This document shows, piece after piece, positions 1 through 64,000 of a DNA stretch of 64,000 nt. Numbering within the stretch: the first letter of the stretch is position 1; the number at the start of each line of letters is the position of its first letter. This DNA comes from Victivallales bacterium. Lineage in GTDB: Bacteria > Verrucomicrobiota > Lentisphaeria > Oligosphaerales > Oligosphaeraceae. Both the position numbers and the translations under genes were made by a program. The stretch covers positions 1-64,000 of the forward strand of contig JAFZIJ010000221.1 in NCBI GenBank assembly GCA_017554445.1. The letters run 5' to 3'. Below the pieces are notes generated by a model. The model searched no databases. It was given only the letters and a program-made list of their open reading frames with translations, and was not told the DNA's origin.

Positions 1-293
1 AGCGGATTTTCGGGATCGCCGTACTTGCGGCCCATCTTCGCTTCGACGCGGGCCAAAGCCGCGTTCACTTCAGCCTCAAGGGATGGCGGGAAATGGCTGT
101 TCGCTGCAAAATAGGCGTTGCAGCAATCTGTCGTAATGGTGAAACCGGCAGGAACCGGCAGGCCCAAACGGCTCATTTCGGCCAGGTTCGCGCCCTTGCC
201 GCCCAGTTCGTTCTTCATGGAGGCGTCGCCTTCGGTCGTTTCATCGCCGAAGAAATACACATACTTGGTGTCGCTCTTCTTGGTGTCGCTCAT
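1..293 (-). CDS. ppdK: Pyruvate, phosphate dikinase, N-terminal fragment (runs off the window)
   Basis: Only the first ~97 codons lie in the window. The translation (MSDTKKSDTKYVYFFGDET..., GGKGANLAEM, GLPVPAGFTI) is the typical start of the PPDK ATP-grasp nucleotide-binding domain. The enzyme interconverts pyruvate, ATP and Pi with PEP, AMP and PPi, and anaerobes often use it in PPi-linked glycolysis. The ATG at 293 is preceded by a purine-rich GAAGAG. In-frame ATGs at 311 and 326 would add up to 11 Lys-rich residues. Family members usually begin close to the KYVYFF motif, so 293 is preferred. The rest of the gene lies to the left. Confidence 0.93.
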   Translation of the reverse strand, partial: MSDTKKSDTKYVYFFGDETTEGDASMKNELGGKGANLAEMSRLGLPVPAGFTITTDCCNAYFAANSHFPPSLEAEVNAALARVEAKMGRKYGDPENP

Positions 294-392
294 TTTCTCT
301 TCTTTCATTTGTTTTTTCTTGACCATTTTCCCGGTCCCGCTTTTTCGTTATGAGAAATCACATCGGATCACGCGGCGAGAAAAGAAAAAGCA

Positions 393-453
393 ATTGGAAC
401 ATTTAAAGACTTGATAAGATAACTATCTCCTTATCAAAGTCTTGCGCTCCAAT
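393..453 (-). terminator. Intrinsic terminator after the 34-aa gene
   Basis: Long imperfect hairpin. The outer arms are ATTGGA (393-398) and TCCAAT (448-453). The inner arms are AAGACTTGATAAG (406-418) and its complement at 430-443 with one bulged base. Read on the minus strand it is followed by a T-rich run (GCTTTTTCTTTTC), so it should end transcription of the small gene at 492-596 before ppdK. Confidence 0.6.
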
Positions 454-491
454 CGCCTTTCTCTCCCCGTCCCTTGCCAAGGCTAGTCGCC

Positions 492-596
492 TTATTTCTT
501 CTTTGCCTTCTTGGCTTCGTTGGCGCGTGCCTTCAGCCTTTCGTTATAGCGTTTGCGGCGGACCCTTTTCTCGGCTTTCGTGTGTTGTTGACTCAT
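492..596 (-). CDS. Small basic protein, 34 residues
   Basis: ATG at 596 with a good Shine-Dalgarno (GGAG, 6 nt upstream) and TAA at 492. The product starts MSQQHTKAEKRVRRKRYNER and ends in a Lys/Ala-rich tail; over 40% of residues are Lys or Arg. No membrane segment or Cys is present. I do not know a function; composition resembles small RNA- or ribosome-binding proteins. The gene has its own near-consensus promoter (653-680) and a dedicated terminator (393-453), so it is a single-gene unit and probably well expressed. Too short for many gene finders. The reality of the gene is well supported; its role is not. Confidence 0.75.
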   Translation of the reverse strand: MSQQHTKAEKRVRRKRYNERLKARANEAKKAKKK

Positions 597-652
597 GGTG
601 TTCTCCAATGATTTGATGCAATATATGATTTGTTGTTTGAAAGCAAAAGATT

Positions 653-680
653 AATATAATGCTTCGTTAAAAGATGTCAA
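653..680 (-). promoter_or_regulatory. Sigma70-type promoter of the 34-aa gene
   Basis: On the minus strand a perfect TTGACA (675-680) is separated by 16 nt from TATATT (653-658). This leaves a leader of about 50 nt before the GGAG ribosome site of the small basic protein gene. Confidence 0.65.
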
Positions 681-719
681 ATGAATGCCTGCTGAAAGCC
701 TGAAGCTTTTAGCGAAGAT

Positions 720-1646
720 TCAATAATTCATCTTTAGATTGATGGACTGGACGTTGGCCGTCGTCGGGCGGCTATGCGCGTCGAATTTCGAATTGCCGGT
801 CATTTCACGGGTGACGCCCATGAAGAGGGAGCTCTGCATGCCGTCGATCTTGATCTGGCCGTCTTCGGAAAGGGTGATGATAGCGTGGACGGGATCGTTG
901 AACATGACCGTATTGCAGGCCAGCCGCCAGCGGTTGAGAATTTCCGGCGGATATTTGTCATGCTTCTTGTCAACCCATTCGTAGTTGGCGGAGTTGAGTT
1001 CGAAGTAGATGACGTTGTCGAGAATGCGGAGGAAGTCGCGGTGATAGTGGCCATTGATGCAGAGGCGAACGCGGCCGGGATGGCGCGTGTTCGCCTGATT
1101 GATGATGGCCTTGACATCGTCTTGATTGTGGATGCCGTGGTTTTCGCGTTCGTAGCTTTCATGGGAAAAGCAAACGCATGGATAGGGGGAGGTTTCAACA
1201 GTGTCGCGGAACCATTCGAGCTGGTCTGGCGGAATCCAGTCGCGTTCATCATTGAATTTGTAGTAGTTGCTGCTGGAGAAATGGATGTATTCTCCGTCAT
1301 GCTTGAAGTAGTTGGGATCCAAGATGATGAAGCGGAAACCGTTTTTGTCGAAATGATAATATCCGCGTTCCATGCGATAGCATTGGAGCGTGACTTCGTG
1401 CGGATTTCCGTCGTCGTCATGGTTGCCGATCGTATGATACGTCGGAATTTTGAAATCGTTGTAGTGATTGACGTAGTCGATGCATTTCAAGGGCGTGTGG
1501 GTGAAATCGCCACAATGGATGATGAAATCGACGTTCTCCCATTCCGCATGGGCGAGAATGCGGTCGAGCCATTCCCATGAATCGCGCGGAAACACGCCCG
1601 GATAGTAATGGATATCGGCAAAAGCGCAGAATTTAACGGTTTGCAT
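720..1646 (-). CDS. Calcineurin-like metallophosphoesterase
   Basis: A 308-residue protein. It shows the metallophosphoesterase motif series: D-x-H near the start (FADIHY), GDF (HCGDFTH), GNHD (TIGNHDDD), a mid-protein H (FSHESY) and GHYH (INGHYHRD). These residues bind a two-metal centre that hydrolyses phosphoesters. No signal peptide, so probably cytoplasmic. The open frame extends 12 codons further up, overlapping the preceding SGNH gene. I chose the ATG at 1646 (MQTVKFCAFADIH) because the fold begins directly after it and it leaves a 13-nt gap to the upstream stop. Substrate unknown; it follows a secreted SGNH hydrolase and is probably co-transcribed. Confidence 0.85.
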   Translation of the reverse strand: MQTVKFCAFADIHYYPGVFPRDSWEWLDRILAHAEWENVDFIIHCGDFTHTPLKCIDYVNHYNDFKIPTYHTIGNHDDDGNPHEVTLQCYRMERGYYHFDKNGFRFIILDPNYFKHDGEYIHFSSSNYYKFNDERDWIPPDQLEWFRDTVETSPYPCVCFSHESYERENHGIHNQDDVKAIINQANTRHPGRVRLCINGHYHRDFLRILDNVIYFELNSANYEWVDKKHDKYPPEILNRWRLACNTVMFNDPVHAIITLSEDGQIKIDGMQSSLFMGVTREMTGNSKFDAHSRPTTANVQSINLKMNY

Positions 1647-1659
1647 AGTTTTGTCTGGA

Positions 1660-2964
1660 TTAGAAAAGATCGATGAGGGCATCGGCGAACTGCTTCATGC
1701 CGAAGGGATTGGGATGATTGATGGCGTTCATCATGAGGCTGGAGTAGGGGATGCCCTGCCGCCAGAGACGGCCATAGCGCATGGCGGCATCCGCCAATGC
1801 GATGTTCTTCTCTTTCGCGAACTTACGAAGAGCGACAACATAGCCGCGCGGGTCGTTGTCGATATTCTTTTCAGACGTCAGTCCCATCCAGTCCGGGCGG
1901 ACATAGTGGGGCGTGAGGATGATCCATTCGGCGCCGATGGCGGTGAAGTCGTTGAGAAACTTACCGTAACGTTCATAGACGATCTGTTCGTTCAGGCCTG
2001 CGTCATTGACGAATTCGGAGATGACGAGATCCGGTTTGACGGCGAGAACGGTTTCATTATAATTGTGAATCTGGCCGGCGGGCTGGGCGAGATAGCTACC
2101 CGAATTGTAACCGCCCCAAGCTTCCGTGACGAGTTCTATCTGGGCTTGCGGGAACAACTTCTGGAGACGTTCAACGAACTGGTTCTGCCAACGGTTGTGC
2201 TGCCAGTCTGGAACAAACGTGCCGACGGTCACGCTGTCGCCCCACGCGAGAATCTTCACCTTTTCGCCATTCTTGAGCTTGGCGTAAGTCTTTGGGATAA
2301 GCTTTTCAGCGGCATGCGGGGCGGGACGCAGTTCTTTCGGAAATTCCGTTTCGAGAATTGGGAAGAGATTTTCATCCGTCAATTTCGGAATGCAACCGTT
2401 GATCCAGATATTGGCAAGACGGACATCACCGTCAAGCAGTTCCGCCTGAGACGGATTCGCCTGATGCGGCACGCCTGTACGAACGGCGAATGCGCCGTCT
2501 TTCGTTAGGACGATGGCGTCAATGCGCAATTTAACATATGTATAATCAAAATAAACGGGCTGGTTGGCTTGGATGCGGCCATTCGGAAGACGGCCGACAG
2601 TGCCCCAGTCAGGCGTCAGTTGATAGTCTTTTCCGTCTTCGTAGATGATGGCGTCCGCCTGATCGGAGGATTTGACTTTCAGCGTTTCAACTTTCAGGGC
2701 ATTGCGTGTCGTGCATTCCTGCGCCGTGATGCCGATCGGCTTTGTGCCGCGCATCCAGCCTCCGGCGTTAGGCCGATAGTCGGCCAACGCCGCATGGCGT
2801 TCATTGGCAACGATAAAGGGAGATGGTTGTTCGATGCGGACAACGCCTTTTTTTCCATTGTATGCGACTTCAACGTCAAAATCACCGACGAGTTTCAACT
2901 GGGCGGGAGCCGCCAGAACAGATAATGACAACAGAGCCAGATTGACAATCAGCATTTTTTTCAT
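1660..2964 (-). CDS. Secreted SGNH/GDSL-family hydrolase
   Basis: 434 residues. A classic signal peptide (MKKMLIVNLALLSLSVLAAPA) precedes a ~200-residue N-terminal beta-rich region. A C-terminal SGNH domain follows with the block I nucleophile WGDSVT, a later conserved N (EFVNDAG) and the closing His (INHPNPFGM). Such enzymes deacylate carbohydrates or lipids in the periplasm or outside the cell. The ATG at 2964 has the ribosome site AAAAGGAAA. A tandem heptamer array (3000-3030) sits just upstream, between this gene and wecG. Likely substrate is an acetylated polysaccharide, by analogy with sugar esterases of the same fold. Confidence 0.85.
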   Translation of the reverse strand: MKKMLIVNLALLSLSVLAAPAQLKLVGDFDVEVAYNGKKGVVRIEQPSPFIVANERHAALADYRPNAGGWMRGTKPIGITAQECTTRNALKVETLKVKSSDQADAIIYEDGKDYQLTPDWGTVGRLPNGRIQANQPVYFDYTYVKLRIDAIVLTKDGAFAVRTGVPHQANPSQAELLDGDVRLANIWINGCIPKLTDENLFPILETEFPKELRPAPHAAEKLIPKTYAKLKNGEKVKILAWGDSVTVGTFVPDWQHNRWQNQFVERLQKLFPQAQIELVTEAWGGYNSGSYLAQPAGQIHNYNETVLAVKPDLVISEFVNDAGLNEQIVYERYGKFLNDFTAIGAEWIILTPHYVRPDWMGLTSEKNIDNDPRGYVVALRKFAKEKNIALADAAMRYGRLWRQGIPYSSLMMNAINHPNPFGMKQFADALIDLF

Positions 2965-2999
2965 GATAGTTTCCTTTTCTTGTTGAATAAAAATAAATT

Positions 3000-3030
3000 A
3001 TGAATTATGAATTATGCATTATGAATTATG
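3000..3030. repeat. Heptanucleotide tandem array, unit ATGAATT
   Basis: Four consecutive 7-nt units (ATGAATT, ATGAATT, ATGCATT, ATGAATT) plus a partial fifth. The array overlaps the stop codon and last codons of the glycosyltransferase gene, so its final residues Thr-His-Asn-Ser are encoded by the repeat. Confidence 0.85.
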
Positions 3031-3741
3031 AGTATAGATTCTCCAGAGGAAGAGCGGATTTCCGATGACATATCGTTTAAATAAACGAATCGGTTCCTGA
3101 CGGAGCCGATAGACCCATTCCAGTTTTGCCTTGCGCATCCACAATGGGGCGCGGGGGATACGGCCCGATGCGAAATCCAGCAGTCCGCCGACACCAATGC
3201 AGACACGGCAATGGAGCTTGTCCAGATGGTCGTGAATCCAGAATTCCTGTTTGGGAACTCCGAAAGCAACGAGCAAAATATCTGGTTTGGCGGCATTTAT
3301 GTCGGCGATGACGTCTTCTTCATGTCCTTGGAAAAAGCCATGATGTGCTCCGACGATTCGCAATGTTGGATGTTTTTTCAGCAGATTGTCACGCGCGGCA
3401 TCCGCTACGCCTGGCTGACCGCCGAGCAGATAGAGACTGTGGCCTTCTTCGCAGAGAAGCGGCAGCATGTCTGTACCGTTGACATTTTCCTTAACGGGAT
3501 TGCCGACATGTTTTGCGGCGATCTCCACGCCGACGCCGTCCGCCCAGACGCGATCCGCCTGGTTTAGCAAGTCCGCATATTCACGGTTCTTATAGGCGAT
3601 ATTGAGACAGTGGGCGTTGATGAAACAGCAGAAAGCGGGCCGTCCAGTAGGCGATTCGACGTAATGTCGAATCGCCTGCAGGGCTTCCGCCATGGATTCA
3701 GTGGAGTAATGGACTCCGAAAATAGTTGCTTGTTCCGCCAT
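3019..3741 (-). CDS. WecG/TagA/CpsF family glycosyltransferase
   Basis: 240 residues, the normal length for the GT26 family. Signature stretches are FINAHCLNIA, ADGVGVEIAAK, NGTDMLP, LLGGQPGVA, ILLVAFGVPKQEFWI and VGVGGLLDFASG. These enzymes add an N-acetylmannosamine(uronate) or glucosyl unit to a lipid-linked intermediate at the inner face of the membrane, in enterobacterial common antigen, teichoic acid linkage or exopolysaccharide synthesis. It stands apart from other polysaccharide synthesis genes here. Heptamer arrays flank it on both sides: one overlaps its stop codon, another replaces the usual ribosome site directly before the ATG, so no Shine-Dalgarno is visible. Confidence 0.93.
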   Translation of the reverse strand: MAEQATIFGVHYSTESMAEALQAIRHYVESPTGRPAFCCFINAHCLNIAYKNREYADLLNQADRVWADGVGVEIAAKHVGNPVKENVNGTDMLPLLCEEGHSLYLLGGQPGVADAARDNLLKKHPTLRIVGAHHGFFQGHEEDVIADINAAKPDILLVAFGVPKQEFWIHDHLDKLHCRVCIGVGGLLDFASGRIPRAPLWMRKAKLEWVYRLRQEPIRLFKRYVIGNPLFLWRIYTHNS

Positions 3742-3742
3742 T

Positions 3743-3770
3743 TAGTGGTTAGTGGTTAGTGGCCAGTGGG
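3743..3770. repeat. Heptanucleotide tandem array, unit TAGTGGN
   Basis: Four 7-nt units (TAGTGGT twice, TAGTGGC, CAGTGGG) immediately upstream of the wecG-type start codon. The last base of the unit varies most. The unit differs from the arrays at 3000 and 3796. Confidence 0.85.
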
Positions 3771-3795
3771 TAGTTTTATTGTCTAAAGTCTTTTG

Positions 3796-3823
3796 CTCTC
3801 GTCTCTCGTTTCACGTCTCACGT
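3796..3823. repeat. Heptanucleotide tandem array, unit YTCNCGT
   Basis: Four 7-nt units (CTCTCGT twice, TTCACGT, CTCACGT) in the same 99-nt intergenic space as the 3743 array. Variation is confined to two positions of the unit. Confidence 0.75.
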
Positions 3824-3840
3824 CAAACCGCGCAATGGCA

Positions 3841-5073
3841 TTATCCTTCAACGAGCGATTTATCAATGATGACATGCTTGCGTTTCAGATAGGTCTGCAA
3901 CGCTTTGATGTCGAGATCGAAGAAGGATGTCGCGTTTTCGTCTTTCGCGAGGAAGGCGGCGGCGACGCCTGCGGCTTCGCCGGAGACGGCGCATGTCGGA
4001 ATGACGCGTGTGACGTCCCATGTGTCGCCGATGGAGGATATGCAACGTCCTGCGGTGATGAGATTTGTGGTCTTCGTCGCGGCGATGGCGCGAAGCGGGA
4101 TGCAGAAAATCGGGCCAGCCTTGCGCCAATCACCCGTCATACCGAGCGTGTCGTCGAACCAACGATGGTCGTCCGTGACACGGAGGGTGACTTTACCGGC
4201 CAGCCGCCGCGTCATGCGATGCGTCGGCATGGTGGTCGTCATGATGGGATAAATGTCGCTTTGTGGTTTGGCTTCACGGCGTTTCTGAAGATCGAGCATG
4301 GAGAAATGGCGCGATTCCAAAACTTGCGCGGTGACTTGATCGGCGGAATCGCCGCGGAACGTGCGGCCGTTCTCAGGAAACGATTTCGTGGCGGAGAATC
4401 GCTGTGACCACGGGCAGAGCTTCGGCTGCCCGTCTTCCATGATGTAATACCAACAGCTGCGGACATTTCCGCCGATGGAAACCGTCTTGTCTCCAGCTGC
4501 GTAAACGACGTCCGCGTCGCCCGACGCATCGACGACAGTCTGCGTCAGCAACGCCTGCCGTCCACCCTTTGATTCGACAACAACGGCCTTGATGGTGTTG
4601 CCTTCCTTCAAAACCGTGCAGAATCGCGTATCGTAATAGATTTTCACATGGTTCTTCAGCAGAAGCCGTTCCAATTTATACATGAAGGTAACAGGGTTGA
4701 AACCCGTCTGATAGCGGTGCTTTTTGCGTTCCTCCAAATCGCCGCCTTTCACCCAACAGGCGGGAATCGGCCCGATACGGAGATTCGGCCGCTCTTTTGG
4801 CTCGTCATCGACGGACAATTTGATAAGCTCTTCGCAGATGCCGCTGGAGACTTGATGGCCTTTTCCGTCGCAGAGCGGCAGATAGATGACGACGTTGCCG
4901 ATGGTCGCCAGCCCGCCGAGAGCGCAGAATTTCTCCAGCAGGCAGACTTTGGAACCCGCTCGCGCGGCGGCCAATGCCGCCGACACGCCCGCTATGCCGC
5001 CGCCGACCACGACAACATCATACATTCCAAGGACTTCAATGTCTTTTGCAGGTTCAAAAATAGTGGATTTCAT
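3841..5073 (-). CDS. FAD-dependent oxidoreductase (FAD_oxidored type)
   Basis: About 410 residues. A Rossmann FAD-binding motif lies near the N-terminus (VVVGGGIAGVSAALAAARAG, then LLEK and GGLAT). An internal VDASGDADV matches the second flavin-contact region of the PF12831-like family, and the C-terminal flavin motif is seen around AGRCISS. No signal peptide. Start: ATG at 5073 with GGAG 12 nt upstream; a TTG at 5082 in the same frame would overlap the preceding stop. It directly follows a sialidase-like gene, so the two are probably one transcript handling a sugar or sugar-acid, but no substrate can be read from the sequence. Confidence 0.82.
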   Translation of the reverse strand: MKSTIFEPAKDIEVLGMYDVVVVGGGIAGVSAALAAARAGSKVCLLEKFCALGGLATIGNVVIYLPLCDGKGHQVSSGICEELIKLSVDDEPKERPNLRIGPIPACWVKGGDLEERKKHRYQTGFNPVTFMYKLERLLLKNHVKIYYDTRFCTVLKEGNTIKAVVVESKGGRQALLTQTVVDASGDADVVYAAGDKTVSIGGNVRSCWYYIMEDGQPKLCPWSQRFSATKSFPENGRTFRGDSADQVTAQVLESRHFSMLDLQKRREAKPQSDIYPIMTTTMPTHRMTRRLAGKVTLRVTDDHRWFDDTLGMTGDWRKAGPIFCIPLRAIAATKTTNLITAGRCISSIGDTWDVTRVIPTCAVSGEAAGVAAAFLAKDENATSFFDLDIKALQTYLKRKHVIIDKSLVEG

Positions 5074-5078
5074 GGTAT

Positions 5079-6152
5079 TCAAATACTCCAGCGGGTCCAG
5101 AGAAGGGAGGTCTTTTCGCCGGCGTTGGCCTGCTGATAATAAATAGTAAGAATGTCGCCGTTAGGTAGTTCGACGGAGGCGGGATAGCCAAGGTCGCCGC
5201 TGGGGGCGTCGTCGCGGAGGATGATCTCGTCGCTCCATGTCTTGCCACCGTCTTTAGAGACTTTCGCGCGTTCGCCGAAGGGGGCGTTGCGGTAGCCATA
5301 GACCATGACGATGGCGCCGGAGGAATGCTTCAAGAGATGCGGTGGGGAGCCGGCCGCACCGATGGATTCCATGACGGACCACGTTTTGCCGCCGTCCGTC
5401 GAACGGGTAATCATCGATGTGAACGGATTGTGGACGCGAACGGCGCCGAGCAACGTTCCATCATCCAATTCAACGACATGCGGCTCGTGGCATTCGTCAT
5501 TGATGACACCTTCCGGCAGCGGGACGATTCCGAGCAGCGTCCAATTTTTGCCTTCATCGTAGGAGACGGCGGCCTGGATGGGCGTGTTATGCTTGTGGAG
5601 CGTCTTGATACCGTTGACGTCCATGTCCCATTTCTTGCCAAGATAGAACCAGCCGCCGTCTTTCAGGACAATGAAGCCATGTGGCGTATTGACAGGAGCC
5701 TGGAACGGTTCGCCCCAATATTCACCATCCGGGCTGACGCGGATCCATGAGCCAATGTAGCGGTTGATCATGCCGTCTGTCCATGTGTCCATGACGACGC
5801 CCATCTCCTTACGGGCTTCATCCCATCCTGTTTCAGGATTCTTGAACTTCTGATAATAGAAGATGGTGTTGGATGTAAACCACGTCAACGCAAGACGTTG
5901 GCCACCAAGGGAGATAACGCCCGCGTCGCGGTCGTCCAGCGGCGTGTTGTTGACGACGATCGGCGCGGTCCATGTGGCGCCATCATCATGGCTTTTGCAG
6001 ATGACGGTTCTACCCCACGGGCAGACATGCTGATTGCGGAAGCCGGAAGCGGCGACAATTAATGTCCCGTCCGCCTGTCTAGCAATGGACGGCCAGCCGA
6101 AATATCCGAATTTTTCCTTCGGCATGGAACAAATGACGCCTGACGTTTTCAT
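5079..6152 (-). CDS. Sialidase-like six-bladed beta-propeller protein (BNR/Asp-box)
   Basis: 357 residues with four Asp-boxes (SHDDGATW, SYDEGKNW, STDGGKTW, SKDGGKTW), the turn signature of the sialidase/neuraminidase propeller. No signal peptide can be seen at the N-terminus (MKTSGVICSMPKEKFGYFGW), unusual for a secreted sialidase, so a cytoplasmic or non-sialidase role is possible. The ATG at 6152 has a strong ribosome site (AAGGAGATATTTGCT). It ends 6 nt before the ATG of the FAD oxidoreductase gene and is likely cotranscribed with it. Catalytic Arg triad and Tyr cannot be assigned with certainty by eye, so the enzyme activity is not proven. Confidence 0.8.
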   Translation of the reverse strand: MKTSGVICSMPKEKFGYFGWPSIARQADGTLIVAASGFRNQHVCPWGRTVICKSHDDGATWTAPIVVNNTPLDDRDAGVISLGGQRLALTWFTSNTIFYYQKFKNPETGWDEARKEMGVVMDTWTDGMINRYIGSWIRVSPDGEYWGEPFQAPVNTPHGFIVLKDGGWFYLGKKWDMDVNGIKTLHKHNTPIQAAVSYDEGKNWTLLGIVPLPEGVINDECHEPHVVELDDGTLLGAVRVHNPFTSMITRSTDGGKTWSVMESIGAAGSPPHLLKHSSGAIVMVYGYRNAPFGERAKVSKDGGKTWSDEIILRDDAPSGDLGYPASVELPNGDILTIYYQQANAGEKTSLLWTRWSI

Positions 6153-6226
6153 AGCAAATATCTCCTTGTTAATTGAAAAATAAGCGAGTTGACGGTGGTT
6201 TTGGTGGATTTACGCCAAATACATTG

Positions 6227-6232
6227 TATAAT
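6227..6232 (+). promoter_or_regulatory. Possible -10 element (TATAAT) before the TPR gene
   Basis: Perfect TATAAT 50 nt before the ATG of the TPR/coiled-coil gene. No convincing -35 hexamer lies at the right distance, so the call rests on the -10 alone. Confidence 0.35.
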
Positions 6233-6276
6233 AACATACTTTTGTCGTTTGGCTAATAACTGGACAGGGTTTGCAG

Positions 6277-8187
6277 ATGAAAAATACACATTGGATGATT
6301 GTTTTGTTGATCGCGATGATGACGACCGTCTTGCCGTGGAGTGTCTTTGCGGAAGGTGGCGAAGAGGACGAACTATCTGGCTTCGCGTTATTTGAGAAGC
6401 TTCGGGCAATGAAATTGGAGGCGCAGGCGGCGATGGTCAAAGAGGACTATGTCGAAGCCGCCAAGATTTATCGCCGGATGGCGCGCTATGAAAAGAATCG
6501 CGCCCGCAGTGCGGCGTATCTGCTCCGCGGCGCGGACTGCCTGATGCAGGCGAAAAAGGGCCATCGGGCGTTGGAGGAATACACGAACCTTTTGGAGAAT
6601 TACCCGCTGTACGTCCCGTATGAACATGTGGTCGAACAACTTCGGCAATTAGCCGAGTGGTTCATCGTCGGCGATGGCACATTCCTCGGCATTAAGGACA
6701 AAGATACTGGCATCAAGATTTACGAGTTGATCATTCGAGAAGCGCCTGCCGTGCAGGTGACGCTGAAAGATCGTCTTCGTCTGGCGGAACTGCTGGATGG
6801 AAGCGGTCGCGGCGAAGAGGCGGTTGTCGTCTATCAGGCGATTTTGCGGCAGGAGCCCGATAACTGGGATGTCCGCGCCAAATTGGCGTTGCTTTTCCTG
6901 AAGCTGAGCAAAAACGGCGACGGTGATGGCGCGAAACTGCGGGCGGCTGTCCGTGAGGCGAATCTCGTCCTTCAGAGCAATCCGGATAATCCGCTGGCAA
7001 AAGATTTGAAAAAACTCTGCCGTGAAGCGGAATCCGAAGAGGCGGATCGTCTTTTGAAGAATGGCGAGTTTTATCTTCTGCCCGCCCATCGTCGTCCGTC
7101 TGCGGCACGCCGCTACATGCATGATGTCATCATGAAATATCCTGATTCGAACGCCGCCAAGGAGGCCCGCCGCCTTCTGAAGACAAATCCGGAGCTACGT
7201 GCATTGGAAGAGCAGAACGAAAAAGCCGTTATCATTCCTCCAAAAGAGCCGTCGAGACCTACACCGCCCGCCAAACCGGCGATGACGGTTCAGCTCAAAC
7301 CGACGCAGCCTGCTCAACCTGCCAAACCTGCACCGGCGGTTCAGCCCAAACCTGCGCCTGTTTCGAAGCCGAATCCAAAGGCTTTGGAACGTGAAAAGGC
7401 TAGAAAAGAAGCAGAGCGCATCAAGCAAGAGAGAGAGTTAAAGGAACGACAGGAGATTGAAAAGGCGAAGCGGTTGAAAGAACAAGAAAAGGAACGTCTG
7501 GAGGCCGAAAAAAAGCAGGCGGAGAAAATGCGCAAGGCCGCAGAGGCGGAACACAAGAAAGCCGCGGAAAAAGCGGCCAAACTGCAGGCTGAACGGGAAA
7601 AAGAGGCGGCCCGCGTAAGGGAACGGGAAGAGGCGGAGCGCAAGAAAGCCGCGGAAAAAGCGGCCAAACTGCAGGCTGAACGGGAAAAAGAGGCGGCCCG
7701 TGCGAAGGAACGGGAGGAGGCGGAGCGCAAGAAAGCCGCGGAAAAAGCGGCCAAACTGCAGGCTGAACGGGAAAAGGAGGCGGCCCGTGCAAAAGAAAAA
7801 GAGGAAAAGGCTCGCCAGAAACGTCTAGAGGAAGAGCGAAAGGCCCGCCAGAAAGAGGAGCAGAAACGTCAGGAGATTCTCCGTCGCGAGGCGGATAAAT
7901 CCGCAAAAGAACGTGCCAAGCAGGAGGATGAGGAGCGGTCTCGTATTGAGAAGGCGCGTCAGAAGGCTGAAGGGCAGTTGATGGAGACGGGCGGTGCGAA
8001 GCCTGGCGATCATGTCCAGTTGGTTGTTCAAGATCGTAAAAAGCAGGAGGAATCGCGCCGCGAAGCGGAGGAGGAGCTGAAACGGATCCGTGAACGCAAC
8101 GCACGGATGCTGAAAAACGATCCGAAGCTTCTGGAAGAAGAGCAGAAACGGCTCAAGGAACTGATGGAAAAGAACCGCCGCCGTTGA
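6277..8187 (+). CDS. Exported TPR protein with long charged coiled-coil tail
   Basis: 636 residues. A signal peptide (NTHWMIVLLIAMMTTVLPWSVFA) is followed by a ~250-residue helical TPR-like region (EDYVEAAKIYRRMARYEKN; EEAVVVYQAILRQEPDNWD). Then comes a Pro/Lys/Ala hinge (PAKPAPAVQPKPAP) and a ~250-residue Lys/Glu/Arg-rich coiled coil. Inside the coil a 29-residue unit is repeated three times, encoded by an 87-bp tandem repeat. The tail resembles TolA-like or periplasm-spanning proteins. It is followed at once by an lptE-like lipoprotein gene, so an envelope role is probable. ATG at 6277; a TTG two codons upstream is also open. Confidence 0.78.
   Translation: MKNTHWMIVLLIAMMTTVLPWSVFAEGGEEDELSGFALFEKLRAMKLEAQAAMVKEDYVEAAKIYRRMARYEKNRARSAAYLLRGADCLMQAKKGHRALEEYTNLLENYPLYVPYEHVVEQLRQLAEWFIVGDGTFLGIKDKDTGIKIYELIIREAPAVQVTLKDRLRLAELLDGSGRGEEAVVVYQAILRQEPDNWDVRAKLALLFLKLSKNGDGDGAKLRAAVREANLVLQSNPDNPLAKDLKKLCREAESEEADRLLKNGEFYLLPAHRRPSAARRYMHDVIMKYPDSNAAKEARRLLKTNPELRALEEQNEKAVIIPPKEPSRPTPPAKPAMTVQLKPTQPAQPAKPAPAVQPKPAPVSKPNPKALEREKARKEAERIKQERELKERQEIEKAKRLKEQEKERLEAEKKQAEKMRKAAEAEHKKAAEKAAKLQAEREKEAARVREREEAERKKAAEKAAKLQAEREKEAARAKEREEAERKKAAEKAAKLQAEREKEAARAKEKEEKARQKRLEEERKARQKEEQKRQEILRREADKSAKERAKQEDEERSRIEKARQKAEGQLMETGGAKPGDHVQLVVQDRKKQEESRREAEEELKRIRERNARMLKNDPKLLEEEQKRLKELMEKNRRR
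7555..7815 (+). repeat. Three tandem copies of an 87-bp in-frame repeat
   Basis: Copies at 7555-7641, 7642-7728 and 7729-7815 encode near-identical 29-residue coiled-coil units beginning KKAAEKAAKLQAEREKEAAR. Nucleotide identity between copies is very high, which suggests recent expansion and likely length variation between strains. Confidence 0.9.
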
Positions 8188-8206
8188 GTGGCTAGTGGCT
8201 AATGAT
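8186..8206. repeat. Short heptanucleotide repeat, unit TAGTGGC
   Basis: GAGTGGC, TAGTGGC and a diverged TAATGAT follow each other. The first unit overlaps the stop codon of the TPR gene; the set lies 8 nt before the lptE-like ATG. Same unit family as the 3743 array. Confidence 0.5.
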
Positions 8207-8213
8207 TGAAGAT

Positions 8214-8750
8214 ATGAAAAAAATATTGATTGCATTGGCGAGCTTGCTGGTGATGGCCGGCTGCTATCATGTCGGGGTGCCCGGCGGCCGTTCGGTCGCA
8301 TTTGACGAAGTCATCCTGACGAACAAGACACATGAGCCTTCGTTAGCGCGTCGATTCGACATGGCTTTCAAGGAGCAGGTCAGTGTAACGCCTGGCGTTC
8401 ATAACAGAAAGAACAAAGGCGACATCCATTATAATTTGGATATTGAACTGGTTTCCATTCGCAACCTGTCCATCGCCCGCGCGGAAGTGCGGGACAAGAA
8501 AACTCGTGACGACAAGAACCAGGCCTACCAGACGGTCTTGAACCGTGTGGAGCTAACGGTGAAAGTGAAGGCGTACAATCTTGACCAGCCTGTCCATCCG
8601 GACAATCCCGCGTATGAGCATACGTTCATCGGGCAGGGGGATATCCCCCGTATGCATGATCGGGAAGTTCCGTTGCAAGCCGCCTACAGACAGGCCACCG
8701 ATGACGCCGCCCGCCAGATCATCGCTGCCATAGCTGAACTAGTACCTTGA
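8214..8750 (+). CDS. LptE-like outer-membrane LPS-assembly lipoprotein
   Basis: 178 residues. A lipoprotein signal peptide ends in a lipobox (LLVMAGC), followed by YHVGVPGGRSVAFDEVILTNKT, a pattern typical of LptE-family proteins (G-Y-...-PG, then a beta-rich domain of ~150 residues). LptE plugs the LptD barrel and helps place LPS in the outer leaflet. The family is very divergent, so the assignment rests on size, lipobox and the N-terminal pattern. It sits between an exported coiled-coil protein and ispF; its stop is 5 nt before the ispF ATG. The open frame also offers an ATG at 8202, but 8214 fits a normal signal peptide. Confidence 0.62.
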   Translation: MKKILIALASLLVMAGCYHVGVPGGRSVAFDEVILTNKTHEPSLARRFDMAFKEQVSVTPGVHNRKNKGDIHYNLDIELVSIRNLSIARAEVRDKKTRDDKNQAYQTVLNRVELTVKVKAYNLDQPVHPDNPAYEHTFIGQGDIPRMHDREVPLQAAYRQATDDAARQIIAAIAELVP

Positions 8751-8755
8751 TAAAC

Positions 8756-9241
8756 ATGGATTTACGCATAGGACAAGGATATGATATTCACCGCCTTGCG
8801 GAAGGACGCGAGCTCTGGCTAGGTGGTGTGCGCATCTTGTCTCCCGTCGGTCTGGTGGGGCATTCGGATGCCGATGCGTTATTGCATGCCATTATAGATG
8901 CCGTGCTGGGAGCATTGGCATTGGGCGATATTGGCGGCTGGTTTCCAGATACGGACGAAACATGGCGTGGCGCAGACAGCAAGATGTTGCTACGACGTGT
9001 CTTGGAGGATGAACGCGTGTCGGCGTGGCGTCTGGTCAATCTGGATTGTACAATCATCGCGGAACGCCCGAAGCTCATGGCCTACAAGGAGACGATTCGC
9101 GCCTCGCTGGCGACTCTATTCGGTTGTGGCATGGAACGCGTTTCCGTGAAGGCGAAAACGCATGAAAAACTGGATTCGCTAGGCGCAGGGGAGGCGTTAT
9201 CCGCCATCGCCGTCGTCTTGCTGGAAAAAAAGAACGGATAA
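8756..9241 (+). CDS. ispF: 2-C-methyl-D-erythritol 2,4-cyclodiphosphate synthase
   Basis: 161 residues, full family length. The metal ligands of the active site are visible (GYDIH at the N-terminus; GHSDADALLHAIIDA), with GDIGGWFPD and the C-terminal KAKTHEKLDSLG motif. The enzyme makes the cyclodiphosphate intermediate of the MEP isoprenoid pathway in the cytoplasm. Its ATG lies 5 nt after the lptE-like stop, and comF starts 7 nt after its stop, so the genes form one tight operon. A TTG at 8747 in frame would overlap the upstream gene and is less likely. Confidence 0.96.
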   Translation: MDLRIGQGYDIHRLAEGRELWLGGVRILSPVGLVGHSDADALLHAIIDAVLGALALGDIGGWFPDTDETWRGADSKMLLRRVLEDERVSAWRLVNLDCTIIAERPKLMAYKETIRASLATLFGCGMERVSVKAKTHEKLDSLGAGEALSAIAVVLLEKKNG

Positions 9242-9248
9242 TGACGTC

Positions 9249-9956
9249 GTGGTGAGAATCCTGTCGTCCATCTTGGATTTTCTGGCTCCGAAAATTTGTC
9301 CGGGTTGCGGTCGGACGTTATTGTCGGCGGAAGAGGAGATGTGCGCGGATTGTCTGAACGAATGCGCAATGCTGCCAGAACGACGATGTCCACGCTGTGG
9401 CGGGCCTGCAGACGGGTTGCTGGACGAATGCCGCCAGTGCCAGCTGGAGGATGATGACAGGCCGTGGCGGCTTGCGGTTTCCGCATTTCCCTTTGAAGGG
9501 AAGGCGCGGCATTGGATTCATGAGTTCAAATATCGCGATGGCCTTCACTTGACGCCGTTTCTGGCGGAACGCCTTGCGGACGCCTGGCAGACATATGGCA
9601 AGAATGAGCCAGTGGACGGTATCGTGCCTGTGCCGTTGCATTGGTTCCGCCGTTTGACGAGAGGCTACAACCAGACGGATGTGCTGGCCGGCCTGCTGGG
9701 CAGACGGCTTGGGATACCGAAAATCAATTGTCTGCGCCGTATACGCCGTACAAGGCAGCAGGCTAAAATGAACCGCGAAGAACGGCGGCGCAACGTCCGC
9801 CACGCCTTCGTGTGCAGGACAAGTCTGGCAGGGCGGCGGTTGCTCCTTCTGGACGATGTCTTCACGACGGGTTCGACGTTGAAGGCCGCCACGAAGGCTC
9901 TGCTTGATGGTGGAGCGACGGCCGTCAGCGTGCTGACTGTCGCCCGCGATTTGTGA
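9249..9956 (+). CDS. ComF family amidophosphoribosyltransferase-like protein
   Basis: 235 residues. An N-terminal zinc-ribbon has paired Cys motifs (CPGCG...CADC and CPRCGG...CRQC). A phosphoribosyltransferase domain follows with the PRPP-binding motif LLLLDDVFTTGST. ComF proteins act in DNA uptake in competent bacteria and are widely conserved where competence has not been shown. Starts at tandem GTG codons (9249 or 9252), since the ATG at 9241 is blocked by a stop after four codons. Located between ispF and accD in one rightward operon. Confidence 0.9.
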   Translation: MVRILSSILDFLAPKICPGCGRTLLSAEEEMCADCLNECAMLPERRCPRCGGPADGLLDECRQCQLEDDDRPWRLAVSAFPFEGKARHWIHEFKYRDGLHLTPFLAERLADAWQTYGKNEPVDGIVPVPLHWFRRLTRGYNQTDVLAGLLGRRLGIPKINCLRRIRRTRQQAKMNREERRRNVRHAFVCRTSLAGRRLLLLDDVFTTGSTLKAATKALLDGGATAVSVLTVARDL

Positions 9957-9981
9957 TAAAAAAGATAACGATTTGGATATC

Positions 9982-10842
9982 ATGGACATGGAAAAAACCG
10001 AAGAGAAAATTCAAATACCGATTGAATCCGTCACGTCGGACATTCCGGCCGGTAAGACGGTGAAATGCAAAAACTGCGAAGAAGAGCTGAGCCAACGGAC
10101 GCTGGATTGCAATTTCCAAGTCTGCCCTCATTGCGGTTACCATCATCCGTTAAGCGCGGATCAGCGGATCGCGCTGCTGGTGGATTTCGGAACGTTTGAG
10201 GAGATGGACGCAAACGTGAGATCCGTCGATTTCCTGAACTTCGGCAATGACGGCAGCTATGCCAAGAAACTTGTGGAATCCCGTGGGAAGACGGGACTTG
10301 ACGAGGCGGTTGTCTGCGGGACAGGTTGCATTGGAGACCATCCTGTCTGTATCGCGGTCATGGATTTCCGTTTCATGGGCGCGAGCATGGGATCCGCCGT
10401 CGGCGAGAAAATCACGCGGTTGATTGAGACGGCGACGGCCCGGCGGCTTCCTCTTCTGATTGTGACGGCAAGTGGTGGGGCGCGCATGCAGGAGGGTGCC
10501 TTGAGCCTCATGCAGATGGCGAAGACGTCCGGTGCACTTATGCGTCATGACGAAGCCGGCCTGCCGTATATCGCGCTTTTGACGAATCCGACGACTGGCG
10601 GCGTAACGGCAAGTTTCGCCTCGTTGGGCGATGTCATTCTTGCGGAACCGAAAGCGATGATCTGTTTTGCAGGGCCGCGCGTCATTAAAAACACGACGCA
10701 ATCTGAGTTGCCGCCCGGCTTCCAGACGGCGGAATTCCTTTTGGATCATGGATTTATAGACCGCGTTGTTCCGCGTAAGCGTCTCAAGCAGGAAATCGTC
10801 CTGTTACTAGATGCCTTCATGCCGAAAAAGCGGAAATTCTGA
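9982..10842 (+). CDS. accD: Acetyl-CoA carboxylase carboxyltransferase beta subunit
   Basis: 286 residues. An N-terminal zinc ribbon (CKNC...CPHC) precedes the crotonase-fold carboxyltransferase domain with SGGARMQEGALSLMQMAKT, NPTTGGVTASFA and IGFAGPRV-like (ICFAGPRVI). It transfers CO2 from carboxybiotin to acetyl-CoA, the first committed step of fatty acid synthesis, together with AccA. Three start codons lie close together (TTG 9973, ATG 9982, ATG 9988); 9982 is chosen without a clear ribosome site to decide. Last gene before a strong intrinsic terminator. Confidence 0.96.
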   Translation: MDMEKTEEKIQIPIESVTSDIPAGKTVKCKNCEEELSQRTLDCNFQVCPHCGYHHPLSADQRIALLVDFGTFEEMDANVRSVDFLNFGNDGSYAKKLVESRGKTGLDEAVVCGTGCIGDHPVCIAVMDFRFMGASMGSAVGEKITRLIETATARRLPLLIVTASGGARMQEGALSLMQMAKTSGALMRHDEAGLPYIALLTNPTTGGVTASFASLGDVILAEPKAMICFAGPRVIKNTTQSELPPGFQTAEFLLDHGFIDRVVPRKRLKQEIVLLLDAFMPKKRKF

Positions 10843-10853
10843 CATTTTCACAA

Positions 10854-10891
10854 GGCGGCGATTTCCACTGAAGGAGTTCGCCGCCGTTTTT
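10854..10891 (+). terminator. Intrinsic terminator after accD
   Basis: Perfect 8-bp stem GGCGGCGA (10854-10861) and TCGCCGCC (10878-10885) with a 16-nt loop, followed by GTTTTT. It starts 11 nt after the accD stop and separates that operon from rnpB. Confidence 0.9.
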
Positions 10892-10906
10892 CATTGGAAG
10901 GATTTT

Positions 10907-10934
10907 TTGCAAGGGAATGGAAACTGGTTACATT
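10907..10934 (+). promoter_or_regulatory. Likely rnpB promoter
   Basis: TTGCAA (10907-10912), 16-nt spacer, TACATT (10929-10934), ending 9 nt before the predicted RNase P RNA 5' end. The 16-nt spacing matches three other promoters read in this window. Confidence 0.45.
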
Positions 10935-10943
10935 AATTAAATT

Positions 10944-11315
<372 letters not shown>

Positions 11316-11345
11316 TTTTCAGTCAACAGGGACTTGTGGACAAGT

Positions 11346-12527
11346 ATGAAAACGTACAATCAGATCAACGACAAGATTGCGAGCGGAAAGGCCGTCGTGC
11401 TGACTGCCGAGGAGATGAAGGACTACATCGACAAATACGGCGTGCGCAAGGCGGCGAAGGAAATCGATGTGGTGACGACGGCGACGTTCGGGCCCATGTG
11501 CTCTTCCGGTGTCTTTTTGAATTTCGGCCATAGCAAGCCGAAGATCCGCATCACGCAATGCTGGCTTGACGGCGTGATGGCCTATTCAGGCATCGCGGCC
11601 GTCGATTGCTATCTTGGCGCGACACAAGTTCCGGACCGCGATCCCGTGAATTCGAAGTTCCCGGGCAAATTCGAATTCGGCGGCGGCCATGTCATTGAGA
11701 AACTGGTCAAAGGCGAAACCGTCGAACTTTTTGCGTATTCCTATGGTACGCAGGAATATCCGCGGCGCGATTTGCGGACGCGCATTACGTTGGCGGACAT
11801 GAATCAGGCGATCATGGTCAATCCGCGCAACTGCTACCAAAATTATAATGTGGCGGTAAACTGCTCGGATAAACGGCTTTACACATATCTTGGCCAATTG
11901 GAGCCGAACATGGGCAATATGTCCTACTGCTCCGCCTGCCAGCTCTCGCCATTGTTGAACGACCCGCTTTATGAAACAATTGGTGTTGGCTCCGTCGTCT
12001 GGCTGGCGGGCGCCCGCGGCCATGTGTTTTCAGAAGGAACGCAACATTGTCCAAGTTGCCTGCGCACGGAAAATGACGTGCCTGCGGAAGGCGCGGGAAC
12101 GTTGGCTCTGACGGGGGATTTGAAGAAAATGCGGCCGGAATTCGTACGCGGCTGTTCATTCGTCGGCTACGGAGCATCGTTGGCATTAGGCGTCGGCATT
12201 CCGATTCCCGTGCTGAACGAACGTGTCGCCAAGCATTTGGCGGTTCGCGATCGCGACATACAGGCGCAGGTCATCGACTACAGCACGGATTATCCGCAGC
12301 GGACGGGCAATGTTCTGGGCTCCGTCAATTACGAACAGCTTCGTTCAGGCTGCGTTGATTTCATGGGGAAGAAGATCGTAACTAGTTCTCTTTCATCCTA
12401 TTACAAGGCCTTGGAAATCTGTGAGATATTGAAAGCCGAAATCAAGGATGGCACGTTCCTGCTATCGCAGCCGCTGGCTCAACTACCTGTCAAACAGGGC
12501 ATGAAGCCGTTGAACATCAAGAAATAA
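11346..12527 (+). CDS. L-aspartate semialdehyde sulfurtransferase, homocysteine biosynthesis (DUF39/COG1900)
   Basis: 393 residues, matching the DUF39 homocysteine-biosynthesis family. Recognisable blocks are ATFGPMCSSGVF, GGGHVIEKLVKG, NCYQNYNVAVNCS and GARGHVFSEGTQH. In methanogens and sulfate reducers this family inserts sulfide-derived sulfur into aspartate semialdehyde to make homocysteine directly, using cysteines as sulfur carriers. The next two genes are the known partners (NIL-ferredoxin and UPF0280). The frame extends upstream into rnpB; the ATG at 11346 is the first start outside the RNA gene and 31 nt after it. No SAM riboswitch is visible, so expression may rely on the rnpB promoter or a weak own one. 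Confidence 0.92.
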   Translation: MKTYNQINDKIASGKAVVLTAEEMKDYIDKYGVRKAAKEIDVVTTATFGPMCSSGVFLNFGHSKPKIRITQCWLDGVMAYSGIAAVDCYLGATQVPDRDPVNSKFPGKFEFGGGHVIEKLVKGETVELFAYSYGTQEYPRRDLRTRITLADMNQAIMVNPRNCYQNYNVAVNCSDKRLYTYLGQLEPNMGNMSYCSACQLSPLLNDPLYETIGVGSVVWLAGARGHVFSEGTQHCPSCLRTENDVPAEGAGTLALTGDLKKMRPEFVRGCSFVGYGASLALGVGIPIPVLNERVAKHLAVRDRDIQAQVIDYSTDYPQRTGNVLGSVNYEQLRSGCVDFMGKKIVTSSLSSYYKALEICEILKAEIKDGTFLLSQPLAQLPVKQGMKPLNIKK

Positions 12528-12551
12528 CAACGGTCGGGGGCGCAAATCAAC

Positions 12552-12965
12552 ATGATTATTACACAAAAATATTTCCTGCATTTTCCTGTTTGCGAGACAA
12601 ACACACCGATTATCTACAAGCTGGTGAAGGACTATGATTTGGAAGTGAACATCTTCCGGGCGCTGGTGTCAAGTGAGGGCGAAGGTTATCTGGTTTTGGA
12701 CGTGAAGGGTGAAGCCGGCTCCATTACAAAGGCCATGGAATACGTGGCGTCGTTTGGCGTGACCATCAATTCGGTCGAAAGAGGCGTCGTGCGGGATGAG
12801 ACTCTCTGCAACCATTGCGGAAACTGCGTATCCCACTGCAAGGCAGGGGCCTTGCATATCGCAGACTTGAAGACGCGCAAGGTCGCCTTCGACGACAAGC
12901 TGTGCATCGCCTGTGGCAAATGCGTTGACAACTGTCCCATGAAGGCGTGTTCCACGGTTTTCTGA
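12552..12965 (+). CDS. NIL domain / 2[4Fe-4S] ferredoxin protein of homocysteine synthesis
   Basis: 137 residues. An N-terminal NIL domain (~1-75, as found in methionine transporter ATPases) is joined to a ferredoxin domain with two clusters, CNHCGNCVSHC and CIACGKCVDNC. In methanogens the NIL-ferredoxin partner supplies electrons to, or moves sulfur with, the DUF39 enzyme. Starts 24 nt after the DUF39 stop; the ferredoxin and UPF0280 genes are 16 nt apart. The whole set predicts methionine synthesis from sulfide without O-acylhomoserine, typical for strict anaerobes. Confidence 0.92.
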   Translation: MIITQKYFLHFPVCETNTPIIYKLVKDYDLEVNIFRALVSSEGEGYLVLDVKGEAGSITKAMEYVASFGVTINSVERGVVRDETLCNHCGNCVSHCKAGALHIADLKTRKVAFDDKLCIACGKCVDNCPMKACSTVF

Positions 12966-12981
12966 AAGTTTTCAAACGATT

Positions 12982-13725
12982 GTGAAGAACAGGCGAACGT
13001 TCCATAAGTTCACATACAAGGACAGCAACTTCCGGCTGTGTTGCCGCGATGTCCTGCGGATGACGGGTGAAATCATCCGCCAGCGAACGATTTTGGAGGA
13101 TTATATCGTGCGGCAGCCGGAGTTCAGGACATCGCTTGCGCCGTTACGTCCGCTAGTGGACGCTCCGGAGATAGCAGCACGCATGTGCCGCGCGGGCATG
13201 GATGTCGGTGTAGGGCCGATGGCCGCCGTGGCGGGAGCCATTGCGCAATGCGCCGCGGAAGCGGCCGTCAATGCGGGAGAAGACGATGTCATCGTCGAAA
13301 ACGGCGGTGATATTTTCGCTGCCGTGTCAAGTCCGTTGATCATCGGCGTCCATGCAGGGCCGAACAGTCCATTCAACGGCCTTGCATTTCACGTTGAAGC
13401 GGATGACACGCCGCTTGCGATTTGCTCGTCATCAGGCACGATGGGGCATTCCATGAGCATGGGGGCATGTGATTTGGCGACGGTTGTCGCCAAAGACGCG
13501 GCGTTGGCGGATGCGGCGGCGACGCTGGCCGCCAATATGGTGACGACGCCAGAGGATTTGGAACCAACTGCGGCGAGGATAGTTGCGATACCAGGCGTGC
13601 TTGGCGTACTGTTGGTCAAATCTGACCACATGGCCATTCAGGGGATGCTTCCGGAACTGATTCGGAACGCGGATTCGGATACATTACTGAAAATCACCAA
13701 GGATGTAAATAGTCAACAATTATAA
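12982..13725 (+). CDS. UPF0280 family protein (COG2122, ApbE-like), homocysteine pathway
   Basis: 247 residues. UPF0280 hallmarks are VGPMAAVAGAIAQ, VENGGDIF, and a conserved SSSGTMGHS loop. Genetic work in methanogens ties COG2122 to the DUF39 pathway, though its exact step is not settled; the fold is related to the flavin transferase ApbE. Starts at GTG 12982, right after the ferredoxin gene; a downstream ATG (13060, DVLRMTGE) would remove conserved residues. Third gene of a contiguous homocysteine operon. Confidence 0.9.
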   Translation: MKNRRTFHKFTYKDSNFRLCCRDVLRMTGEIIRQRTILEDYIVRQPEFRTSLAPLRPLVDAPEIAARMCRAGMDVGVGPMAAVAGAIAQCAAEAAVNAGEDDVIVENGGDIFAAVSSPLIIGVHAGPNSPFNGLAFHVEADDTPLAICSSSGTMGHSMSMGACDLATVVAKDAALADAAATLAANMVTTPEDLEPTAARIVAIPGVLGVLLVKSDHMAIQGMLPELIRNADSDTLLKITKDVNSQQL

Positions 13726-13740
13726 GCATAGGGGAAAACC

Positions 13741-14010
13741 ATGGTCACAGCATTTGTGCTCATCAGTGTGGAAGACCGGAAGGTTCATGAAACGGTGAAA
13801 GCTCTTATCCAATGCAAGGGCGTTACGGAAATCCATGTCGTGGCGGGCGATTACGACATGGTGGCGGTCATCCGCGTGGCGGACAATATGGAGCTTGGCA
13901 ATTTGATTACGAATAAAATCGTCAACGCGCCGGGCGTCGAACGCACGAAGACACTGTTTGCGTTGGAAAGCCATTCGACGTTTGATTTGCAGAGCATGTT
14001 CATGGAATAG
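13741..14010 (+). CDS. Stand-alone Lrp/AsnC effector (RAM/SAM) domain protein
   Basis: 89 residues: MVTAFVLISVEDRKVHETV, then GVTEIHVVAGDYDMVAVIRV and a C-terminal helix. This is the alpha-beta ligand-binding domain of Lrp/AsnC regulators with no DNA-binding helix-turn-helix. Such proteins bind amino acids and may modulate full-length Lrp partners. Its place between the homocysteine operon (15 nt) and era (5 nt) suggests cotranscription, and an amino-acid sensing role for the sulfur operon is possible but not shown. Confidence 0.85.
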   Translation: MVTAFVLISVEDRKVHETVKALIQCKGVTEIHVVAGDYDMVAVIRVADNMELGNLITNKIVNAPGVERTKTLFALESHSTFDLQSMFME

Positions 14011-14015
14011 GCATC

Positions 14016-14942
14016 ATGTTGGATTTAAAAGAGATACTATCGCAGAAAGACGAACATCGGATTGGAAAGACTGGCTATGTCGCGTTGCTTGGCCGTCCGA
14101 ACACAGGCAAATCGACGTTGCTGAACACGGTGTTGCACCGCCATTTGGCGGCTGTTTCGCCGAAACCACAGACAACGCGCAAATATCTGCTTGGAATCCA
14201 GACAGATGATGATTCGCAGATTCTGTTTTTGGACGCCCCTGGCATCCATTCTGGCAAGATCGCCATAGACGAAGCGATGGACGCCTCCATCCGCCGTGTC
14301 ATGAAAGATGCGGATGTCGTTGTCTGCATGGTAGATCCGACTCGCGAGCCTGGCGAGGAGGACGGTTTGGCCGTCGATGCCGCTGTCCGTTCTAAAAAGC
14401 CTGTCATCATCGCCATCAACAAGAACGATGTGGCGAAGGAAGAGCAGGTTGCCGCATCACTGGAATTCTATCGCCGCAGTCTGCCGGATGCACCGGTAGT
14501 GCGGATTGTCGCTTTGGAGCGTGACAAGGTCGAACCGCTCTTAACACTTATTAAAGAACATCTTCCAGAGGGGCCTTTCCTGTATTCAGACGACGAGATG
14601 ACGGATGTCTATGAACGCGATGTGGCCGCCGAACTGATTCGCGAGACACTATTGGAGGAACTGAAGCAGGAAGTGCCGCACTGCGTCGCCGTGACCATCG
14701 ATTCATGGAAAGCGGAAGGAAACCGCGTGTCCATTGAAGCGACACTGAATGTGGAACGGCCTGGCCATCGCGGCATCATTCTTGGACAGGGCGGCAGCAT
14801 GATCAAGCATATCCGTGAATGCGCAACCGCCAAAATAGCAGAGTTTTGCGAGGCCAAGATCAATTTACGCCTGTTTGTGAAAGTCGTTCCGGATTGGCGT
14901 AACCGCAAGCGCTTCCTGAAAGACATCCGGCTGATGGAGTGA
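14016..14942 (+). CDS. era: GTPase Era
   Basis: 308 residues. GTPase motifs: G1 GRPNTGKST, G2 region KPQTTRK, G3 DAPGIH, G4 NKND. The C-terminal KH domain has GQGGSMIKHI and ends with the Era-typical VKVVPDWRNR. Era binds the 3' end of 16S rRNA and assists 30S maturation. It closes the rightward operon that begins with the homocysteine genes; the next gene is on the opposite strand, 16 nt away. Confidence 0.96.
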   Translation: MLDLKEILSQKDEHRIGKTGYVALLGRPNTGKSTLLNTVLHRHLAAVSPKPQTTRKYLLGIQTDDDSQILFLDAPGIHSGKIAIDEAMDASIRRVMKDADVVVCMVDPTREPGEEDGLAVDAAVRSKKPVIIAINKNDVAKEEQVAASLEFYRRSLPDAPVVRIVALERDKVEPLLTLIKEHLPEGPFLYSDDEMTDVYERDVAAELIRETLLEELKQEVPHCVAVTIDSWKAEGNRVSIEATLNVERPGHRGIILGQGGSMIKHIRECATAKIAEFCEAKINLRLFVKVVPDWRNRKRFLKDIRLME

Positions 14943-14958
14943 ATGGATTGAATTCAAA

Positions 14959-16077
14959 TTACGGCGTCAATCCGATTTTTGACAAGCCAAATTTGACGAT
15001 GAATTGGGAGAGGGCGGTTTCTACTTCTTTGCAACGCGCCATCAACTCCTTGTCGGCGACTTTGGGGCGTGGAGGCATCTGGCGGACGTTTTCAAAGACC
15101 AACCGTTTGCCTGATTTATGACGTTTTTTGATAGCGGATTGAAATTTTTTCGGGATGACGATGCGCTGCCATTTGTCCGCTTTGATGATCTTTCCCGTAT
15201 CCTTTTGAAGTTCATAGCTTTCGATGATGATTTGATCCACATAGAAGTTGAGGAGTTTAAAGGCTGGGCGGTGGCTTCGGCCAATGGACGGTGCGCAAAA
15301 TTGCGTCCATGTGTCCTGCGGGAATTCAAGATCCAAATGGAGATGGCCGCAGAGCGCAGCCAGCACATTTGGATTCTCATTCATCGTGTTGGTGCCCCAT
15401 TCCGCATCCGGAAAGCACGGCGGTACAAGTGTTTCATGCAGAACGAAGAAAGATGGTTTCTCAGTGTTCAGTGAAAGGTCTTTTATAATCCATTCCTTTG
15501 TGTCGTCATAAAAAACGGACGTGATATCACGTTGCGGCGCGACGGCATCCGTGGATGCCATGAGAAAATGGAATCCACCGAAATCGAAACTGTATTTCTG
15601 TGGGCCGAAGACCTTTTCGAAGTCCCATGGCCAGTTGTCGCCAGGGATGATGGCGTAGAGTCTCGCTAGTTCTTTTTCAAGGAAATGCTTGAGCCAGAGA
15701 TGCCGCTTCACGCCGATGGGATATTTGTTTTCTTCTTCTGAAAGGCCTTCGGTATAGTCGCAGTTGTCACCCGTAATCAGCGTGAAATTGGCTTTCAATT
15801 CGTCCCGTATCATATTGAAAGCCAATTTGGAAGCTTTGATGCTTGCTTCGTCTCGCAGATGCATGTCACTGACCCATGCCACTTTAAAGAGAGGCTTGCC
15901 TGCCTTTTTGGCCCATGAAGGTTGCTCCATGGGGCGGATTTCGAATTTTTTGGCGATCTGGACAAGATCTTGGATGTTTTTCCCGCTGGTCAGTTGCGCC
16001 TGAGCTAGACATTTGCTCGTCTTCAGAAGGAAAAGAATAATGGCAAAGAGGACATGGTAAAGGAATCGTCGGATCAT
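14959..16077 (-). CDS. Exported metallophosphoesterase
   Basis: 372 residues. The N-terminus (MIRRFLYHVLFAIILFLL..CLAQAQ) is a signal peptide or anchor. Metallophosphoesterase motifs follow: VSDMHLRD, ITGDN, a GNH-like PGDNWPWD where the usual Asn-His is replaced by Asp-Asn, VLHETL and CGHLHLD. The altered third motif removes the usual proton-donor His, so activity may be changed. It is separate from the metallophosphoesterase at 720-1646 and only weakly similar to it. Ends 16 nt from the era stop in tail-to-tail orientation, with no strong terminator visible between them. Confidence 0.75.
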   Translation of the reverse strand: MIRRFLYHVLFAIILFLLKTSKCLAQAQLTSGKNIQDLVQIAKKFEIRPMEQPSWAKKAGKPLFKVAWVSDMHLRDEASIKASKLAFNMIRDELKANFTLITGDNCDYTEGLSEEENKYPIGVKRHLWLKHFLEKELARLYAIIPGDNWPWDFEKVFGPQKYSFDFGGFHFLMASTDAVAPQRDITSVFYDDTKEWIIKDLSLNTEKPSFFVLHETLVPPCFPDAEWGTNTMNENPNVLAALCGHLHLDLEFPQDTWTQFCAPSIGRSHRPAFKLLNFYVDQIIIESYELQKDTGKIIKADKWQRIVIPKKFQSAIKKRHKSGKRLVFENVRQMPPRPKVADKELMARCKEVETALSQFIVKFGLSKIGLTP

Positions 16078-16123
16078 TGACTTGTATCAATTAGATGATG
16101 AAGTTTCAGCATAATGATTGTCA

Positions 16124-16135
16124 TGTAAATTTACA
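16124..16135. promoter_or_regulatory. Perfect 12-nt palindrome TGTAAATTTACA, possible operator
   Basis: Lies between two divergent genes (metallophosphoesterase and ketosynthase). A palindrome of this type is a common binding site for dimeric repressors. No second copy was noticed, so the role is open. Confidence 0.35.
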
Positions 16136-16217
16136 CTCGAATCAGTAAATGACAAGCTATCCAATAAAAGCTTTTGTGAATCGTTCTAGATTCTGTCCAG
16201 AAAGTCATTTTTTTTAT

Positions 16218-16223
16218 TATAAT
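16218..16223 (+). promoter_or_regulatory. Possible -10 element (TATAAT) before the ketosynthase gene
   Basis: Perfect TATAAT only 14 nt before the ATG, with an AAGG ribosome site between, so the message would have a very short leader. No good -35 match. Confidence 0.35.
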
Positions 16224-16236
16224 AAGGTACTACATT

Positions 16237-18147
16237 ATGGAAATGAAAATCACCGGCATGGGATTGGTCTGCAGCCTGGGCGGAGATGTGACGGACGTGT
16301 TCAAGCGGATGTGCGCAGGAGAGTGCGGTTTCCGTCCCATTACACGCTTCGAGGCGGAGCCGTACGCCCAGAAAAAAGCGGGGCAGCTTTCGGAAGATCT
16401 TGAAAATGAATTACGGACAGCATTTCCCGATGAAGACATTTCGGCGGCGATGATGAAACGCGCGGGCATGGAAGCCATGGCTCAGGCGAAGACGACCGTG
16501 GCTCCTGAACGGCAGGGAATTTTGCTGGCGACCAATTTCGGCCCCATGGAATCGCTGGAGTGGGCATGGCGTGAACGTCTTGACACACAGGCGATGGACG
16601 AAGCCAGCTATGAACCGTATGACGGTGTCATCGCCCAAATGGCGGAGGCCTTCAATTGCAAAGGGCCTCGTCTTCAGATTTCCATGTCATGTGCATCCGG
16701 CGCGGCAGCGGCCAGTCTGGCGGCGGACGTCATTCGCGAAGGCCGTGCCGACAGAATGCTAGTACTTGCCTATGATTCACTTACCGAATACGCTTGGTGC
16801 GGTTTATCCAATCTGCGGACGATTACAACGGATGTGATGCGTCCCTTCGATCCGGATCGTTCGGGAACGATTTTCAGCGAAGGCGCGGCCGCGATGGTTT
16901 TGGAATGTCCGGATGCCGCCGCCACGGCTCTCGGTTGGATTTCCGGAGCGGCGACAAACAACAACGCCTTCCACATGACGGCACCTCCTAAAGAAGCCGC
17001 TGGTTCGAAGCGTGTCATGGAAGACGCCTTGGCCAATTCTGGCCTGTCAACGGCTGATTTGACACATGTCTGCGCCCATGCGACGAGCACTCACGCCAAC
17101 GATGAAACGGAAGCGGGGGCGCTCCGTAATTTGTTTGGCGAACGTCTGCTGCAGATTTCCGTGGCGGCGCACAAATCGCAATTGGGACATCTTTTGGGCG
17201 CGGCCGGTCTAGCTGAAGCTGTCGTCACCGTTCAAGCCATGCGTCTGGGCGTCATTCCGCCCACGATCAATCATGCGAAAAACGATCCCGCTTGCGAACC
17301 GATTGATTGCATTCCAGGCCAGGCGCGCGTCAAATCCTTTGACGCGGCCATCACGAATTCCGCAGGCATTGGCGGCAACAATTCATCGTTGGTACTGACG
17401 AAAAACGGCAGCGGCAAATCAAAAGAAGCAAAAACTATCGATAGTCTTTATATACAGTCACTTGCATGGGTTCTGCCAGCGAACGTCGGCACGGGAGCTG
17501 AACTGCTGTCCCATTTGGAATGGTTTGATTGGAATGACGATGTTAATGCAGGATTGGCGGCTTTCTCGCCGAAACCATATGTGAAATCTGTGAAAGGGTA
17601 TTTGGATCCAGGCGGCGGCTATCAGTTATCGGCCATGGCGTTGGCCATTGGTGAAAATGCCGTAAATGGCTTGCAGGAACGGAAAGGCATCTGCACGGCG
17701 ACGCGTTATGGCGCAACGACTTCCGCTTATAAATTCTTTGAACAGCTTGCGCAGAAAGGGCCGCGTCTAGCCAGTCCGTTGATTTTCCCGCATGGCTATT
17801 CGAATACGGCAGGCAATCTGGCGGCCATCGAATTCGGTTACGGCGGCCCGCATATGGTTTTGTTCGGCAATCAAGACGTTCGCGAAACATTGGAATTTGC
17901 GGCGGCGCGATTGGCGGACGGTACGGCGGAGGAAATGCTGGTCGGCGCGTATGAAGCAGGCTATACAGCCGCATTACCAGATGGACGGCAAGTCTTAAAC
18001 GGCGCTTTGGCGTTGAAAGTGGCGGCGACGCCGTCCGATCATGATGTGATGGCCATCCGTCTGGCGGATTTGCGTAAGCTTCCCGCTTCAATGCCACAAT
18101 TTGGCATGGTGGCCGCTCTTGGGAAATTATTGCAAGCGTTGAAATAA
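16237..18147 (+). CDS. Beta-ketoacyl synthase fused to a degenerate second ketosynthase half
   Basis: 636 residues, about 220 longer than FabF. Residues ~1-395 form a full ketosynthase: nucleophile Cys152 (MSCASG), His281 (AHATST), Lys313 and His318 (HKSQLGHLLGAAG). Residues ~410-636 resemble the N-terminal half of another ketosynthase (YGATTSAYKFFEQL, NTAGNLAAIEFGYGGPHMVLFG, ELAARLADGTAEEMLVGAYE-like). The site of its Cys is replaced (HMVLFGNQ), so this half is not catalytic, reminiscent of chain-length-factor proteins. No ACP or ketoreductase gene is adjacent. Probably makes a specialised acyl or polyketide chain; not the housekeeping FabF with certainty. Confidence 0.85.
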   Translation: MEMKITGMGLVCSLGGDVTDVFKRMCAGECGFRPITRFEAEPYAQKKAGQLSEDLENELRTAFPDEDISAAMMKRAGMEAMAQAKTTVAPERQGILLATNFGPMESLEWAWRERLDTQAMDEASYEPYDGVIAQMAEAFNCKGPRLQISMSCASGAAAASLAADVIREGRADRMLVLAYDSLTEYAWCGLSNLRTITTDVMRPFDPDRSGTIFSEGAAAMVLECPDAAATALGWISGAATNNNAFHMTAPPKEAAGSKRVMEDALANSGLSTADLTHVCAHATSTHANDETEAGALRNLFGERLLQISVAAHKSQLGHLLGAAGLAEAVVTVQAMRLGVIPPTINHAKNDPACEPIDCIPGQARVKSFDAAITNSAGIGGNNSSLVLTKNGSGKSKEAKTIDSLYIQSLAWVLPANVGTGAELLSHLEWFDWNDDVNAGLAAFSPKPYVKSVKGYLDPGGGYQLSAMALAIGENAVNGLQERKGICTATRYGATTSAYKFFEQLAQKGPRLASPLIFPHGYSNTAGNLAAIEFGYGGPHMVLFGNQDVRETLEFAAARLADGTAEEMLVGAYEAGYTAALPDGRQVLNGALALKVAATPSDHDVMAIRLADLRKLPASMPQFGMVAALGKLLQALK

Positions 18148-18178
18148 AGCTTGCAAGAATACGACGTAAATAGAAAAC

Positions 18179-18210
18179 GGCGCATGGTGGATTAGATTCC
18201 ACCATGCGCC
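18179..18210. terminator. Perfect 13-bp hairpin between convergent genes
   Basis: GGCGCATGGTGGA (18179-18191), 6-nt loop, TCCACCATGCGCC (18198-18210), then ATCTTATTTT. It lies between the stops of the ketosynthase (+) and the Gly/Pro-rich protein (-). The T-run is poor on the plus strand, while TTTTC follows on the minus side, so it may serve both directions. Confidence 0.65.
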
Positions 18211-18243
18211 ATCTTATTTTCCAAAAGACTTATTTTGTTGTGC

Positions 18244-18918
18244 TTACGGTTGTCCAACAGGCTGTTCAGCAGTCAGCAGGGCGACAAGTTGCTCCTGCGT
18301 GAGAGGGGTCTTGGGATAGCCTTTCAATGGCTCGATGGTGTTGAGGAAGGCATCCTTGTCGCCGCGCATGCGGTCGAGAGCCTGGATGTAATCGAGTTCG
18401 GCCTGATTCTTGTCAAGCTTTGACATGGTGTCACTTGCGGCGGCGTAGCGTTCTTTGAGAAAAGCTTCGGAGAGGCCGGGCATAGCACGGCCGCCGTTTT
18501 CATTGCGCATGAGCATCAGCTGGGCAAGATCGCGATCCAGACGCATCTTGAGAGCGGCGGAACCTTGTGCGGTTTTAAGGGCTTCGTCATAGAGGGCGAC
18601 GCGCTCTTTGAATTTGGCGATGTATTCGTCTGAAGGTTTTCTGGGGCCGAATCCACCGAAGCCACCACCCATGCCGCCACCACGGGGGCCACCCATACCA
18701 GGGCCGGGCATTCCGCCGCCAGGGCCGCCAGGGCCGGGCATTCCGCCGCCAGGGCCGCCAGGAGCAGGACCGCCTTGGGGCTCGACAGCAACTTCACCAG
18801 GATTGCTTTTAGCGACAAAATCCGTGATCTGCGGGACCAATGTCCCGAACAGGGCAATGATGGACACGATTAATGCAATCGTGCCGACGTGTTTTTCTGT
18901 GAAACTCGATGTGCTCAT
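18244..18918 (-). CDS. Membrane-anchored Gly/Pro-rich protein of unknown function
   Basis: 224 residues. One transmembrane helix (~13-32, TIALIVSIIALFGTLVPQI) follows a short N-terminus. A low-complexity linker has tandem GGPGGGMPGP-type units and a GGGMGGGFGGFG stretch (~49-92). A ~125-residue charged helical domain follows (EYIAKFKERVALYDEALK...), ending PVGQP. No enzyme motif. The linker would hold the helical domain away from the membrane, most simply in the periplasm. Start at ATG 18918 with GGAG close upstream. Single gene between two terminators. Function not recognised. Confidence 0.72.
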   Translation of the reverse strand: MSTSSFTEKHVGTIALIVSIIALFGTLVPQITDFVAKSNPGEVAVEPQGGPAPGGPGGGMPGPGGPGGGMPGPGMGGPRGGGMGGGFGGFGPRKPSDEYIAKFKERVALYDEALKTAQGSAALKMRLDRDLAQLMLMRNENGGRAMPGLSEAFLKERYAAASDTMSKLDKNQAELDYIQALDRMRGDKDAFLNTIEPLKGYPKTPLTQEQLVALLTAEQPVGQP

Positions 18919-19065
18919 GGTTTCTCCTTGTTGGTGAATGATTCTGATTTTGATGATCTTCTATATTTCAATGGGACAAAACATGTTATATCAATATAAA
19001 GGATCAAATGAAAAAATCCCAATTATTTTTTTAGAAAAATGATTTTTATGAAGGTTGAAATAAAA

Positions 19066-19096
19066 ATGGGCAAGCATTAGCTTGCCCATGTTTTTT
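19066..19096. terminator. Bidirectional intrinsic terminator
   Basis: Perfect 10-bp stem ATGGGCAAGC (19066-19075) and GCTTGCCCAT (19080-19089), tetraloop ATTA. TTTTTT follows on the plus strand and TTTTT on the minus strand. It lies 28 nt after the stop of the sugar isomerase-like gene, whose transcript it ends. Confidence 0.9.
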
Positions 19097-19123
19097 ACCT
19101 ATTTACATGAAAACGATGAATGA

Positions 19124-19885
19124 CTATCTATAGCCAATGCCGAGGCCGTAGGCGGTCATGTAGTCATAGCTGCGCTGCAGCGCGATGATCTGGTTGTAGG
19201 GTGTATCATCCAGTTCGACAATGACGCTCTGAATGTGATCGGGGGAGGCCGCCATGGCTGCGGGAATGTCCAGTTTGCCTTCGCCAAGCGGACGCATGTG
19301 AATCTTTCCCGTACCGATGCCGTCTTTCAGATGGAGCAATTCGATGCGGTCGTTAAAGTGTTCAATGACTTCGACTTCGCTGTTCTTGAAGAAGTTTGTG
19401 GACCAGTAGATGTCCAGCTGGAATTTGACTTTCGGGCAGAGTTCCGCGTAAATGTCGTATTTCAGTTTGCCATCGAGATATTCGAATTCATGGGCGTGGT
19501 TGTGCTGAGCGAGAATCAGGCCCGCTGCTTCGACTTTATCTGCAACGATGGAGGTTCTTTCCGCCGTCCGCTTAATGGCGTCCAAGTCTTTGAATTCGTT
19601 GCCGCCATAACCGCAGATAATGTGTTTCAGGCCGAGTTCCTTCGCCAATGCGATGCCTTCGTCGATGTTTTCAGGGGCACAGGGGATGCCGTGAGCGGAC
19701 ACGATTTCCAGGCCGAGATCATCACAGGCCTTTTTGAAATCCTGTGGTGTCATACCGCCCCAGCCGGCGGGTTCAACGCCCATGTAACCGATGTCGGCAA
19801 CGGCCTTCAGAACGTACGGCATGCCGAATTTTTCCGCTTCTCTTCTCAACGTGTAAAGCTGAACCGCCAATTTACGTTTGCGCAT
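19124..19885 (-). CDS. Sugar phosphate isomerase/epimerase family protein (TIM barrel)
   Basis: 253 residues. Typical xylose-isomerase-like barrel sequence: LAVQLYTLRREAEKFG, GYMGVEPAGW, SAHGIPC, LAQHNHAHEFEY, FQLDIYWSTN, ELLHLKDG and a late E in VIVELDD. Metal-binding His/Asp/Glu positions are in place. Relatives act on sugars, inositol derivatives or hydroxypyruvate; substrate not predictable. The ATG at 19885 has a strong AAGGAGA ribosome site 6-7 nt upstream, which decides against the longer open frame to 19945. Probably in one transcript with the DUF362 gene 56 nt upstream. Confidence 0.88.
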   Translation of the reverse strand: MRKRKLAVQLYTLRREAEKFGMPYVLKAVADIGYMGVEPAGWGGMTPQDFKKACDDLGLEIVSAHGIPCAPENIDEGIALAKELGLKHIICGYGGNEFKDLDAIKRTAERTSIVADKVEAAGLILAQHNHAHEFEYLDGKLKYDIYAELCPKVKFQLDIYWSTNFFKNSEVEVIEHFNDRIELLHLKDGIGTGKIHMRPLGEGKLDIPAAMAASPDHIQSVIVELDDTPYNQIIALQRSYDYMTAYGLGIGYR

Positions 19886-19941
19886 GATGGTCTCCTTTGT
19901 TTCTTGTTGGTTCTCTCGTTCGATGCAAAAATCCGCGAAAA

Positions 19942-21057
19942 TCACTTCACGGTAATCAATTCATATTGACGTGTGCCGATACCGAGCTTTTCGGAATGCT
20001 CCAATTGAATCTCCCAGTTCGTCGTGGGTGAAACATCTTTGAAATGGTCGTGATGGCAACGGTCGCGTTCGCCGAGAATGCTTCCCGCGACCAATGCGGG
20101 CATCTTATTGACGGCGTCCGCGCAAGCCTGGTCGAGTGCCACGGGATCGAAAGACGCGAACATGCCGACGTCCGAAACAATCGGCGCGTCATTTTCCGGA
20201 TGGCAGTCGCAGAACGGCGAAACATCCATGACGATGCAGATATGGAAATGCGGACGGCCTTCCAATACGGCCCAGGCGTATTCCGCCATCTTTTTGTCCA
20301 GCGAGCCTGGTTCGGAATTGTAACTCGCGCTGATGGCGTCTTTCGGGCAGATGGAAACGCATTGTCCGCAACCGACGCACTTATTGTGATCGATGACGGC
20401 CTTGCCTGAACTGAAATCCTGCGCGTCATGCGCACAGATTTTCGCGCAAAGACGGCAACCGACACACTGTTTGGCATCCACAAATGGCTTGCTGTCACAA
20501 TGTTGCTCCATCTTGCCCGCGCGTGAGCCACTGCCCATGCCGATGTTCTTGATGGCGCCGCCGAATCCCGTCATTTCATGGCCTTTGAAATGCGACAGCG
20601 AAATGAACACGTCCGCATCCATGATGGCGCGGCCGATTTTCGCTTCTTTCACATATTCGCCATGCGGAACTGGAACAAGTGCTTCGTCACTGCCTTTCAG
20701 ACCATCGGCGATGATGACATGGCAGCCTGTCGTATAAGGCGTGAAACCATTGAGATAGGCCGATTCAATGTGCTCCAGTGCGTCTTTGCGGCGACCGACA
20801 TACAACGTGTTGCAGTCCGTCAAAAACGGCTTGCCGCCAAGCTTTTTGATTTCGTCAGCGACGACGCGCGCGAAATTCGGGCGGAGGAAGGAGAGGTTGC
20901 CCGGTTCGCCGAAATGGATTTTGATAGTGGTGAATTTGCCGTCGAAATCAATTTTGTCCATGCCCGCCACTTTCAGCAGGTTGGCGAGCTTGCCCATCAG
21001 CCCTTTGCCGAAGGCCTTGGTGCGCATGTCCGTGAAATAGACTTTCGATTTCGCCAT
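19942..21057 (-). CDS. DUF362 protein with two 4Fe-4S clusters
   Basis: 371 residues. An N-terminal DUF362 domain (KIHFGEPGNLSFLRP, ISLSHFKGHEMTGFGGAIKN) carries an inserted ferredoxin module with CVGCRLCAKIC and CVGCGQCVSIC, each followed by a distal Cys-Pro-like element. DUF362 proteins are common in anaerobes; their reaction is not defined, though a redox or radical role is assumed. ATG at 21057 with AGGAGAGCACC ribosome site. Cytoplasmic, no signal peptide. Confidence 0.9.
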   Translation of the reverse strand: MAKSKVYFTDMRTKAFGKGLMGKLANLLKVAGMDKIDFDGKFTTIKIHFGEPGNLSFLRPNFARVVADEIKKLGGKPFLTDCNTLYVGRRKDALEHIESAYLNGFTPYTTGCHVIIADGLKGSDEALVPVPHGEYVKEAKIGRAIMDADVFISLSHFKGHEMTGFGGAIKNIGMGSGSRAGKMEQHCDSKPFVDAKQCVGCRLCAKICAHDAQDFSSGKAVIDHNKCVGCGQCVSICPKDAISASYNSEPGSLDKKMAEYAWAVLEGRPHFHICIVMDVSPFCDCHPENDAPIVSDVGMFASFDPVALDQACADAVNKMPALVAGSILGERDRCHHDHFKDVSPTTNWEIQLEHSEKLGIGTRQYELITVK

Positions 21058-21081
21058 GGTGCTCTCCTGTTGGTTGTCGTT

Positions 21082-21909
21082 TTATAGATTGAAAAACTGT
21101 GTAATAACTTTGTGCGCGATACTGCCCGGCGCGGGAATCGTCGGCAGCGTTTCTTTTGTAAACCATCCAAGCTCAACTAGTTCCGTTCCATCTGGTTTGG
21201 CCTCGCCGGATTCCCATTCCGCTTCAAAAGCCAACATCAGGCTGTTTGGAAGCGGCCATGGCTGGCTGGACAGATAGCGGATGTTCTTCACCGCGATGCC
21301 AGTCTCCTCCATGATTTCACGGCGAACGGCCTGCTCCACGGATTCGCCTGTCTCCACAAATCCCGCGACCAGTCCGAACGTACGATCCGTAAACCGTTTG
21401 TTATGAGCGAGCAGCAGTTCTTTTCGATTATTGCGGGTGACGGCGACGATGACCGCCGGAGCGATTTGCGGATAGTACCGCTCGCCACATTTCGGGCAGA
21501 CCAACGCCAAATCCGTATCGGAAAATGACAATGATGCTCCACAACCGCCGCAGAGGCGGTGCTGACGGCGCCACGTCGTCATTTCACGAACACGGCTGAC
21601 GGCGTTCATGATGTCCGGGCTGGATTCCGCAAATGCCTGCCGCGTCGATACAACGGATAGGCCATGTGGCAAAACCACGCCATCCAGATTCGCTGGCATG
21701 CCGCAACAGGCGGCGCCGTCAATGGAACCGACGACCAACATGGTGGCGTCCTTCGGCAGAAGGTCGTGGACTTCTGCCGCATGCGGCAGACGATTCACGC
21801 CGTCCGTTGTGGCCAAGAGCACATCGCGCCCGCTGTAGAGCGCGACGCACTCCTGCCCGGACAATTCCGAAACAGGCAATTCCTTGTTGACCTGTAATAT
21901 CGTAAACAT
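21082..21909 (-). CDS. nudC: NAD(+) diphosphatase / NAD-cap RNA decapping hydrolase
   Basis: 275 residues. Zinc ribbon (CGGCG...CPKCGERYYP), Nudix box (GFVETGESVEQAVRREIMEETG) and the NudC-specific SQPWPLPNSLM motif that recognises NADH. The enzyme splits NAD(H) into NMN(H) and AMP and removes NAD caps from RNA. Interesting neighbour: RNase Y starts 11 nt upstream in the same orientation, so two RNA-turnover enzymes may share a transcript with fau. Confidence 0.94.
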   Translation of the reverse strand: MFTILQVNKELPVSELSGQECVALYSGRDVLLATTDGVNRLPHAAEVHDLLPKDATMLVVGSIDGAACCGMPANLDGVVLPHGLSVVSTRQAFAESSPDIMNAVSRVREMTTWRRQHRLCGGCGASLSFSDTDLALVCPKCGERYYPQIAPAVIVAVTRNNRKELLLAHNKRFTDRTFGLVAGFVETGESVEQAVRREIMEETGIAVKNIRYLSSQPWPLPNSLMLAFEAEWESGEAKPDGTELVELGWFTKETLPTIPAPGSIAHKVITQFFNL

Positions 21910-21920
21910 CTAAAAAAACG

Positions 21921-23576
21921 TTATTTGGCGAAATCGACGGCGCGCGTTTCGCGGATAACGGAGACGCGGACCTGACCGGGATAGCGCATTTCCTTCTCGA
22001 TGCGTTCCGCCATGTCATGCGCCAAAACGGCTGCGCGGTCTTCGCTGATCTTTTCGGGCTGCACGATGACGCGCAGTTCACGGCCCGCCTGGATGGCATA
22101 GCAGTTTTCGACGCCTTCAAAGGAATTGCCGATTTCCTCAAGTTGCTCCAGACGTTTCAGATACAGCTCCGTTGTTTCGGAACGGGCGCCCGGGCGGCTC
22201 GCGCTCAACGTATCGCAAATCTGCACGAGAATCGCCATCAGGCTTGTCTTTTCCACTTCTTCATGATGCGCCGCGACGGCGTTCACGATGTCTTCGTCTT
22301 CGCCTGCGCGCTTCAGCAGTTCCGCGCCGATGGCTGCGTGTGTTCCTTCGACTTCATGATCAACCGCCTTGCCGATGTCATGCAGCAGGCCGGCCCGCTT
22401 CGCCTTCCGTTCGTCCAGACCGACGGAAGCCGCAATGGCCCCCATCATTGACGCCACTTCGATGGAGTGCATCAACACGTTCTGCGAGAAGCTGTAACGA
22501 TATTTGAGGCGGCCAATTAGATTGACGATGTTTGGACGCAGACGAGTGATGCCCAGCTGCGCGACCGTTTCCTGCCCAGCCTTCTGGATCTCGTTTTCCA
22601 CTTCCTTCTTTACTTTGTTCACCATCTCTTCGACACGGGCGGGATGGATACGGCCATCCGCCACAAGACGTTCCATCGTGATGCGGGCGATTTCGCGGCG
22701 GACGGGATCAAAGCACGAAATGACAACGGCTTCCGGCGTATCGTCGATCAGAACGTTAACGCCTGTGGCGGCTTCGATGGTGCGGATGTTGCGGCCTTCA
22801 CGACCGATAATACGGCCTTTCATGTCTTCGTTGGGCAGCGGAATCGTCGAAGTCGTCCGTTCATACGCGCAGTCTCCCGCGTAGCGCTGCATGGCGTTCA
22901 CCATGATTTCCTGCGCGTCCGCCTGAAGTTTCTGCTTATTTTCTTCCTGGAAACGGCGGATCAGCGTGCCGCGATCTTGTTCAAGGCATTCCTCTAGACG
23001 CGCCAACAGAATATCGCGTGCTTCATCCTGCGACATGCCCGAAATTCGTTCCAACTCTTTCAACTGCTGCTGAGCCTTGGCGGCCAATGCGGCCTGATCG
23101 GCATTCAATTTCTCTTGACGGTTGCGCAGTTCCTTGTCACGGCGATCAAGATCCGAAACGCGGCTTTCCAACTGCTCCATCTTCTTGTCAACATTATCCT
23201 CTTTAGCCGTCAAACGCTCTTCAGCGCGTTGCAATTCACGACGACGCTCGGACACTTCATTGTCGAATTTCTCTTTTGCGGCGATACGCTGTTCGGCCGC
23301 GCGGTTACGTGTCTTCTCGGCTTCCAGATCCGCTTTTTCACGAATCATGTTCGCATCTTTTTCAGCTTCCGCTTTGATGGCCTCAGCCTCCTTGCGGGCA
23401 TTTTCCGCCAAATTGCTGTCAATGGCCACTTTTCTGCGGAAAATCAAACTGAAAACAATGGCGCCCACCGCAAAACTCACGACCGCAACAACAATCAACA
23501 AACCTGCACTACTTGAACCATCTGCCTCCGCCAGCGGCAATGCCGCCATGGCGCACATCATACCAATGTCAATCAT
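21921..23576 (-). CDS. rny: Ribonuclease Y
   Basis: 551 residues. N-terminal transmembrane helix (~25-46), long coiled coil (~50-190), KH domain (IIGREGRNIRTIEAATGVNV) and HD hydrolase domain (HSIEVA, LLHDIGKAVDHE, AAHH). It is a membrane-bound endoribonuclease that starts mRNA decay, used where RNase E is missing or secondary. The ATG at 23576 lies after AAGGAAG, 12 nt after the fau stop. The first ~15 residues may act as a short leader before the anchor. Confidence 0.96.
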   Translation of the reverse strand: MIDIGMMCAMAALPLAEADGSSSAGLLIVVAVVSFAVGAIVFSLIFRRKVAIDSNLAENARKEAEAIKAEAEKDANMIREKADLEAEKTRNRAAEQRIAAKEKFDNEVSERRRELQRAEERLTAKEDNVDKKMEQLESRVSDLDRRDKELRNRQEKLNADQAALAAKAQQQLKELERISGMSQDEARDILLARLEECLEQDRGTLIRRFQEENKQKLQADAQEIMVNAMQRYAGDCAYERTTSTIPLPNEDMKGRIIGREGRNIRTIEAATGVNVLIDDTPEAVVISCFDPVRREIARITMERLVADGRIHPARVEEMVNKVKKEVENEIQKAGQETVAQLGITRLRPNIVNLIGRLKYRYSFSQNVLMHSIEVASMMGAIAASVGLDERKAKRAGLLHDIGKAVDHEVEGTHAAIGAELLKRAGEDEDIVNAVAAHHEEVEKTSLMAILVQICDTLSASRPGARSETTELYLKRLEQLEEIGNSFEGVENCYAIQAGRELRVIVQPEKISEDRAAVLAHDMAERIEKEMRYPGQVRVSVIRETRAVDFAK

Positions 23577-23588
23577 GAAAACGCTTCC

Positions 23589-24185
23589 TTAGCCCTCTTT
23601 GGGCATAATGCCAGCCACATCCACAATGCGTGTCTCCGTGACAACATAGTCAACCCCAATGTCATAAGGTTCACAAGGAATGGCATCGAATATCTGGCAA
23701 TCGTATCCAATGCCTGTTTTCATTCCTGTCGCACCGCTTAGCAATCGGTCGTAATATCCGCCGCCGCGGCCTAGTCGATGACCTTTCATGTCAAAGCCCA
23801 AGCCTGGTATCAGCCACATCATCCGCCGATCACCGTCATAAGGAGGTCGCAGTCCGGCCAAATCGCCGCGTGGCTCAAGAATTCCGTAATGCCCCATCAC
23901 CAAATCGGTGGACAGGTCATGCACGGCGACCATTTCATATTCACGCGATGATTGATTGAAACGAGGCAAATATAGCGGCTTGCCTGAACGAAGCCATGCC
24001 GACATCAACGATTCCAGCATGGGCTCGGATTTCATGGCCGCATAGGCCGCAAGCGAGGAGGCTTTCGTCGCCTCCATTAGCTCCGCCACTCGCCTGCAAA
24101 TTGATGCATCCTTTTCTCTATGATCGGATTCCATCGCCTGCAGACGCGTCTTCGCTTCTTTTCTAAGACTCGTTTTATCCATCAT
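23589..24185 (-). CDS. fau: 5-formyltetrahydrofolate cyclo-ligase
   Basis: About 198 residues. MDKTSLRKEAKTRLQAM is the family N-terminus, and LIPGLGFDMKGHRLGRGGGYYDRLL is the ATP/folate-binding signature. It recycles 5-formyl-THF to methenyl-THF. Two adjacent ATGs (24185, 24182) fit the family start; the open frame up to 24290 adds residues not expected in the family and borders a structured RNA. The close link between fau and a 6S-like RNA is a known arrangement in Proteobacteria. Confidence 0.93.
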   Translation of the reverse strand: MMDKTSLRKEAKTRLQAMESDHREKDASICRRVAELMEATKASSLAAYAAMKSEPMLESLMSAWLRSGKPLYLPRFNQSSREYEMVAVHDLSTDLVMGHYGILEPRGDLAGLRPPYDGDRRMMWLIPGLGFDMKGHRLGRGGGYYDRLLSGATGMKTGIGYDCQIFDAIPCEPYDIGVDYVVTETRIVDVAGIMPKEG

Positions 24186-24297
24186 AATCCCGCCGTTGTT
24201 TTTTTGCCCGGCAGGCATGACCTTTCCGTCATCGCGGTTCTCAACCACGCATTGAATCAGCGGGCCGCTCCCGTCCATCAGGAGTTCCACGCCTTCA

Positions 24298-24532
24298 ATT
24301 GACGAATGCAGAATCGCCCGTGCCCCATGAATCCGTCGTCAAAACCCAACTTCCGCACCATCGCCTACCTGAAGCCCAAGACTTGCCGCTCCCGCGGCAA
24401 TATATGAAATACGATACACTTACATGTATCTGGCTCTCAAGCGGCGATGCCGTCTCTTCTATATATGGACCGATTTTCACAGCGCCCGTCGGCTCTGCTG
24501 CATACGCCGTCAATACTTTCCTAGCCTCTATT
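24298..24532 (-). ncRNA. Structured RNA, candidate 6S RNA
   Basis: The sequence upstream of fau folds on the minus strand into a long rod. The ends pair: ATTGACG (24514-24508) with CGTCAAT (24304-24298), then ATGCAG..AGA with TCTGCAT (24312-24306). Further in, GCTGTG pairs with CACGGGC, CATCGCC with GGCGATG, and GAGAGCCAGA with TCTTGGGCTTC. Two apical hairpins (GATACA/TGTATC; TTGCCGC/GCGGCAA) and a large central internal loop complete it. Size, rod shape, central bubble and position before fau fit 6S RNA, which sequesters RNA polymerase. A perfect TATAAT (24540-24545) sits 7 nt before the assumed 5' end. No conserved-sequence search could be made, so identity is tentative. Confidence 0.45.
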
Positions 24533-24539
24533 GAGGCAT

Positions 24540-24545
24540 ATTATA
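24540..24545 (-). promoter_or_regulatory. -10 element (TATAAT) of the structured RNA
   Basis: Consensus -10 on the minus strand. It is followed by a small palindrome GCCTCAATAGAGGC at the expected start site. A clear -35 is lacking; the nearest TTGAAA is 23 nt upstream. Confidence 0.45.
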
Positions 24546-24597
24546 TAAAGTATGGCATTTTATCGAGTTTTCAATTTTTTTCCTATTTTAATTTTCA

Positions 24598-24645
24598 ATG
24601 TTTCATGACCAAAATCAAAAAGACAGGCTACAGTATATGAAACAT
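24598..24645. promoter_or_regulatory. Spaced inverted repeat ATGTTTCAT...ATGAAACAT
   Basis: Two perfect 9-nt arms (24598-24606 and 24637-24645) 30 nt apart, between the divergent structured RNA and glycosyltransferase gene. Could be an operator pair; no terminator T-run follows. Confidence 0.3.
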
Positions 24646-24686
24646 ACGGTTCAAAACGGTGAAAATGACTGTATCGCCATGCGACA

Positions 24687-25847
24687 ATGGCGAAATATTT
24701 AACCATGCCACACATTCTTTTCATTTCCAGATTCGCAGGCTTCCAAGGGGGTATCGAAAACTATCAATATAAAGCGGCCTGCCTGCTGAAACACCATAGT
24801 TGCAAGATTGATTTCGCATGGTGCGAATCTGGACGGGATTATGCACGTTTTTTGGAAGTTTTTGACAACAACTTCAAGTTGGACGAAGCCTTGTGTTGTC
24901 CGGACATCTATGACAGCGTCGTCATCCACAAGCTCTACAATCTTGAAAAGCTTCATGCCGTCCATGACCATTTCAAAAAAACGGCCCTCTTCGTCCATGA
25001 TCATGACATCTATTGTCCACGGCACCATTACTATACGCCTTTCGGTCGCGCCAACTGCCACCGTTGTTTCAAGACTCTGCGTTGCGGTCTTTGCGCCCTC
25101 GCTTCCCATCCAAGGCATTGGGAAGGCGGCCTAACGGCTTATTGCGGAAGCCTTTTCCATGATTTTTCCAAACGGCTGGACTTTTTCAGGAAGCTGCCAA
25201 AAGTCGCTGTACTGTCGGAATTCATGCGGAACAATTTGATTCTCAATGGATTCGAGCCGTCGAAAATCACCGTGATTCCCCCCAGTGTCACGGTTATGGA
25301 GAAACCATTGAAAACTTCTCAAAAAACCATCAAATTGCTTTTCGCGGGGCAGTTGATTCGCGGAAAAGGAGCCGACATCCTGCTGGAGAATCTTGCGAAA
25401 GCCAAATCAGATTTCCATTTGGACATCGCCGGAGACGGGCCGGACCGGCCGCTCCTCCAATCCATTGTCGAACAGCATGGATTGCAGGAGAAAGTCTCGT
25501 TTCTCGGCTGGATTTCCGACATGGACGCCGTCTATCGCGAACACGACATCTTCGTGATGCCGTCCCGCTGGCAGGAGCCATTCGGATTGGTCGGACTGGA
25601 GGCTGCTGCTCATGGTCTTCCTGTCATCGCTTTCGATTTAGGCGGCGTCTCGGAATATGTCCAAAACGGTGTCAACGGCATTCTCATTCCCGAATATGAC
25701 AACGATGGATTCATCGCCGCCATCGACAAACTAGCCGCCGATCCGGAGTCGCTTCAGCGGATGGGGCAAGCATCTCAGACCATCGCCAGTGAGAAATTCA
25801 CGATGGACGTGATGCTTGCGGCTTTCCGCAACTGGGTGGAAGGCTGA
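24687..25847 (+). CDS. GT4-family glycosyltransferase
   Basis: 386 residues in the GT-B fold. An N-terminal domain (HILFISRFAGFQGGIENY) holds an unusual His/Cys-rich stretch (DHDIYCPRHHYY...CHRC...CGLC, ~100-130). The C-terminal domain has LLFAGQLIRGKGAD, AGDGPDRP, FLGW and the E-x7-E motif EPFGLVGLEAAAHG that binds the nucleotide-sugar. Likely adds a hexose to a surface polysaccharide or glycolipid from the cytoplasm. No ribosome site distinguishes ATG 24687 from ATG 24705 (MPHILFIS), which matches the family start better. It stands alone, convergent with the orphan gene downstream. Confidence 0.88.
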   Translation: MAKYLTMPHILFISRFAGFQGGIENYQYKAACLLKHHSCKIDFAWCESGRDYARFLEVFDNNFKLDEALCCPDIYDSVVIHKLYNLEKLHAVHDHFKKTALFVHDHDIYCPRHHYYTPFGRANCHRCFKTLRCGLCALASHPRHWEGGLTAYCGSLFHDFSKRLDFFRKLPKVAVLSEFMRNNLILNGFEPSKITVIPPSVTVMEKPLKTSQKTIKLLFAGQLIRGKGADILLENLAKAKSDFHLDIAGDGPDRPLLQSIVEQHGLQEKVSFLGWISDMDAVYREHDIFVMPSRWQEPFGLVGLEAAAHGLPVIAFDLGGVSEYVQNGVNGILIPEYDNDGFIAAIDKLAADPESLQRMGQASQTIASEKFTMDVMLAAFRNWVEG

Positions 25848-25854
25848 AAACGCT

Positions 25855-27963
25855 TCATTTGAGTGTGATGTCGAAAGTCGTGTCGCAGCTGGCGTTCACC
25901 TTATCAAGCTTGAATAGCTGATCAAAGGAATTGACCGTGGTGCCAATCTTGTCCTTTTCTGCCGTTTTGAAGACATCCAGCGCCGCCTTGTCGTCAAACT
26001 TTGTGAAGTCGAGTTGCGCCAGACGATCTAGTTCCTTCGTGTTTATGTGGAGACTGAACATGCTGTTGTACTTGCTGCCCTTGCCGGCCTCCGTAAATTT
26101 TCCTTCTTCGTCTTCTAAGATAGTAAAGCCTTTTAAATCTAAATTGGCTTTGAAATTCACGAACAACCCGCCACCAGGAGTCATTTCCAACGTAAACACG
26201 CGGTCTTTCAAATCCTGTGGCGTTACCAAGATGAATCCAACTTTATTCTTGTTCGGATCAAGCGTCAAGAGATTGCTCTCCGTCGCAGCCTTCATCGTGT
26301 CTTGCGAAAGAAGCGACATGACGATATGAGCTTTGGTTTTCGCCGTGCCTTCCAGACCCGCGTATGTCGCGTCCGCCTTACCTGTCACGAATTGCGCGAT
26401 TTCATCGCACGCCGTGGCGAAATCGTTAGACAACTGCTTGCCGCCTGGTAATTTCACGGCGATGCCGCGAGCAAGATCTTTGTGAAACAATGTGTTTTCT
26501 GCTTTCCCTTCCGCAAACCGTTTGCAGTCAGCCATAAGAGTCCAATTGATCATGTTTTTGGCAATCACGCGGGCGTCTTTTCGGATGACTTCACGCGGTT
26601 CGGTCACATCCAGGCCGAGTTTTTTATCGATGACGGTCCGCAGTTCAGTGACGCCTTTTCCTGTACCTTGTATGGTATTCTTGAGGTAGTTCTCCCGTAT
26701 CGCAGCTAGTTGTTTTTGGGCTTCCTGGGCAAGCTCCGTGAAGATTTTGTCGCCTTCAAGCTTCGCATAATTGATTTCCCCCTCGAATGCGACAACCGGA
26801 ATGTATTCATCCCGCTGGCTTCCACAGGCCATATCAACTGCCTGTTTCAGCTGGTTAAGATATATTTCGTACGATCCCCCCTGATCCTTAGCCGCTGCAA
26901 TTAGTCCTTTTGACATACCTTTCTTGTCAAAACCACCATTGCTGATATCATTGTATAGTTTTAATGTCTTGGCCGCCGTCTCGCCATTGAGTGCGGTCTG
27001 CATCTTTCTTGCGGCGCCTTTGCCACAACGCGCGATGAGAATCTGGGTGGCGAAATCTCGGCAGGCGACTTTTTCATCCGTACCATCCATGAGATTTTCC
27101 ACATCAGCTTTGTTCATGATGTCGTTGATGCCGTTGCGGAACTGGTTCATCGCCTTGTGGATGCCGTATCCGGAAGAAGAGGTTGACAATTTCATCAACG
27201 CATCGATGGGTGCTTCTTTCGTTGCTTCGATGATGGTTCTGATCATTCCCTGCGGAATGGTTTTGCTATTCATGGCCGCGATGAAAAACTTGCCATGCTC
27301 CAGAATGGCTGGGTCATCTTTTGCAAACTCGCGCAACTCCCTGTAATTCGCCTTCAGCCCGTCGATTTTCTTCTTAATCGCCGCTCCTGTACGATGTTTT
27401 CCGTCGCTACCGACGAGAATGCTGTCCATATTGTTGGTAACAACATCAAGCAAATCTGGATTTTCGATGCAGCTTGTAATAATGTTGCGGATATGGGCAT
27501 CCATCTGCGCCTTGCCTTCCTCATTGAGTCTCGAGTACTCAGAGTTCACCTTGGCTTTTGCAGTTTGGAAAGCCGTGTCGAACTGTGCTTTGACATTATC
27601 GATAGCGCGCTTCACGACCATGATACGACGGGCGGTGAGCGGCTTGCCATGACCGAAGTCCTCTAGCTTCATCGCATTCAACACGGAATCGGGAACCTTG
27701 CTTGCACCGCCGAACAAGCTGATGATCGCTTTCTTGAAGTTTTCACGCGTGGCGTTGTTGACGGCTTCCTTCGCCTTGGTACGGAAGAGAGCGGAAAAGC
27801 CGCCGACACCACCTTTTGCAGCCGTAATCTTATGTTCGCCAAGATTGGCCACCGTATCGTCCAAGCGGGCAATAGACGTCCCCTTTCCTGCCTGCACCTT
27901 CTGGGTAGCGAAATCCACAAAATTCTGGAACTGTTTATTATAGCCGTTTACATAAATTGTCAT
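25855..27963 (-). CDS. Large orphan protein, 702 residues, unknown function
   Basis: Starts MTIYVNGYNKQFQNFVDFAT with ribosome site CGGAGAAA. No signal peptide, no transmembrane segment, no Cys-metal motif and no enzyme signature that I recognise. It is Lys/Ala/Asp-rich, predicted mainly helical to ~residue 560, then a beta-rich C-terminal ~140 residues (VGFILVTPQDLKDRVFTLEMTPGGGLFVNFKANLDLKG). No close neighbour gives context: the CE7 esterase and the glycosyltransferase are separate transcription units. A secreted effector, phage-type or structural protein are all open. Codon use and length argue for a real gene. Confidence 0.75.
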   Translation of the reverse strand: MTIYVNGYNKQFQNFVDFATQKVQAGKGTSIARLDDTVANLGEHKITAAKGGVGGFSALFRTKAKEAVNNATRENFKKAIISLFGGASKVPDSVLNAMKLEDFGHGKPLTARRIMVVKRAIDNVKAQFDTAFQTAKAKVNSEYSRLNEEGKAQMDAHIRNIITSCIENPDLLDVVTNNMDSILVGSDGKHRTGAAIKKKIDGLKANYRELREFAKDDPAILEHGKFFIAAMNSKTIPQGMIRTIIEATKEAPIDALMKLSTSSSGYGIHKAMNQFRNGINDIMNKADVENLMDGTDEKVACRDFATQILIARCGKGAARKMQTALNGETAAKTLKLYNDISNGGFDKKGMSKGLIAAAKDQGGSYEIYLNQLKQAVDMACGSQRDEYIPVVAFEGEINYAKLEGDKIFTELAQEAQKQLAAIRENYLKNTIQGTGKGVTELRTVIDKKLGLDVTEPREVIRKDARVIAKNMINWTLMADCKRFAEGKAENTLFHKDLARGIAVKLPGGKQLSNDFATACDEIAQFVTGKADATYAGLEGTAKTKAHIVMSLLSQDTMKAATESNLLTLDPNKNKVGFILVTPQDLKDRVFTLEMTPGGGLFVNFKANLDLKGFTILEDEEGKFTEAGKGSKYNSMFSLHINTKELDRLAQLDFTKFDDKAALDVFKTAEKDKIGTTVNSFDQLFKLDKVNASCDTTFDITLK

Positions 27964-28155
27964 GGTTGTTTCTCCGGTCGTTTATTATGTATTGAGTATG
28001 TCGTTTTTCTACCATTGCTTTCCATCTTCGGCCAGCAGTGGCCGATGTTTGGAATGAGCTATTTCATTCTCTACACAATATTCTCCAGAAAAACAAAATT
28101 GTTACATCACCTTTTTATTTTTTTGCGTGAACCTAAAAAATGTGTTTACCTACTG

Positions 28156-29445
28156 TCATTCGAACAGCCATTGCTCGAATTCCGTCTTAATCCAACGATG
28201 ACCAAGGCCTGGAATGAGCAGAAGTTTCTTGTCCTTTGAAGGAATTGAATTGAAGGCGGCGATTCCGCCAACGGTGTGGCAGTTGTCGTCGGACAGTCCA
28301 TGCATGATGCGTATGGGCGTGCAGATAAGCCGCGCAAAATTGCATGCATCGTAGTACGGGCCTGTCTGTTCGGCGGCTGGCCTATGCTCGTCCGTCTGGT
28401 CCATGATATGCTCGCTGCCGGGCTGGCGGCCTTCGCGGTAGGCCATCATGTCGCACATGTTCGGAAAATAGACCACTGATTTTGCAAACCGCCCCCACAT
28501 CGATGTCAGATAGAGGCCATAGCCGCCGCCTTGGCTGCCGCCGAAATAGACGAAGCGGGAGGCGTCCGCATAGGGCTCCTTCGCGAGCCAGTCGAGCATG
28601 CGGACCATGCCGAGGATGGTATTGTGGTAGATAGGCAGATCACGTCCCGCGGCGAATCCGAAGCGCTGGTAGGTCGGTTCGCCGCTTTTCTTTTTCAACG
28701 CGGCAAGCCATGTGTTGTATCGCGCCTTCTGTTCATCAGCCGTTTTGGCGATCGGGAAGCCATGGATGTGCATCGTGATGGAGATCCATCCCTTGCGGGC
28801 CATGAGATTCCATGGCGCGACTTGTCCAGGCCCCGCTCCGGGCACGGTTGCGCAGACGGGAAAAACACCGCCGCCTTTCGGAACGGTCAATATGGCGTAG
28901 ATGCGGCCGCCGTCGAACGTGGCCACGCTGACATAGAACGCATGGTAGTCGGCCGTGTCCAGATGCGGCGCGGGCGTTTTCTCGACGGCGATCGGCACGT
29001 CCCGTTCGAGCCGTGCGCGTTCGCCTTTCCAATACGTTTCAAAATCATCCGGACATGGCGTGAGCGGTTTGATGTCGTCAACGCCGAAAATCACGCGGTC
29101 CAATCGTTCAGCCATTCCCTTCGCCTTCAAATGGATGCGCAAGGAGCCAGGCGTGGTCCGCGTCAGTTCCATCTTGAACGTCGGTTCCGTTGACATGTCG
29201 ACGGTGCGTTTCCACAGGACATTCGTCCAACCGTCATCGACCCATGCATCGACGGGCCCTTCCGGACGCCGGCCTTCCTCTTCGATGCCCACTTCGACAA
29301 CGGCCTTGCTACCAACATCATAGCATCCATTTTCAGAATCCGCATGGACGCGGAAATGCGCGGGCGTCGCGCCTTCCGCCTCCGTCACAGAAACAACAGC
29401 CAACCCCATGACCAATAATCCAGACAAAAAACTGTGTGTTCGCAT
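28156..29445 (-). CDS. Secreted acetyl-xylan esterase-like hydrolase (CE7/AXE1)
   Basis: 429 residues: signal peptide (MRTHSFLSGLLVMGLAVVSVTEAEGA), a ~110-residue beta-sandwich N-domain, then an alpha/beta hydrolase. The nucleophile elbow is GGSQGGG; the Asp lies in MHGLSDDNC and the His in GLGHRW, both in CE7-like order. PCPDDFETYWKGE is the usual start of the CE7 catalytic domain. Such esterases remove acetyl groups from xylan fragments or other sugars. It probably works with other exported polysaccharide enzymes of the genome. Single-gene unit. Confidence 0.85.
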   Translation of the reverse strand: MRTHSFLSGLLVMGLAVVSVTEAEGATPAHFRVHADSENGCYDVGSKAVVEVGIEEEGRRPEGPVDAWVDDGWTNVLWKRTVDMSTEPTFKMELTRTTPGSLRIHLKAKGMAERLDRVIFGVDDIKPLTPCPDDFETYWKGERARLERDVPIAVEKTPAPHLDTADYHAFYVSVATFDGGRIYAILTVPKGGGVFPVCATVPGAGPGQVAPWNLMARKGWISITMHIHGFPIAKTADEQKARYNTWLAALKKKSGEPTYQRFGFAAGRDLPIYHNTILGMVRMLDWLAKEPYADASRFVYFGGSQGGGYGLYLTSMWGRFAKSVVYFPNMCDMMAYREGRQPGSEHIMDQTDEHRPAAEQTGPYYDACNFARLICTPIRIMHGLSDDNCHTVGGIAAFNSIPSKDKKLLLIPGLGHRWIKTEFEQWLFE

Positions 29446-29542
29446 ATTCCGACCGTTTCTTTGATTTGTTATGTCTTAAATGCATGTTTTTTGATATAAT
29501 ATTCCCCATAAAATCAAAAATGTTACATTTTCAGATGTTTTT

Positions 29543-30733
29543 TTATGAAGGAGAAATCTGAATCGCCATGAGGGCGAGTTCATTGATTTTCTGTGGCTCA
29601 ATGCCACAATAACGGATATCGACCGCCCCTGCACCTGCAAGCCATTGCCCTATGCGGTTCAGGACACAGGCATCTTCTCGTGTCATTTTCTTCTCGCCTG
29701 GAATATAAGGCCATGTAGCGGGAGCAAGCATAAGGAGATTACCGTTGGCGCAAGGGGTGAACAGTTTGCCGCCAGGCTTGTAGAGCGGATTGAAGCCTTT
29801 GTTGGCAAGTGTGATCACCTTCATGCCTTTTGAAAAAGCAAGGCGGGCGATTTCACGTTCACCATGGCTGATACATGGCGAAAGCAGTACGGCTCCATGT
29901 TCAGCCGCCTCAAGAAAGCCATTCCGTTTTTCTTCATATTCTTTTGTGGCGATGGCAGGTGGGGCATTCTTGAGAATCGTGCCGTCTGTGGCACGATTGT
30001 ATGCAAAAAACGAACGGGAGCATTGTACTTGAAAAATATTGGCTTCCTGTAGCAGCGAGAGGTTGCCAATGGCGGAGAAATGACCCGTGGTTTGCACCAC
30101 GGGCGCGACAGAATTTGCGCTCGCGGTGCAAACCGTGAGTTTCACTTTGATATCGCGAAGCACTTTAAACAGCTCTGGATGAGCGCGTTTTTCCCAAAGC
30201 CTGCGCGGGTTGTCTGCGATATAGCATAATGCTTTCGCAACAGCTTCGTCATCTCCAAGGATGTTATCCACATAGCCTTCTGAAAATAGGGGTACGCGAT
30301 TGGCACAAGCACATAGCCGCCAGTAAATCTGCGAGGCACCGCCTTTAAAGCCGCGCAAGGCAATGCCAAGCGGCTTCTTCAGACGTTGCTTTACTCTCAA
30401 TATGGTATGCAGATGCTCAGGCATCAGTTGAATGCCGAGCACTTCAATTTCCGGTGTGAAATCACCGATACGGCGCATATGGGCATCAATGGCATGACCA
30501 AACTCCGTCAGTTCAATGGCGGCTGTTTCGGCATTCTGGCCGATTAACTGTCCAAAGAGCGGCTGTGAACGGTCAGCCAATGTCATCGTGACAAGATAGG
30601 CCGCACGACAGCAATAGTCCCATGCGAAACACCGTCGTCCCATGCGGTGAATTACATCCCGCATGATGGCGCCTGTGTCTTCGTCATAATGCCATCCGGG
30701 TGGGAGGCTTCCTTTTTCCGGTCGTGGGTCCAA
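29543..30733 (-). CDS. RAYT-like IS200-type transposase domain fused to a C-terminal Rossmann-like domain
   Basis: 396 residues. Residues ~40-195 match REP-associated tyrosine transposases (Y1 family): a metal-binding H-x-H in MPEHLHTILRVK, GIALRGFKGGASQIYW, and YIADNPRRLWEK near the expected catalytic Tyr helix. Residues ~270-396 (EHGAVLLSPCISHGEREIARLAFSKGMKVITL, then GNLLMLAP) look like a nucleotide-binding DprA/SLOG-type fold. Start: TTG at 30733, preceded by AGGAG with 7-nt spacing; no ATG lies near it. No terminal inverted repeats or target duplications seen, so a domesticated single-copy gene is likely. REP-like palindromes occur at 52914-53010. Confidence 0.72.
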   Translation of the reverse strand: MDPRPEKGSLPPGWHYDEDTGAIMRDVIHRMGRRCFAWDYCCRAAYLVTMTLADRSQPLFGQLIGQNAETAAIELTEFGHAIDAHMRRIGDFTPEIEVLGIQLMPEHLHTILRVKQRLKKPLGIALRGFKGGASQIYWRLCACANRVPLFSEGYVDNILGDDEAVAKALCYIADNPRRLWEKRAHPELFKVLRDIKVKLTVCTASANSVAPVVQTTGHFSAIGNLSLLQEANIFQVQCSRSFFAYNRATDGTILKNAPPAIATKEYEEKRNGFLEAAEHGAVLLSPCISHGEREIARLAFSKGMKVITLANKGFNPLYKPGGKLFTPCANGNLLMLAPATWPYIPGEKKMTREDACVLNRIGQWLAGAGAVDIRYCGIEPQKINELALMAIQISPS

Positions 30734-30855
30734 AATGTCGCTCCTATTAAAATGTCATAATCATAAACTAATTAATTCATTCAAAATGTTATAGTAATTT
30801 AAAGTCAAAAAAATAAATCGCTAGAGATAAAAAACAACCTTTAAACAATTTCAAG

Positions 30856-30883
30856 ACCGCAAAAAATCCCAATATTTTGCGGT
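30856..30883. repeat. 9-bp inverted repeat, possible operator
   Basis: ACCGCAAAA and TTTTGCGGT separated by 10 nt. Located between divergent genes, so not at a gene 3' end; a regulatory site is more likely than a terminator. Confidence 0.4.
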
Positions 30884-31003
30884 AGTAAAATTTATATCAT
30901 ATTGATTTATAATAAGATACAAAAAACATATAAAAATAGAATGATGAAATGGAAGTGCCTTCGGAAAAGAATGGGAAATGAAAGGGTGATGGTTGCAGTC
31001 CAT

Positions 31004-31031
31004 TTGCAAAAAGGATTATACCATATATAAT
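31004..31031 (+). promoter_or_regulatory. Sigma70-type promoter of the beta-helix gene
   Basis: TTGCAA (31004-31009), 16-nt spacer, TATAAT (31026-31031). Leader of about 35 nt; ribosome site GAGAGG before the ATG at 31074. Confidence 0.6.
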
Positions 31032-31073
31032 GTGGATATGCACCGACATGTGGAAAGACAATGAGAGGCATTC

Positions 31074-32993
31074 ATGAAAATTATATATATGATCGGAATC
31101 CTGATGCTTGCAATAAACGGCACGGCATCCGTCTATTATGTCAACAATGTCATTGGGGAGGACAGTCATGACGGCTTATCAGCAGACAAGCCTTTCAAGA
31201 CCATTCGTCAGGCCATGTCCAAACTGTCGGCGGGCGACACGCTGATCATGGCTCCGGGTTGTATCTTCCATGAATCCATGGTGTTCCAACGTAGTGGAAC
31301 GCCGTCCGCACCCGTGACAATCGAGGCCAATGGCTCCATTCTTTCCGGCAGGGAAAAAGTTCCTGCCGACAATTGGAAGCAGATTGAAGACGGCTTGTGG
31401 TTCAATGCTAACCATCTGCAGACAGGGGCTTTACGCCCAAGGCTCTTCAATGGAGAGGACCAAATGATTTCAGTCCATTTCAAAACGAAGCCACAGAATC
31501 TGAAGGAGGGCGAAGCCGTCTGGAATCAAGGCGGCATCTACTATCGGGCCGCGGCCGGAGAAAAGCCAGCCGAAAAAGAATTCTTCGGTACCTATAAAGA
31601 GTCTGGAGTCGTTCTCCTTAATCATAACTATGTTGTTGTCAACAATATTGTTACAGAAAATTTCGCCAATGACGGCGTGAATGCCCACGGCAGTTGCCGA
31701 GGGCTGATCTTCCGCAATTTGATCTCCCGCTGGAACGGTGACGACGGCTTTTCCATCCATGAGGATGTCCAGGCCTGTCTCTATGGCGCGCATCTGCACC
31801 ACAACGACTTCGGCATACAGGACATTTCCATCTCCCGTTCGTCCTTCTTCGGCGTGCTCAGCGAAGACAACCGCTCCATCGGCGGTGACTTCCATGGCGG
31901 CATGCGTTCCATTGAAGATTCGATGTTCCGTAACAACGGCGAGATGCAATTGAGATTTGCCACCAATGGAGCCACTTACATGGGCCTGAAGAAGGACAAT
32001 CCTCTGGAAAATGCAAGAGCCTATCTTAAAGACGTGCTGGTGTGCGGTGGTCGTGGAGCGTCGTTGCAGGTCAAAGGCAAGGCCGATGTCACCGCCTTTC
32101 AATGCACGTTCGCCAATACAGAGACGGGAATTGATGCTGAAGAAAAAGGCGCTATCCATCTGGTGTTGTGCGCCATAGCCAATGTCGGCCAGAACATCGT
32201 GGGAAAGGATGCAACACTCACGGCGGCATCGTGTGCATTTTCATCAGCGCCGACGATTTGGGGCGATCGAAAACTGGAGGGCGATGCTTTTCGAAACGTC
32301 TTGGGGGATGCCACCAATAGCGTTCAACCGTTGCGCTTCAACGAGAAATTCCGTGTCCGAAGCCCCATCCTCCTGTTCCGTAAAGAGCTCAAAGCGCCTG
32401 GCTTCGCTTCGCCCATTGACCTTCCATTCATCCCAAAACCATCAGAAGAGCTTCTAGCCACAGAACCTATTACTACCAAACATGAATTCGACTTCGAGAC
32501 GTTCAATCCGTGGTCCCGCTTCTACATGAACAATGCCAAAATGGACGCAACAGTCAAAGGAAGCTCGGTTCTGTCCCGCGAACAGGCCGCATCAGGAGCT
32601 CAATCCGCCAAAATCAGCATACAATTCCCGCCTGCTCCTGCGGCTTATTCCTGCTTTCTCAAACTGTTCACGGTGCAGTTCCATGACTGCGAAGCTCCGC
32701 TGCAGCGTGTCTCATGCATGCTTTATGGTGCAAAACAGGGCAATTCATTCCGTCTGCGCGTTCGGGACAAGGATGGCGAATGCTTCTATGGCCCGATGCA
32801 GAAACTGAACTGGGACGGTTGGAAACGCGTCACATGGGACATCACCAAAGTGCCGCCAGCGGAAATCAACGGCGGCAATCTCAACCGTCAACAAGATGGT
32901 CCACCGCTGGAAATCGTTTTGGAAATATTCTTCGAGATTCCGCCAGAAGGCCATGCCTTCGAATGCTTTGTGGATGACCTTTCTTTTGAATAA
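31074..32993 (+). CDS. Secreted right-handed beta-helix protein with C-terminal jelly-roll
   Basis: 639 residues. Signal peptide (MKIIYMIGILMLAINGTAS), then the pectate-lyase-like start YYVNNVIGEDSHDGLSADKPFKTIRQAM with a typical GDTLIMAPG. Repeated short beta-strand rungs follow (NNIVTENFANDGVNAHG, RGLIFRNLISRWNGDDGF). The C-terminal ~160 residues (HEFDFETFNPWSRFY ... ECFVDDLSFE) resemble a carbohydrate-binding jelly-roll. Likely a polysaccharide lyase or glycosidase acting outside the cell; catalytic residues not assigned. Has its own promoter and ends at a strong terminator. Confidence 0.82.
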   Translation: MKIIYMIGILMLAINGTASVYYVNNVIGEDSHDGLSADKPFKTIRQAMSKLSAGDTLIMAPGCIFHESMVFQRSGTPSAPVTIEANGSILSGREKVPADNWKQIEDGLWFNANHLQTGALRPRLFNGEDQMISVHFKTKPQNLKEGEAVWNQGGIYYRAAAGEKPAEKEFFGTYKESGVVLLNHNYVVVNNIVTENFANDGVNAHGSCRGLIFRNLISRWNGDDGFSIHEDVQACLYGAHLHHNDFGIQDISISRSSFFGVLSEDNRSIGGDFHGGMRSIEDSMFRNNGEMQLRFATNGATYMGLKKDNPLENARAYLKDVLVCGGRGASLQVKGKADVTAFQCTFANTETGIDAEEKGAIHLVLCAIANVGQNIVGKDATLTAASCAFSSAPTIWGDRKLEGDAFRNVLGDATNSVQPLRFNEKFRVRSPILLFRKELKAPGFASPIDLPFIPKPSEELLATEPITTKHEFDFETFNPWSRFYMNNAKMDATVKGSSVLSREQAASGAQSAKISIQFPPAPAAYSCFLKLFTVQFHDCEAPLQRVSCMLYGAKQGNSFRLRVRDKDGECFYGPMQKLNWDGWKRVTWDITKVPPAEINGGNLNRQQDGPPLEIVLEIFFEIPPEGHAFECFVDDLSFE

Positions 32994-33013
32994 GTTATTG
33001 GAGAAAGGTATAA

Positions 33014-33048
33014 AAAATCCCCCGAATCCATTGGAAACGGGGGATTTT
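33014..33048. terminator. Bidirectional intrinsic terminator
   Basis: Perfect 11-bp arms AAAATCCCCCG (33014-33024) and CGGGGGATTTT (33038-33048). The A-run and T-run give a U-tract in each direction. Lies between the convergent beta-helix and SDR genes. Confidence 0.9.
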
Positions 33049-33091
33049 ACGATGGTATTTGGCTTTACTTGCCAAATACTACAGGATGATA

Positions 33092-33943
33092 TTAGACGCC
33101 GGAATAGGCGGAGAAGCCACCGTCGATTGGAATGACCGTGCCAGTGACGAAACCAGCGGCTTCATCGCTGAGGAGCCACAGCAGGGCGCCGATCAGATCC
33201 TTCGGTTCGCCGAACTTGTTCATCGGCGTGTGGTTCAAGATCTTATGGGAACGCGGGGTGAGACCGCCATCGGGCGTCGTCAACAGGCTGCGGTTCTGAT
33301 CCGTCAGGAAGAAACCGGGGGCGATGGCGTTGACGCGGATGCCGACAGGAGCCATATGGACGGCCAGCCACTGCGTGAAGTTGCTGACGGCGGCTTTGGC
33401 GGCGCTGTAGGCGGGAATCTTCGTCAACGGCTTGAAGGCGTTCATGGAGGAGATGTTGATGATGCAACCGTGGTTCTTTTCGGCCATGTCCTTCGTGAAG
33501 ACCTGCGTGGGCAGGAGGGAGCCTAGGAAGTTCAGATTGAAGACGAACTGGATGCCAGTCGGATCCAGATTGTAGAAATTCTTGCCTTCGGTGGCGGTCA
33601 AGTCGGCTTTGCTCATGACTTCATTGTCCGTCGTGCCCTTCGGGTTGTTGCCGCCGGCGCCGTTGAGCAGGATGTCGCACGGTCCGAACTCTTTCTTAAT
33701 CAAGGCATAAGCTTCTTCGAGGCTTGCGCGGTCCAAGACGTTGCAAGCGACGCCCATGGCGACTCCGCCAGCCGCTTTGATTTCATCGGCGACCTTGTCG
33801 GCCGCTTCTTTGCGCAAATCCAGAATGGCGACTTTCGCGCCGCATTCCGCGATAGCTTTGGACATGCCGCTGCAAAGGATTCCACCGCCGCCTGTGACGA
33901 CAGCCACTTTTCCGCTCAAATCAATCTTGAAAGGCAATGACAT
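33092..33943 (-). CDS. SDR-family oxidoreductase, D-mannonate oxidoreductase-like
   Basis: 283 residues. Classical SDR cofactor motif variant (TGGGGILCSGMSKAIA), NGAGG, catalytic Ser in NISSMNAF and Y-x3-K (YSAAK). The insertion GGNNPKGTTDNE before the first helix and the C-terminal TPMNKFGEPKDL...VTGTVIPIDGGF match SDRs annotated as fructuronate reductase/D-mannonate oxidoreductase in Thermotoga and Bacillus. It would reduce fructuronate to mannonate in hexuronate breakdown. ATG at 33943 with AAAAGGAGAAACATC. No uxuA or uxaC is adjacent, so the substrate is inferred from sequence type only. Confidence 0.8.
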   Translation of the reverse strand: MSLPFKIDLSGKVAVVTGGGGILCSGMSKAIAECGAKVAILDLRKEAADKVADEIKAAGGVAMGVACNVLDRASLEEAYALIKKEFGPCDILLNGAGGNNPKGTTDNEVMSKADLTATEGKNFYNLDPTGIQFVFNLNFLGSLLPTQVFTKDMAEKNHGCIINISSMNAFKPLTKIPAYSAAKAAVSNFTQWLAVHMAPVGIRVNAIAPGFFLTDQNRSLLTTPDGGLTPRSHKILNHTPMNKFGEPKDLIGALLWLLSDEAAGFVTGTVIPIDGGFSAYSGV

Positions 33944-33983
33944 GATGTTTCTCCTTTTGTTTGAATAGATTGGATTACAGGAC

Positions 33984-35762
33984 TCAATGAATCAGAACGG
34001 CCTTGATACGGCGAACGCCGCGGCTGGAGCTTTCCTCTTTCAGAATCTTGAATGTGCCAAGCTGGGAGGTATTTGTCGCATGCGGACCGCCGCAGATTTC
34101 CATCGAGAAGTCGCCAATCGTGTAGAGTTTGACGACATCGCCATATTTGGATTCGAACAAACCAATGGCACCGCGCTTTTTGGCTTCCTCCAGCGGAAGC
34201 TCTTCGCAGACAACATCCATGTTGCGCTTAATCTGTTCATTCACAATCTTTTCGACTTCCGCCAACTGCTCAGGCGTCACTTTGTCGGGATGCGTGAAGT
34301 CGAAGCGGAGGCGTTCCGCCGTGATGTTGGAACCTGCCTGTTCGACGTGGTTTCCGAGCACGCGGCGCAGGGCGGCATGCAGCATATGCGTCGCCGTATG
34401 GAGCTGCGCGGTGGCTTCCGAATGGTCGGCCAAACCGCCTTTGAACTTCTGCTCGGCGCCCGCGCGGGACTGCTCCTGATGCTTCGCATAGGCCTCCTGG
34501 AAGCCCTGTTCATCGACTTTGAAGCCCTTTTCCGCAGCCATTTCCTGCGTCAGTTCCAGCGGGAATCCATAGGTTTCATAGAGGTTGAACGCCTTGCGGC
34601 CGCTGATGACTTTATTCTCAATGTTCGGCGGGAACTTCTCAATCAGCTTGTTGAACTCCTTGATGCCGTTTTCGAGCGTCTTGCCGAACTGCTCCTCTTC
34701 GCGGTTCAGTTCCGCAAAGATGAACTCTTCCTTTTCTTTCAGTTCGGGATAGAAGGGGCTGTATTCGTCGATGACGACTTTCGCGACCTTCGAAACAAAC
34801 GCATCCGTGATACCGAGCTTGCGGGCTTCCCGGATGGCGCGGCGGATCAGACGACGGAGGACATAGCCCTGATCGACGTTGGACGGCGTGACACCGTCGC
34901 CGATGATGAACGTGGAGGCGCGGAGATGCTCCGCCACGATACGTGCGCTACGGTTGTTGAAATCCGCTTCCGGATTGCCACTCAACTCCTTGATTTTCGC
35001 GAAGATACCAGCAAACAGCTCCGTCTCGTAGGCGCTACGGACGCCCTGCATGAAGGCCGTCACGCGTTCAACGCCCATACCGGTATCGACGTTTGGATGC
35101 TCCAGCGGTACAAACTTGCCGTCCGCTGTCTTATTGTACTGCATGAAAACGTCGTTCCAAATTTCGACCCATTTGCCGCAACCACAGGCAGGACCGCAGT
35201 TCGGGCCGCAGTCTGGACGGTCCAACGGGACGAACATTTCGGTATCCGGGCCGCAAGGGCCAGTCTGGCCGGCGGGGCCCCACCAGTTGTCTTCTTTACC
35301 TAAATAATAAATGTTCTTTTCCGGAATACCGTTTTCCATCCAGATGGAGGCGGCTTCCGTGTCACGCGGAGCGTTTTCATCGCCGGCGAAGCAGGTCACT
35401 TTGATGTTTTCAGGCTTGAAGCCGAGCTTCTTCGTCAGAAATTCATAGCTCATGCCAATAGCCTCTTTCTTGAAATAGTCGCCGAGAGACCAGTTGCCAA
35501 GCATTTCGAAGAACGTCATGTGGAAGGGATCGCCGACTTCATCTATATCACCTGTCCGCAAGCACTTCTGAACGTCTGTCAGCCGTTTTCCGGCAGGATG
35601 CTTCTCGCCCAGCAGGAACGGGACGAGAGGATGCATGCCGGCCGTGGTGAACAGGCAGGTAGGGTCGTTTTCCGGAACCAGCGGCGCGCTTTTGATTTCG
35701 GCGTGGCCGTGGCTCTTGAAAAAATCAATGAACATTCTTCTCAATTCAGCAGCAGTCATCAT
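33984..35762 (-). CDS. alaS: Alanyl-tRNA synthetase, short form lacking the C-Ala/DHHA1 domain
   Basis: 592 residues against ~870 in most bacteria. The catalytic core (FLLGEKHPAGKRLTDVQKCLRTGD, GDEVGD-type VGDPFHMTFFEMLGNWSLGDYF), the anticodon-independent tRNA-recognition helices and the editing domain are present. Editing metal motifs: HTATHML and CGGPHATNT. The protein stops shortly after the editing domain (RRIKAVLIH), so the C-Ala region that aids tRNA binding and dimerisation is missing. The frame ends in a normal stop with no continuation visible in the 40 bp before the next gene, so this looks like a natural short form, as in some reduced lineages, rather than a break. Confidence 0.93.
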   Translation of the reverse strand: MMTAAELRRMFIDFFKSHGHAEIKSAPLVPENDPTCLFTTAGMHPLVPFLLGEKHPAGKRLTDVQKCLRTGDIDEVGDPFHMTFFEMLGNWSLGDYFKKEAIGMSYEFLTKKLGFKPENIKVTCFAGDENAPRDTEAASIWMENGIPEKNIYYLGKEDNWWGPAGQTGPCGPDTEMFVPLDRPDCGPNCGPACGCGKWVEIWNDVFMQYNKTADGKFVPLEHPNVDTGMGVERVTAFMQGVRSAYETELFAGIFAKIKELSGNPEADFNNRSARIVAEHLRASTFIIGDGVTPSNVDQGYVLRRLIRRAIREARKLGITDAFVSKVAKVVIDEYSPFYPELKEKEEFIFAELNREEEQFGKTLENGIKEFNKLIEKFPPNIENKVISGRKAFNLYETYGFPLELTQEMAAEKGFKVDEQGFQEAYAKHQEQSRAGAEQKFKGGLADHSEATAQLHTATHMLHAALRRVLGNHVEQAGSNITAERLRFDFTHPDKVTPEQLAEVEKIVNEQIKRNMDVVCEELPLEEAKKRGAIGLFESKYGDVVKLYTIGDFSMEICGGPHATNTSQLGTFKILKEESSSRGVRRIKAVLIH

Positions 35763-35786
35763 GGTTGTCTTTTGATCCTTTTTTAC

Positions 35787-36728
35787 TCAGTTGTCGTTAT
35801 TATTTTGTTTTTCAATAATGTCTTCAGGTTTGATTTCCAACGGTTTGAAAGAGTAATGGCCTCCTTCATCCTTCAGGACATAGCCGACACCGGGGAAGGG
35901 GAGATGAGCCCCCAGAATGAGCTTCTTCGTCTCCGCCGCCACGTCATAGAACTTTCTGCGGGATTGCACCGCCTTGGGCATTTCCATGTCGAATTGTGCA
36001 CAGATATTTGGATCGGCGAATTGCAATGCCGCCGAATGGACAAGATCGCCGAAGAAGATCAACTTATTGCTTTCGAAGACGGTATGGCCGGGAGTGTGGC
36101 CGCTGGCATCCCTCCCTTGGAATATATCGTCCGTCTGCTGTGCGATCTTGGCGGCTTTTGTATTACGGAACAGTCCGACATTTTTCTCTGTCTCCGACTG
36201 TGCGGCGCGAACAATCGGCAGGTCTTCACCATATATGAACAGTTCGGTGCGCTTCAGATAGGCGTTCGCAATCTGCTTGATATTCGGATTGGCCTGCCGC
36301 CAATAGAAGAATTCTTCCTTTGCGATATGGAGCGTCGCCTTCGGGAAAGTAGCCTTGCCGTCACGAAGCAGACCGCCGATGTGGTCGGCGTGCATGTGGG
36401 TGATGAGAACGACATCGATATCTTCTGGCTTGAGGCCGGCATTACGGAAATTCTGGAGCAGCGTATCCGTGTTCATGCCTGTATCAATCAGAAACGTATG
36501 TTGCGGTGTTTTAACTACGAACGCGTTAATAGAGGCCGGTGAAGTGCCCTTTGGCACGGCTTCGTTGATTTCCTCCACCGGAGCGCCGTGGAAGATTTTG
36601 TTCGGCATGGAAGTCGGCTTGTCCTGCAAGACGGTGATTTCCAAGCCGTCGTATTTAAATGTCTTTGTCTGACCTGCGAACGACAAACTGGCCACGCATA
36701 GTAAAATGGAACAAAGGCGCATGTTCAT
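35787..36728 (-). CDS. Exported MBL-fold metallo-hydrolase
   Basis: 313 residues with a signal peptide (MNMRLCSILLCVASLSFAGQT). Metallo-beta-lactamase motif HMHADH (ITHMHADHIGG), a later His in ASGHTPGHT, Asp in FFGDLVHS and the final His in GAHLPFPG complete a two-zinc site. The family includes lactonases, beta-lactamases and alkyl-phosphonate hydrolases; the layout resembles quorum-quenching lactonase-like periplasmic enzymes, but a substrate cannot be named. ATG at 36728 with AAAGGAAAC. Located between alaS and galE, all leftward. Confidence 0.85.
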   Translation of the reverse strand: MNMRLCSILLCVASLSFAGQTKTFKYDGLEITVLQDKPTSMPNKIFHGAPVEEINEAVPKGTSPASINAFVVKTPQHTFLIDTGMNTDTLLQNFRNAGLKPEDIDVVLITHMHADHIGGLLRDGKATFPKATLHIAKEEFFYWRQANPNIKQIANAYLKRTELFIYGEDLPIVRAAQSETEKNVGLFRNTKAAKIAQQTDDIFQGRDASGHTPGHTVFESNKLIFFGDLVHSAALQFADPNICAQFDMEMPKAVQSRRKFYDVAAETKKLILGAHLPFPGVGYVLKDEGGHYSFKPLEIKPEDIIEKQNNNDN

Positions 36729-36780
36729 GGTAGTTTCCTTTTGTTTTTGTCATATTGCCGACGCGGGACGCCGCCGCTAT

Positions 36781-37752
36781 TTAATCTTGATATCCGTTCG
36801 GATACAAGCGGCGCCATTTCCAGGCGGATTCCACGATGGCGTTGATGTCGTCATACTGCGGTTTCCAACCCAAGACGGATTTAGCCGCCGTCGAATCCGC
36901 GATTAGACGGGCGGGATCACCAGGGCGGCGTTCCGCATATTCGACTGGGAAATCAAGACCTGTCACTTTCTTGACGGTGTCAATGATGGATTTGACGGAA
37001 TGGCCCTGTCCCGTGCCGAGATTGAAAGCGCCGGAATCTTGATTTTCCAACGCCAGAAGATGAGCCTGCGCCAAATCGAGAACGTGGATGTAGTCGCGGA
37101 TGCAAGTGCCGTCCGGCGTATCATAATCCGTTCCGAAGACGCTGATTTTCGGACGTTTACCTTCAGCGGCCTGCATGACGAGCGGAATCAGATGTGTTTC
37201 CGGATGATGGTCTTCGCCGTGGACGGGCGTCGCTCCTGCGGCGTTGAAATAACGGAGAGCCGTGTATTGGAGGCCGTGCAGGTCGTGATACCAACGCAAG
37301 ATCTTCTCAAACATCAACTTGGACTCACCGTAGGGGTTGATGGGAATGGTCGGTTCCGTCTCCTTGATGGGGACGTTCTTCGGCATGCCATAAGTCGCCG
37401 CCGTGCTGGAGAACACGATTTTGCGGACGCCGTTCATGGCACACGCCTGCGCGAGATTGATGGCATTGGCGACGTTGTTGCGGAAATACTTGCCCGGCAG
37501 CTTCATGGATTCGCCGACTTCGATGAACGCCGCGAAATGGATGACGCCTTCCGGCTGAAACTCCTTGATGGTGTTTTCGATGGCCGCGTAGTCTTCGAGA
37601 TTTCCCTTCACGAATTTCGCGCGCGGATCAACCGCTTGGCGATGTCCGTTCAGCAAAGCGTCAAAGACACAGATTTCATGACCGCGTTCGAGAAGATATT
37701 CGGTCGTGCAACTGCCGATATAGCCTGCGCCGCCAGCAACAAGAATTTTCAT
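36781..37752 (-). CDS. galE: UDP-glucose 4-epimerase
   Basis: 323 residues. Extended-SDR motif GGAGYIGS, FSSTAATYG and the catalytic Tyr-x3-Lys (NPYGESK), with GTDYDTPDGTCIRDYIHV and a C-terminal RPGDPA. It interconverts UDP-glucose and UDP-galactose, using bound NAD, for galactose use and surface glycan synthesis. ATG at 37752 after AAAGGAGACATC. Upstream gene is obgE (44 nt apart). Confidence 0.95.
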   Translation of the reverse strand: MKILVAGGAGYIGSCTTEYLLERGHEICVFDALLNGHRQAVDPRAKFVKGNLEDYAAIENTIKEFQPEGVIHFAAFIEVGESMKLPGKYFRNNVANAINLAQACAMNGVRKIVFSSTAATYGMPKNVPIKETEPTIPINPYGESKLMFEKILRWYHDLHGLQYTALRYFNAAGATPVHGEDHHPETHLIPLVMQAAEGKRPKISVFGTDYDTPDGTCIRDYIHVLDLAQAHLLALENQDSGAFNLGTGQGHSVKSIIDTVKKVTGLDFPVEYAERRPGDPARLIADSTAAKSVLGWKPQYDDINAIVESAWKWRRLYPNGYQD

Positions 37753-37796
37753 GATGTCTCCTTTTCGATATGCTTGATTGATAAATGGTTATGGTT

Positions 37797-38894
37797 TCAG
37801 TAATCCCAACCGTCGTCATCCTTCGGGCGCTCCTGCGTCTTGTCGTTCAGGAAAACCCGCCGTTTGGCGAGAATTCTGTTCAAATCCTCCGCGTCCATCG
37901 GAGGTAACGTCTCCAGACAGGAACGCAGGCAGCGGATAAGTTTGTCCGTGTTCTCCGCCAGTTCCGCGCAGACGGGAATGATCGTCGAATTCGGTTCCGC
38001 TTCCTTCAGCCGTTCGAGATTCGCCTCCGAACCTTCCAGATCCATCTTGTTGGCTACCAACACGAAAGGCCGTTTTTCGAGACCTGGCTCGTATTTTTTC
38101 AGCTCCTCCCGCAAGGAGGCCAAATCCGCCAGCGGATCACGTCCGTCAACGCCCGCCATATCCAGCACAAAGCAGAACAAGCGGCAACGTTCGATGTGTC
38201 GCAGGAAGGCATGGCCGAGACCGACGTTTTCGGATGCGCCGTCAATCAGACCGGGGATGTCCGCCACGCTGAAGCGGTAGAAATCCTCCATGTCGATGAT
38301 GCCCACACTGGGGTGGAGTGTCGTGAATGGGTAGGGGGCGGTCTTCGGGCGGGCGGCCGAAAGCGCACGAAGCAACGTTGACTTGCCGGCATTGGGATAA
38401 CCGACAAGTCCTACATCCGCAACGGTTTTCAGCTCCAGCTCCAAATCTTTCTCCTCTCCTTCCGTACCAGGCTGGAATTTTTTCGGAGCGCGGTTGACGG
38501 AAGTCACGAAGTGCGTGTTGCCAAGCCCGCCTTTGCCACCTTTGGCCACCATGAACGTCGCGTCCGCTTCATTTAGGTCGGAAAGCAGATCGCCCGTTGC
38601 GGCATCGAAAACCAACGTACCGATGGGGACCTTGATGATACAGTCTTCACCGTTGACGCCGTGCATCTTGCGCCCGCGTCCATTTCCTCCGTGCTGCGCT
38701 TTCCACGTGGGTTGGTAGCGCAACGCCACAAGGCTTTGCTCGCCCGTGACGGCCTGGATGATGACGGAGCCGCCGTTGCCGCCGTCGCCGCCATCCGGAC
38801 CGCCGAGCGGCACGAATTTCTCACGGCGGAAACTGGCGGAACCAGATCCACCGTTTCCTGCCGCCACATGTATTTTCGCTCTATCTACAAACAT
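37797..38894 (-). CDS. obgE: GTPase ObgE/CgtA
   Basis: 365 residues. Glycine-rich Obg fold (GGDGGNGGSV, KGGKGGLGNTHF), then the G domain: G1 GYPNAGKSTLL, G2 TTLHP, G3 DIPGLIDGA, G4 NKMD. A short acidic C-terminus follows (RPKDDDGWDY). Obg is an essential ribosome-associated GTPase that senses GTP or ppGpp. It follows a small coiled-coil protein gene (27 nt). Confidence 0.96.
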   Translation of the reverse strand: MFVDRAKIHVAAGNGGSGSASFRREKFVPLGGPDGGDGGNGGSVIIQAVTGEQSLVALRYQPTWKAQHGGNGRGRKMHGVNGEDCIIKVPIGTLVFDAATGDLLSDLNEADATFMVAKGGKGGLGNTHFVTSVNRAPKKFQPGTEGEEKDLELELKTVADVGLVGYPNAGKSTLLRALSAARPKTAPYPFTTLHPSVGIIDMEDFYRFSVADIPGLIDGASENVGLGHAFLRHIERCRLFCFVLDMAGVDGRDPLADLASLREELKKYEPGLEKRPFVLVANKMDLEGSEANLERLKEAEPNSTIIPVCAELAENTDKLIRCLRSCLETLPPMDAEDLNRILAKRRVFLNDKTQERPKDDDGWDY

Positions 38895-38921
38895 TTTCCG
38901 TCTCCCGCGCCTCCGTCGCCT

Positions 38922-39194
38922 CTATTTTGAAAACTCTCGCCGCAAAGACTCTTTTTTGTCTTCACGCTTCTCTTCCAGCCGACGGATGTCAGCCGCCAGC
39001 TGGTCTTCAAACTGTTTCAGTTTTTCCGCATCGTCCGCGACCTTCAGCCTGTCCGACTGGGCTTGCAGCTTTAACTGCGCAAGCCGGGCGTCAAATTCGC
39101 GGTCGATTTCATTGAACTGTGCCTTTTGTTCCTCCGTGTACTGTCGGCTTCCGCCACCCAGCCGCTCCATTGCCAACTCAAACGCGCTTTTCAT
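38922..39194 (-). CDS. Small coiled-coil protein of unknown function
   Basis: 90 residues: MKSAFELAMERLGGGSRQ, then one continuous charged helix (FNEIDREFDARLAQLKLQAQ ... LEEKREDKKESLRREFSK). Heptad spacing of Leu/Ile/Val suggests a coiled coil. No Cys, signal or membrane segment. Start taken at ATG 39194; the GTG at 39203 adds three residues. It precedes obgE in the same direction and is likely cotranscribed, so a ribosome- or division-linked role is possible but unproven. Divergent from ftsA. Confidence 0.72.
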   Translation of the reverse strand: MKSAFELAMERLGGGSRQYTEEQKAQFNEIDREFDARLAQLKLQAQSDRLKVADDAEKLKQFEDQLAADIRRLEEKREDKKESLRREFSK

Positions 39195-39240
39195 GTTCTT
39201 CACCCTGTTGTCTGTTGCCCATTCATGGTAAAACCTATAC

Positions 39241-39246
39241 TATAAT
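39241..39246 (+). promoter_or_regulatory. Possible -10 element (TATAAT) before ftsA
   Basis: Perfect TATAAT about 135 nt upstream of the ftsA ATG; TTGCCC 20 nt further up is a weak -35. The leader holds a small hairpin GCAGAC-gtgt-GTCTGC (39324-39339). Confidence 0.35.
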
Positions 39247-39378
39247 GCATTTTTTGCGACAACATAGGAATGAAATCTTGAAAATATTCATCTGAGATGT
39301 TAAGTTTTAGAAAAACGGGAAAGCAGACGTGTGTCTGCTGTCGTTTCGTCCAAAAAGCAAGGGGAGGAAAATCCAAAC

Positions 39379-40641
39379 ATGTCGAGTCATTCACAGGTAA
39401 TCTACACAGGAATTGAAATTGGCACGGCGACCATCAAAGTCGCCATCTGTTCTGTGGCGGACGACTACCACATCAAGCTTCTGGGATGGGGGGAGTCGCC
39501 GTCCATCAAAGTAATCAAGGGGGAGGTAAAAGATCGCGAATTTGTCTGCCAGCAGCTCGCGCGTGCTGTGAAACAGGCGGAAACGGAAGCGCAAATTTCC
39601 ATTTCGGAGACATTTGTGACGCTTTCAGTCGGCGGACGTTTTGTCAGTCTTGTCTCAACTGATGGCACAGTCACGTTCGAAACGGGAAGCATGCAGATCA
39701 CGAAGGAGCATATTGATACCGCGTTAAAGCAGGCAATCTATACGCCGAAAGACGATTCGCAGGTCGTGGACAACGGATATACGCGTTTCTACCGTCTTAA
39801 CAAAGACGAAATTCTTCTTTCGCCTCCCATCGGCAGATATTCGACGTATCTCCAAGTCCAGAAAGAGTCCATTGTCTTCGAGCGGCAATATCTGGAGGAA
39901 TATGCGTCTATGGTCGCTGATCTTATTGAAGGACCTCCAAATGCAATCGCCTATACGCCTAGGGCGTTGCCGTTCGCGGCTTTCCAGCAGCAGGACGACG
40001 AAACGCCGTCAGAAGGTTTCCTGCTTATCGACATCGGGGCGGGCGTCACGTCATATGTACTCTACACGGGACGAGGCATTTTCACAATGGGGCAGATCAC
40101 TGTCGGCTGCGACCATGCGGCGAATGATCTTGCCATTGACTTCAGCCTTCATATCGATACGACGCGCAAGATTCTTCGCGACTTTGAAAACCTTCATTGT
40201 TCTGTCATACCGAAGGATGATGGCCGCAGTCGTTATATCGCGGTGAAAAAGGACATCAACGGCTCGACGAAAAACATTTCTGTGGACAGGGTGGAACAGG
40301 TTGTATATCTTCGTTTTCATGAACTTTTCAATAACATTAACAATAAAATCAAAGAAGAAGACGCTTGGCAATGGGCAACAGGAGGCGTCATGATATGTGG
40401 CGGTGGTGCGCGGATACCGAAAATGATGGAGCTTGCAAGCGAGGTCTTCAAACGTCCAGTGACCATTGCGCGAACATATGATGTCGAAGGACGGGAGGAT
40501 GTTGTGAATTCACCGGCCGCGCTCGTGCCATTGGGGCTCGCCAGATTTGGAAAACATATCTATGATATTGAAGAGCAGAATCATCCGCAGGATACCGCTG
40601 GAAAGGTGAAGAATTTTATCATTGAGTTATTGAATTGGTAA
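39379..40641 (+). CDS. ftsA: Cell division protein FtsA
   Basis: 420 residues. Actin-fold signatures are present: phosphate-1 IEIGTATIKVAICS, a 1C-type subdomain around ISETFVTLSVGG, phosphate-2 LLIDIGAGVTSYVLY and adenosine motif GGVMICGGGARIPKM. The end KVKNFIIELLNW is an amphipathic membrane-targeting helix as expected for FtsA. FtsA tethers FtsZ to the membrane. ATG at 39379 after a strong GGGGAGGAAA. The following gene is a divergent FtsZ with a conserved FtsA-binding tail. Other division-cluster genes (ftsQ, mur genes) are not adjacent. Confidence 0.88.
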   Translation: MSSHSQVIYTGIEIGTATIKVAICSVADDYHIKLLGWGESPSIKVIKGEVKDREFVCQQLARAVKQAETEAQISISETFVTLSVGGRFVSLVSTDGTVTFETGSMQITKEHIDTALKQAIYTPKDDSQVVDNGYTRFYRLNKDEILLSPPIGRYSTYLQVQKESIVFERQYLEEYASMVADLIEGPPNAIAYTPRALPFAAFQQQDDETPSEGFLLIDIGAGVTSYVLYTGRGIFTMGQITVGCDHAANDLAIDFSLHIDTTRKILRDFENLHCSVIPKDDGRSRYIAVKKDINGSTKNISVDRVEQVVYLRFHELFNNINNKIKEEDAWQWATGGVMICGGGARIPKMMELASEVFKRPVTIARTYDVEGREDVVNSPAALVPLGLARFGKHIYDIEEQNHPQDTAGKVKNFIIELLNW

Positions 40642-40685
40642 CATATCGCATACGCGATGCAGTTCCTAATAGGGAGGGAAAAAAT

Positions 40686-41822
40686 ATGGATTACGATATC
40701 GATCAGGAATTTGAAAATAGTTACGAACAGGCAAACATGCTGGTAGTCGGTGTTGGTGAAGGCGGTTGCAAAGCCGTCGTCACGATCGCGAAAGACTACA
40801 ACATACCGGGGCTCCGGCCCGTGCTGGCAGACAAGCGTGTTGCGCTTTACGCCTTCAAATTCGCAAAAGCGGAGCGTATTGATCTGGACGTCGAATGGCG
40901 CGAAGACTATAGACGATGCCTGCAAGGCATCAGCTATGTCTTCATTCTGGTCAAGCTGGGTGGCGAGCATGAAATCAACGCAGTCAAAAAAATGGCGCAG
41001 GTCACTTCGGAAATGAACGTTCCATTTGTCATATTTACGCAGATGCCGAGCAAGCGGTTGATTGGTGCCATGGAAGCGAAGGCAGCGGAAGACACGTTGG
41101 AGATGCTGAAAGGGCTGGCGAATGCCAGCGTCGTCATTCCGGATGATACGCTTTTCCAAACCATTTCCGGCGAGTTGGACGTGAAGACGGCCTATGAAAA
41201 CGCAACGAAATGGTTTGCAGAAGCGGTGGCCGGGGTGGCTCGGCCATTCGCATCGGAGAATGTTTCCGACACGAACGCTTCCCGTCTGGAATGGCTTGTC
41301 AAACAGAAGAATTCCATTTGCTCTGTGGGATTTGGGCGTGGAAAAGGGCCGAATGCGGTGGAAGAGGCGATTGACAGCTTCATGCAATCACCGTTCCTGA
41401 AAAGCGCCAGAGAGGCGTTCGCACTAGATGCGGCATTGGTCATCCTCTGCGTCGCTCCGCAGGTGTCCATCGACCAGGCTCAGCGGGCGTTGAGGAAGAT
41501 CAAGGAGGTTTTCGATGAGAGCATTCATCTGGAGCCCTGCATCAGCGTTGACAACTCGTTGAAGGAAGGCATACGCATTGCGGCGCTTCTGCGGTCAACG
41601 GAATCTGTGGAACCAGTCGAGCAACTGGAAACGGTAACGGAAGGGGAGAAGCCGAATCCGGAACTTCCGCGCAAAAAAGGCGGACGGAAATTGAAAAGAT
41701 CCGACGGCCAGATGGTGTTCGATTTCAAAGAGGTCAACTTAGGCATTTTCAGTAAGAATGAGCCAACAAAATACAACGGGGAGAATCTGGATTTGCCAAC
41801 ATATTCCCGGCGCGGTCTTTAG
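40686..41822 (+). CDS. FtsZ-like protein with degenerate GTPase signature
   Basis: 378 residues, start ATG 40686 with GGGAGGG. The overall order follows FtsZ: T1-like loop VVGVGEGGCKA (20-30), strand and helix to VIPDDTLFQTI (FtsZ: VIPNDKLL), SVGFGRGKGPNAVEEAID (FtsZ: MGIGEASGENRAxEAA), and a C-terminal ENLDLPTYSRRGL (366-378) like the conserved FtsA/ZipA-binding peptide. The tubulin signature GGGTGTG is replaced by LGGEHEI (91-97), and the T7 loop NxDxxD becomes VSDTNA, keeping one Asp only. It is the gene directly after ftsA (44 nt). GTP binding and turnover are predicted to be altered or lost. Confidence 0.82.
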   Translation: MDYDIDQEFENSYEQANMLVVGVGEGGCKAVVTIAKDYNIPGLRPVLADKRVALYAFKFAKAERIDLDVEWREDYRRCLQGISYVFILVKLGGEHEINAVKKMAQVTSEMNVPFVIFTQMPSKRLIGAMEAKAAEDTLEMLKGLANASVVIPDDTLFQTISGELDVKTAYENATKWFAEAVAGVARPFASENVSDTNASRLEWLVKQKNSICSVGFGRGKGPNAVEEAIDSFMQSPFLKSAREAFALDAALVILCVAPQVSIDQAQRALRKIKEVFDESIHLEPCISVDNSLKEGIRIAALLRSTESVEPVEQLETVTEGEKPNPELPRKKGGRKLKRSDGQMVFDFKEVNLGIFSKNEPTKYNGENLDLPTYSRRGL

Positions 41823-41897
41823 CTTATAATACGTTGATTCCATTGTTCATATATGACCCGAATGCCATTTACGGGCAAAACAAATGAAGGAAGCATC

Positions 41898-43820
41898 ATG
41901 GAAGAAAAACTGAAGAACATCGCAGCCTTGTCTCAGAAATACGGCTCGGATCCGAGCTATGTTTTTCTTGGCGGCGGCAACACATCCGTGAAGAATGAGA
42001 AACAGCTTTACATCAAGCCCAGCGGTGTCGCATTGGCGACCATTCAGCCAGAGCAGTTCCTCTGCATCGATCGCGAAGCATTGAGCTGCCTGTTCACAAC
42101 GGAAATGCCGCAGGACGTCAACGAGCGCGAAGCCACGGCGAAATCCATTTTGGAATCCTCCGTTCGTCCGTTGGGGGCAGGCCGCCCGTCCGTCGAGACG
42201 CCGTTGCATGGTGTCATCGACTACACGTATGTCGTCCATCTCCATCCTGCTCTTGTCAACGGCATGACCTGCGCCAAAGACGGGAAGAAAATCTGCAAGA
42301 AGCTGTTTCCAAAAGCCTTGTGGATTGAATATACCGATCCGGGCTGCACGCTTTCGTTCTTTGTGAAGAAACAGCTGGACGCCGTGAAGGCGAAGACCGG
42401 CAAGCAGCCGAAAGTCTTCTTCCTGCAGAACCATGGCGTGTTTGTCTCCGCCGACACGCCGGAGGAAATAGACGCTCTGTACAAGGATATAATGGACAAG
42501 TTGAAGGCCGAATACAAGAAGGCCAAGATTTCCATTACCTCACCTAAGTTGCCGGATGCCAAGGATGAAGATATCTTCGAAACCGCTCCTGTTCTCCGCC
42601 AGTTGCTGTCCAACGACGAAGGCGTTCGCCCCGTCGTCCATTGCGTCGGCAACGCTTTGCCGTATGGCGGCCCGTTGACGCCCGACCATGTCGTTTACGC
42701 CAAATCGTTCGCCTATGTCGGCGACGGTTCAGCCGCCAGCATCGAAGCCTTCAAAACGAAATACGGCTATGCTCCTAAAGTCGTGTGCGTCAAGGACAAA
42801 GCGCTGTTCGTCACGGGAGACACGCCGAAGGATGCGGATGCCGTGGCCATCGCGTTGGAGAATGCGCTTCTCTGCCAGAAACTGACGGACGCTTTCGGCG
42901 GCCCGAACTTTCTGACGGAAAAACAATATAAATTCATTGAAAACTGGGAAGTCGAATCCTACCGCCGTAGCGTCAGTCTCAAAGGCGCGGCCGGTGGCCG
43001 GTTGCAGAACCGTATCTGCGTCGTGACCGGTGGCGCACAAGGTTTCGGCCTTGGTATCGCGGAATATCTGGCGGAAAACGGCGGCGTCATCGTCGTGGCG
43101 GATCTCAATCTCGAAGGTGCGCAGGCGACAGCTGATGAATTGTGCAAGAAATACGGCGCGAAACGCGCGTTCGCCGTCGGCGTGAATGTTTCCGACGAAG
43201 AATCCGTCGAAGCCATGGTCAACACGATCGCACGCGAAGTCGGCGGCATCGACCTGTTTGTCTCCAACGCGGGCGTCGTCCGTTCCGGCTCCGTCATGGA
43301 ATTGACGTTAAAGGATTGGAATTTCGTCACAAACATCAATTATACGGGCTATTTCCTCTGCTGCAAACATGCCGCGCGGCTGATGTCGAAGCAGATTGTC
43401 GATGGCAAAGGCCGTTGGACGGATATCGTGCAGGTCAATTCCAAGTCCGGTTTGGAAGGCAGCAATAAGAACGGCGCGTATGCGGGTTCCAAGTTTGGTT
43501 CCATTGGACTGACGCAAAGCTTTGCGAAGGAATTGGTTGCGGATTGCATCAAAGTCAACAGCGTCTGCCCGGGCAATTATCTGGACGGTCCGTTGTGGAG
43601 CGATCCTGTCAAAGGATTGTTTGTGCAGTATTGGAAAGCGGGCAAGGTTCCGGGCGCCAAGAGCGTCGAGGATGTCCGAAAATACTATATGGACAAAGTT
43701 CCGATGCGCCGTGGCTGCTTCCCGGCGGATGTCGCCAAAGCCATTATCTACTGCGTTGAGCAGGATTATGAAACGGGTCAGGCCATCCCTGTGACCGGCG
43801 GTCAGAACATGTTGCACTAA
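41898..43820 (+). CDS. Bifunctional class II aldolase / short-chain dehydrogenase (rhamnulose-1-P aldolase / lactaldehyde dehydrogenase type)
   Basis: About 640 residues. The N-terminal ~370 is a class II aldolase: GGGNTSVK, zinc ligands in VVHLHPALVNG and QNHGVFVSA. The C-terminal ~260 is an SDR with TGGAQGFGLGIAEYLA, SNAG, VNSKSG and Y-x3-K (YAGSK). The fusion matches the RhaD-like enzymes that split L-rhamnulose-1-phosphate and process lactaldehyde. ATG at 41898 with AGGAAGCATC; the frame is open 15 codons further up. Standing alone, its sugar specificity (rhamnose or fucose) is inferred from fold only. Confidence 0.88.
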   Translation: MEEKLKNIAALSQKYGSDPSYVFLGGGNTSVKNEKQLYIKPSGVALATIQPEQFLCIDREALSCLFTTEMPQDVNEREATAKSILESSVRPLGAGRPSVETPLHGVIDYTYVVHLHPALVNGMTCAKDGKKICKKLFPKALWIEYTDPGCTLSFFVKKQLDAVKAKTGKQPKVFFLQNHGVFVSADTPEEIDALYKDIMDKLKAEYKKAKISITSPKLPDAKDEDIFETAPVLRQLLSNDEGVRPVVHCVGNALPYGGPLTPDHVVYAKSFAYVGDGSAASIEAFKTKYGYAPKVVCVKDKALFVTGDTPKDADAVAIALENALLCQKLTDAFGGPNFLTEKQYKFIENWEVESYRRSVSLKGAAGGRLQNRICVVTGGAQGFGLGIAEYLAENGGVIVVADLNLEGAQATADELCKKYGAKRAFAVGVNVSDEESVEAMVNTIAREVGGIDLFVSNAGVVRSGSVMELTLKDWNFVTNINYTGYFLCCKHAARLMSKQIVDGKGRWTDIVQVNSKSGLEGSNKNGAYAGSKFGSIGLTQSFAKELVADCIKVNSVCPGNYLDGPLWSDPVKGLFVQYWKAGKVPGAKSVEDVRKYYMDKVPMRRGCFPADVAKAIIYCVEQDYETGQAIPVTGGQNMLH

Positions 43821-43832
43821 CGTGATATAGAT

Positions 43833-43867
43833 AAACGGGGCGTCTTTTCGAAAAGGCGCCCCGTTTT
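43833..43867 (+). terminator. Intrinsic terminator after the aldolase/dehydrogenase
   Basis: Arms AAACGGGGCG (43833-43842) and CGCCCCGTTT (43857-43866), with an inner CTTTT/AAAAG stem. Followed by TTGTTTTGC. Confidence 0.88.
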
Positions 43868-43916
43868 GTTTTGCTTCGTTGCTTGAAAAACGATTGAAAT
43901 CTTTGCGGTGAAGAAG

Positions 43917-44672
43917 ATGGATTATCAGGACATCAATGCGGAAACCATCGACAGATGGGTCGAAAATGGTTGGGAATGGGGCAGGCCAATCAGCCATGAA
44001 ACGTTTGTGAAAGCAACTCAAGGCGATTGGCAAGTTGTCTTGACGCCGACAAAACCCGTTCCGCATGAATGGTTTGGAGATCTTCGCGGGAAGAAAGTGC
44101 TCGGCTTGGCCAGCGGCGGCGGACAGCAGATGCCGATATTCGCCGCGCTTGGAGCGGATTGCACCGTTTTGGACTATTCCAAGAAGCAGCTAGAAAGTGA
44201 AAAGATGGTGGCGGAAAGAGAAAAGTATTCGATTCGCATTATCCGCGGCGACATGACGAAGCGGTTGCCGTTCGACGATGGCAAATTCGATTTGATCTTC
44301 CACCCTGTATCCAATTGCTATGTGGAGGAGGTTAAACCGATTTGGAAAGAATGTTTCCGTATTTTGAAGCCAGGCGGATGGTTGCTTGCGGGAACGGATT
44401 ATTTTATCAATTTCATGGTTGACGATGATGAGACGAAGATTGTCAACTCATTGCCGTTCAATCCTTTGAAGAATCCGGATCAGATGGCGCAAGTGCAACA
44501 AAGCCAGTCAGGCGTGGAATTTTCACATTCACTGGAGGAACAAATCGGCGGCCAACTGGAGGCGGGTTTCATCTTGAAGGAATTGTATGAAGACACCAAC
44601 GGGCAGGGCCGTCTGCATGAACTGCATATTCCGACGTTTCTTGCGATGCGTTCACAAAAACCTGTAAAATGA
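43917..44672 (+). CDS. Class I SAM-dependent methyltransferase
   Basis: About 251 residues. SAM-binding motif I is VLGLASGGGQQMPIFAALG with the acidic residue of motif II in CTVLDYS; motif IV is FDLIFHPVSN. It differs clearly from the two methyltransferases downstream. The ending SHSLEEQIGGQLEAGFILKELYED is a typical C-terminal region of YcgJ/UbiE-like enzymes. Substrate unknown. ATG 43917 is preferred over GTG 43908. First gene of a unit running to 48958 (gaps of 12, 132 and 8 nt). Confidence 0.85.
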   Translation: MDYQDINAETIDRWVENGWEWGRPISHETFVKATQGDWQVVLTPTKPVPHEWFGDLRGKKVLGLASGGGQQMPIFAALGADCTVLDYSKKQLESEKMVAEREKYSIRIIRGDMTKRLPFDDGKFDLIFHPVSNCYVEEVKPIWKECFRILKPGGWLLAGTDYFINFMVDDDETKIVNSLPFNPLKNPDQMAQVQQSQSGVEFSHSLEEQIGGQLEAGFILKELYEDTNGQGRLHELHIPTFLAMRSQKPVK

Positions 44673-44684
44673 TTTTGAAAAAAC

Positions 44685-45428
44685 ATGGCCAAGCAGAACA
44701 TATACGACAATGAAATTTTCTTCAACGGATATGCCAAAATCCGTGAAAACAAGAACAACGCAAACATATTGTTCGAGATGCCTGCATTGTATTCACTAAT
44801 GCCGCCGCTGGAAGGCAAAACAATCCTTGATCTTGGCTGCGGCTATGGAGAACATGGCATGCATTATGTCCATTGCGGTGCCGCAAGAGTCGTAGGTATC
44901 GATATTTCCGAAAAAATGCTGGCGGTTGCGAAAGCGGAGAACAGCCATCCGAAAATCACCTATCTCCATATGCCCATGGAGGAGATTTCCGTCATTCAGG
45001 AGAAATTCGACGTGGTAACCAGTTCGCTTGCCTTGCAATATGTGGAGGATTACAAAACGCTTGTCCATGATGTCCATGAGTTGTTGAACGACAACGGGTT
45101 GTTCATTTTTTCACAGGAACATCCCATGAATACATGCTTTTCGAATGGCGACAGATGGACGCGGGATGAAAACGGGCGGAAGCTGTATGCGAATATTTCG
45201 AATTACGGTGTCGAAAAGGAATGGGAAAGCACATGGTTCGTCGATCATGTGAAACGATACCACCGGACATTTTCCACTGTCATTAACACATTGATAGACG
45301 GCGGGTTCGCCATAGAGAAAATCATTGAACCCATTCCATCGGAAAAGATGTTGGAAGAGCATCCTGAACAAGATGATTTGCTTCACAAGCCGGATTTCCT
45401 GCTGGTCAGGGTGAGAAAGACAAATTAG
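44685..45428 (+). CDS. SAM-dependent methyltransferase (paralogue A)
   Basis: 247 residues. Motif I ILDLGCGYGEHGMHYV, motif II VVGIDISEKML, and a conserved MPMEEIS/FDVVTSSLALQY. About 70% identical by eye to the methyltransferase at 48224-48958, including DRWTRDENGRKL and LLHKPDFLLV near the C-terminus. The pair flanks a hybrid histidine kinase. The target could be a small molecule; a chemotaxis-type CheR is ruled out by length and motifs. Confidence 0.87.
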   Translation: MAKQNIYDNEIFFNGYAKIRENKNNANILFEMPALYSLMPPLEGKTILDLGCGYGEHGMHYVHCGAARVVGIDISEKMLAVAKAENSHPKITYLHMPMEEISVIQEKFDVVTSSLALQYVEDYKTLVHDVHELLNDNGLFIFSQEHPMNTCFSNGDRWTRDENGRKLYANISNYGVEKEWESTWFVDHVKRYHRTFSTVINTLIDGGFAIEKIIEPIPSEKMLEEHPEQDDLLHKPDFLLVRVRKTN

Positions 45429-45560
45429 ATGAATTGTTTGACAGGAAAAATATAAAAGAAAGGCTATATTGGGCAAGCAGTAGGAAAACAACAGTCCAAA
45501 TGCATCCTTTATGGATTGTGACGCAGCAACGATTCCTTTTTCTGCGAAGGAGATGTAGAT

Positions 45561-48215
45561 ATGACGCTTGGAAAAAACAGCACCTTGTTAGTCGCCATAA
45601 CGGGTGGATTGATTGTGGCGGTGATTCTGATCATCGGCATGATCTGGATGGGGCGGAGCGCGTCGCAAAGCACGGTGAAAGCTGTTCGTTCCGTCAGTCT
45701 GCTGTATTTGAACGAACTGGCCGGAAGGCGTAAACAGGTTGTCGAAGACACGTTGAACAACAACATCGCGACCATCAAGGTCGCGACAAATCTGATGGAA
45801 GAGGATGATTTGAAGAATCTTGAGCATCTGCAGGCCTTCCAGACGAGAATGAAAAAGCTTTTCAAGCTGGAGAAATTCGCCTTTGTCGATACCAAGGGGT
45901 TGATTTACACGTCGTTAGGCATGCAGACGGACATCGACAAGTATGAATTCAACCATAAGACCATCAGCGGGCCAGAAATCTCCATCAAAAATGTGAAGAA
46001 TGAAGACAGGAAGGCGGTCATCGCCGTGCCGGTGGATATTCCATTTAATGGGGAGAGATTTACCACTTGCTTCATGGAAATGGACATGCATGAAATGCTA
46101 GCCGGCGTGTCCATGACGTCGCAGGATGAAAATGTGACGTTCAACAACATCTATTCAGCGGAAGGATATGCCTTGAGCAATCTTGTGCTTGGCGGAAATG
46201 CAACCGAATACAATCTGTTCGAGGCGATGAACCATGCTGAATTCGACAAAGGCTATTCCCTTGAGAAAATGATGCAGGATTTCACGGAGAGGGAGAACGG
46301 TGTTGTTTCCTTCACGTATGAAGGGCAGGAGGAGACGCTATGCTATATACCGATTGCAGGCACGGACTGGATGCTGACCTATCTGATTCAGGAAAATGTC
46401 ATCCGTGACAAAATCATAGGCGTCAATAAAAAACTCATACGGGACAGCGCCATGCTGTCGATACTGAACGCCTTGGTTCTTCTCGGCATTTTTATGTATA
46501 TCATGGGACAGAACAAGGAGAACACGCGTTTGCTTCTGGCGAAGGAGACGTCGGAAGCGGAATTGAGAGGGAAGCAGGCGGAGCTTGGCGAGCGTATCGT
46601 CTTGCAGGAGAAGCTCATCCAGCAAAGCCATGCGTTGAGTGACGCATTGACAGCCGCCGAGGAGGCCAACAAGGCCAAGACGATTTTCCTTTCCAACATG
46701 TCCCACGAAATCAGAACGCCCATGAACGCCATCATCGGATTGGACAATATCGCTTTGAACGATCCGGAGGCGACGCCGAAAATCAAAGACTATTTGACCA
46801 AGATTCGCGACAGCGCCCATCATCTTCTGGATCTGATCAACGACATTCTGGACATGTCCCGCATCGAATCCGGAAGAATGACGTTGAAGAACGAAGAGTT
46901 TTCGTTTTCTGATTTAATTAAGAACATCAACACGCTTTTCAGCGGCCAAAGCCAGGAGAAGGGCGTGGACTACCAATGCCATATCAACGGACATATCGAT
47001 GACTACTACATTGGCGACAACATGAAATTGCGCCAAGTCCTGATCAATATTCTGGGCAATGCCGTTAAATTCACCCCGTCTGGCGGGAAGGTGGATGTGG
47101 AAGTCGAACGTATCGCGTGTCTAGACGATAAATCGACGCTGCGTTTTATGATCAAGGATACCGGCATTGGAATGAGCAAGGATTTCCTGCCGCATATCTT
47201 TGATGCATTTGCGCAGGAAGATTCCTCCACGACAAATAAATACGGTAGTTCCGGACTGGGCTTGGCGATAACGAAAAACATCGTTGAGCTGATGAACGGC
47301 AATATTCAGGTCGAAAGCGAAAAAGGCAAAGGGACGACATTTATCGTTACGGTGACGTTGATGAATTCCAAGCTGTCCAAGACAGAAGACGAAGACATCA
47401 AAATCAATCCGCAGGAGATGAGCGTGCTGATTGTGGATGACGATGAAATCGCTGGCCAGCATGCGAAACTGGTGCTCGAAAACATAGGCATCGCGTCTGA
47501 TTTCGTTAATTCCGGCAAAGAAGCGATTGAAATGGTTAAACTGCGTCAAGCCAGACGGTTGCCGTATAATCTGATTTTGGTCGATTGGAAGATGCCGGAA
47601 ATAGACGGGGTGGAGACGGCGCGTCAGATACGCGCCATTGTCGGAAATGATTCGGCCATCATCATTCTGACGGCGTATCGATGGGACGACGTATTGGAGG
47701 ATGCGCTTAAGGCTGGTATCGATAGTTTTCTTGCCAAACCGCTGTTCGCATCTGCTTTCATGGAGGAGTTGCAAGGTGCTCTGAAGAAAAAGAGAAGTAT
47801 GTCCAAAAACAACGTTCAAAAGGCGGATTTGAAAGGACGCAGGATTCTTCTGGCGGAGGATGTCGAAATCAACGCGGAAATCATGGTCATGGTTTTGGAA
47901 ACACGTGAGATGGAAGTGGATCTTGCCAAAAATGGAAAGATTGCCGTGGAGATGTTCGAGTCCCATCCGGAAGGATATTATGACGCTATTCTGATGGATA
48001 TGCGCATGCCGGAAATGGACGGTCTGACCGCAACAAGAACCATCCGTGCGATGAATCGTGCCGATTCAAAGGAGATTCCGATCATCGCCTTGACGGCGAA
48101 TGCGTTCGACGAAGACGTCCAGCGGAGCATGCAGGCTGGCCTGAACGCCCATCTAAGCAAGCCGGTGGAGCCTGATGCATTGTATGAAACGCTCGAAAGC
48201 CTCATAAAGGCCTGA
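45561..48215 (+). CDS. Hybrid sensor histidine kinase with two receiver domains
   Basis: 884 residues. TM helix ~10-30, a ~260-residue periplasmic sensor region resembling dCache (two-subdomain) sensors, then TM2 (~298-316, LSILNALVLLGIFMYIMG). HisKA has H382 (NMSHEIRTPMN). HATPase_c shows N (QVLINILGNAVKF), G1 (DTGIGM), and G2 (SSGLGLAI). Receiver 1 has phospho-acceptor D675 (LVDWKMPE) and receiver 2 D813 (LMDMRMPE). No Hpt or DNA-binding output, so phosphate must pass to proteins elsewhere. ATG 45561 after AAGGAG. Sits between two paralogous methyltransferases. Confidence 0.93.
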   Translation: MTLGKNSTLLVAITGGLIVAVILIIGMIWMGRSASQSTVKAVRSVSLLYLNELAGRRKQVVEDTLNNNIATIKVATNLMEEDDLKNLEHLQAFQTRMKKLFKLEKFAFVDTKGLIYTSLGMQTDIDKYEFNHKTISGPEISIKNVKNEDRKAVIAVPVDIPFNGERFTTCFMEMDMHEMLAGVSMTSQDENVTFNNIYSAEGYALSNLVLGGNATEYNLFEAMNHAEFDKGYSLEKMMQDFTERENGVVSFTYEGQEETLCYIPIAGTDWMLTYLIQENVIRDKIIGVNKKLIRDSAMLSILNALVLLGIFMYIMGQNKENTRLLLAKETSEAELRGKQAELGERIVLQEKLIQQSHALSDALTAAEEANKAKTIFLSNMSHEIRTPMNAIIGLDNIALNDPEATPKIKDYLTKIRDSAHHLLDLINDILDMSRIESGRMTLKNEEFSFSDLIKNINTLFSGQSQEKGVDYQCHINGHIDDYYIGDNMKLRQVLINILGNAVKFTPSGGKVDVEVERIACLDDKSTLRFMIKDTGIGMSKDFLPHIFDAFAQEDSSTTNKYGSSGLGLAITKNIVELMNGNIQVESEKGKGTTFIVTVTLMNSKLSKTEDEDIKINPQEMSVLIVDDDEIAGQHAKLVLENIGIASDFVNSGKEAIEMVKLRQARRLPYNLILVDWKMPEIDGVETARQIRAIVGNDSAIIILTAYRWDDVLEDALKAGIDSFLAKPLFASAFMEELQGALKKKRSMSKNNVQKADLKGRRILLAEDVEINAEIMVMVLETREMEVDLAKNGKIAVEMFESHPEGYYDAILMDMRMPEMDGLTATRTIRAMNRADSKEIPIIALTANAFDEDVQRSMQAGLNAHLSKPVEPDALYETLESLIKA

Positions 48216-48223
48216 AGAAATCT

Positions 48224-48958
48224 ATGCAAAACATCTTTGACAACGAAATTTTCTTTGATGGATACAGCAAAATCCATGAAAGAAAGGACAATGCGAACGA
48301 ACTGTTCGTGAAGCCGGCGTTGTTTTCACTGCTGCCGTCGTTGACTGGATTATCCGTCATTGATTTAGGCTGCGGTTTCGGTGAACACTGCATGGAGTAT
48401 GTCCGAAAAGGAGCCGCAAAAGTCGTTGGCATAGATATTTCCGAAAAGATGTTGGCGGTGGCGAAAACGAAAAACAACCATCCGAAAATCACCTATCTCC
48501 ATATGCCAATGGAAGAGATTTCATGCATCAAAGAGAAATTTGACGTAGTGGTTAGTTCGTTGGCCATACACTATGTAGAAGATTATCAAACAGTGGTGCA
48601 TGGTGTCCATGAACTGTTGAACGATGGCGGCGTGTTTGTTTTCTCGCAGGTTCATCCGATGAACACGTCGTTTTCAAGCGGAGATCGTTGGACACGAGAT
48701 GAAAACGGACGGAAGTTGCACGCCAATATTGCGAATTATGGCGTTGAAAAGGAATGGGAATCAACATGGATCGTTGACCATGTGAAAAAATACCACAGGA
48801 TGTTTTCTACAATTATCAATACGTTGATTAACAATGATTTCACAATCGAAAAGATTGTGGAGCCCATCCCCACGGCGGATTTTCTGCAAATGCATCCGGA
48901 ATATGACGATTTGCTTCACAAGCCTGATTTCCTGCTGGTCAAAACCAAAAAAGGTTGA
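48224..48958 (+). CDS. SAM-dependent methyltransferase (paralogue B)
   Basis: 244 residues. Starts 8 nt after the kinase stop, so it is cotranscribed. Motifs: VIDLGCGFGEHCMEYV, VVGIDISEKML, FDVVVSSLAIHYVE. Closely similar to paralogue A (44685-45428) over its full length; the differences are scattered conservative changes, so the duplication is not recent. Substrate unknown. The tight coupling with a sensor kinase is unusual for this methyltransferase type. Confidence 0.87.
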   Translation: MQNIFDNEIFFDGYSKIHERKDNANELFVKPALFSLLPSLTGLSVIDLGCGFGEHCMEYVRKGAAKVVGIDISEKMLAVAKTKNNHPKITYLHMPMEEISCIKEKFDVVVSSLAIHYVEDYQTVVHGVHELLNDGGVFVFSQVHPMNTSFSSGDRWTRDENGRKLHANIANYGVEKEWESTWIVDHVKKYHRMFSTIINTLINNDFTIEKIVEPIPTADFLQMHPEYDDLLHKPDFLLVKTKKG

Positions 48959-49033
48959 ACGGAGGTCTAATGTTAATATAGTAATAGAGTAAAGAAACGA
49001 TTACAGATTCAGCATGAATAAAGGACAGACGCC

Positions 49034-50392
49034 ATGTCGGCTTTGGACAAATATCTGAAAGAGTGCAATGAAGTATATCATACGACGTTGGATCCGAATA
49101 AGTTCGGATGCGTGCGGATTCATCTTGTGCCGCCACGGAAGGCAGAGTTCGGCATGCCATGGTCTGTCATTCTGAACGGCTACCATGTGCTTCCCATTCA
49201 GACGTCATGGGCCATTCTTCTGAAGGAATTCATTGAATGCCTCAACAAGACGAATGGACAGAGTCTGACGGATGCAGATGTCATCCGGCTGGTCAATGAA
49301 GTCGTTGAAAACGTCCAGAAGCTATTCAAAAAAGCGAAAGAAACAGACATCCGTTCGGACTTGCTGGATATCGTCAATACCTTGAAGGCAGTGGCTTATG
49401 GCGAAGAGCCGCCCACGGAGATCGGCCATCTGACGCTGGCTGAATATTCAGACTGCATGAAGGCGCCGCACCGTGTCGATCTGCTCGTTTCAGCCATGGA
49501 AAAAGACCATATCTGGAATTGCAACCAGCATTGCCTGCATTGCTACGCTTGCGGCGAACGGCTGGCGAGCGCCGTCGAATTGCCGACGAAGGATTGGATA
49601 ACCATCATCGACAAGCTGAAGAAGGCTGGTGTGCCGTCCGTCACGTTTACGGGAGGCGAACCGACGATGCGCAAGGATTTGGTCGAACTGGTCGATCACG
49701 CTCGTTGGTTCGTGACACGGCTGAACACCAACGGCATCCTATTAAGTAAAGAATTATGCAAAAATCTCTATGCGGCATCGCTGGATAGCGTGCAAGTGAC
49801 ATTCTATTCCAGTGACAAGGAGATTCACAATAAATTGGTCGGCGGCGACCATTTCGACGCGACGGTGGATGGCATCCGCAACGCCTTGGAGGCGGGGCTG
49901 GATGTCAGCGTCAACACGCCGTTATGCTCTGTCAATCAAGACTATGCGGAGACATTGCATTTTTTGAAACGGCTTGGCGTGCATTATTTCTCCTGCTCGG
50001 GGCTGATACCGAGCGGAAACGCGTTGCGCGGGCCGTCATCCGTCACACGGTTGAGCCAGGAGGAAATTACAACCGTCGTCCAGAAGGCGTGGCAATATTG
50101 CACAGAGCATGAATTGGAGCTGTCGTTCACGTCGCCTGGCTGGATAGAAGAGCATGAATTGTTGCGGATGAAGATGGTCGTGCCGTCATGTGGAGCATGT
50201 CTGTCCAATATGGCGGTGGCTCCGAACGGGCAGCTGATTCCCTGCCAGTCATGGTTGCATGAAGACGGGCTAGGCAACCTGTTGGAGCGTGAATTCAGTG
50301 ACTTATGGGATTCAGAGCGTTGCGTGGCGCGACGGCGGGAGACCGTTGTCGCGGCGAAGAGCTGCCCGTTGAGCAAGGAGGCGCGGTCATGA
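49034..50392 (+). CDS. Radical SAM / SPASM-type protein, candidate peptide-modifying enzyme
   Basis: 452 residues. Residues ~1-130 form an extra N-terminal helical domain of unknown type (possibly substrate-binding). The radical SAM core has C163-x3-C167-x2-C170 (CNQHCLHC), GGEP at 207-210 and a TIM-barrel pattern up to ~370. The C-terminal Cys set (C386, C389, C404, C430, C444; CGACL...PNGQLIPC) matches SPASM/twitch auxiliary iron-sulfur sites found in peptide maturases and sulfatase-maturing enzymes. Its stop overlaps the start of the Cys-Ala-tail membrane protein (ATGA), the sulfatase lies two genes on. Best reading: it modifies the Cys-rich tail; a sulfatase-maturing role is the alternative. 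Confidence 0.85.
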   Translation: MSALDKYLKECNEVYHTTLDPNKFGCVRIHLVPPRKAEFGMPWSVILNGYHVLPIQTSWAILLKEFIECLNKTNGQSLTDADVIRLVNEVVENVQKLFKKAKETDIRSDLLDIVNTLKAVAYGEEPPTEIGHLTLAEYSDCMKAPHRVDLLVSAMEKDHIWNCNQHCLHCYACGERLASAVELPTKDWITIIDKLKKAGVPSVTFTGGEPTMRKDLVELVDHARWFVTRLNTNGILLSKELCKNLYAASLDSVQVTFYSSDKEIHNKLVGGDHFDATVDGIRNALEAGLDVSVNTPLCSVNQDYAETLHFLKRLGVHYFSCSGLIPSGNALRGPSSVTRLSQEEITTVVQKAWQYCTEHELELSFTSPGWIEEHELLRMKMVVPSCGACLSNMAVAPNGQLIPCQSWLHEDGLGNLLEREFSDLWDSERCVARRRETVVAAKSCPLSKEARS

Positions 50393-51444
50393 AAAAGATT
50401 CTGCTGATTGCGATGATTGCATTTTGCGCCGTGGCGTTCGCAGGCAAGGCATTGGACGAAATCCAGTCATATGAAATCTGTGTTGAACCGCGTGAAGACG
50501 CGACGTTGGACATGCGCTACAAGATTTCGTGGAAAGTGTTGGATTCGACTACTGAAGGGCCGTTGACGTGGGTGAAGGTCGGCGTGCCGAACGGCCATCT
50601 GGACACGATTAATCCGCTTAGCGGCAACATCCGCAAGGCAAGGTACTACGAAGAAAACGGACAGTATATCCGCCTGGATTTGGACAGGGCTTATAAGGCT
50701 GGCGAAACGGTCACATTCGAATATTCCTTCCATCAACGGTACATGTTCCAATATAATGAAAGCAATGCTACGGTGTTATATGATTTCACGCCGGGCTGGT
50801 TTGACGACATCGACGTGAAGTCGTTGATTGTCCGTTGGAAGGCAGATGGCGTGAAGCAGTGCTCGGTTGAGATGCAGGAAGGCCGATACTACGTTATGAA
50901 AACATCGTTGCCCAAAGGCCGTAGGGCGTCCATCACGGTGAAATACGACAAATCGCGTTTCCCAACCATCAACGTGCAGGAAAACGCGGATGTGGCGAGA
51001 AAGAGAAGCAGATGGACTCTCGATAATTTTCTTGACTGGCTACCCGTCATATTAATCTCTTTCATTTTACTTGTTCAAGTGGTCGGTGGCTCGATACGAT
51101 ACACAAAGCGCGAAGATCCATATTATTACGCACGCGGTTTCGTTCCGAAGGCTCGTGCTTTGGACAAGCCGATCATGTATTTTATGAGGCCTGTGTTTGG
51201 CCTCGGACCGCACGGCAAGAAGTATAATCCGCCGCCGAAAGGCGGCCTTCATTGGGCGACTCCGGAGGAAAGAGAAAGGAGCCGTATTTTACGTGGATAC
51301 CACAGTCATGGCGGCGGTGGTTGTGCGTGCGCATGCGCATGCGCATGTGCTTGTGCAGGCGGCGGACGGGCTGGTTGCGCACGGAAGGATTTCTACCATC
51401 CGAAGCTCACAACGGATCAATTGGAAAAGGCCATTACAAAATAA
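50389..51444 (+). CDS. Membrane protein with Cys-Ala repeat tail, candidate radical SAM substrate
   Basis: 351 residues. Signal/anchor MKKILLIAMIAFCAVAFAG, a ~190-residue beta-rich exported domain (DUF2207-like order by eye), TM helix ~217-233 (WLPVILISFILLVQVVGG), then a ~110-residue tail predicted in the cytoplasm. The tail contains HSHGGGG, then six consecutive Cys-Ala dipeptides (Cys 312 to 322), GGGRAGC and a charged end. Starts at ATG 50389, 4-nt overlap (ATGA) with the radical SAM gene, implying translational coupling. Seven tail cysteines in a Gly-rich setting resemble substrates of SPASM enzymes. No other function recognised. Confidence 0.85.
   Translation: MKKILLIAMIAFCAVAFAGKALDEIQSYEICVEPREDATLDMRYKISWKVLDSTTEGPLTWVKVGVPNGHLDTINPLSGNIRKARYYEENGQYIRLDLDRAYKAGETVTFEYSFHQRYMFQYNESNATVLYDFTPGWFDDIDVKSLIVRWKADGVKQCSVEMQEGRYYVMKTSLPKGRRASITVKYDKSRFPTINVQENADVARKRSRWTLDNFLDWLPVILISFILLVQVVGGSIRYTKREDPYYYARGFVPKARALDKPIMYFMRPVFGLGPHGKKYNPPPKGGLHWATPEERERSRILRGYHSHGGGGCACACACACACAGGGRAGCARKDFYHPKLTTDQLEKAITK
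51322..51357 (+). repeat. DNA encoding six Cys-Ala dipeptides (alternating purine-pyrimidine tract)
   Basis: Six TGY-GCN codon pairs in a row. The codons vary at third positions (TGT/TGC, GCG/GCA/GCT), so the peptide repeat is under selection rather than a recent slippage product. The GCGCATGCGCATGCGCATG part is alternating purine-pyrimidine and could form Z-DNA. Confidence 0.85.
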
Positions 51445-51467
51445 AAATAATAATAGAAAGGAGCATC

Positions 51468-52907
51468 ATGCCGAAACATATCCTCTTCCTGTTCACGGAT
51501 CAGCAACGGCGCGATACGATTCATGAATTGGGCAACGCCGATATCCAGACGCCGTCGTTTGACGCGTTGGCGCGGGAATCGACAGTGTTCGACTGCGCCG
51601 TGACGCCGTCGCCTGTCTGCGTTCCGGCCCGCATGTCCATGCTGTCTGGCCAGTATCCCGCACGGACTGGTTGTACAAACAATAACAAGAACTTAGCCTA
51701 TACAGGAAAAGGCGTCTATGATGCTTTGACGAAGGCGGGTTACCAGTCCTGCTGCGTCGGCAAAATGCACCATGTGACGGATTATTATGGCTCCATTGGT
51801 TTCTCGAAGCGCTACACGCAGGAGGAACTGTCCGCCCCGCAGGACGATTACACGCAGTTCATCATGAAGAATTATCCGTACGTCTTTGACTACAATGGCG
51901 TCCGCACGGAGATGTACTACGTGCCGCAAGTTTCGCCGCTTCCGCCGGAAGCGCATCCAACGCAATGGGTTGCAGACAGAAGTCTGGACTATTTGGACAG
52001 CGTTGATCCGTCAAAGCCTGTCTTTTTGATGTCGTCGTTCATCCATCCGCATCCGCCGTTCTGCCCGCCCGCGCCGTGGAACAAATTATATCGCGATGAC
52101 TTGTCGTTGCCGTATGTTCCCGAGCATATAGAGGACTTTGCGGAATTGGTCCACGGCCGTTTCAAACTGGACAACATGGGCGTTTCCGAACGCCAGATCA
52201 TTCTGCTGAAGAACTACTACTACGCGTGCGTCTCCTTCGTAGATTATCAGATCGGTCGTATTATCGCCAAATTGAAGGAGAAAGGCATGTACGACGACAC
52301 GATGATCATCTTCTCGACGGATCACGGCGAACTGCTCGGCGACTACAATTGCATGGGCAAGCGGACAATGGTCGATGCCGCCGCCCATATTCCGTTGATG
52401 ATTCGTCGGCCAGGTGACAAGCCTCATCATTGCAAGGACTTGGTGTCGCTTGTCGATATCGCGCCGACGTTGCTGTCGTATGCGGGCATCCCCTATGATT
52501 CTGCCGAATTCGACGGTCTGGACATGTTTGGAAACCAGAAACATGACGTGGTTTTCTCACAGTACGCGACGCGTAAGAAAGGCGCCTACATGGTCTGCGA
52601 CGGTACGGAGACGGGCGCGGGCAAGCTGGTCTATAACGCGCCAGATGACCGCTATTACTTCTTCGACACGTTCCCAGACGATCGTGACAAATACGAAGAG
52701 CTTAAAGATACGGAACATGTGAAATCGCTGAAGGCCAGATTGGACGCCTATCGCGCAAGCGAAGTGCTCATGGATCCGCATCCTGCCTCCGCTGAAAAGC
52801 AGACCGGTGGAAAAAACAACACGCATTACGCGGGGCGGCTGGACCATGTCATGCGCCATGACGAAGAGGCGGGCCGCATCCCGCCGGGCTATACCATTGA
52901 TTTGTAA
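51468..52907 (+). CDS. Type I sulfatase (Cys-type)
   Basis: 479 residues. N-terminal metal ligands D11 and Q12 (LFTDQQRRDT), the formylglycine motif C51-V-P-A-R (SPVCVPARMSMLSG), HHVTDYYG, IIFSTDHGELLGDY and YKLVYNA-like C-terminal strands. No signal peptide, so cytoplasmic unless exported by another route. The Cys must be oxidised to formylglycine; anaerobes use a radical SAM maturase for this. ATG 51468 has AGAAAGGAG. It follows the Cys-Ala-tail gene by 23 nt. Removes sulfate from glycans, steroids or small molecules. Confidence 0.93.
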   Translation: MPKHILFLFTDQQRRDTIHELGNADIQTPSFDALARESTVFDCAVTPSPVCVPARMSMLSGQYPARTGCTNNNKNLAYTGKGVYDALTKAGYQSCCVGKMHHVTDYYGSIGFSKRYTQEELSAPQDDYTQFIMKNYPYVFDYNGVRTEMYYVPQVSPLPPEAHPTQWVADRSLDYLDSVDPSKPVFLMSSFIHPHPPFCPPAPWNKLYRDDLSLPYVPEHIEDFAELVHGRFKLDNMGVSERQIILLKNYYYACVSFVDYQIGRIIAKLKEKGMYDDTMIIFSTDHGELLGDYNCMGKRTMVDAAAHIPLMIRRPGDKPHHCKDLVSLVDIAPTLLSYAGIPYDSAEFDGLDMFGNQKHDVVFSQYATRKKGAYMVCDGTETGAGKLVYNAPDDRYYFFDTFPDDRDKYEELKDTEHVKSLKARLDAYRASEVLMDPHPASAEKQTGGKNNTHYAGRLDHVMRHDEEAGRIPPGYTIDL

Positions 52908-53010
52908 AGTAACGAAGGCGTCCCGCCTTCACCCGACGGCGGGGACGCCGTCGCTGCACCCGACGGCGGGGACGCCGTCGCTACAAAAGAAGTAACGAAG
53001 GCGTCTCGCC
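52908..53010. repeat. Cluster of REP-like palindromes
   Basis: Four hairpins in 100 bp: GAAGGCG-tcc-CGCCTTC (52914-52930), CGACGGCG-GGGA-CGCCGTCG twice (52934-52953 and 52961-52980, in a 27-bp direct repeat) and GGCG-tct-CGCC (53000-53010). AGTAACGAAGGCGTC occurs at 52908-52922 and again at 52991-53005. Located between the sulfatase and a DUF4091-type gene. Hairpin composition matches extragenic REP elements. Confidence 0.75.
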
Positions 53011-53036
53011 GTCGCTACAAAAAAGGAGCCAGTATT

Positions 53037-55346
53037 ATGAAAAAAAGTTTGCTATGGTGTCTGTTACCGCTAATGGTGTTCGGACAGAACATGTTGCAGA
53101 ACACAAGCTTTGAGGAGAAGGGAGAAAACGGAATGCCCGCGCATTGGGATAAACACTGCACGGGTGGTTCAAAGGCTGGCGTGACGTCAGATGCGCCATA
53201 CAGTGGCCAAGCCTGTGGATACATCACGAAAATCAAAGACGGCCAGAGCCATGTGGCGGCGTTGTGCCAAGGATATCTGCCCGTAGAACCGGAGACGGAA
53301 TATCTGTTGACGGCGATGGCAAAAGGGCAGGGCAGCCTGTTCGGCTATGAATACGGTGAAAAAGATAAATGGCTGAAGTGTTCGCCTAGTGCCATTGTGC
53401 GGAGTGTTGAATGGGTTCCGATTTCCATTCGCTTCAAGACAACAAAAGACACCAAAAAGTTTCAAGTCCGCTTTGAACTTTTTGGTAAAGACACAGAAGG
53501 TGAAGGATGGATTGACGACGTTCGTTTTGGTTTGCCGAAACCGCAGCCAGCCAAGCCTGACAATTTCCACTGTGAATACAATCCGCAGGCGAAGTCGGTG
53601 AAGCTTTCATGGACGCCCGTGGAAGGCATGCGTTACTATATCGCCCGTTCACGGTATCCTGATAACACGGAGGCAAATACTTATGTCGGAAATCTGACAG
53701 GCGGAGAGTATGAGGACAAGGATATTCCGAAGGATTGGGGACGTGCTTTTTACCAACTGACGGCGGCTGATGAATGGCATCAGCGGTCGGACGCGACGGA
53801 TAATCAGGAAGTTGTGCTTCGTCAGCCTGACGAGAAAGGAAACATCATCTTGTGGACGGACAGTGTGATAAACAAATACCGCCGCTATGCGCCGCCGAAA
53901 GAAAATGAAGCGAAGCCGTCGCTGTCAATATCGCTGGCCATCCGTGAAACAGAGGCGAAGCAGATTGTGATTTATGCGGATAAGGCTCCAATTCAAGGAC
54001 TTAACGTTTCTATTTCAGAATTGAAGAATGCCGATGGCGCAGTGGCGGAAAATTTGGAGTTGCGGCTGTTGCAAGTCTGTTATACAATGGTCCGCAAGGC
54101 GACGTGCGATCCGAAATTAAAGCTCAAGCCCGGTCTGTATGCGGATGCCTTGCCACCGCTTCAAGGCGCCATTGATGTACCGGTGGAAGCGACGCAATCC
54201 ATTTGGGTGCAGGCAGAAACGAAGGCTGGTTGCAAGCCCGGAAAATATACAGGAACGGTGACGGTCACAGATAAAAACGGTTACAAAATGGAAATTCCAC
54301 TGTCGGTGGAAGTCTATGATTTTGAATTACCTGTGACGCCGACCTTCAAAAGCGCCGTGGCCGTTTGGCCGTCTGGAATTGAAAAAGGCTTTGATTTGAA
54401 GCCGAATACGCCTGAATGGCAGGCGATGAGAGACAAATACTATTGGTTTATGGCGGATCGTCGTTTTGGTTCGGGCAATTTGCCGTATCCGATCCGTTCC
54501 GAAGAGGCCAAGAAGTTCTTGAACGATCCGCGTGTGGCGACCTTCCAGATTCCCAGCGGCTGGGGGAAGAATCTGAATTTGGAAAGTCTGAAAGAAGATA
54601 CGGCCTATCTGCGCGAAAACGGCTGGCTGGACAAAGGCTATGTGTATTGTTTCGACGAACCAAGCAAGTCGCAATATGATCATGTCGTGGAACTTGCGGA
54701 AAAAGTCCATTCAATTGGAAAGGACGTGCAGTTCCTGATGACGGTTCAGCCGGAGGACAAGCTGTTGGATCACGTTGACATCTGGGTTCCGCTTCTGAAC
54801 TACATCAATTTCGACAAACTGTATGCGCGCCGCAAGGCCGGACAGCATATTTGGTGGTACACCTGCTGCTGGCCGAAAGCTCCGTATCCGACATGGCTGA
54901 TTGACGATTGCGGCATGTCCCATCGCGTTTATTCATGGCTATTTGTGAAATACGGCATCGAAGGCATGCTGTATTGGTGTGTCGATGTCTATACCATGTA
55001 TAGAAACGGCGCCTACCAGCCTGAATGCAAAGTTTGGGAAGAGGCTGAAATGTTTCCGGGCGCCAATGGCGATGGCTTCCTGACGTATCCCGGCAAGCAG
55101 GTCGGCATTGACGGTCCTGTGACAAGCATCCGCCTGGAGATTCTGCGTGACGGCAATGAAGACATTGAATATTTCAACATCTATCGTAATCTGTTGGGCA
55201 ACGATTTGGATGCGGAACGTCAAGTTCAGAATATAATTGCTCCTGTGGCCGTTGATTTGACGCATTGGGATCATGATCCGAAGATGCTGGAAGCCCAGCG
55301 TGACGCGTTGGCGCGGAAAATAATGGTACTGAAAAATAATAAATAA
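53037..55346 (+). CDS. Secreted DUF4091/GH123-like glycosidase-type protein
   Basis: 769 residues. Signal peptide (MKKSLLWCLLPLMVFGQ), an N-terminal jelly-roll (~20-165, NMLQNTSFEEKGENGMPAHW, start of CBM_4_9-like domains), a fibronectin-like domain (~175-260) and a beta-sandwich. The C-terminal TIM barrel has YCFDEPSKSQYD, LMTVQPEDKL and GDGFLTYPG...SIRLEILRDGNEDIEYF, a hallmark of DUF4091. GH123 relatives cleave N-acetylgalactosamine from glycolipids. Activity is inferred from fold. AAAAGGAG before ATG 53037. Confidence 0.85.
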   Translation: MKKSLLWCLLPLMVFGQNMLQNTSFEEKGENGMPAHWDKHCTGGSKAGVTSDAPYSGQACGYITKIKDGQSHVAALCQGYLPVEPETEYLLTAMAKGQGSLFGYEYGEKDKWLKCSPSAIVRSVEWVPISIRFKTTKDTKKFQVRFELFGKDTEGEGWIDDVRFGLPKPQPAKPDNFHCEYNPQAKSVKLSWTPVEGMRYYIARSRYPDNTEANTYVGNLTGGEYEDKDIPKDWGRAFYQLTAADEWHQRSDATDNQEVVLRQPDEKGNIILWTDSVINKYRRYAPPKENEAKPSLSISLAIRETEAKQIVIYADKAPIQGLNVSISELKNADGAVAENLELRLLQVCYTMVRKATCDPKLKLKPGLYADALPPLQGAIDVPVEATQSIWVQAETKAGCKPGKYTGTVTVTDKNGYKMEIPLSVEVYDFELPVTPTFKSAVAVWPSGIEKGFDLKPNTPEWQAMRDKYYWFMADRRFGSGNLPYPIRSEEAKKFLNDPRVATFQIPSGWGKNLNLESLKEDTAYLRENGWLDKGYVYCFDEPSKSQYDHVVELAEKVHSIGKDVQFLMTVQPEDKLLDHVDIWVPLLNYINFDKLYARRKAGQHIWWYTCCWPKAPYPTWLIDDCGMSHRVYSWLFVKYGIEGMLYWCVDVYTMYRNGAYQPECKVWEEAEMFPGANGDGFLTYPGKQVGIDGPVTSIRLEILRDGNEDIEYFNIYRNLLGNDLDAERQVQNIIAPVAVDLTHWDHDPKMLEAQRDALARKIMVLKNNK

Positions 55347-55347
55347 T

Positions 55348-55379
55348 CTAGGATTCTAGAATTCTAGCATTCTAGAGAA
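55348..55379. repeat. Octanucleotide tandem array, unit CTAGNATT
   Basis: Four units: CTAGGATT, CTAGAATT, CTAGCATT, CTAGAGAA. The CTAG core is invariant. The array starts 1 nt after the upstream stop codon and lies before the beta-helix gene. Confidence 0.75.
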
Positions 55380-55391
55380 TTTGGAACTTAA

Positions 55392-57344
55392 ATGAAATTT
55401 TGCAAATTATGGTTTCTGGCAATGGGCGCCATGGCCGTCATGGCGCAGGATGGCGAACAGATGCTACAGGAGCGGCTGGAGCGCAATCCCGCCTGGAAAC
55501 GCGCTCAGCAAACGCCTGCATACGATAAACTTGCGCCTTCTGGCTTCGTGCTAGACGAAGCGGAGAAGGCGCGGCAGCGTACGGCAGGCGAAGAGCTGAA
55601 GAAGCAAGTTGCCGCCGCCATCGCGGAAGGCCAGAAGGAATTTCACGTGAAACATGGCGAATATCGCTTCGCCGACAACAGCGGATGGCATTTCGACCGC
55701 GTGCAGAATTTCACATTGGACGGGCAGGGCAGTACATTTTGGTTTGAACGGCCTATGTCCAAAATCGCCGACAACCCGCAAAGTTTCCTGTTCACAAACT
55801 GCAAGGGCATGGTTTTGAAGAATTTCCAGATTGATTTCGACCTGCCGGTCTATATCCAGGGGACGATTCTTTCCATTGCTGACGACTATAGAAGCCTTGA
55901 AATGCAGATTGACGCCGACTGGCCGAAATCGGGCATGGGCGGCGGACAGTTTACGCTCTATACGCCTGAAGGCGAATACATTCAGCAAAATACACTGATT
56001 CACGACGGCGCGACGTTGCATGACGGCGACAAATTGACCGTTAAATTGAATCCGTCGCAACTGGCTCCGTATTTCACGAAGAACGCAAAGACAGAGGCCC
56101 GCGGGATGTTTGGAAAAGTCTCCGTAGGCACGTTGATTGCGTTGAATTTCCGCCGTGGCTTCACAATACATGTAAATGGTTGTGAAAACATGACATTCGA
56201 GAACATCGATGTCTGGCAGTCACAGGGCATGGGCATTCTGGAAAACGGCGGTGTTGGCGGCAATAAGTTCTTGAATATGCGGTTGATACGCAAGCCTGGA
56301 ACTCGACGCATCCATTATGGGACGGCCGACCATTTCCATTCCAACTGTGTGACGCATGGCGCGTTGGTGGAGAATTGCGAGTTCGCCCATACCTCTGATG
56401 ACAATTTGAATCTGCATGGCAACTGGCGGTATTGCTGGAAACAGCTGTCGCCGACGACGATCATCGTCGGTGCTCCGAAGCCACCTGTGGCGGGCAGGGA
56501 ATTCACGTTGCATCGCATCGGCAAATTGGAACAGGTTTCGTTTTCCAAAGTCGTTGATGTGAAACCATTAACGGATGAGGCGTTGCTGAAGGAAATCGCC
56601 GACATGAAGCCGCAGGCGAATGAGCGGATCGCATGGCGCAGGCAGGGACAGCTGTATGTCGTGGAGCTTGGGGAAGCGGTCGATTTGCCCGCCGAACAAC
56701 TTTTGGTGGATACGCATGTGGATAATTCCGAAGGATTTGTGATTCGTGGTTGCTATTTCCACGATTCGCGTTCAAGAGGAGTTTTGCTGACGGGCGTTGG
56801 CGGCGGTCTCTTGGAGAACAATGTTTGGAAGAATGTCTATTCGGGCATCAGTGTCTATGAAGAATCATGGGGCTATGCGGAGGGCGCGATTCCGCAGAAC
56901 GTGAAAATCATCGGCAACACGCTGATCCGTTGCGGCGGCATCGAAACGGGGCTTGTGCCGCGCGATACGGCGCAGGGCGTGTGGGACGATTCCGTTATCC
57001 GTGATGTGGAAATCCGCGACAATCTGATCATGGAAGGCAGCTTCATCCACATTATGTATGCGGATGGTGTAACCGTCAGCGGCAACGTGTTTTGGAATCC
57101 GTTGCGCACCGAACGCAGGACAGGCGATTTTTCTGGTACGAAAAACATGTTTGGCCATCCGCAATATCTTGGAATGGAACGTCATGGCGCGGTTTTCGTA
57201 ACCGCCAGCAAGCATGTTGATGTGGCAGGAAACAAAATCTATCTTGTCACGCCAGGCGACATGGATGCTGTCCAGCTCGGCAAATTCGCCGATGAGAAGA
57301 CGATACGGTGTGAGCGGAATGAAGTAATACGTGTAGGGGAGTGA
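55392..57344 (+). CDS. Secreted right-handed beta-helix protein, GH110-like
   Basis: 650 residues. Signal peptide (MKFCKLWFLAMGAMAVMAQ), a helical linker, then a parallel beta-helix with repeated rungs. The section THGALVENCEFAHTSDDNLNLHGNW matches the DD-x-N-x-HG motif of GH110 alpha-1,3-galactosidases. Later rungs (GFVIRGCYFHDSRSRGVLLTG) complete the helix. The likely role is removal of terminal galactose from host or algal glycans; motif evidence only. It follows the DUF4091 gene and is likely in the same operon as the sulfatase. Confidence 0.8.
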   Translation: MKFCKLWFLAMGAMAVMAQDGEQMLQERLERNPAWKRAQQTPAYDKLAPSGFVLDEAEKARQRTAGEELKKQVAAAIAEGQKEFHVKHGEYRFADNSGWHFDRVQNFTLDGQGSTFWFERPMSKIADNPQSFLFTNCKGMVLKNFQIDFDLPVYIQGTILSIADDYRSLEMQIDADWPKSGMGGGQFTLYTPEGEYIQQNTLIHDGATLHDGDKLTVKLNPSQLAPYFTKNAKTEARGMFGKVSVGTLIALNFRRGFTIHVNGCENMTFENIDVWQSQGMGILENGGVGGNKFLNMRLIRKPGTRRIHYGTADHFHSNCVTHGALVENCEFAHTSDDNLNLHGNWRYCWKQLSPTTIIVGAPKPPVAGREFTLHRIGKLEQVSFSKVVDVKPLTDEALLKEIADMKPQANERIAWRRQGQLYVVELGEAVDLPAEQLLVDTHVDNSEGFVIRGCYFHDSRSRGVLLTGVGGGLLENNVWKNVYSGISVYEESWGYAEGAIPQNVKIIGNTLIRCGGIETGLVPRDTAQGVWDDSVIRDVEIRDNLIMEGSFIHIMYADGVTVSGNVFWNPLRTERRTGDFSGTKNMFGHPQYLGMERHGAVFVTASKHVDVAGNKIYLVTPGDMDAVQLGKFADEKTIRCERNEVIRVGE

Positions 57345-57393
57345 TAAAGAGGTATGCCTTTGCTTTAAGCTCCGCGTAAGCGGCTTGGCTTTT

Positions 57394-57528
57394 GCTTTCA
57401 GTTTTCGGCTTTTTGCTTTCAGCTTTCGGCTTTTTGCTTTCAGCTTTCGGCTTTTGGCTTTTGGCTTTCAGCTTTTGGCTTTCAGCTCCATTCTGCCTTT
57501 GCTTTCAGCTTTTAGCTTTTGGCTTTTA
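57394..57528. repeat. Large heptanucleotide tandem array, unit GCTTTNN
   Basis: About 18 consecutive 7-nt units (GCTTTCA, GCTTTCG, GCTTTTT, GCTTTTG, GCTTTTA). GCTTT is invariant in almost all; the last two bases vary; one stretch near 57485-57500 is diverged. Lies between convergent genes and just before a terminator. Confidence 0.93.
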
Positions 57529-57535
57529 GCTAGAC

Positions 57536-57576
57536 AAACAAGCCTCGCAGTAGTTTTTCTACCGCGGGGCTTGTTT
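57536..57576. terminator. Bidirectional intrinsic terminator
   Basis: Arms AAACAAGCC (57536-57544) and GGCTTGTTT (57568-57576), with an inner GCAGTAG/CTACCGC stem over a TTTTT loop. Located between the beta-helix gene (+) and the PpiD-like gene (-). Confidence 0.85.
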
Positions 57577-57599
57577 ATCTTTAAAATAAACGGCTGGAA

Positions 57600-60341
57600 T
57601 TACTTCTGGCGGATCAGGCCTTCAACCAATTCCGTATTGGATTCCGCCTCCAGTTGTTCGTAGTATTCAGCCAGTTTGCGACCTTTCTTGCGATTGCCAA
57701 GGCTGGTCTTGATCTGCTCGGCAAGACGCTTGGAATCGTCGTCGGTCTTCAGTTCACGCTTGTCAAGATAAACCAATTCATAGCCGGTATAGGTCTTGAC
57801 AGGCTCCAATACCGTGCCGACCTTGCCGTGATGCAACGCCTTCAGAAGACCCATCTTGTCTTTTGCATGCAATTCATGGTTCTGCTGGACGCCCGTGAAA
57901 TCAAAAGCATCCTTGACAGGCTTGAAGAAATCTTTGTCACCTGCGGCTTTGTCCAACGGCGTGCCGGAGGCCAGTTCCTTGTTGATGGCAGCGGCCTTCT
58001 CTTCAGCCGTCTTCTTGGCGGCGGCCAAGGCAGTCTCCTTCTTATATAGGTTCTTCAGGCGGGTGAAGGAATCCGGATCTTCAGCGGACGGGATGGCCAA
58101 ATAAGACGGTTTCACGTCCTTTAGGCAAGCGACATAGCTTGCGTTCTGTCCGGCCACCATGTACGTGCAGGGATTTTCGGGCGTGCGGCTGAACAGAAGG
58201 TTCATCAACTGCGTCTCACGACCAAAGCCCGGGATAGAGGCATTTCTCTGAGAGCTCGGCAGATCAATGATTTCCGCATCTGGAACACCGGCGGCAACCA
58301 GTTCTTCAAAGACTTCGACCAACGCCTTCTTTGCGGCTCCGGCCTTGTCGTTCTGATCACAGGCTTCCGTAAATCTCGTGGAGAACGCATGGGCGGCGTC
58401 CGCCGCCAGATTCTTCGTCTTTTCAGCGGTGATGGATTTCACCAGTTCAGCCTGAACGACAGGATCTTCAAACGTCTTGCCCATGTCTTTTTCAATCAGT
58501 TTGACGACCATCAGGGAGTCCTTGGTCTCCAATATGCCGCTCACTTGGTTCTCTTCCATGTCCAAAACAGTCTTGGCGATGTTTTCGTCGAGAGTCGTGA
58601 CATCGATCAGACCCGTGTCACCCTGTTTGCTTTTCGTCACGACATCTTCGGAATATTCCGCAACGAGTTCCGTGAATTCCTTTCCTTCCTTCAATTTGCC
58701 GAGCATTTCGGTCAGCTTCGCCTTCTTGGCGGCATTCGCTTCTGCGTTATCGGCTTCCAGGTTGACGCTGATCTTGTTCATGCGGACCTGCTTCTTTTCG
58801 AATTCGGCCTTGCGGGTTTCATATTCGGCCTTCTTCTCGGCTTCGGTGATTTCGAAACGGCCTTCGAACGTCACGGGCTTGAAGGCGACGATCTTCGCAC
58901 TGCGGAGCTCTTCCTTGAAGAACGGCATGACGTTGTCGCTGAGGAATTCCTGATACTTCGTGTATTCGGCCATCATGGCCTCTTCGTCCAACTTCTTCGC
59001 TTCAAGCTCTTTCTGGAAGGGGCCAATCAGATCCCAAACGCTTTCGAGACCCGCCACTTTATCTTTATAGGGGGCGATATTTTCGTTGAACCAAGCCATA
59101 GCTTTTTCGCCGATCAGCTTGTCGGAAATCTTCGCCTTGATTTCGTCATTGACAGCCGCGGGCATCTCGCCGGGCTTCTGCTCTTTCAAGACAGCGACAT
59201 TGTACGCACCGACTGAAGAGACGCATTTGGTTGCCGTACCAATCTGATTCAATGCACGGATGGCACGAGCCAAAGACGTCAAGTTACCAGTCATGCCAGG
59301 TATTTCGCGATCCGTCGTGATGAATCCAGTCGTGACGGTCTTTGCACCCGCTTCTGCGGCCAATTTCTGGAAACGGTCGATGGTCTGCTCCGGCGTCTCG
59401 CCTGCGGGTTTGGCGTTGATCTTGTCTGACAGTTCGTCCATTTTCTGCCGACCGATTTCCGTCGCCTTCCTGCGGTTTAATATCGTTTTGATGGCTTCTT
59501 TCACATCATCGAATTTTTTATCCTTATAAATTGTATTCTTGCCATTTTCGAAGAGGGTTTTCATTTCGTCTTCCGATGGCTCGATCTGAGCTTTCAGGTT
59601 GGCGTTCGCCTGGATGTCGGCGATAGAAATTGTTGCGACAACGGCCGACTTCTGGTCGTCGAGCGTCAGTTCGCCCTTGCGGGTTTCGAAGAATTTCGTG
59701 ATTTCCTCCTCCGCCGGGGCGGAATCCTTCGCGAGATCCATCAGGAATTCATGCTGGCTAATCGTGTATTGTTCAAGATATTCGTTGATTTCATCGTCCG
59801 TCACTTCAACGCCTTCGACAGCTTTTTCTTCCAGACGTTCGATGATAAGGTTTTCCTTGATGATTTCATCAAGGTCACCGCCGCTCATGCGGTTCGGAAT
59901 CATGTAGTTGTTGACGAAATCAAGATAGCGCTGCTTGGAGAAATTCTCCTTTCCGCCGAAGATCGGCTGAGACTGGATCGCTTCCAGAAGTTCGGCATCC
60001 GACACTTTGTCCAGACCAAGTTCGTGGGCTTTGTGGAGGGCGCGCATGCGCTGAAGAGCCAATTGCAGCAGCTGTGAATCGCTACTGTTACGGCCGAGCG
60101 ACATGCCCGTGCGCAAAACGTAGCCGACATCGGCTCTGCGCATCTGCTCCATGGTCTCCTTGGACTTCAGTGTTTTGCCGTACATTTTGCCGAAAGATTT
60201 CAGCCCGGGCTCGCGATAGCCGCAGCTGTCCATGCCGCCGCCCAGCGAGAAAACGAAAATGACACTGATGATAATTCCGAGCACGATGTAGGTCTTGCGG
60301 CCGTGCTTCTCAAAATAACGGTTGAAGCTACTGATGATCAT
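57600..60341 (-). CDS. PpiD/SurA-like membrane-anchored peptidyl-prolyl isomerase
   Basis: 913 residues. N-terminal helix (KTYIVLGIIISVIFVFSL, ~15-32) anchors it. A SurA-N-like helical chaperone region follows (residues ~85-300 with QPIFGGKENFSKQRYLDFVN). A parvulin PPIC domain (~520-645) has QVRMNKISVNLEADNAE and EFTELVAEYSEDVVTKSKQGDTGLIDV. It is longer than E. coli PpiD (~620), with extra charged helical blocks and a second half-domain at the C-terminus. Role: folding of exported proteins at the inner membrane. No ribosome-site conflict; ATG 60341. Confidence 0.88.
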   Translation of the reverse strand: MIISSFNRYFEKHGRKTYIVLGIIISVIFVFSLGGGMDSCGYREPGLKSFGKMYGKTLKSKETMEQMRRADVGYVLRTGMSLGRNSSDSQLLQLALQRMRALHKAHELGLDKVSDAELLEAIQSQPIFGGKENFSKQRYLDFVNNYMIPNRMSGGDLDEIIKENLIIERLEEKAVEGVEVTDDEINEYLEQYTISQHEFLMDLAKDSAPAEEEITKFFETRKGELTLDDQKSAVVATISIADIQANANLKAQIEPSEDEMKTLFENGKNTIYKDKKFDDVKEAIKTILNRRKATEIGRQKMDELSDKINAKPAGETPEQTIDRFQKLAAEAGAKTVTTGFITTDREIPGMTGNLTSLARAIRALNQIGTATKCVSSVGAYNVAVLKEQKPGEMPAAVNDEIKAKISDKLIGEKAMAWFNENIAPYKDKVAGLESVWDLIGPFQKELEAKKLDEEAMMAEYTKYQEFLSDNVMPFFKEELRSAKIVAFKPVTFEGRFEITEAEKKAEYETRKAEFEKKQVRMNKISVNLEADNAEANAAKKAKLTEMLGKLKEGKEFTELVAEYSEDVVTKSKQGDTGLIDVTTLDENIAKTVLDMEENQVSGILETKDSLMVVKLIEKDMGKTFEDPVVQAELVKSITAEKTKNLAADAAHAFSTRFTEACDQNDKAGAAKKALVEVFEELVAAGVPDAEIIDLPSSQRNASIPGFGRETQLMNLLFSRTPENPCTYMVAGQNASYVACLKDVKPSYLAIPSAEDPDSFTRLKNLYKKETALAAAKKTAEEKAAAINKELASGTPLDKAAGDKDFFKPVKDAFDFTGVQQNHELHAKDKMGLLKALHHGKVGTVLEPVKTYTGYELVYLDKRELKTDDDSKRLAEQIKTSLGNRKKGRKLAEYYEQLEAESNTELVEGLIRQK

Positions 60342-60398
60342 GTGAGAATCCTTGTCTATAGAGTCAAATTTCTTTGTTTTCCTTAAATAATGAAGCCG

Positions 60399-61091
60399 TC
60401 ATGCGTCCTCTCGAACAGCCTTGATGGCGGCGGCGAAACCGTTCTTCGCGCCGAAAACACTGCTGCCGGCCACGAGCACGTCCGCTCCGGCCGCCTTCAC
60501 CTGACGGGCCGTGCCGACGGCCACGCCGCCGTCCACTTCCAAATAGATCTTCTTGCCTGTCGCATCAATCATCTTGCGGAGGGAGGCGATTTTCGGTAGC
60601 TGGCCTTCCATAAACGACTGTCCGCCGAAACCTGGCTCGACGGTCATAACCAAAACCATCTCAACCATTTCTAGATACGGACGAAGACTCGTTGCCGGCG
60701 TGCCCGGACGGAGTGTGATGCCTGCGCTGCAGCCGAGATCATGGATCCGGCGGATTACATCCGCCAAATCCCCGCGGCTTTCGACGTGGACCGTGATATG
60801 ATCGGCGCCTGCTTTCGCGAACGGCTCAATGTAGCGACCGGGCTCGGACAGCATCAGATGCACGTCAAACGGCAGGTCACTTCCCTTCCGGATGCAGGAA
60901 ACCACGCCGGGGCCCATGGAAAGATTCGGGACGAAATGCCCGTCCATGATATCCACATGCAGCAGATCCGCACCGCCTGTTTCCACGCCTGAAATCGCCT
61001 CGCCAAGACGGCTGAAATCCGCCGCGAGAATCGACGGAGCAACCAGGCAGCCGTGCTCAAATTTCATTTCATTCAGTGAACGGTTTTTCAT
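60399..61091 (-). CDS. rpe: Ribulose-phosphate 3-epimerase
   Basis: About 230 residues. Family motifs: APSILAADFSRLGEAI, DLLHVDIMDGHFVPN, FDVHLMLSEP, VMTVEPGFGGQSFM and LEVDGGV near the C-terminus, with metal ligands in the HVDIMDGHF and DGG regions. It converts D-ribulose-5-P and D-xylulose-5-P in the pentose phosphate pathway. The start is either ATG 61091 or ATG 61067; the longer open frame to 61169 crosses the rpmB terminator. Leftward, 57 nt before the PpiD-like start. Confidence 0.94.
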   Translation of the reverse strand: MKNRSLNEMKFEHGCLVAPSILAADFSRLGEAISGVETGGADLLHVDIMDGHFVPNLSMGPGVVSCIRKGSDLPFDVHLMLSEPGRYIEPFAKAGADHITVHVESRGDLADVIRRIHDLGCSAGITLRPGTPATSLRPYLEMVEMVLVMTVEPGFGGQSFMEGQLPKIASLRKMIDATGKKIYLEVDGGVAVGTARQVKAAGADVLVAGSSVFGAKNGFAAAIKAVREDA

Positions 61092-61112
61092 CGCATTCGC
61101 CCTTTTACAACA

Positions 61113-61148
61113 AAAAACGGGCACAGAGACGCGTCTGTGTCCGTTTTT
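61113..61148 (-). terminator. Intrinsic terminator after rpmB
   Basis: Arms AAAAACGG (61113-61120) and CCGTTTTT (61141-61148), with an inner CACAGA/TCTGTG stem. The symmetric A/T ends give a U-run on the minus strand. Confidence 0.88.
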
Positions 61149-61241
61149 CATGCATGTCCGCCATGACAATACCTATGGCATTACGGCCTCCGCCAGCCAC
61201 GCATGGCTTTCCCGCATGTTGACGGCTGTTTCCTTTCAAAA

Positions 61242-61469
61242 TCAGGCCTTGACAATCTTGTTCGACCGGATGCAGGCGGTGCAGACTTTCATCTTCACGA
61301 CGGATCCGTTGACCAGGGCGCGGACGACCTGGATGTTCGGCTTGAACGTACGTTTCGTGTTTTTCACAACGTGCAGACCAATGCCGCCTTTCTTCTTCGC
61401 CAAACCACGATACGTGATATGGCCGCCAACGACTTGGCGCTTGCCGCAAATCTCGCACACATTGCTCAT
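61242..61469 (-). CDS. rpmB: 50S ribosomal protein L28
   Basis: 75 residues, typical size. MSNVCEICGKR and CTACIRSNKIVKA give a C+ type with two Cys pairs for zinc. The middle KNTKRTFKPNIQ is diagnostic for L28. Its start is close to AGGTCACTAC; a terminator follows the gene, and the tRNA-Lys terminator lies upstream. Confidence 0.96.
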   Translation of the reverse strand: MSNVCEICGKRQVVGGHITYRGLAKKKGGIGLHVVKNTKRTFKPNIQVVRALVNGSVVKMKVCTACIRSNKIVKA

Positions 61470-61540
61470 TGTAGTGACCTCTGTTTCTATGGTTGATGTT
61501 GTTTTGAAACCTTTTTGAAAAAACCATACTTCATAAGAAT

Positions 61541-61570
61541 AAAAAAACCGTGCCTCCCATCCCGCACGGC
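61541..61570 (-). terminator. Intrinsic terminator after tRNA-Lys
   Basis: On the minus strand, GCACGG complement pairs CCGTGC (61548-61553 with 61564-61569), followed by seven Ts (61541-61547). Confidence 0.8.
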
Positions 61571-61709
61571 AGTTTCATTTCTGCTGGATTCACATCCGCA
61601 AGTATGGTCTTCGCATTGTCATGCATTAATACAGCCCGCTCCCGTCTCCCGTGGCCTTCCTTTCAGACTGGCTTAAATGCTTGACATGCTTGCCTTTTCC
61701 ATGCAAAAG

Positions 61710-61783
61710 TGGGATGGCCGGGACTCGAACCCGGGACCCCCGCATTAAAAGTGCGATGCTGCTACCGACTGAGCTACCATCCC
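61710..61783 (-). tRNA. tRNA-Lys (anticodon TTT)
   Basis: Minus-strand cloverleaf: acceptor GGGATGG/CCATCCC, D arm, anticodon stem TCGCA/TGCGG with loop CTTTTAA, T arm CCGGG-TTCGAGT-CCCGG. The anticodon TTT reads AAA/AAG. The CCA end is not encoded. Discriminator base A. Confidence 0.96.
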
Positions 61784-61809
61784 ATATGCAGGTGGAAAAA
61801 ACATCTTTT

Positions 61810-61837
61810 AATATACACCCTCTTCAGTCTTTTTCAA
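61810..61837 (-). promoter_or_regulatory. Promoter of tRNA-Lys
   Basis: On the minus strand TTGAAA (61832-61837), 16-nt spacer, TATATT (61810-61815), leaving a 5' leader of about 20 nt. Confidence 0.6.
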
Positions 61838-61971
61838 ACTATTCCATTTTTTTTTAAAGAAAATCGACACTTTTTCGCGATTCCCCCTGTCATTTGTCAT
61901 TAATTAATTTATAGTAATGTTTTCGACTCATCAACTATCCACCGAATCCACAGACATCGACAGGAACCAAT

Positions 61972-63480
61972 ATGTCTATCCAAGAACAATGGCAGCAAAT
62001 GCGCAAGGCGACGACGGCCTCGGAGCAGCAGCTTCTTGAGCAGTTCATCCCATGGACAGAAGAATTCACGGCGGCTGAGAACGACGCCAACGGAGCTTTC
62101 GTCCATTGGCGCGCACTAGACAAGGAAACCAGGCTTGGCCTTCTCAGAAACGCCATCGGCGGCACAATCGTCTCCCATCCAAAATGCCCGCAGATAGAAC
62201 TAGGCTTCCTCTACGCCCTCTACCAGTTCCTCTGCCACCGCAGGACGTTCATTTGCTGCCCATTGGTCATCGACGCTTTGACCATCCGCCATCTGATGGA
62301 GCACGCCGCCGCCCTTGAAAAACTGCGCATTGACCTGCTCGGCCATTGCGTCGGGGCCTCCCATCGCCATCTTTCGGACTGCCAGAACTGCGATTTCGCC
62401 TTTGCAGACTACTTCCAATTCTTCTCGGCCATCAAACGGCAGCCAGACATCTTCAAGAGCCAGGTCCAGGCTGTCTTCATTCTGGAAGGCGACTTCAGCC
62501 TCTACGCCAACCGCATCATGGTCTTCGAACACAACATTCCCAAGGCCACAGGCATTGTCTATAAGTCCACGGGCAAGATTCCGGAAAGCTGGAACAGCGG
62601 CGGAGACATCGTGGATATTATGACCTATCTGAAGGATGCCAAGCTCACGCTCGCCGGCGCTTCCTGCCACATAGACCCGTATGTCGCGGAAGAAGTCAAT
62701 CAAGTCATGGGATCCTCTTTCCGGAAACCTCTGAAAGGGGACAAGCATCTTCCGTTCTCTGCCTTCACGTACCGCACGGCGGATGAACGCGCCTCCGCCG
62801 TCGCCAACGACGTTGCGAAGGCGAAGGGCAACGCATTCATCATCTGCTATTCAGATCCCATCCTTCTGAAGATTCAGGAGGAATTCCGCAAGAGCGGCCT
62901 TGACTACACCTTCACGACGCGTTCGGCGGATATCAACACATTCTTCGAGATGAAGACTGGAGATGACAAACGGCGGATCATGATCTTCCGCGGGTTGCCG
63001 TCGCCGCTTGTGTTCCAGGACAAGCCGCTTTGCGATGGTGCGCTCTTTGTGGCGGAGCATTTCGTCAGCATGGCGGTCCATGACAAGCTCTTCTCGTTCA
63101 GCAGGCTCATATTCAATGAGACGCAGGTGCCGAAGATCTATTTCTCCTTGGAGGACAGCTTGTTCGCCATCTACGAAGAAGACGCCCAGTTCAAAAAGCT
63201 CTTCAATATCATCGATTTCACGGAGAAATACGACCCATGGAAACAAATCCGCCGCGTTCTCGCGAAGGCCATGCTCAACAAGCTCCATAAAGTGCGTACG
63301 ACATGCCTCAACGAGGAGATGGTCATCTTCACGACATCGCTCGTCAAAGTGGCCGACCACTACGCTTCCGGCATCACACAACAGCAGCAAAGGGCCGCCA
63401 AGACCTCCGTCAAGATGGAGGCTCTCTGCTTCTGCGGTTCCGGCAAGCCCTTCAAGGAATGCCACGGCAAGAGGAAATAA
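61972..63480 (+). CDS. SecA-derived protein lacking ATPase motifs, with SEC-C tail
   Basis: 502 residues. By eye it follows SecA from NBD1 to NBD2. The section QVQAVFILEGDFSLYANR stands for SecA's Walker-B DEVDS region; LTLAGASCHIDPYVAEEVNQ for LAGMTGTA; FTYRTADERASAVANDV for the YRTEEEK region; IYFSLEDSLFAIYEE for FYLSLEDDL. Walker A (GEGKT) is absent and DEVD is LEGD. The GRAGRQGDPG motif is also lost. The last residues CFCGSGKPFKECH form an intact SEC-C zinc motif. The PPXD and translocation wing are shortened. ATPase activity seems impossible; a SecB- or ribosome-linked adaptor role is a guess. Confidence 0.72.
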   Translation: MSIQEQWQQMRKATTASEQQLLEQFIPWTEEFTAAENDANGAFVHWRALDKETRLGLLRNAIGGTIVSHPKCPQIELGFLYALYQFLCHRRTFICCPLVIDALTIRHLMEHAAALEKLRIDLLGHCVGASHRHLSDCQNCDFAFADYFQFFSAIKRQPDIFKSQVQAVFILEGDFSLYANRIMVFEHNIPKATGIVYKSTGKIPESWNSGGDIVDIMTYLKDAKLTLAGASCHIDPYVAEEVNQVMGSSFRKPLKGDKHLPFSAFTYRTADERASAVANDVAKAKGNAFIICYSDPILLKIQEEFRKSGLDYTFTTRSADINTFFEMKTGDDKRRIMIFRGLPSPLVFQDKPLCDGALFVAEHFVSMAVHDKLFSFSRLIFNETQVPKIYFSLEDSLFAIYEEDAQFKKLFNIIDFTEKYDPWKQIRRVLAKAMLNKLHKVRTTCLNEEMVIFTTSLVKVADHYASGITQQQQRAAKTSVKMEALCFCGSGKPFKECHGKRK

Positions 63481-63543
63481 GTCCACCGCCATGCCGCATG
63501 GCCTGGCATGCAACTTTTAGTTATACCTTAATTAATAATTACT

Positions 63544-64000
63544 ATGTTCGTCACATTTGGCCTAGACACGACAGACACGCCTAACAAGATCAAGGAGTAC
63601 ATGAAATACGGCGCGGAGGAGTTTTTTGCGGGATTCATCCCTCGCAATTGGCTCTCCAAATACGGCTGGGAGGTGTGCCCCAACCGCAGACCGCTCGGCC
63701 ATACCTACAACTTCCTGCAGGTCGCCGATCTGCGGGAGGTTGCGAACGCCATCCATGATAACGGCGGGCGGCTCAATCTCGCCATCAACGCCCACGACAA
63801 CGGCTCCGAGCGCCTTCCCTACCTTCGTGCTACCGTGGAAACCATGGAGCAGTTCAATCCAGACGGATACATCGTCGCGGATCCCGCCGTCATGTTCAGC
63901 CTCAAGGCGTGGGGCATCAACAAACCCATCCACCTCAGCACAGGCGTCGGTTGCTTCTCTTCCGAAGCTGTCCGTTTTTTCTGTAAGCAGTTCAACATCC
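63544..64000 (+). CDS. U32 peptidase-like protein, N-terminal part
   Basis: 152 codons are in the window; the gene continues to the right. FVTFGLDTTDTPNKIKEYMK, GAEEFFAGF and LNLAINAHDNGSERLP, then PDGYIVADPAVMFSLK and LSTGVGCFSSEAVRFF match the collagenase-like U32 barrel N-terminus. U32 proteins include tRNA- and ubiquinone-hydroxylation factors besides peptidases. ATG 63544 lacks a clear ribosome site. Confidence 0.8.
   Translation, partial: MFVTFGLDTTDTPNKIKEYMKYGAEEFFAGFIPRNWLSKYGWEVCPNRRPLGHTYNFLQVADLREVANAIHDNGGRLNLAINAHDNGSERLPYLRATVETMEQFNPDGYIVADPAVMFSLKAWGINKPIHLSTGVGCFSSEAVRFFCKQFNI

Follow-up and report, generated by a model that had tools for sequence, protein, structure and literature searches.

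U32 oxidases form a young family, and much about their substrates and mechanism is still to be worked out (PMC11574389). In Proteobacteria, UbiU and UbiV form a [4Fe-4S] heterodimer that works together with the lipid-binding SCP2 accessory UbiT (PMC6747719, PMC10470549) in the O2-independent hydroxylation of ubiquinone, and in known operons UbiT is encoded beside UbiU-UbiV. Other U32 oxidases, namely TrhP and RlhA as well as YrrN/YrrO from B. subtilis, are prephenate-dependent, sometimes occur as a tandem pair and act on tRNA or rRNA; they share an E-C-C motif, which is essential in TrhP and RlhA (PMC6599085). The literature consulted describes no SecA-like partner for these enzymes. The SEC-C domain of the preprotein translocase motor SecA binds SecB and ribosomes (PMC6620043). 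Among PVC bacteria, secondary SecA_DEAD proteins have been reported, which retain the SecA_DEAD domain and are encoded alongside type I secretion proteins (PMC4452313). Searches of open-access papers for a SecA pseudo-ATPase or for a SecA paralogue in Lentisphaerae yielded no account of the ATPase-dead family treated here or of its link to U32 oxidases.

The window analysed here is the whole stretch of 64,000 nucleotides at the start of contig JAFZIJ010000221.1, from a Victivallales MAG which is 90.5% complete (GCA_017554445.1). Its last part holds a SecA-like gene followed by the beginning of a U32 oxidase gene, with the following features:

61972..63480, + strand: SecA-derived, predicted pseudo-ATPase, whole gene (SecA fold, profile with controls, dN/dS, 18 homologous genomes)
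62158..62566, + strand: NBD1-like RecA domain, about residues 63-198 (strand-loop-helix order in the AlphaFold2 model; collinear hhalign with SecA NBD1)
62173..62194, + strand: degenerate Walker A loop, residues 68-74 (SHPKCPQ), where SecA has TGEGKT
62482..62493, + strand: DEVD box reading LEGD, residues 171-174 (homologue alignment)
62650..63175, + strand: NBD2-like RecA domain, residues 227-401, with YFSLEDSLF at its end (profile alignment, PDB profile search, SLED register)
63214..63306, + strand: family-specific conserved block DFTEKYDPW.QIRRVLAK plus helix, residues 415-445, replacing the SecA helical scaffold
63424..63477, + strand: SEC-C metal-binding tail CFCGSGKPFKECHGKRK, residues 485-502 (PF02810)
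63544..63999, + strand: UbiU-like U32 oxidase gene, first 152 aa, 63 bp downstream of the SecA-like gene; the 362-aa gene runs on to C215:64632

The SecA-like gene is a real ORF of 502 aa with an ATG start, which the first-pass annotation had delimited exactly. Between close relatives its dN/dS was 0.09-0.14, i.e. it is under purifying selection, and a pseudogene was ruled out by this ratio of about 0.1 and by intact frames. An ordinary secA (980 aa) is encoded on another contig of the host genome (G000:C97), in line with the earlier advice to look for a complete copy elsewhere. A tRNA-Lys (ttt) gene lies just upstream of the SecA-like gene, on the minus strand (window 61709-61783).

In the Pfam search of the 502-aa protein SEC-C (PF02810) alone matched, searches with the single protein against Pfam, NCBIfam and PDB (phmmer) gave nothing beyond SEC-C, and hhalign against one SecA aligned the SEC-C region only. 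Homologues from relatives of the window organism were aligned (n=18 sequences, alignment A1) and an AlphaFold2 model was built from this alignment, with a mean pLDDT of 85.9 and a pTM of 0.85. The model displayed two RecA-like nucleotide-binding domains in SecA topology. When it was compared by Foldseek with 350,542 PDB chains, ranks 1-27 went exclusively to SecA or SecA2, the lowest E-value being 1.0e-12, and the first non-SecA helicase appeared at E 2.9e-8. At the sequence level, the A1 profile matched SecA chains of the PDB, among them 3bxz, the E. coli motor in isolated form, via the NBD2-like region alone and each time weakly (E 0.03-0.1). With full-length SecA profiles, hhalign reached a probability of 87% but the register was wrong; PPXD and SEC-C were therefore removed and shuffle controls were used. 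Against the SecA motor trimmed in this way, hhalign gave a collinear path from NBD1 to NBD2 over 368 columns (E 3.7e-4, probability 36%). The A1 profile without SEC-C scored a median of 7.4 bits and at best 14.3 bits against 36 real SecAs, the maximum being 6.2 bits for 1,080 shuffled SecAs and 1.3 bits for reversed sequences. Profile alignment paired the NBD2-like region with SecA residues 494-679, and the SLED and LAG motifs were in register with SecA.

A generic superfamily-2 helicase likeness combined with an unrelated SEC-C motif, without any descent from SecA, would agree with SEC-C as sole Pfam match, with hhalign probabilities of only 36-87% and a wrong register in some settings, and with the RecQ, ISWI and SNF2-type helicases that come after SecA in the fold list. 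Such an origin is nonetheless highly improbable given the occupation of fold ranks 1-27 by SecA, the best of them about four orders of magnitude ahead in E-value of the first non-SecA match, the higher scores of real SecAs over their shuffles and the register of SLED and LAG. We regard SecA descent as established, but only by structure and sequence jointly. The first-pass annotation had proposed this descent, from NBD1 to NBD2, and had named a profile search finding SEC-C without SecA similarity as a refutation. Pfam did return precisely that; the result is misleading in this case, since the similarity to SecA is real though below Pfam detection, as the predicted fold (also suggested in that annotation as a check) and the shuffle-controlled profile together show. 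A viral origin was considered as well and rejected, the BFVD search returning generic helicases only.

The motifs on which the SecA motor depends were found to be degenerate throughout the family, largely as had been read by eye from the single sequence. In the AlphaFold2 model, strand 66-68, a loop and helix 74-87 fill the position of the P-loop. Walker A (GxGKT) is missing in all 18 homologues, its Lys and Thr being absent from every one of them; the former P-loop reads HPKCPQI in the window protein and mostly GxGPQ in the other homologues, with Gln74 invariant. The DEVD box, annotated as LEGD, is LExD in the family: its first Asp is lost, Glu172 is kept in 17 of 18 sequences and Asp174 in 18 of 18. 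Neither motif V nor motif VI (QLRGRxxRQGD, the arginine finger) was recognisable in the family alignment or in the comparison with SecA, which bears out the earlier description of the arginine-finger region. The preprotein-crosslinking domain (PF01043) gave no Pfam match and its region has shrunk to a short hairpin; likewise, no Pfam match was obtained for the helical scaffold/wing (PF07516), of which about one helix is left in the model. On the C-terminal side of SLED, the DFTEKYDPWxQIRRVLAK block is followed by about one helix, a disordered linker and SEC-C. This tail is intact, as had been noted: PF02810 matches residues 485-500 with 27.9 bits (cut-off 20.4), the CxCx(8)CH/C zinc motif is complete, and CFCGSGKPF(K/R)(E/D)CHG is kept in every homologue whose C-terminus is covered. 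From the motifs we infer that ATPase activity was lost, while the retained Glu172 and Asp174 make some unconventional nucleotide binding possible. Compared with SecA, the window protein shares the pair of RecA-like domains and their order, the SLED motif, a flexible C-terminal linker and the SEC-C tail; it differs by the lack of Walker A, motif V, motif VI and PPXD, by a scaffold/wing of about one helix and by other genomic partners.

Analysis of the distribution of the family showed it to be present in 18 of 48 genomes of Victivallales, the order of the window organism. Outside this order no member was found among 388 genomes from the phylum, where other matches concerned SEC-C only, and many relatives with SecA have no SecA-like family member. 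The published secondary SecA_DEAD proteins from PVC bacteria (PMC4452313) are also short SecA-like paralogues from the same superphylum and also have no scaffold/wing. The window protein differs from them in having no PF07517 match and in its neighbours, which are U32, MiaB and SNF2 genes. Elsewhere in the order and class, secondary SecA_DEAD proteins were detected that have 646-846 aa and possess Walker A. The window family produced weak scores only against them, and scores bearing on a possible origin from these short paralogues were equally weak. Short proteins of this type with a kept Walker A, fitting the published description (PMC4452313), were seen at L073-L077 (genomes G053, G034, G032, G057 and G048; Pfam domains were checked for L073), and one 'SecA_DEAD' candidate from G052 proved on inspection to encode a protein kinase. 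In an 846-aa ORF at L078:3923-6463 (G029:C213), an ECF-type sigma factor (Sigma70_r2, r4) is joined in frame with a SecA_DEAD motor whose Walker A is intact; the MAG in question, G029, has a size of 14.1 Mb and 9% contamination.

The gene order at the window locus is SecA-like, 63 bp, UbiU-like (362 aa), 21 bp, UbiV-like (330 aa), MiaB and SNF2 helicase. The order SecA-like, UbiU-like, UbiV-like was observed in examined loci from four families of Victivallales. SecA-like and UbiV-like genes occurred together in 17 genomes (60 relatives examined), with two exceptions in which a contig end cuts the cluster, G024 having the SecA-like gene only and G045 the UbiV-like gene only. The U32 pair is found beside the SecA-like gene in every genome with enough flank to check. 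The MiaB and SNF2 neighbours are conserved within a single family (f1) only; the SNF2-family helicase, of 1374 aa, follows MiaB in several f1 genomes (L088:9105-13229, C215:67104-71228).

The UbiU-like protein matched PF01136 with 84 bits. UbiU was its best NCBIfam model, with a score under the equivalog cut-off, and it is therefore named UbiU-like and not UbiU. Hhalign against six UbiU proteins gave a probability of 99.6% (E 6e-24), and Glu181, Cys189 and Cys196 match the E-C-C motif of TrhP and RlhA. The second protein had no Pfam match and is called UbiV-like with reservation. Its cysteines 76, 255, 274 and 278 are in register with C39, C180, C193 and C197, the ligands of the UbiV cluster (PMC6747719), with a later spacing of CX18CX3C as compared with CXnCX12CX3C in UbiV. 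Its hhalign probability against UbiV was weak (2-8%), and its model (pLDDT 66.8) had the U32 protein 5d88 as top Foldseek PDB match at E 1.5e-3 only. Additional UbiUV-like copies were detected in two genomes: G029 has, besides a full module elsewhere in the genome, a second UbiU/UbiV-like pair without adjacent SecA-like gene (G029:C65, L125:5830-8102), and G035 has a 685-aa in-frame UbiV-UbiU fusion, then another UbiV-like gene, beside the SecA-like module (L082:6856-9875). Distant UbiU/UbiV-like pairs were also seen in other members of the phylum (G256 and G337; L123 and L124), where no SecA-like gene was found and where the pairs adjoin genes for a TrsS/Tes-like radical SAM protein and for an FAD oxidoreductase.

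The module can be compared with UbiT-UbiU-UbiV (PMC6747719). Both systems comprise a UbiU homologue, a UbiV or UbiV-like protein with cysteines in register and one accessory. In the Victivallales module the accessory is a pseudo-SecA and not an SCP2 protein, the later cysteines of the UbiU homologue are spaced differently and a ubiquinone pathway is not evident. The adjacent slot that UbiT holds in known operons is held here by the SecA-like gene, and no SCP2 (UbiT-type) domain was present in the window protein (Pfam) or detected in the genome, bearing in mind its 90.5% completeness. This slot occupancy and the lack of a detected SCP2 are most simply read with the pseudo-SecA as accessory subunit, whose folded two-domain body would bind substrate or organise the pair without ATP, and the conserved U32 pair alongside points to an enzyme partner. 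The SecA-like protein is probably a structural helper of the adjacent iron-sulfur enzymes rather than a component of protein export. More precisely, we infer a physical complex in which the pseudo-SecA would be an ATP-independent, non-catalytic scaffold, the third subunit of the UbiU/UbiV-like U32 [4Fe-4S] oxidase pair, a reading to which we assign a probability of roughly 55%. The weak sequence assignment of UbiV, its mediocre model with a modest 5d88 match, and the additional UbiUV-like copies in G029 and G035, of which that in G029 has no adjacent SecA-like gene, count against it. According to this scaffold model, the SecA motor (NBD1 and NBD2) would have lost normal ATP binding and hydrolysis as well as the preprotein clamp, and the two-RecA body and SEC-C would have stayed. 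The U32 pair would perform an O2-independent hydroxylation, the oxygen donor probably being prephenate as proposed for UbiUV, TrhP and RlhA, and the pseudo-SecA may hold or present the substrate, or dock the complex on the ribosome through SEC-C.

Other partners can be considered. The first-pass annotation had suggested an adaptor or regulator that may bind clients, SecA or SecB. In general terms, an adaptor or scaffold devoid of ATPase activity is still the best idea, with a different partner; a Sec-type partner is weakly supported. SecA ancestry, an intact SEC-C of the kind that binds SecB and ribosomes in SecA (PMC6620043) and the existence of a full SecA as regulation target would suit a role in the Sec pathway. 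However, SecB was not detected in the genome (90.5% complete), the preprotein-crosslinking domain is missing, the conserved neighbours are U32 oxidase and not secretion genes, and the gene is absent in many SecA-bearing relatives, so that this role appears improbable. A literal replacement of UbiT, in which the protein would carry a lipid or a quinone precursor for a UbiUV-like hydroxylase of a quinone or other prenyl-lipid pathway, agrees with the occupied UbiT slot, with the lack of a detected SCP2 and with the two UbiA-family prenyltransferases of the genome. Neither of these reaches the quinone equivalog cut-off, however, and one is nearest to EboC; the adjacent genes include no quinone genes and the RecA-like body would seem to offer no evident lipid pocket. 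Such a carrier is therefore unlikely. It is also conceivable that a residual nucleotide-binding switch with an altered loop gates the U32 pair, which would make the protein regulatory instead of a passive scaffold. The invariant Gln74 and Asp174 and the conserved Glu172 are suggestive in this respect, but with the Walker A Lys/Thr and the motif VI arginines gone in all members a switch of this kind seems distinctly unlikely.

Regarding the substrate of the proposed scaffolded hydroxylase, RNA or the ribosome is our leading guess, albeit a doubtful one, based on the ribosome binding of SEC-C and on the hydroxylation of tRNA and rRNA by U32 oxidases. Since no SecB was detected, SEC-C more plausibly serves to bind ribosomes; because the MiaB neighbour is restricted to family f1, the link to RNA is thin. 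The complete picture, a three-subunit O2-independent hydroxylase with an ATPase-less SecA as substrate-presenting or ribosome-docking subunit and possibly RNA as substrate, is tentative and falls somewhat short of even odds. If true, it would mean that a SecA-derived pseudoenzyme is at work outside secretion, the Sec ATPase having been repurposed, and that U32 oxidases have a third type of accessory. The tight three-gene module would then offer direct access to an anaerobic hydroxylation of a new kind.
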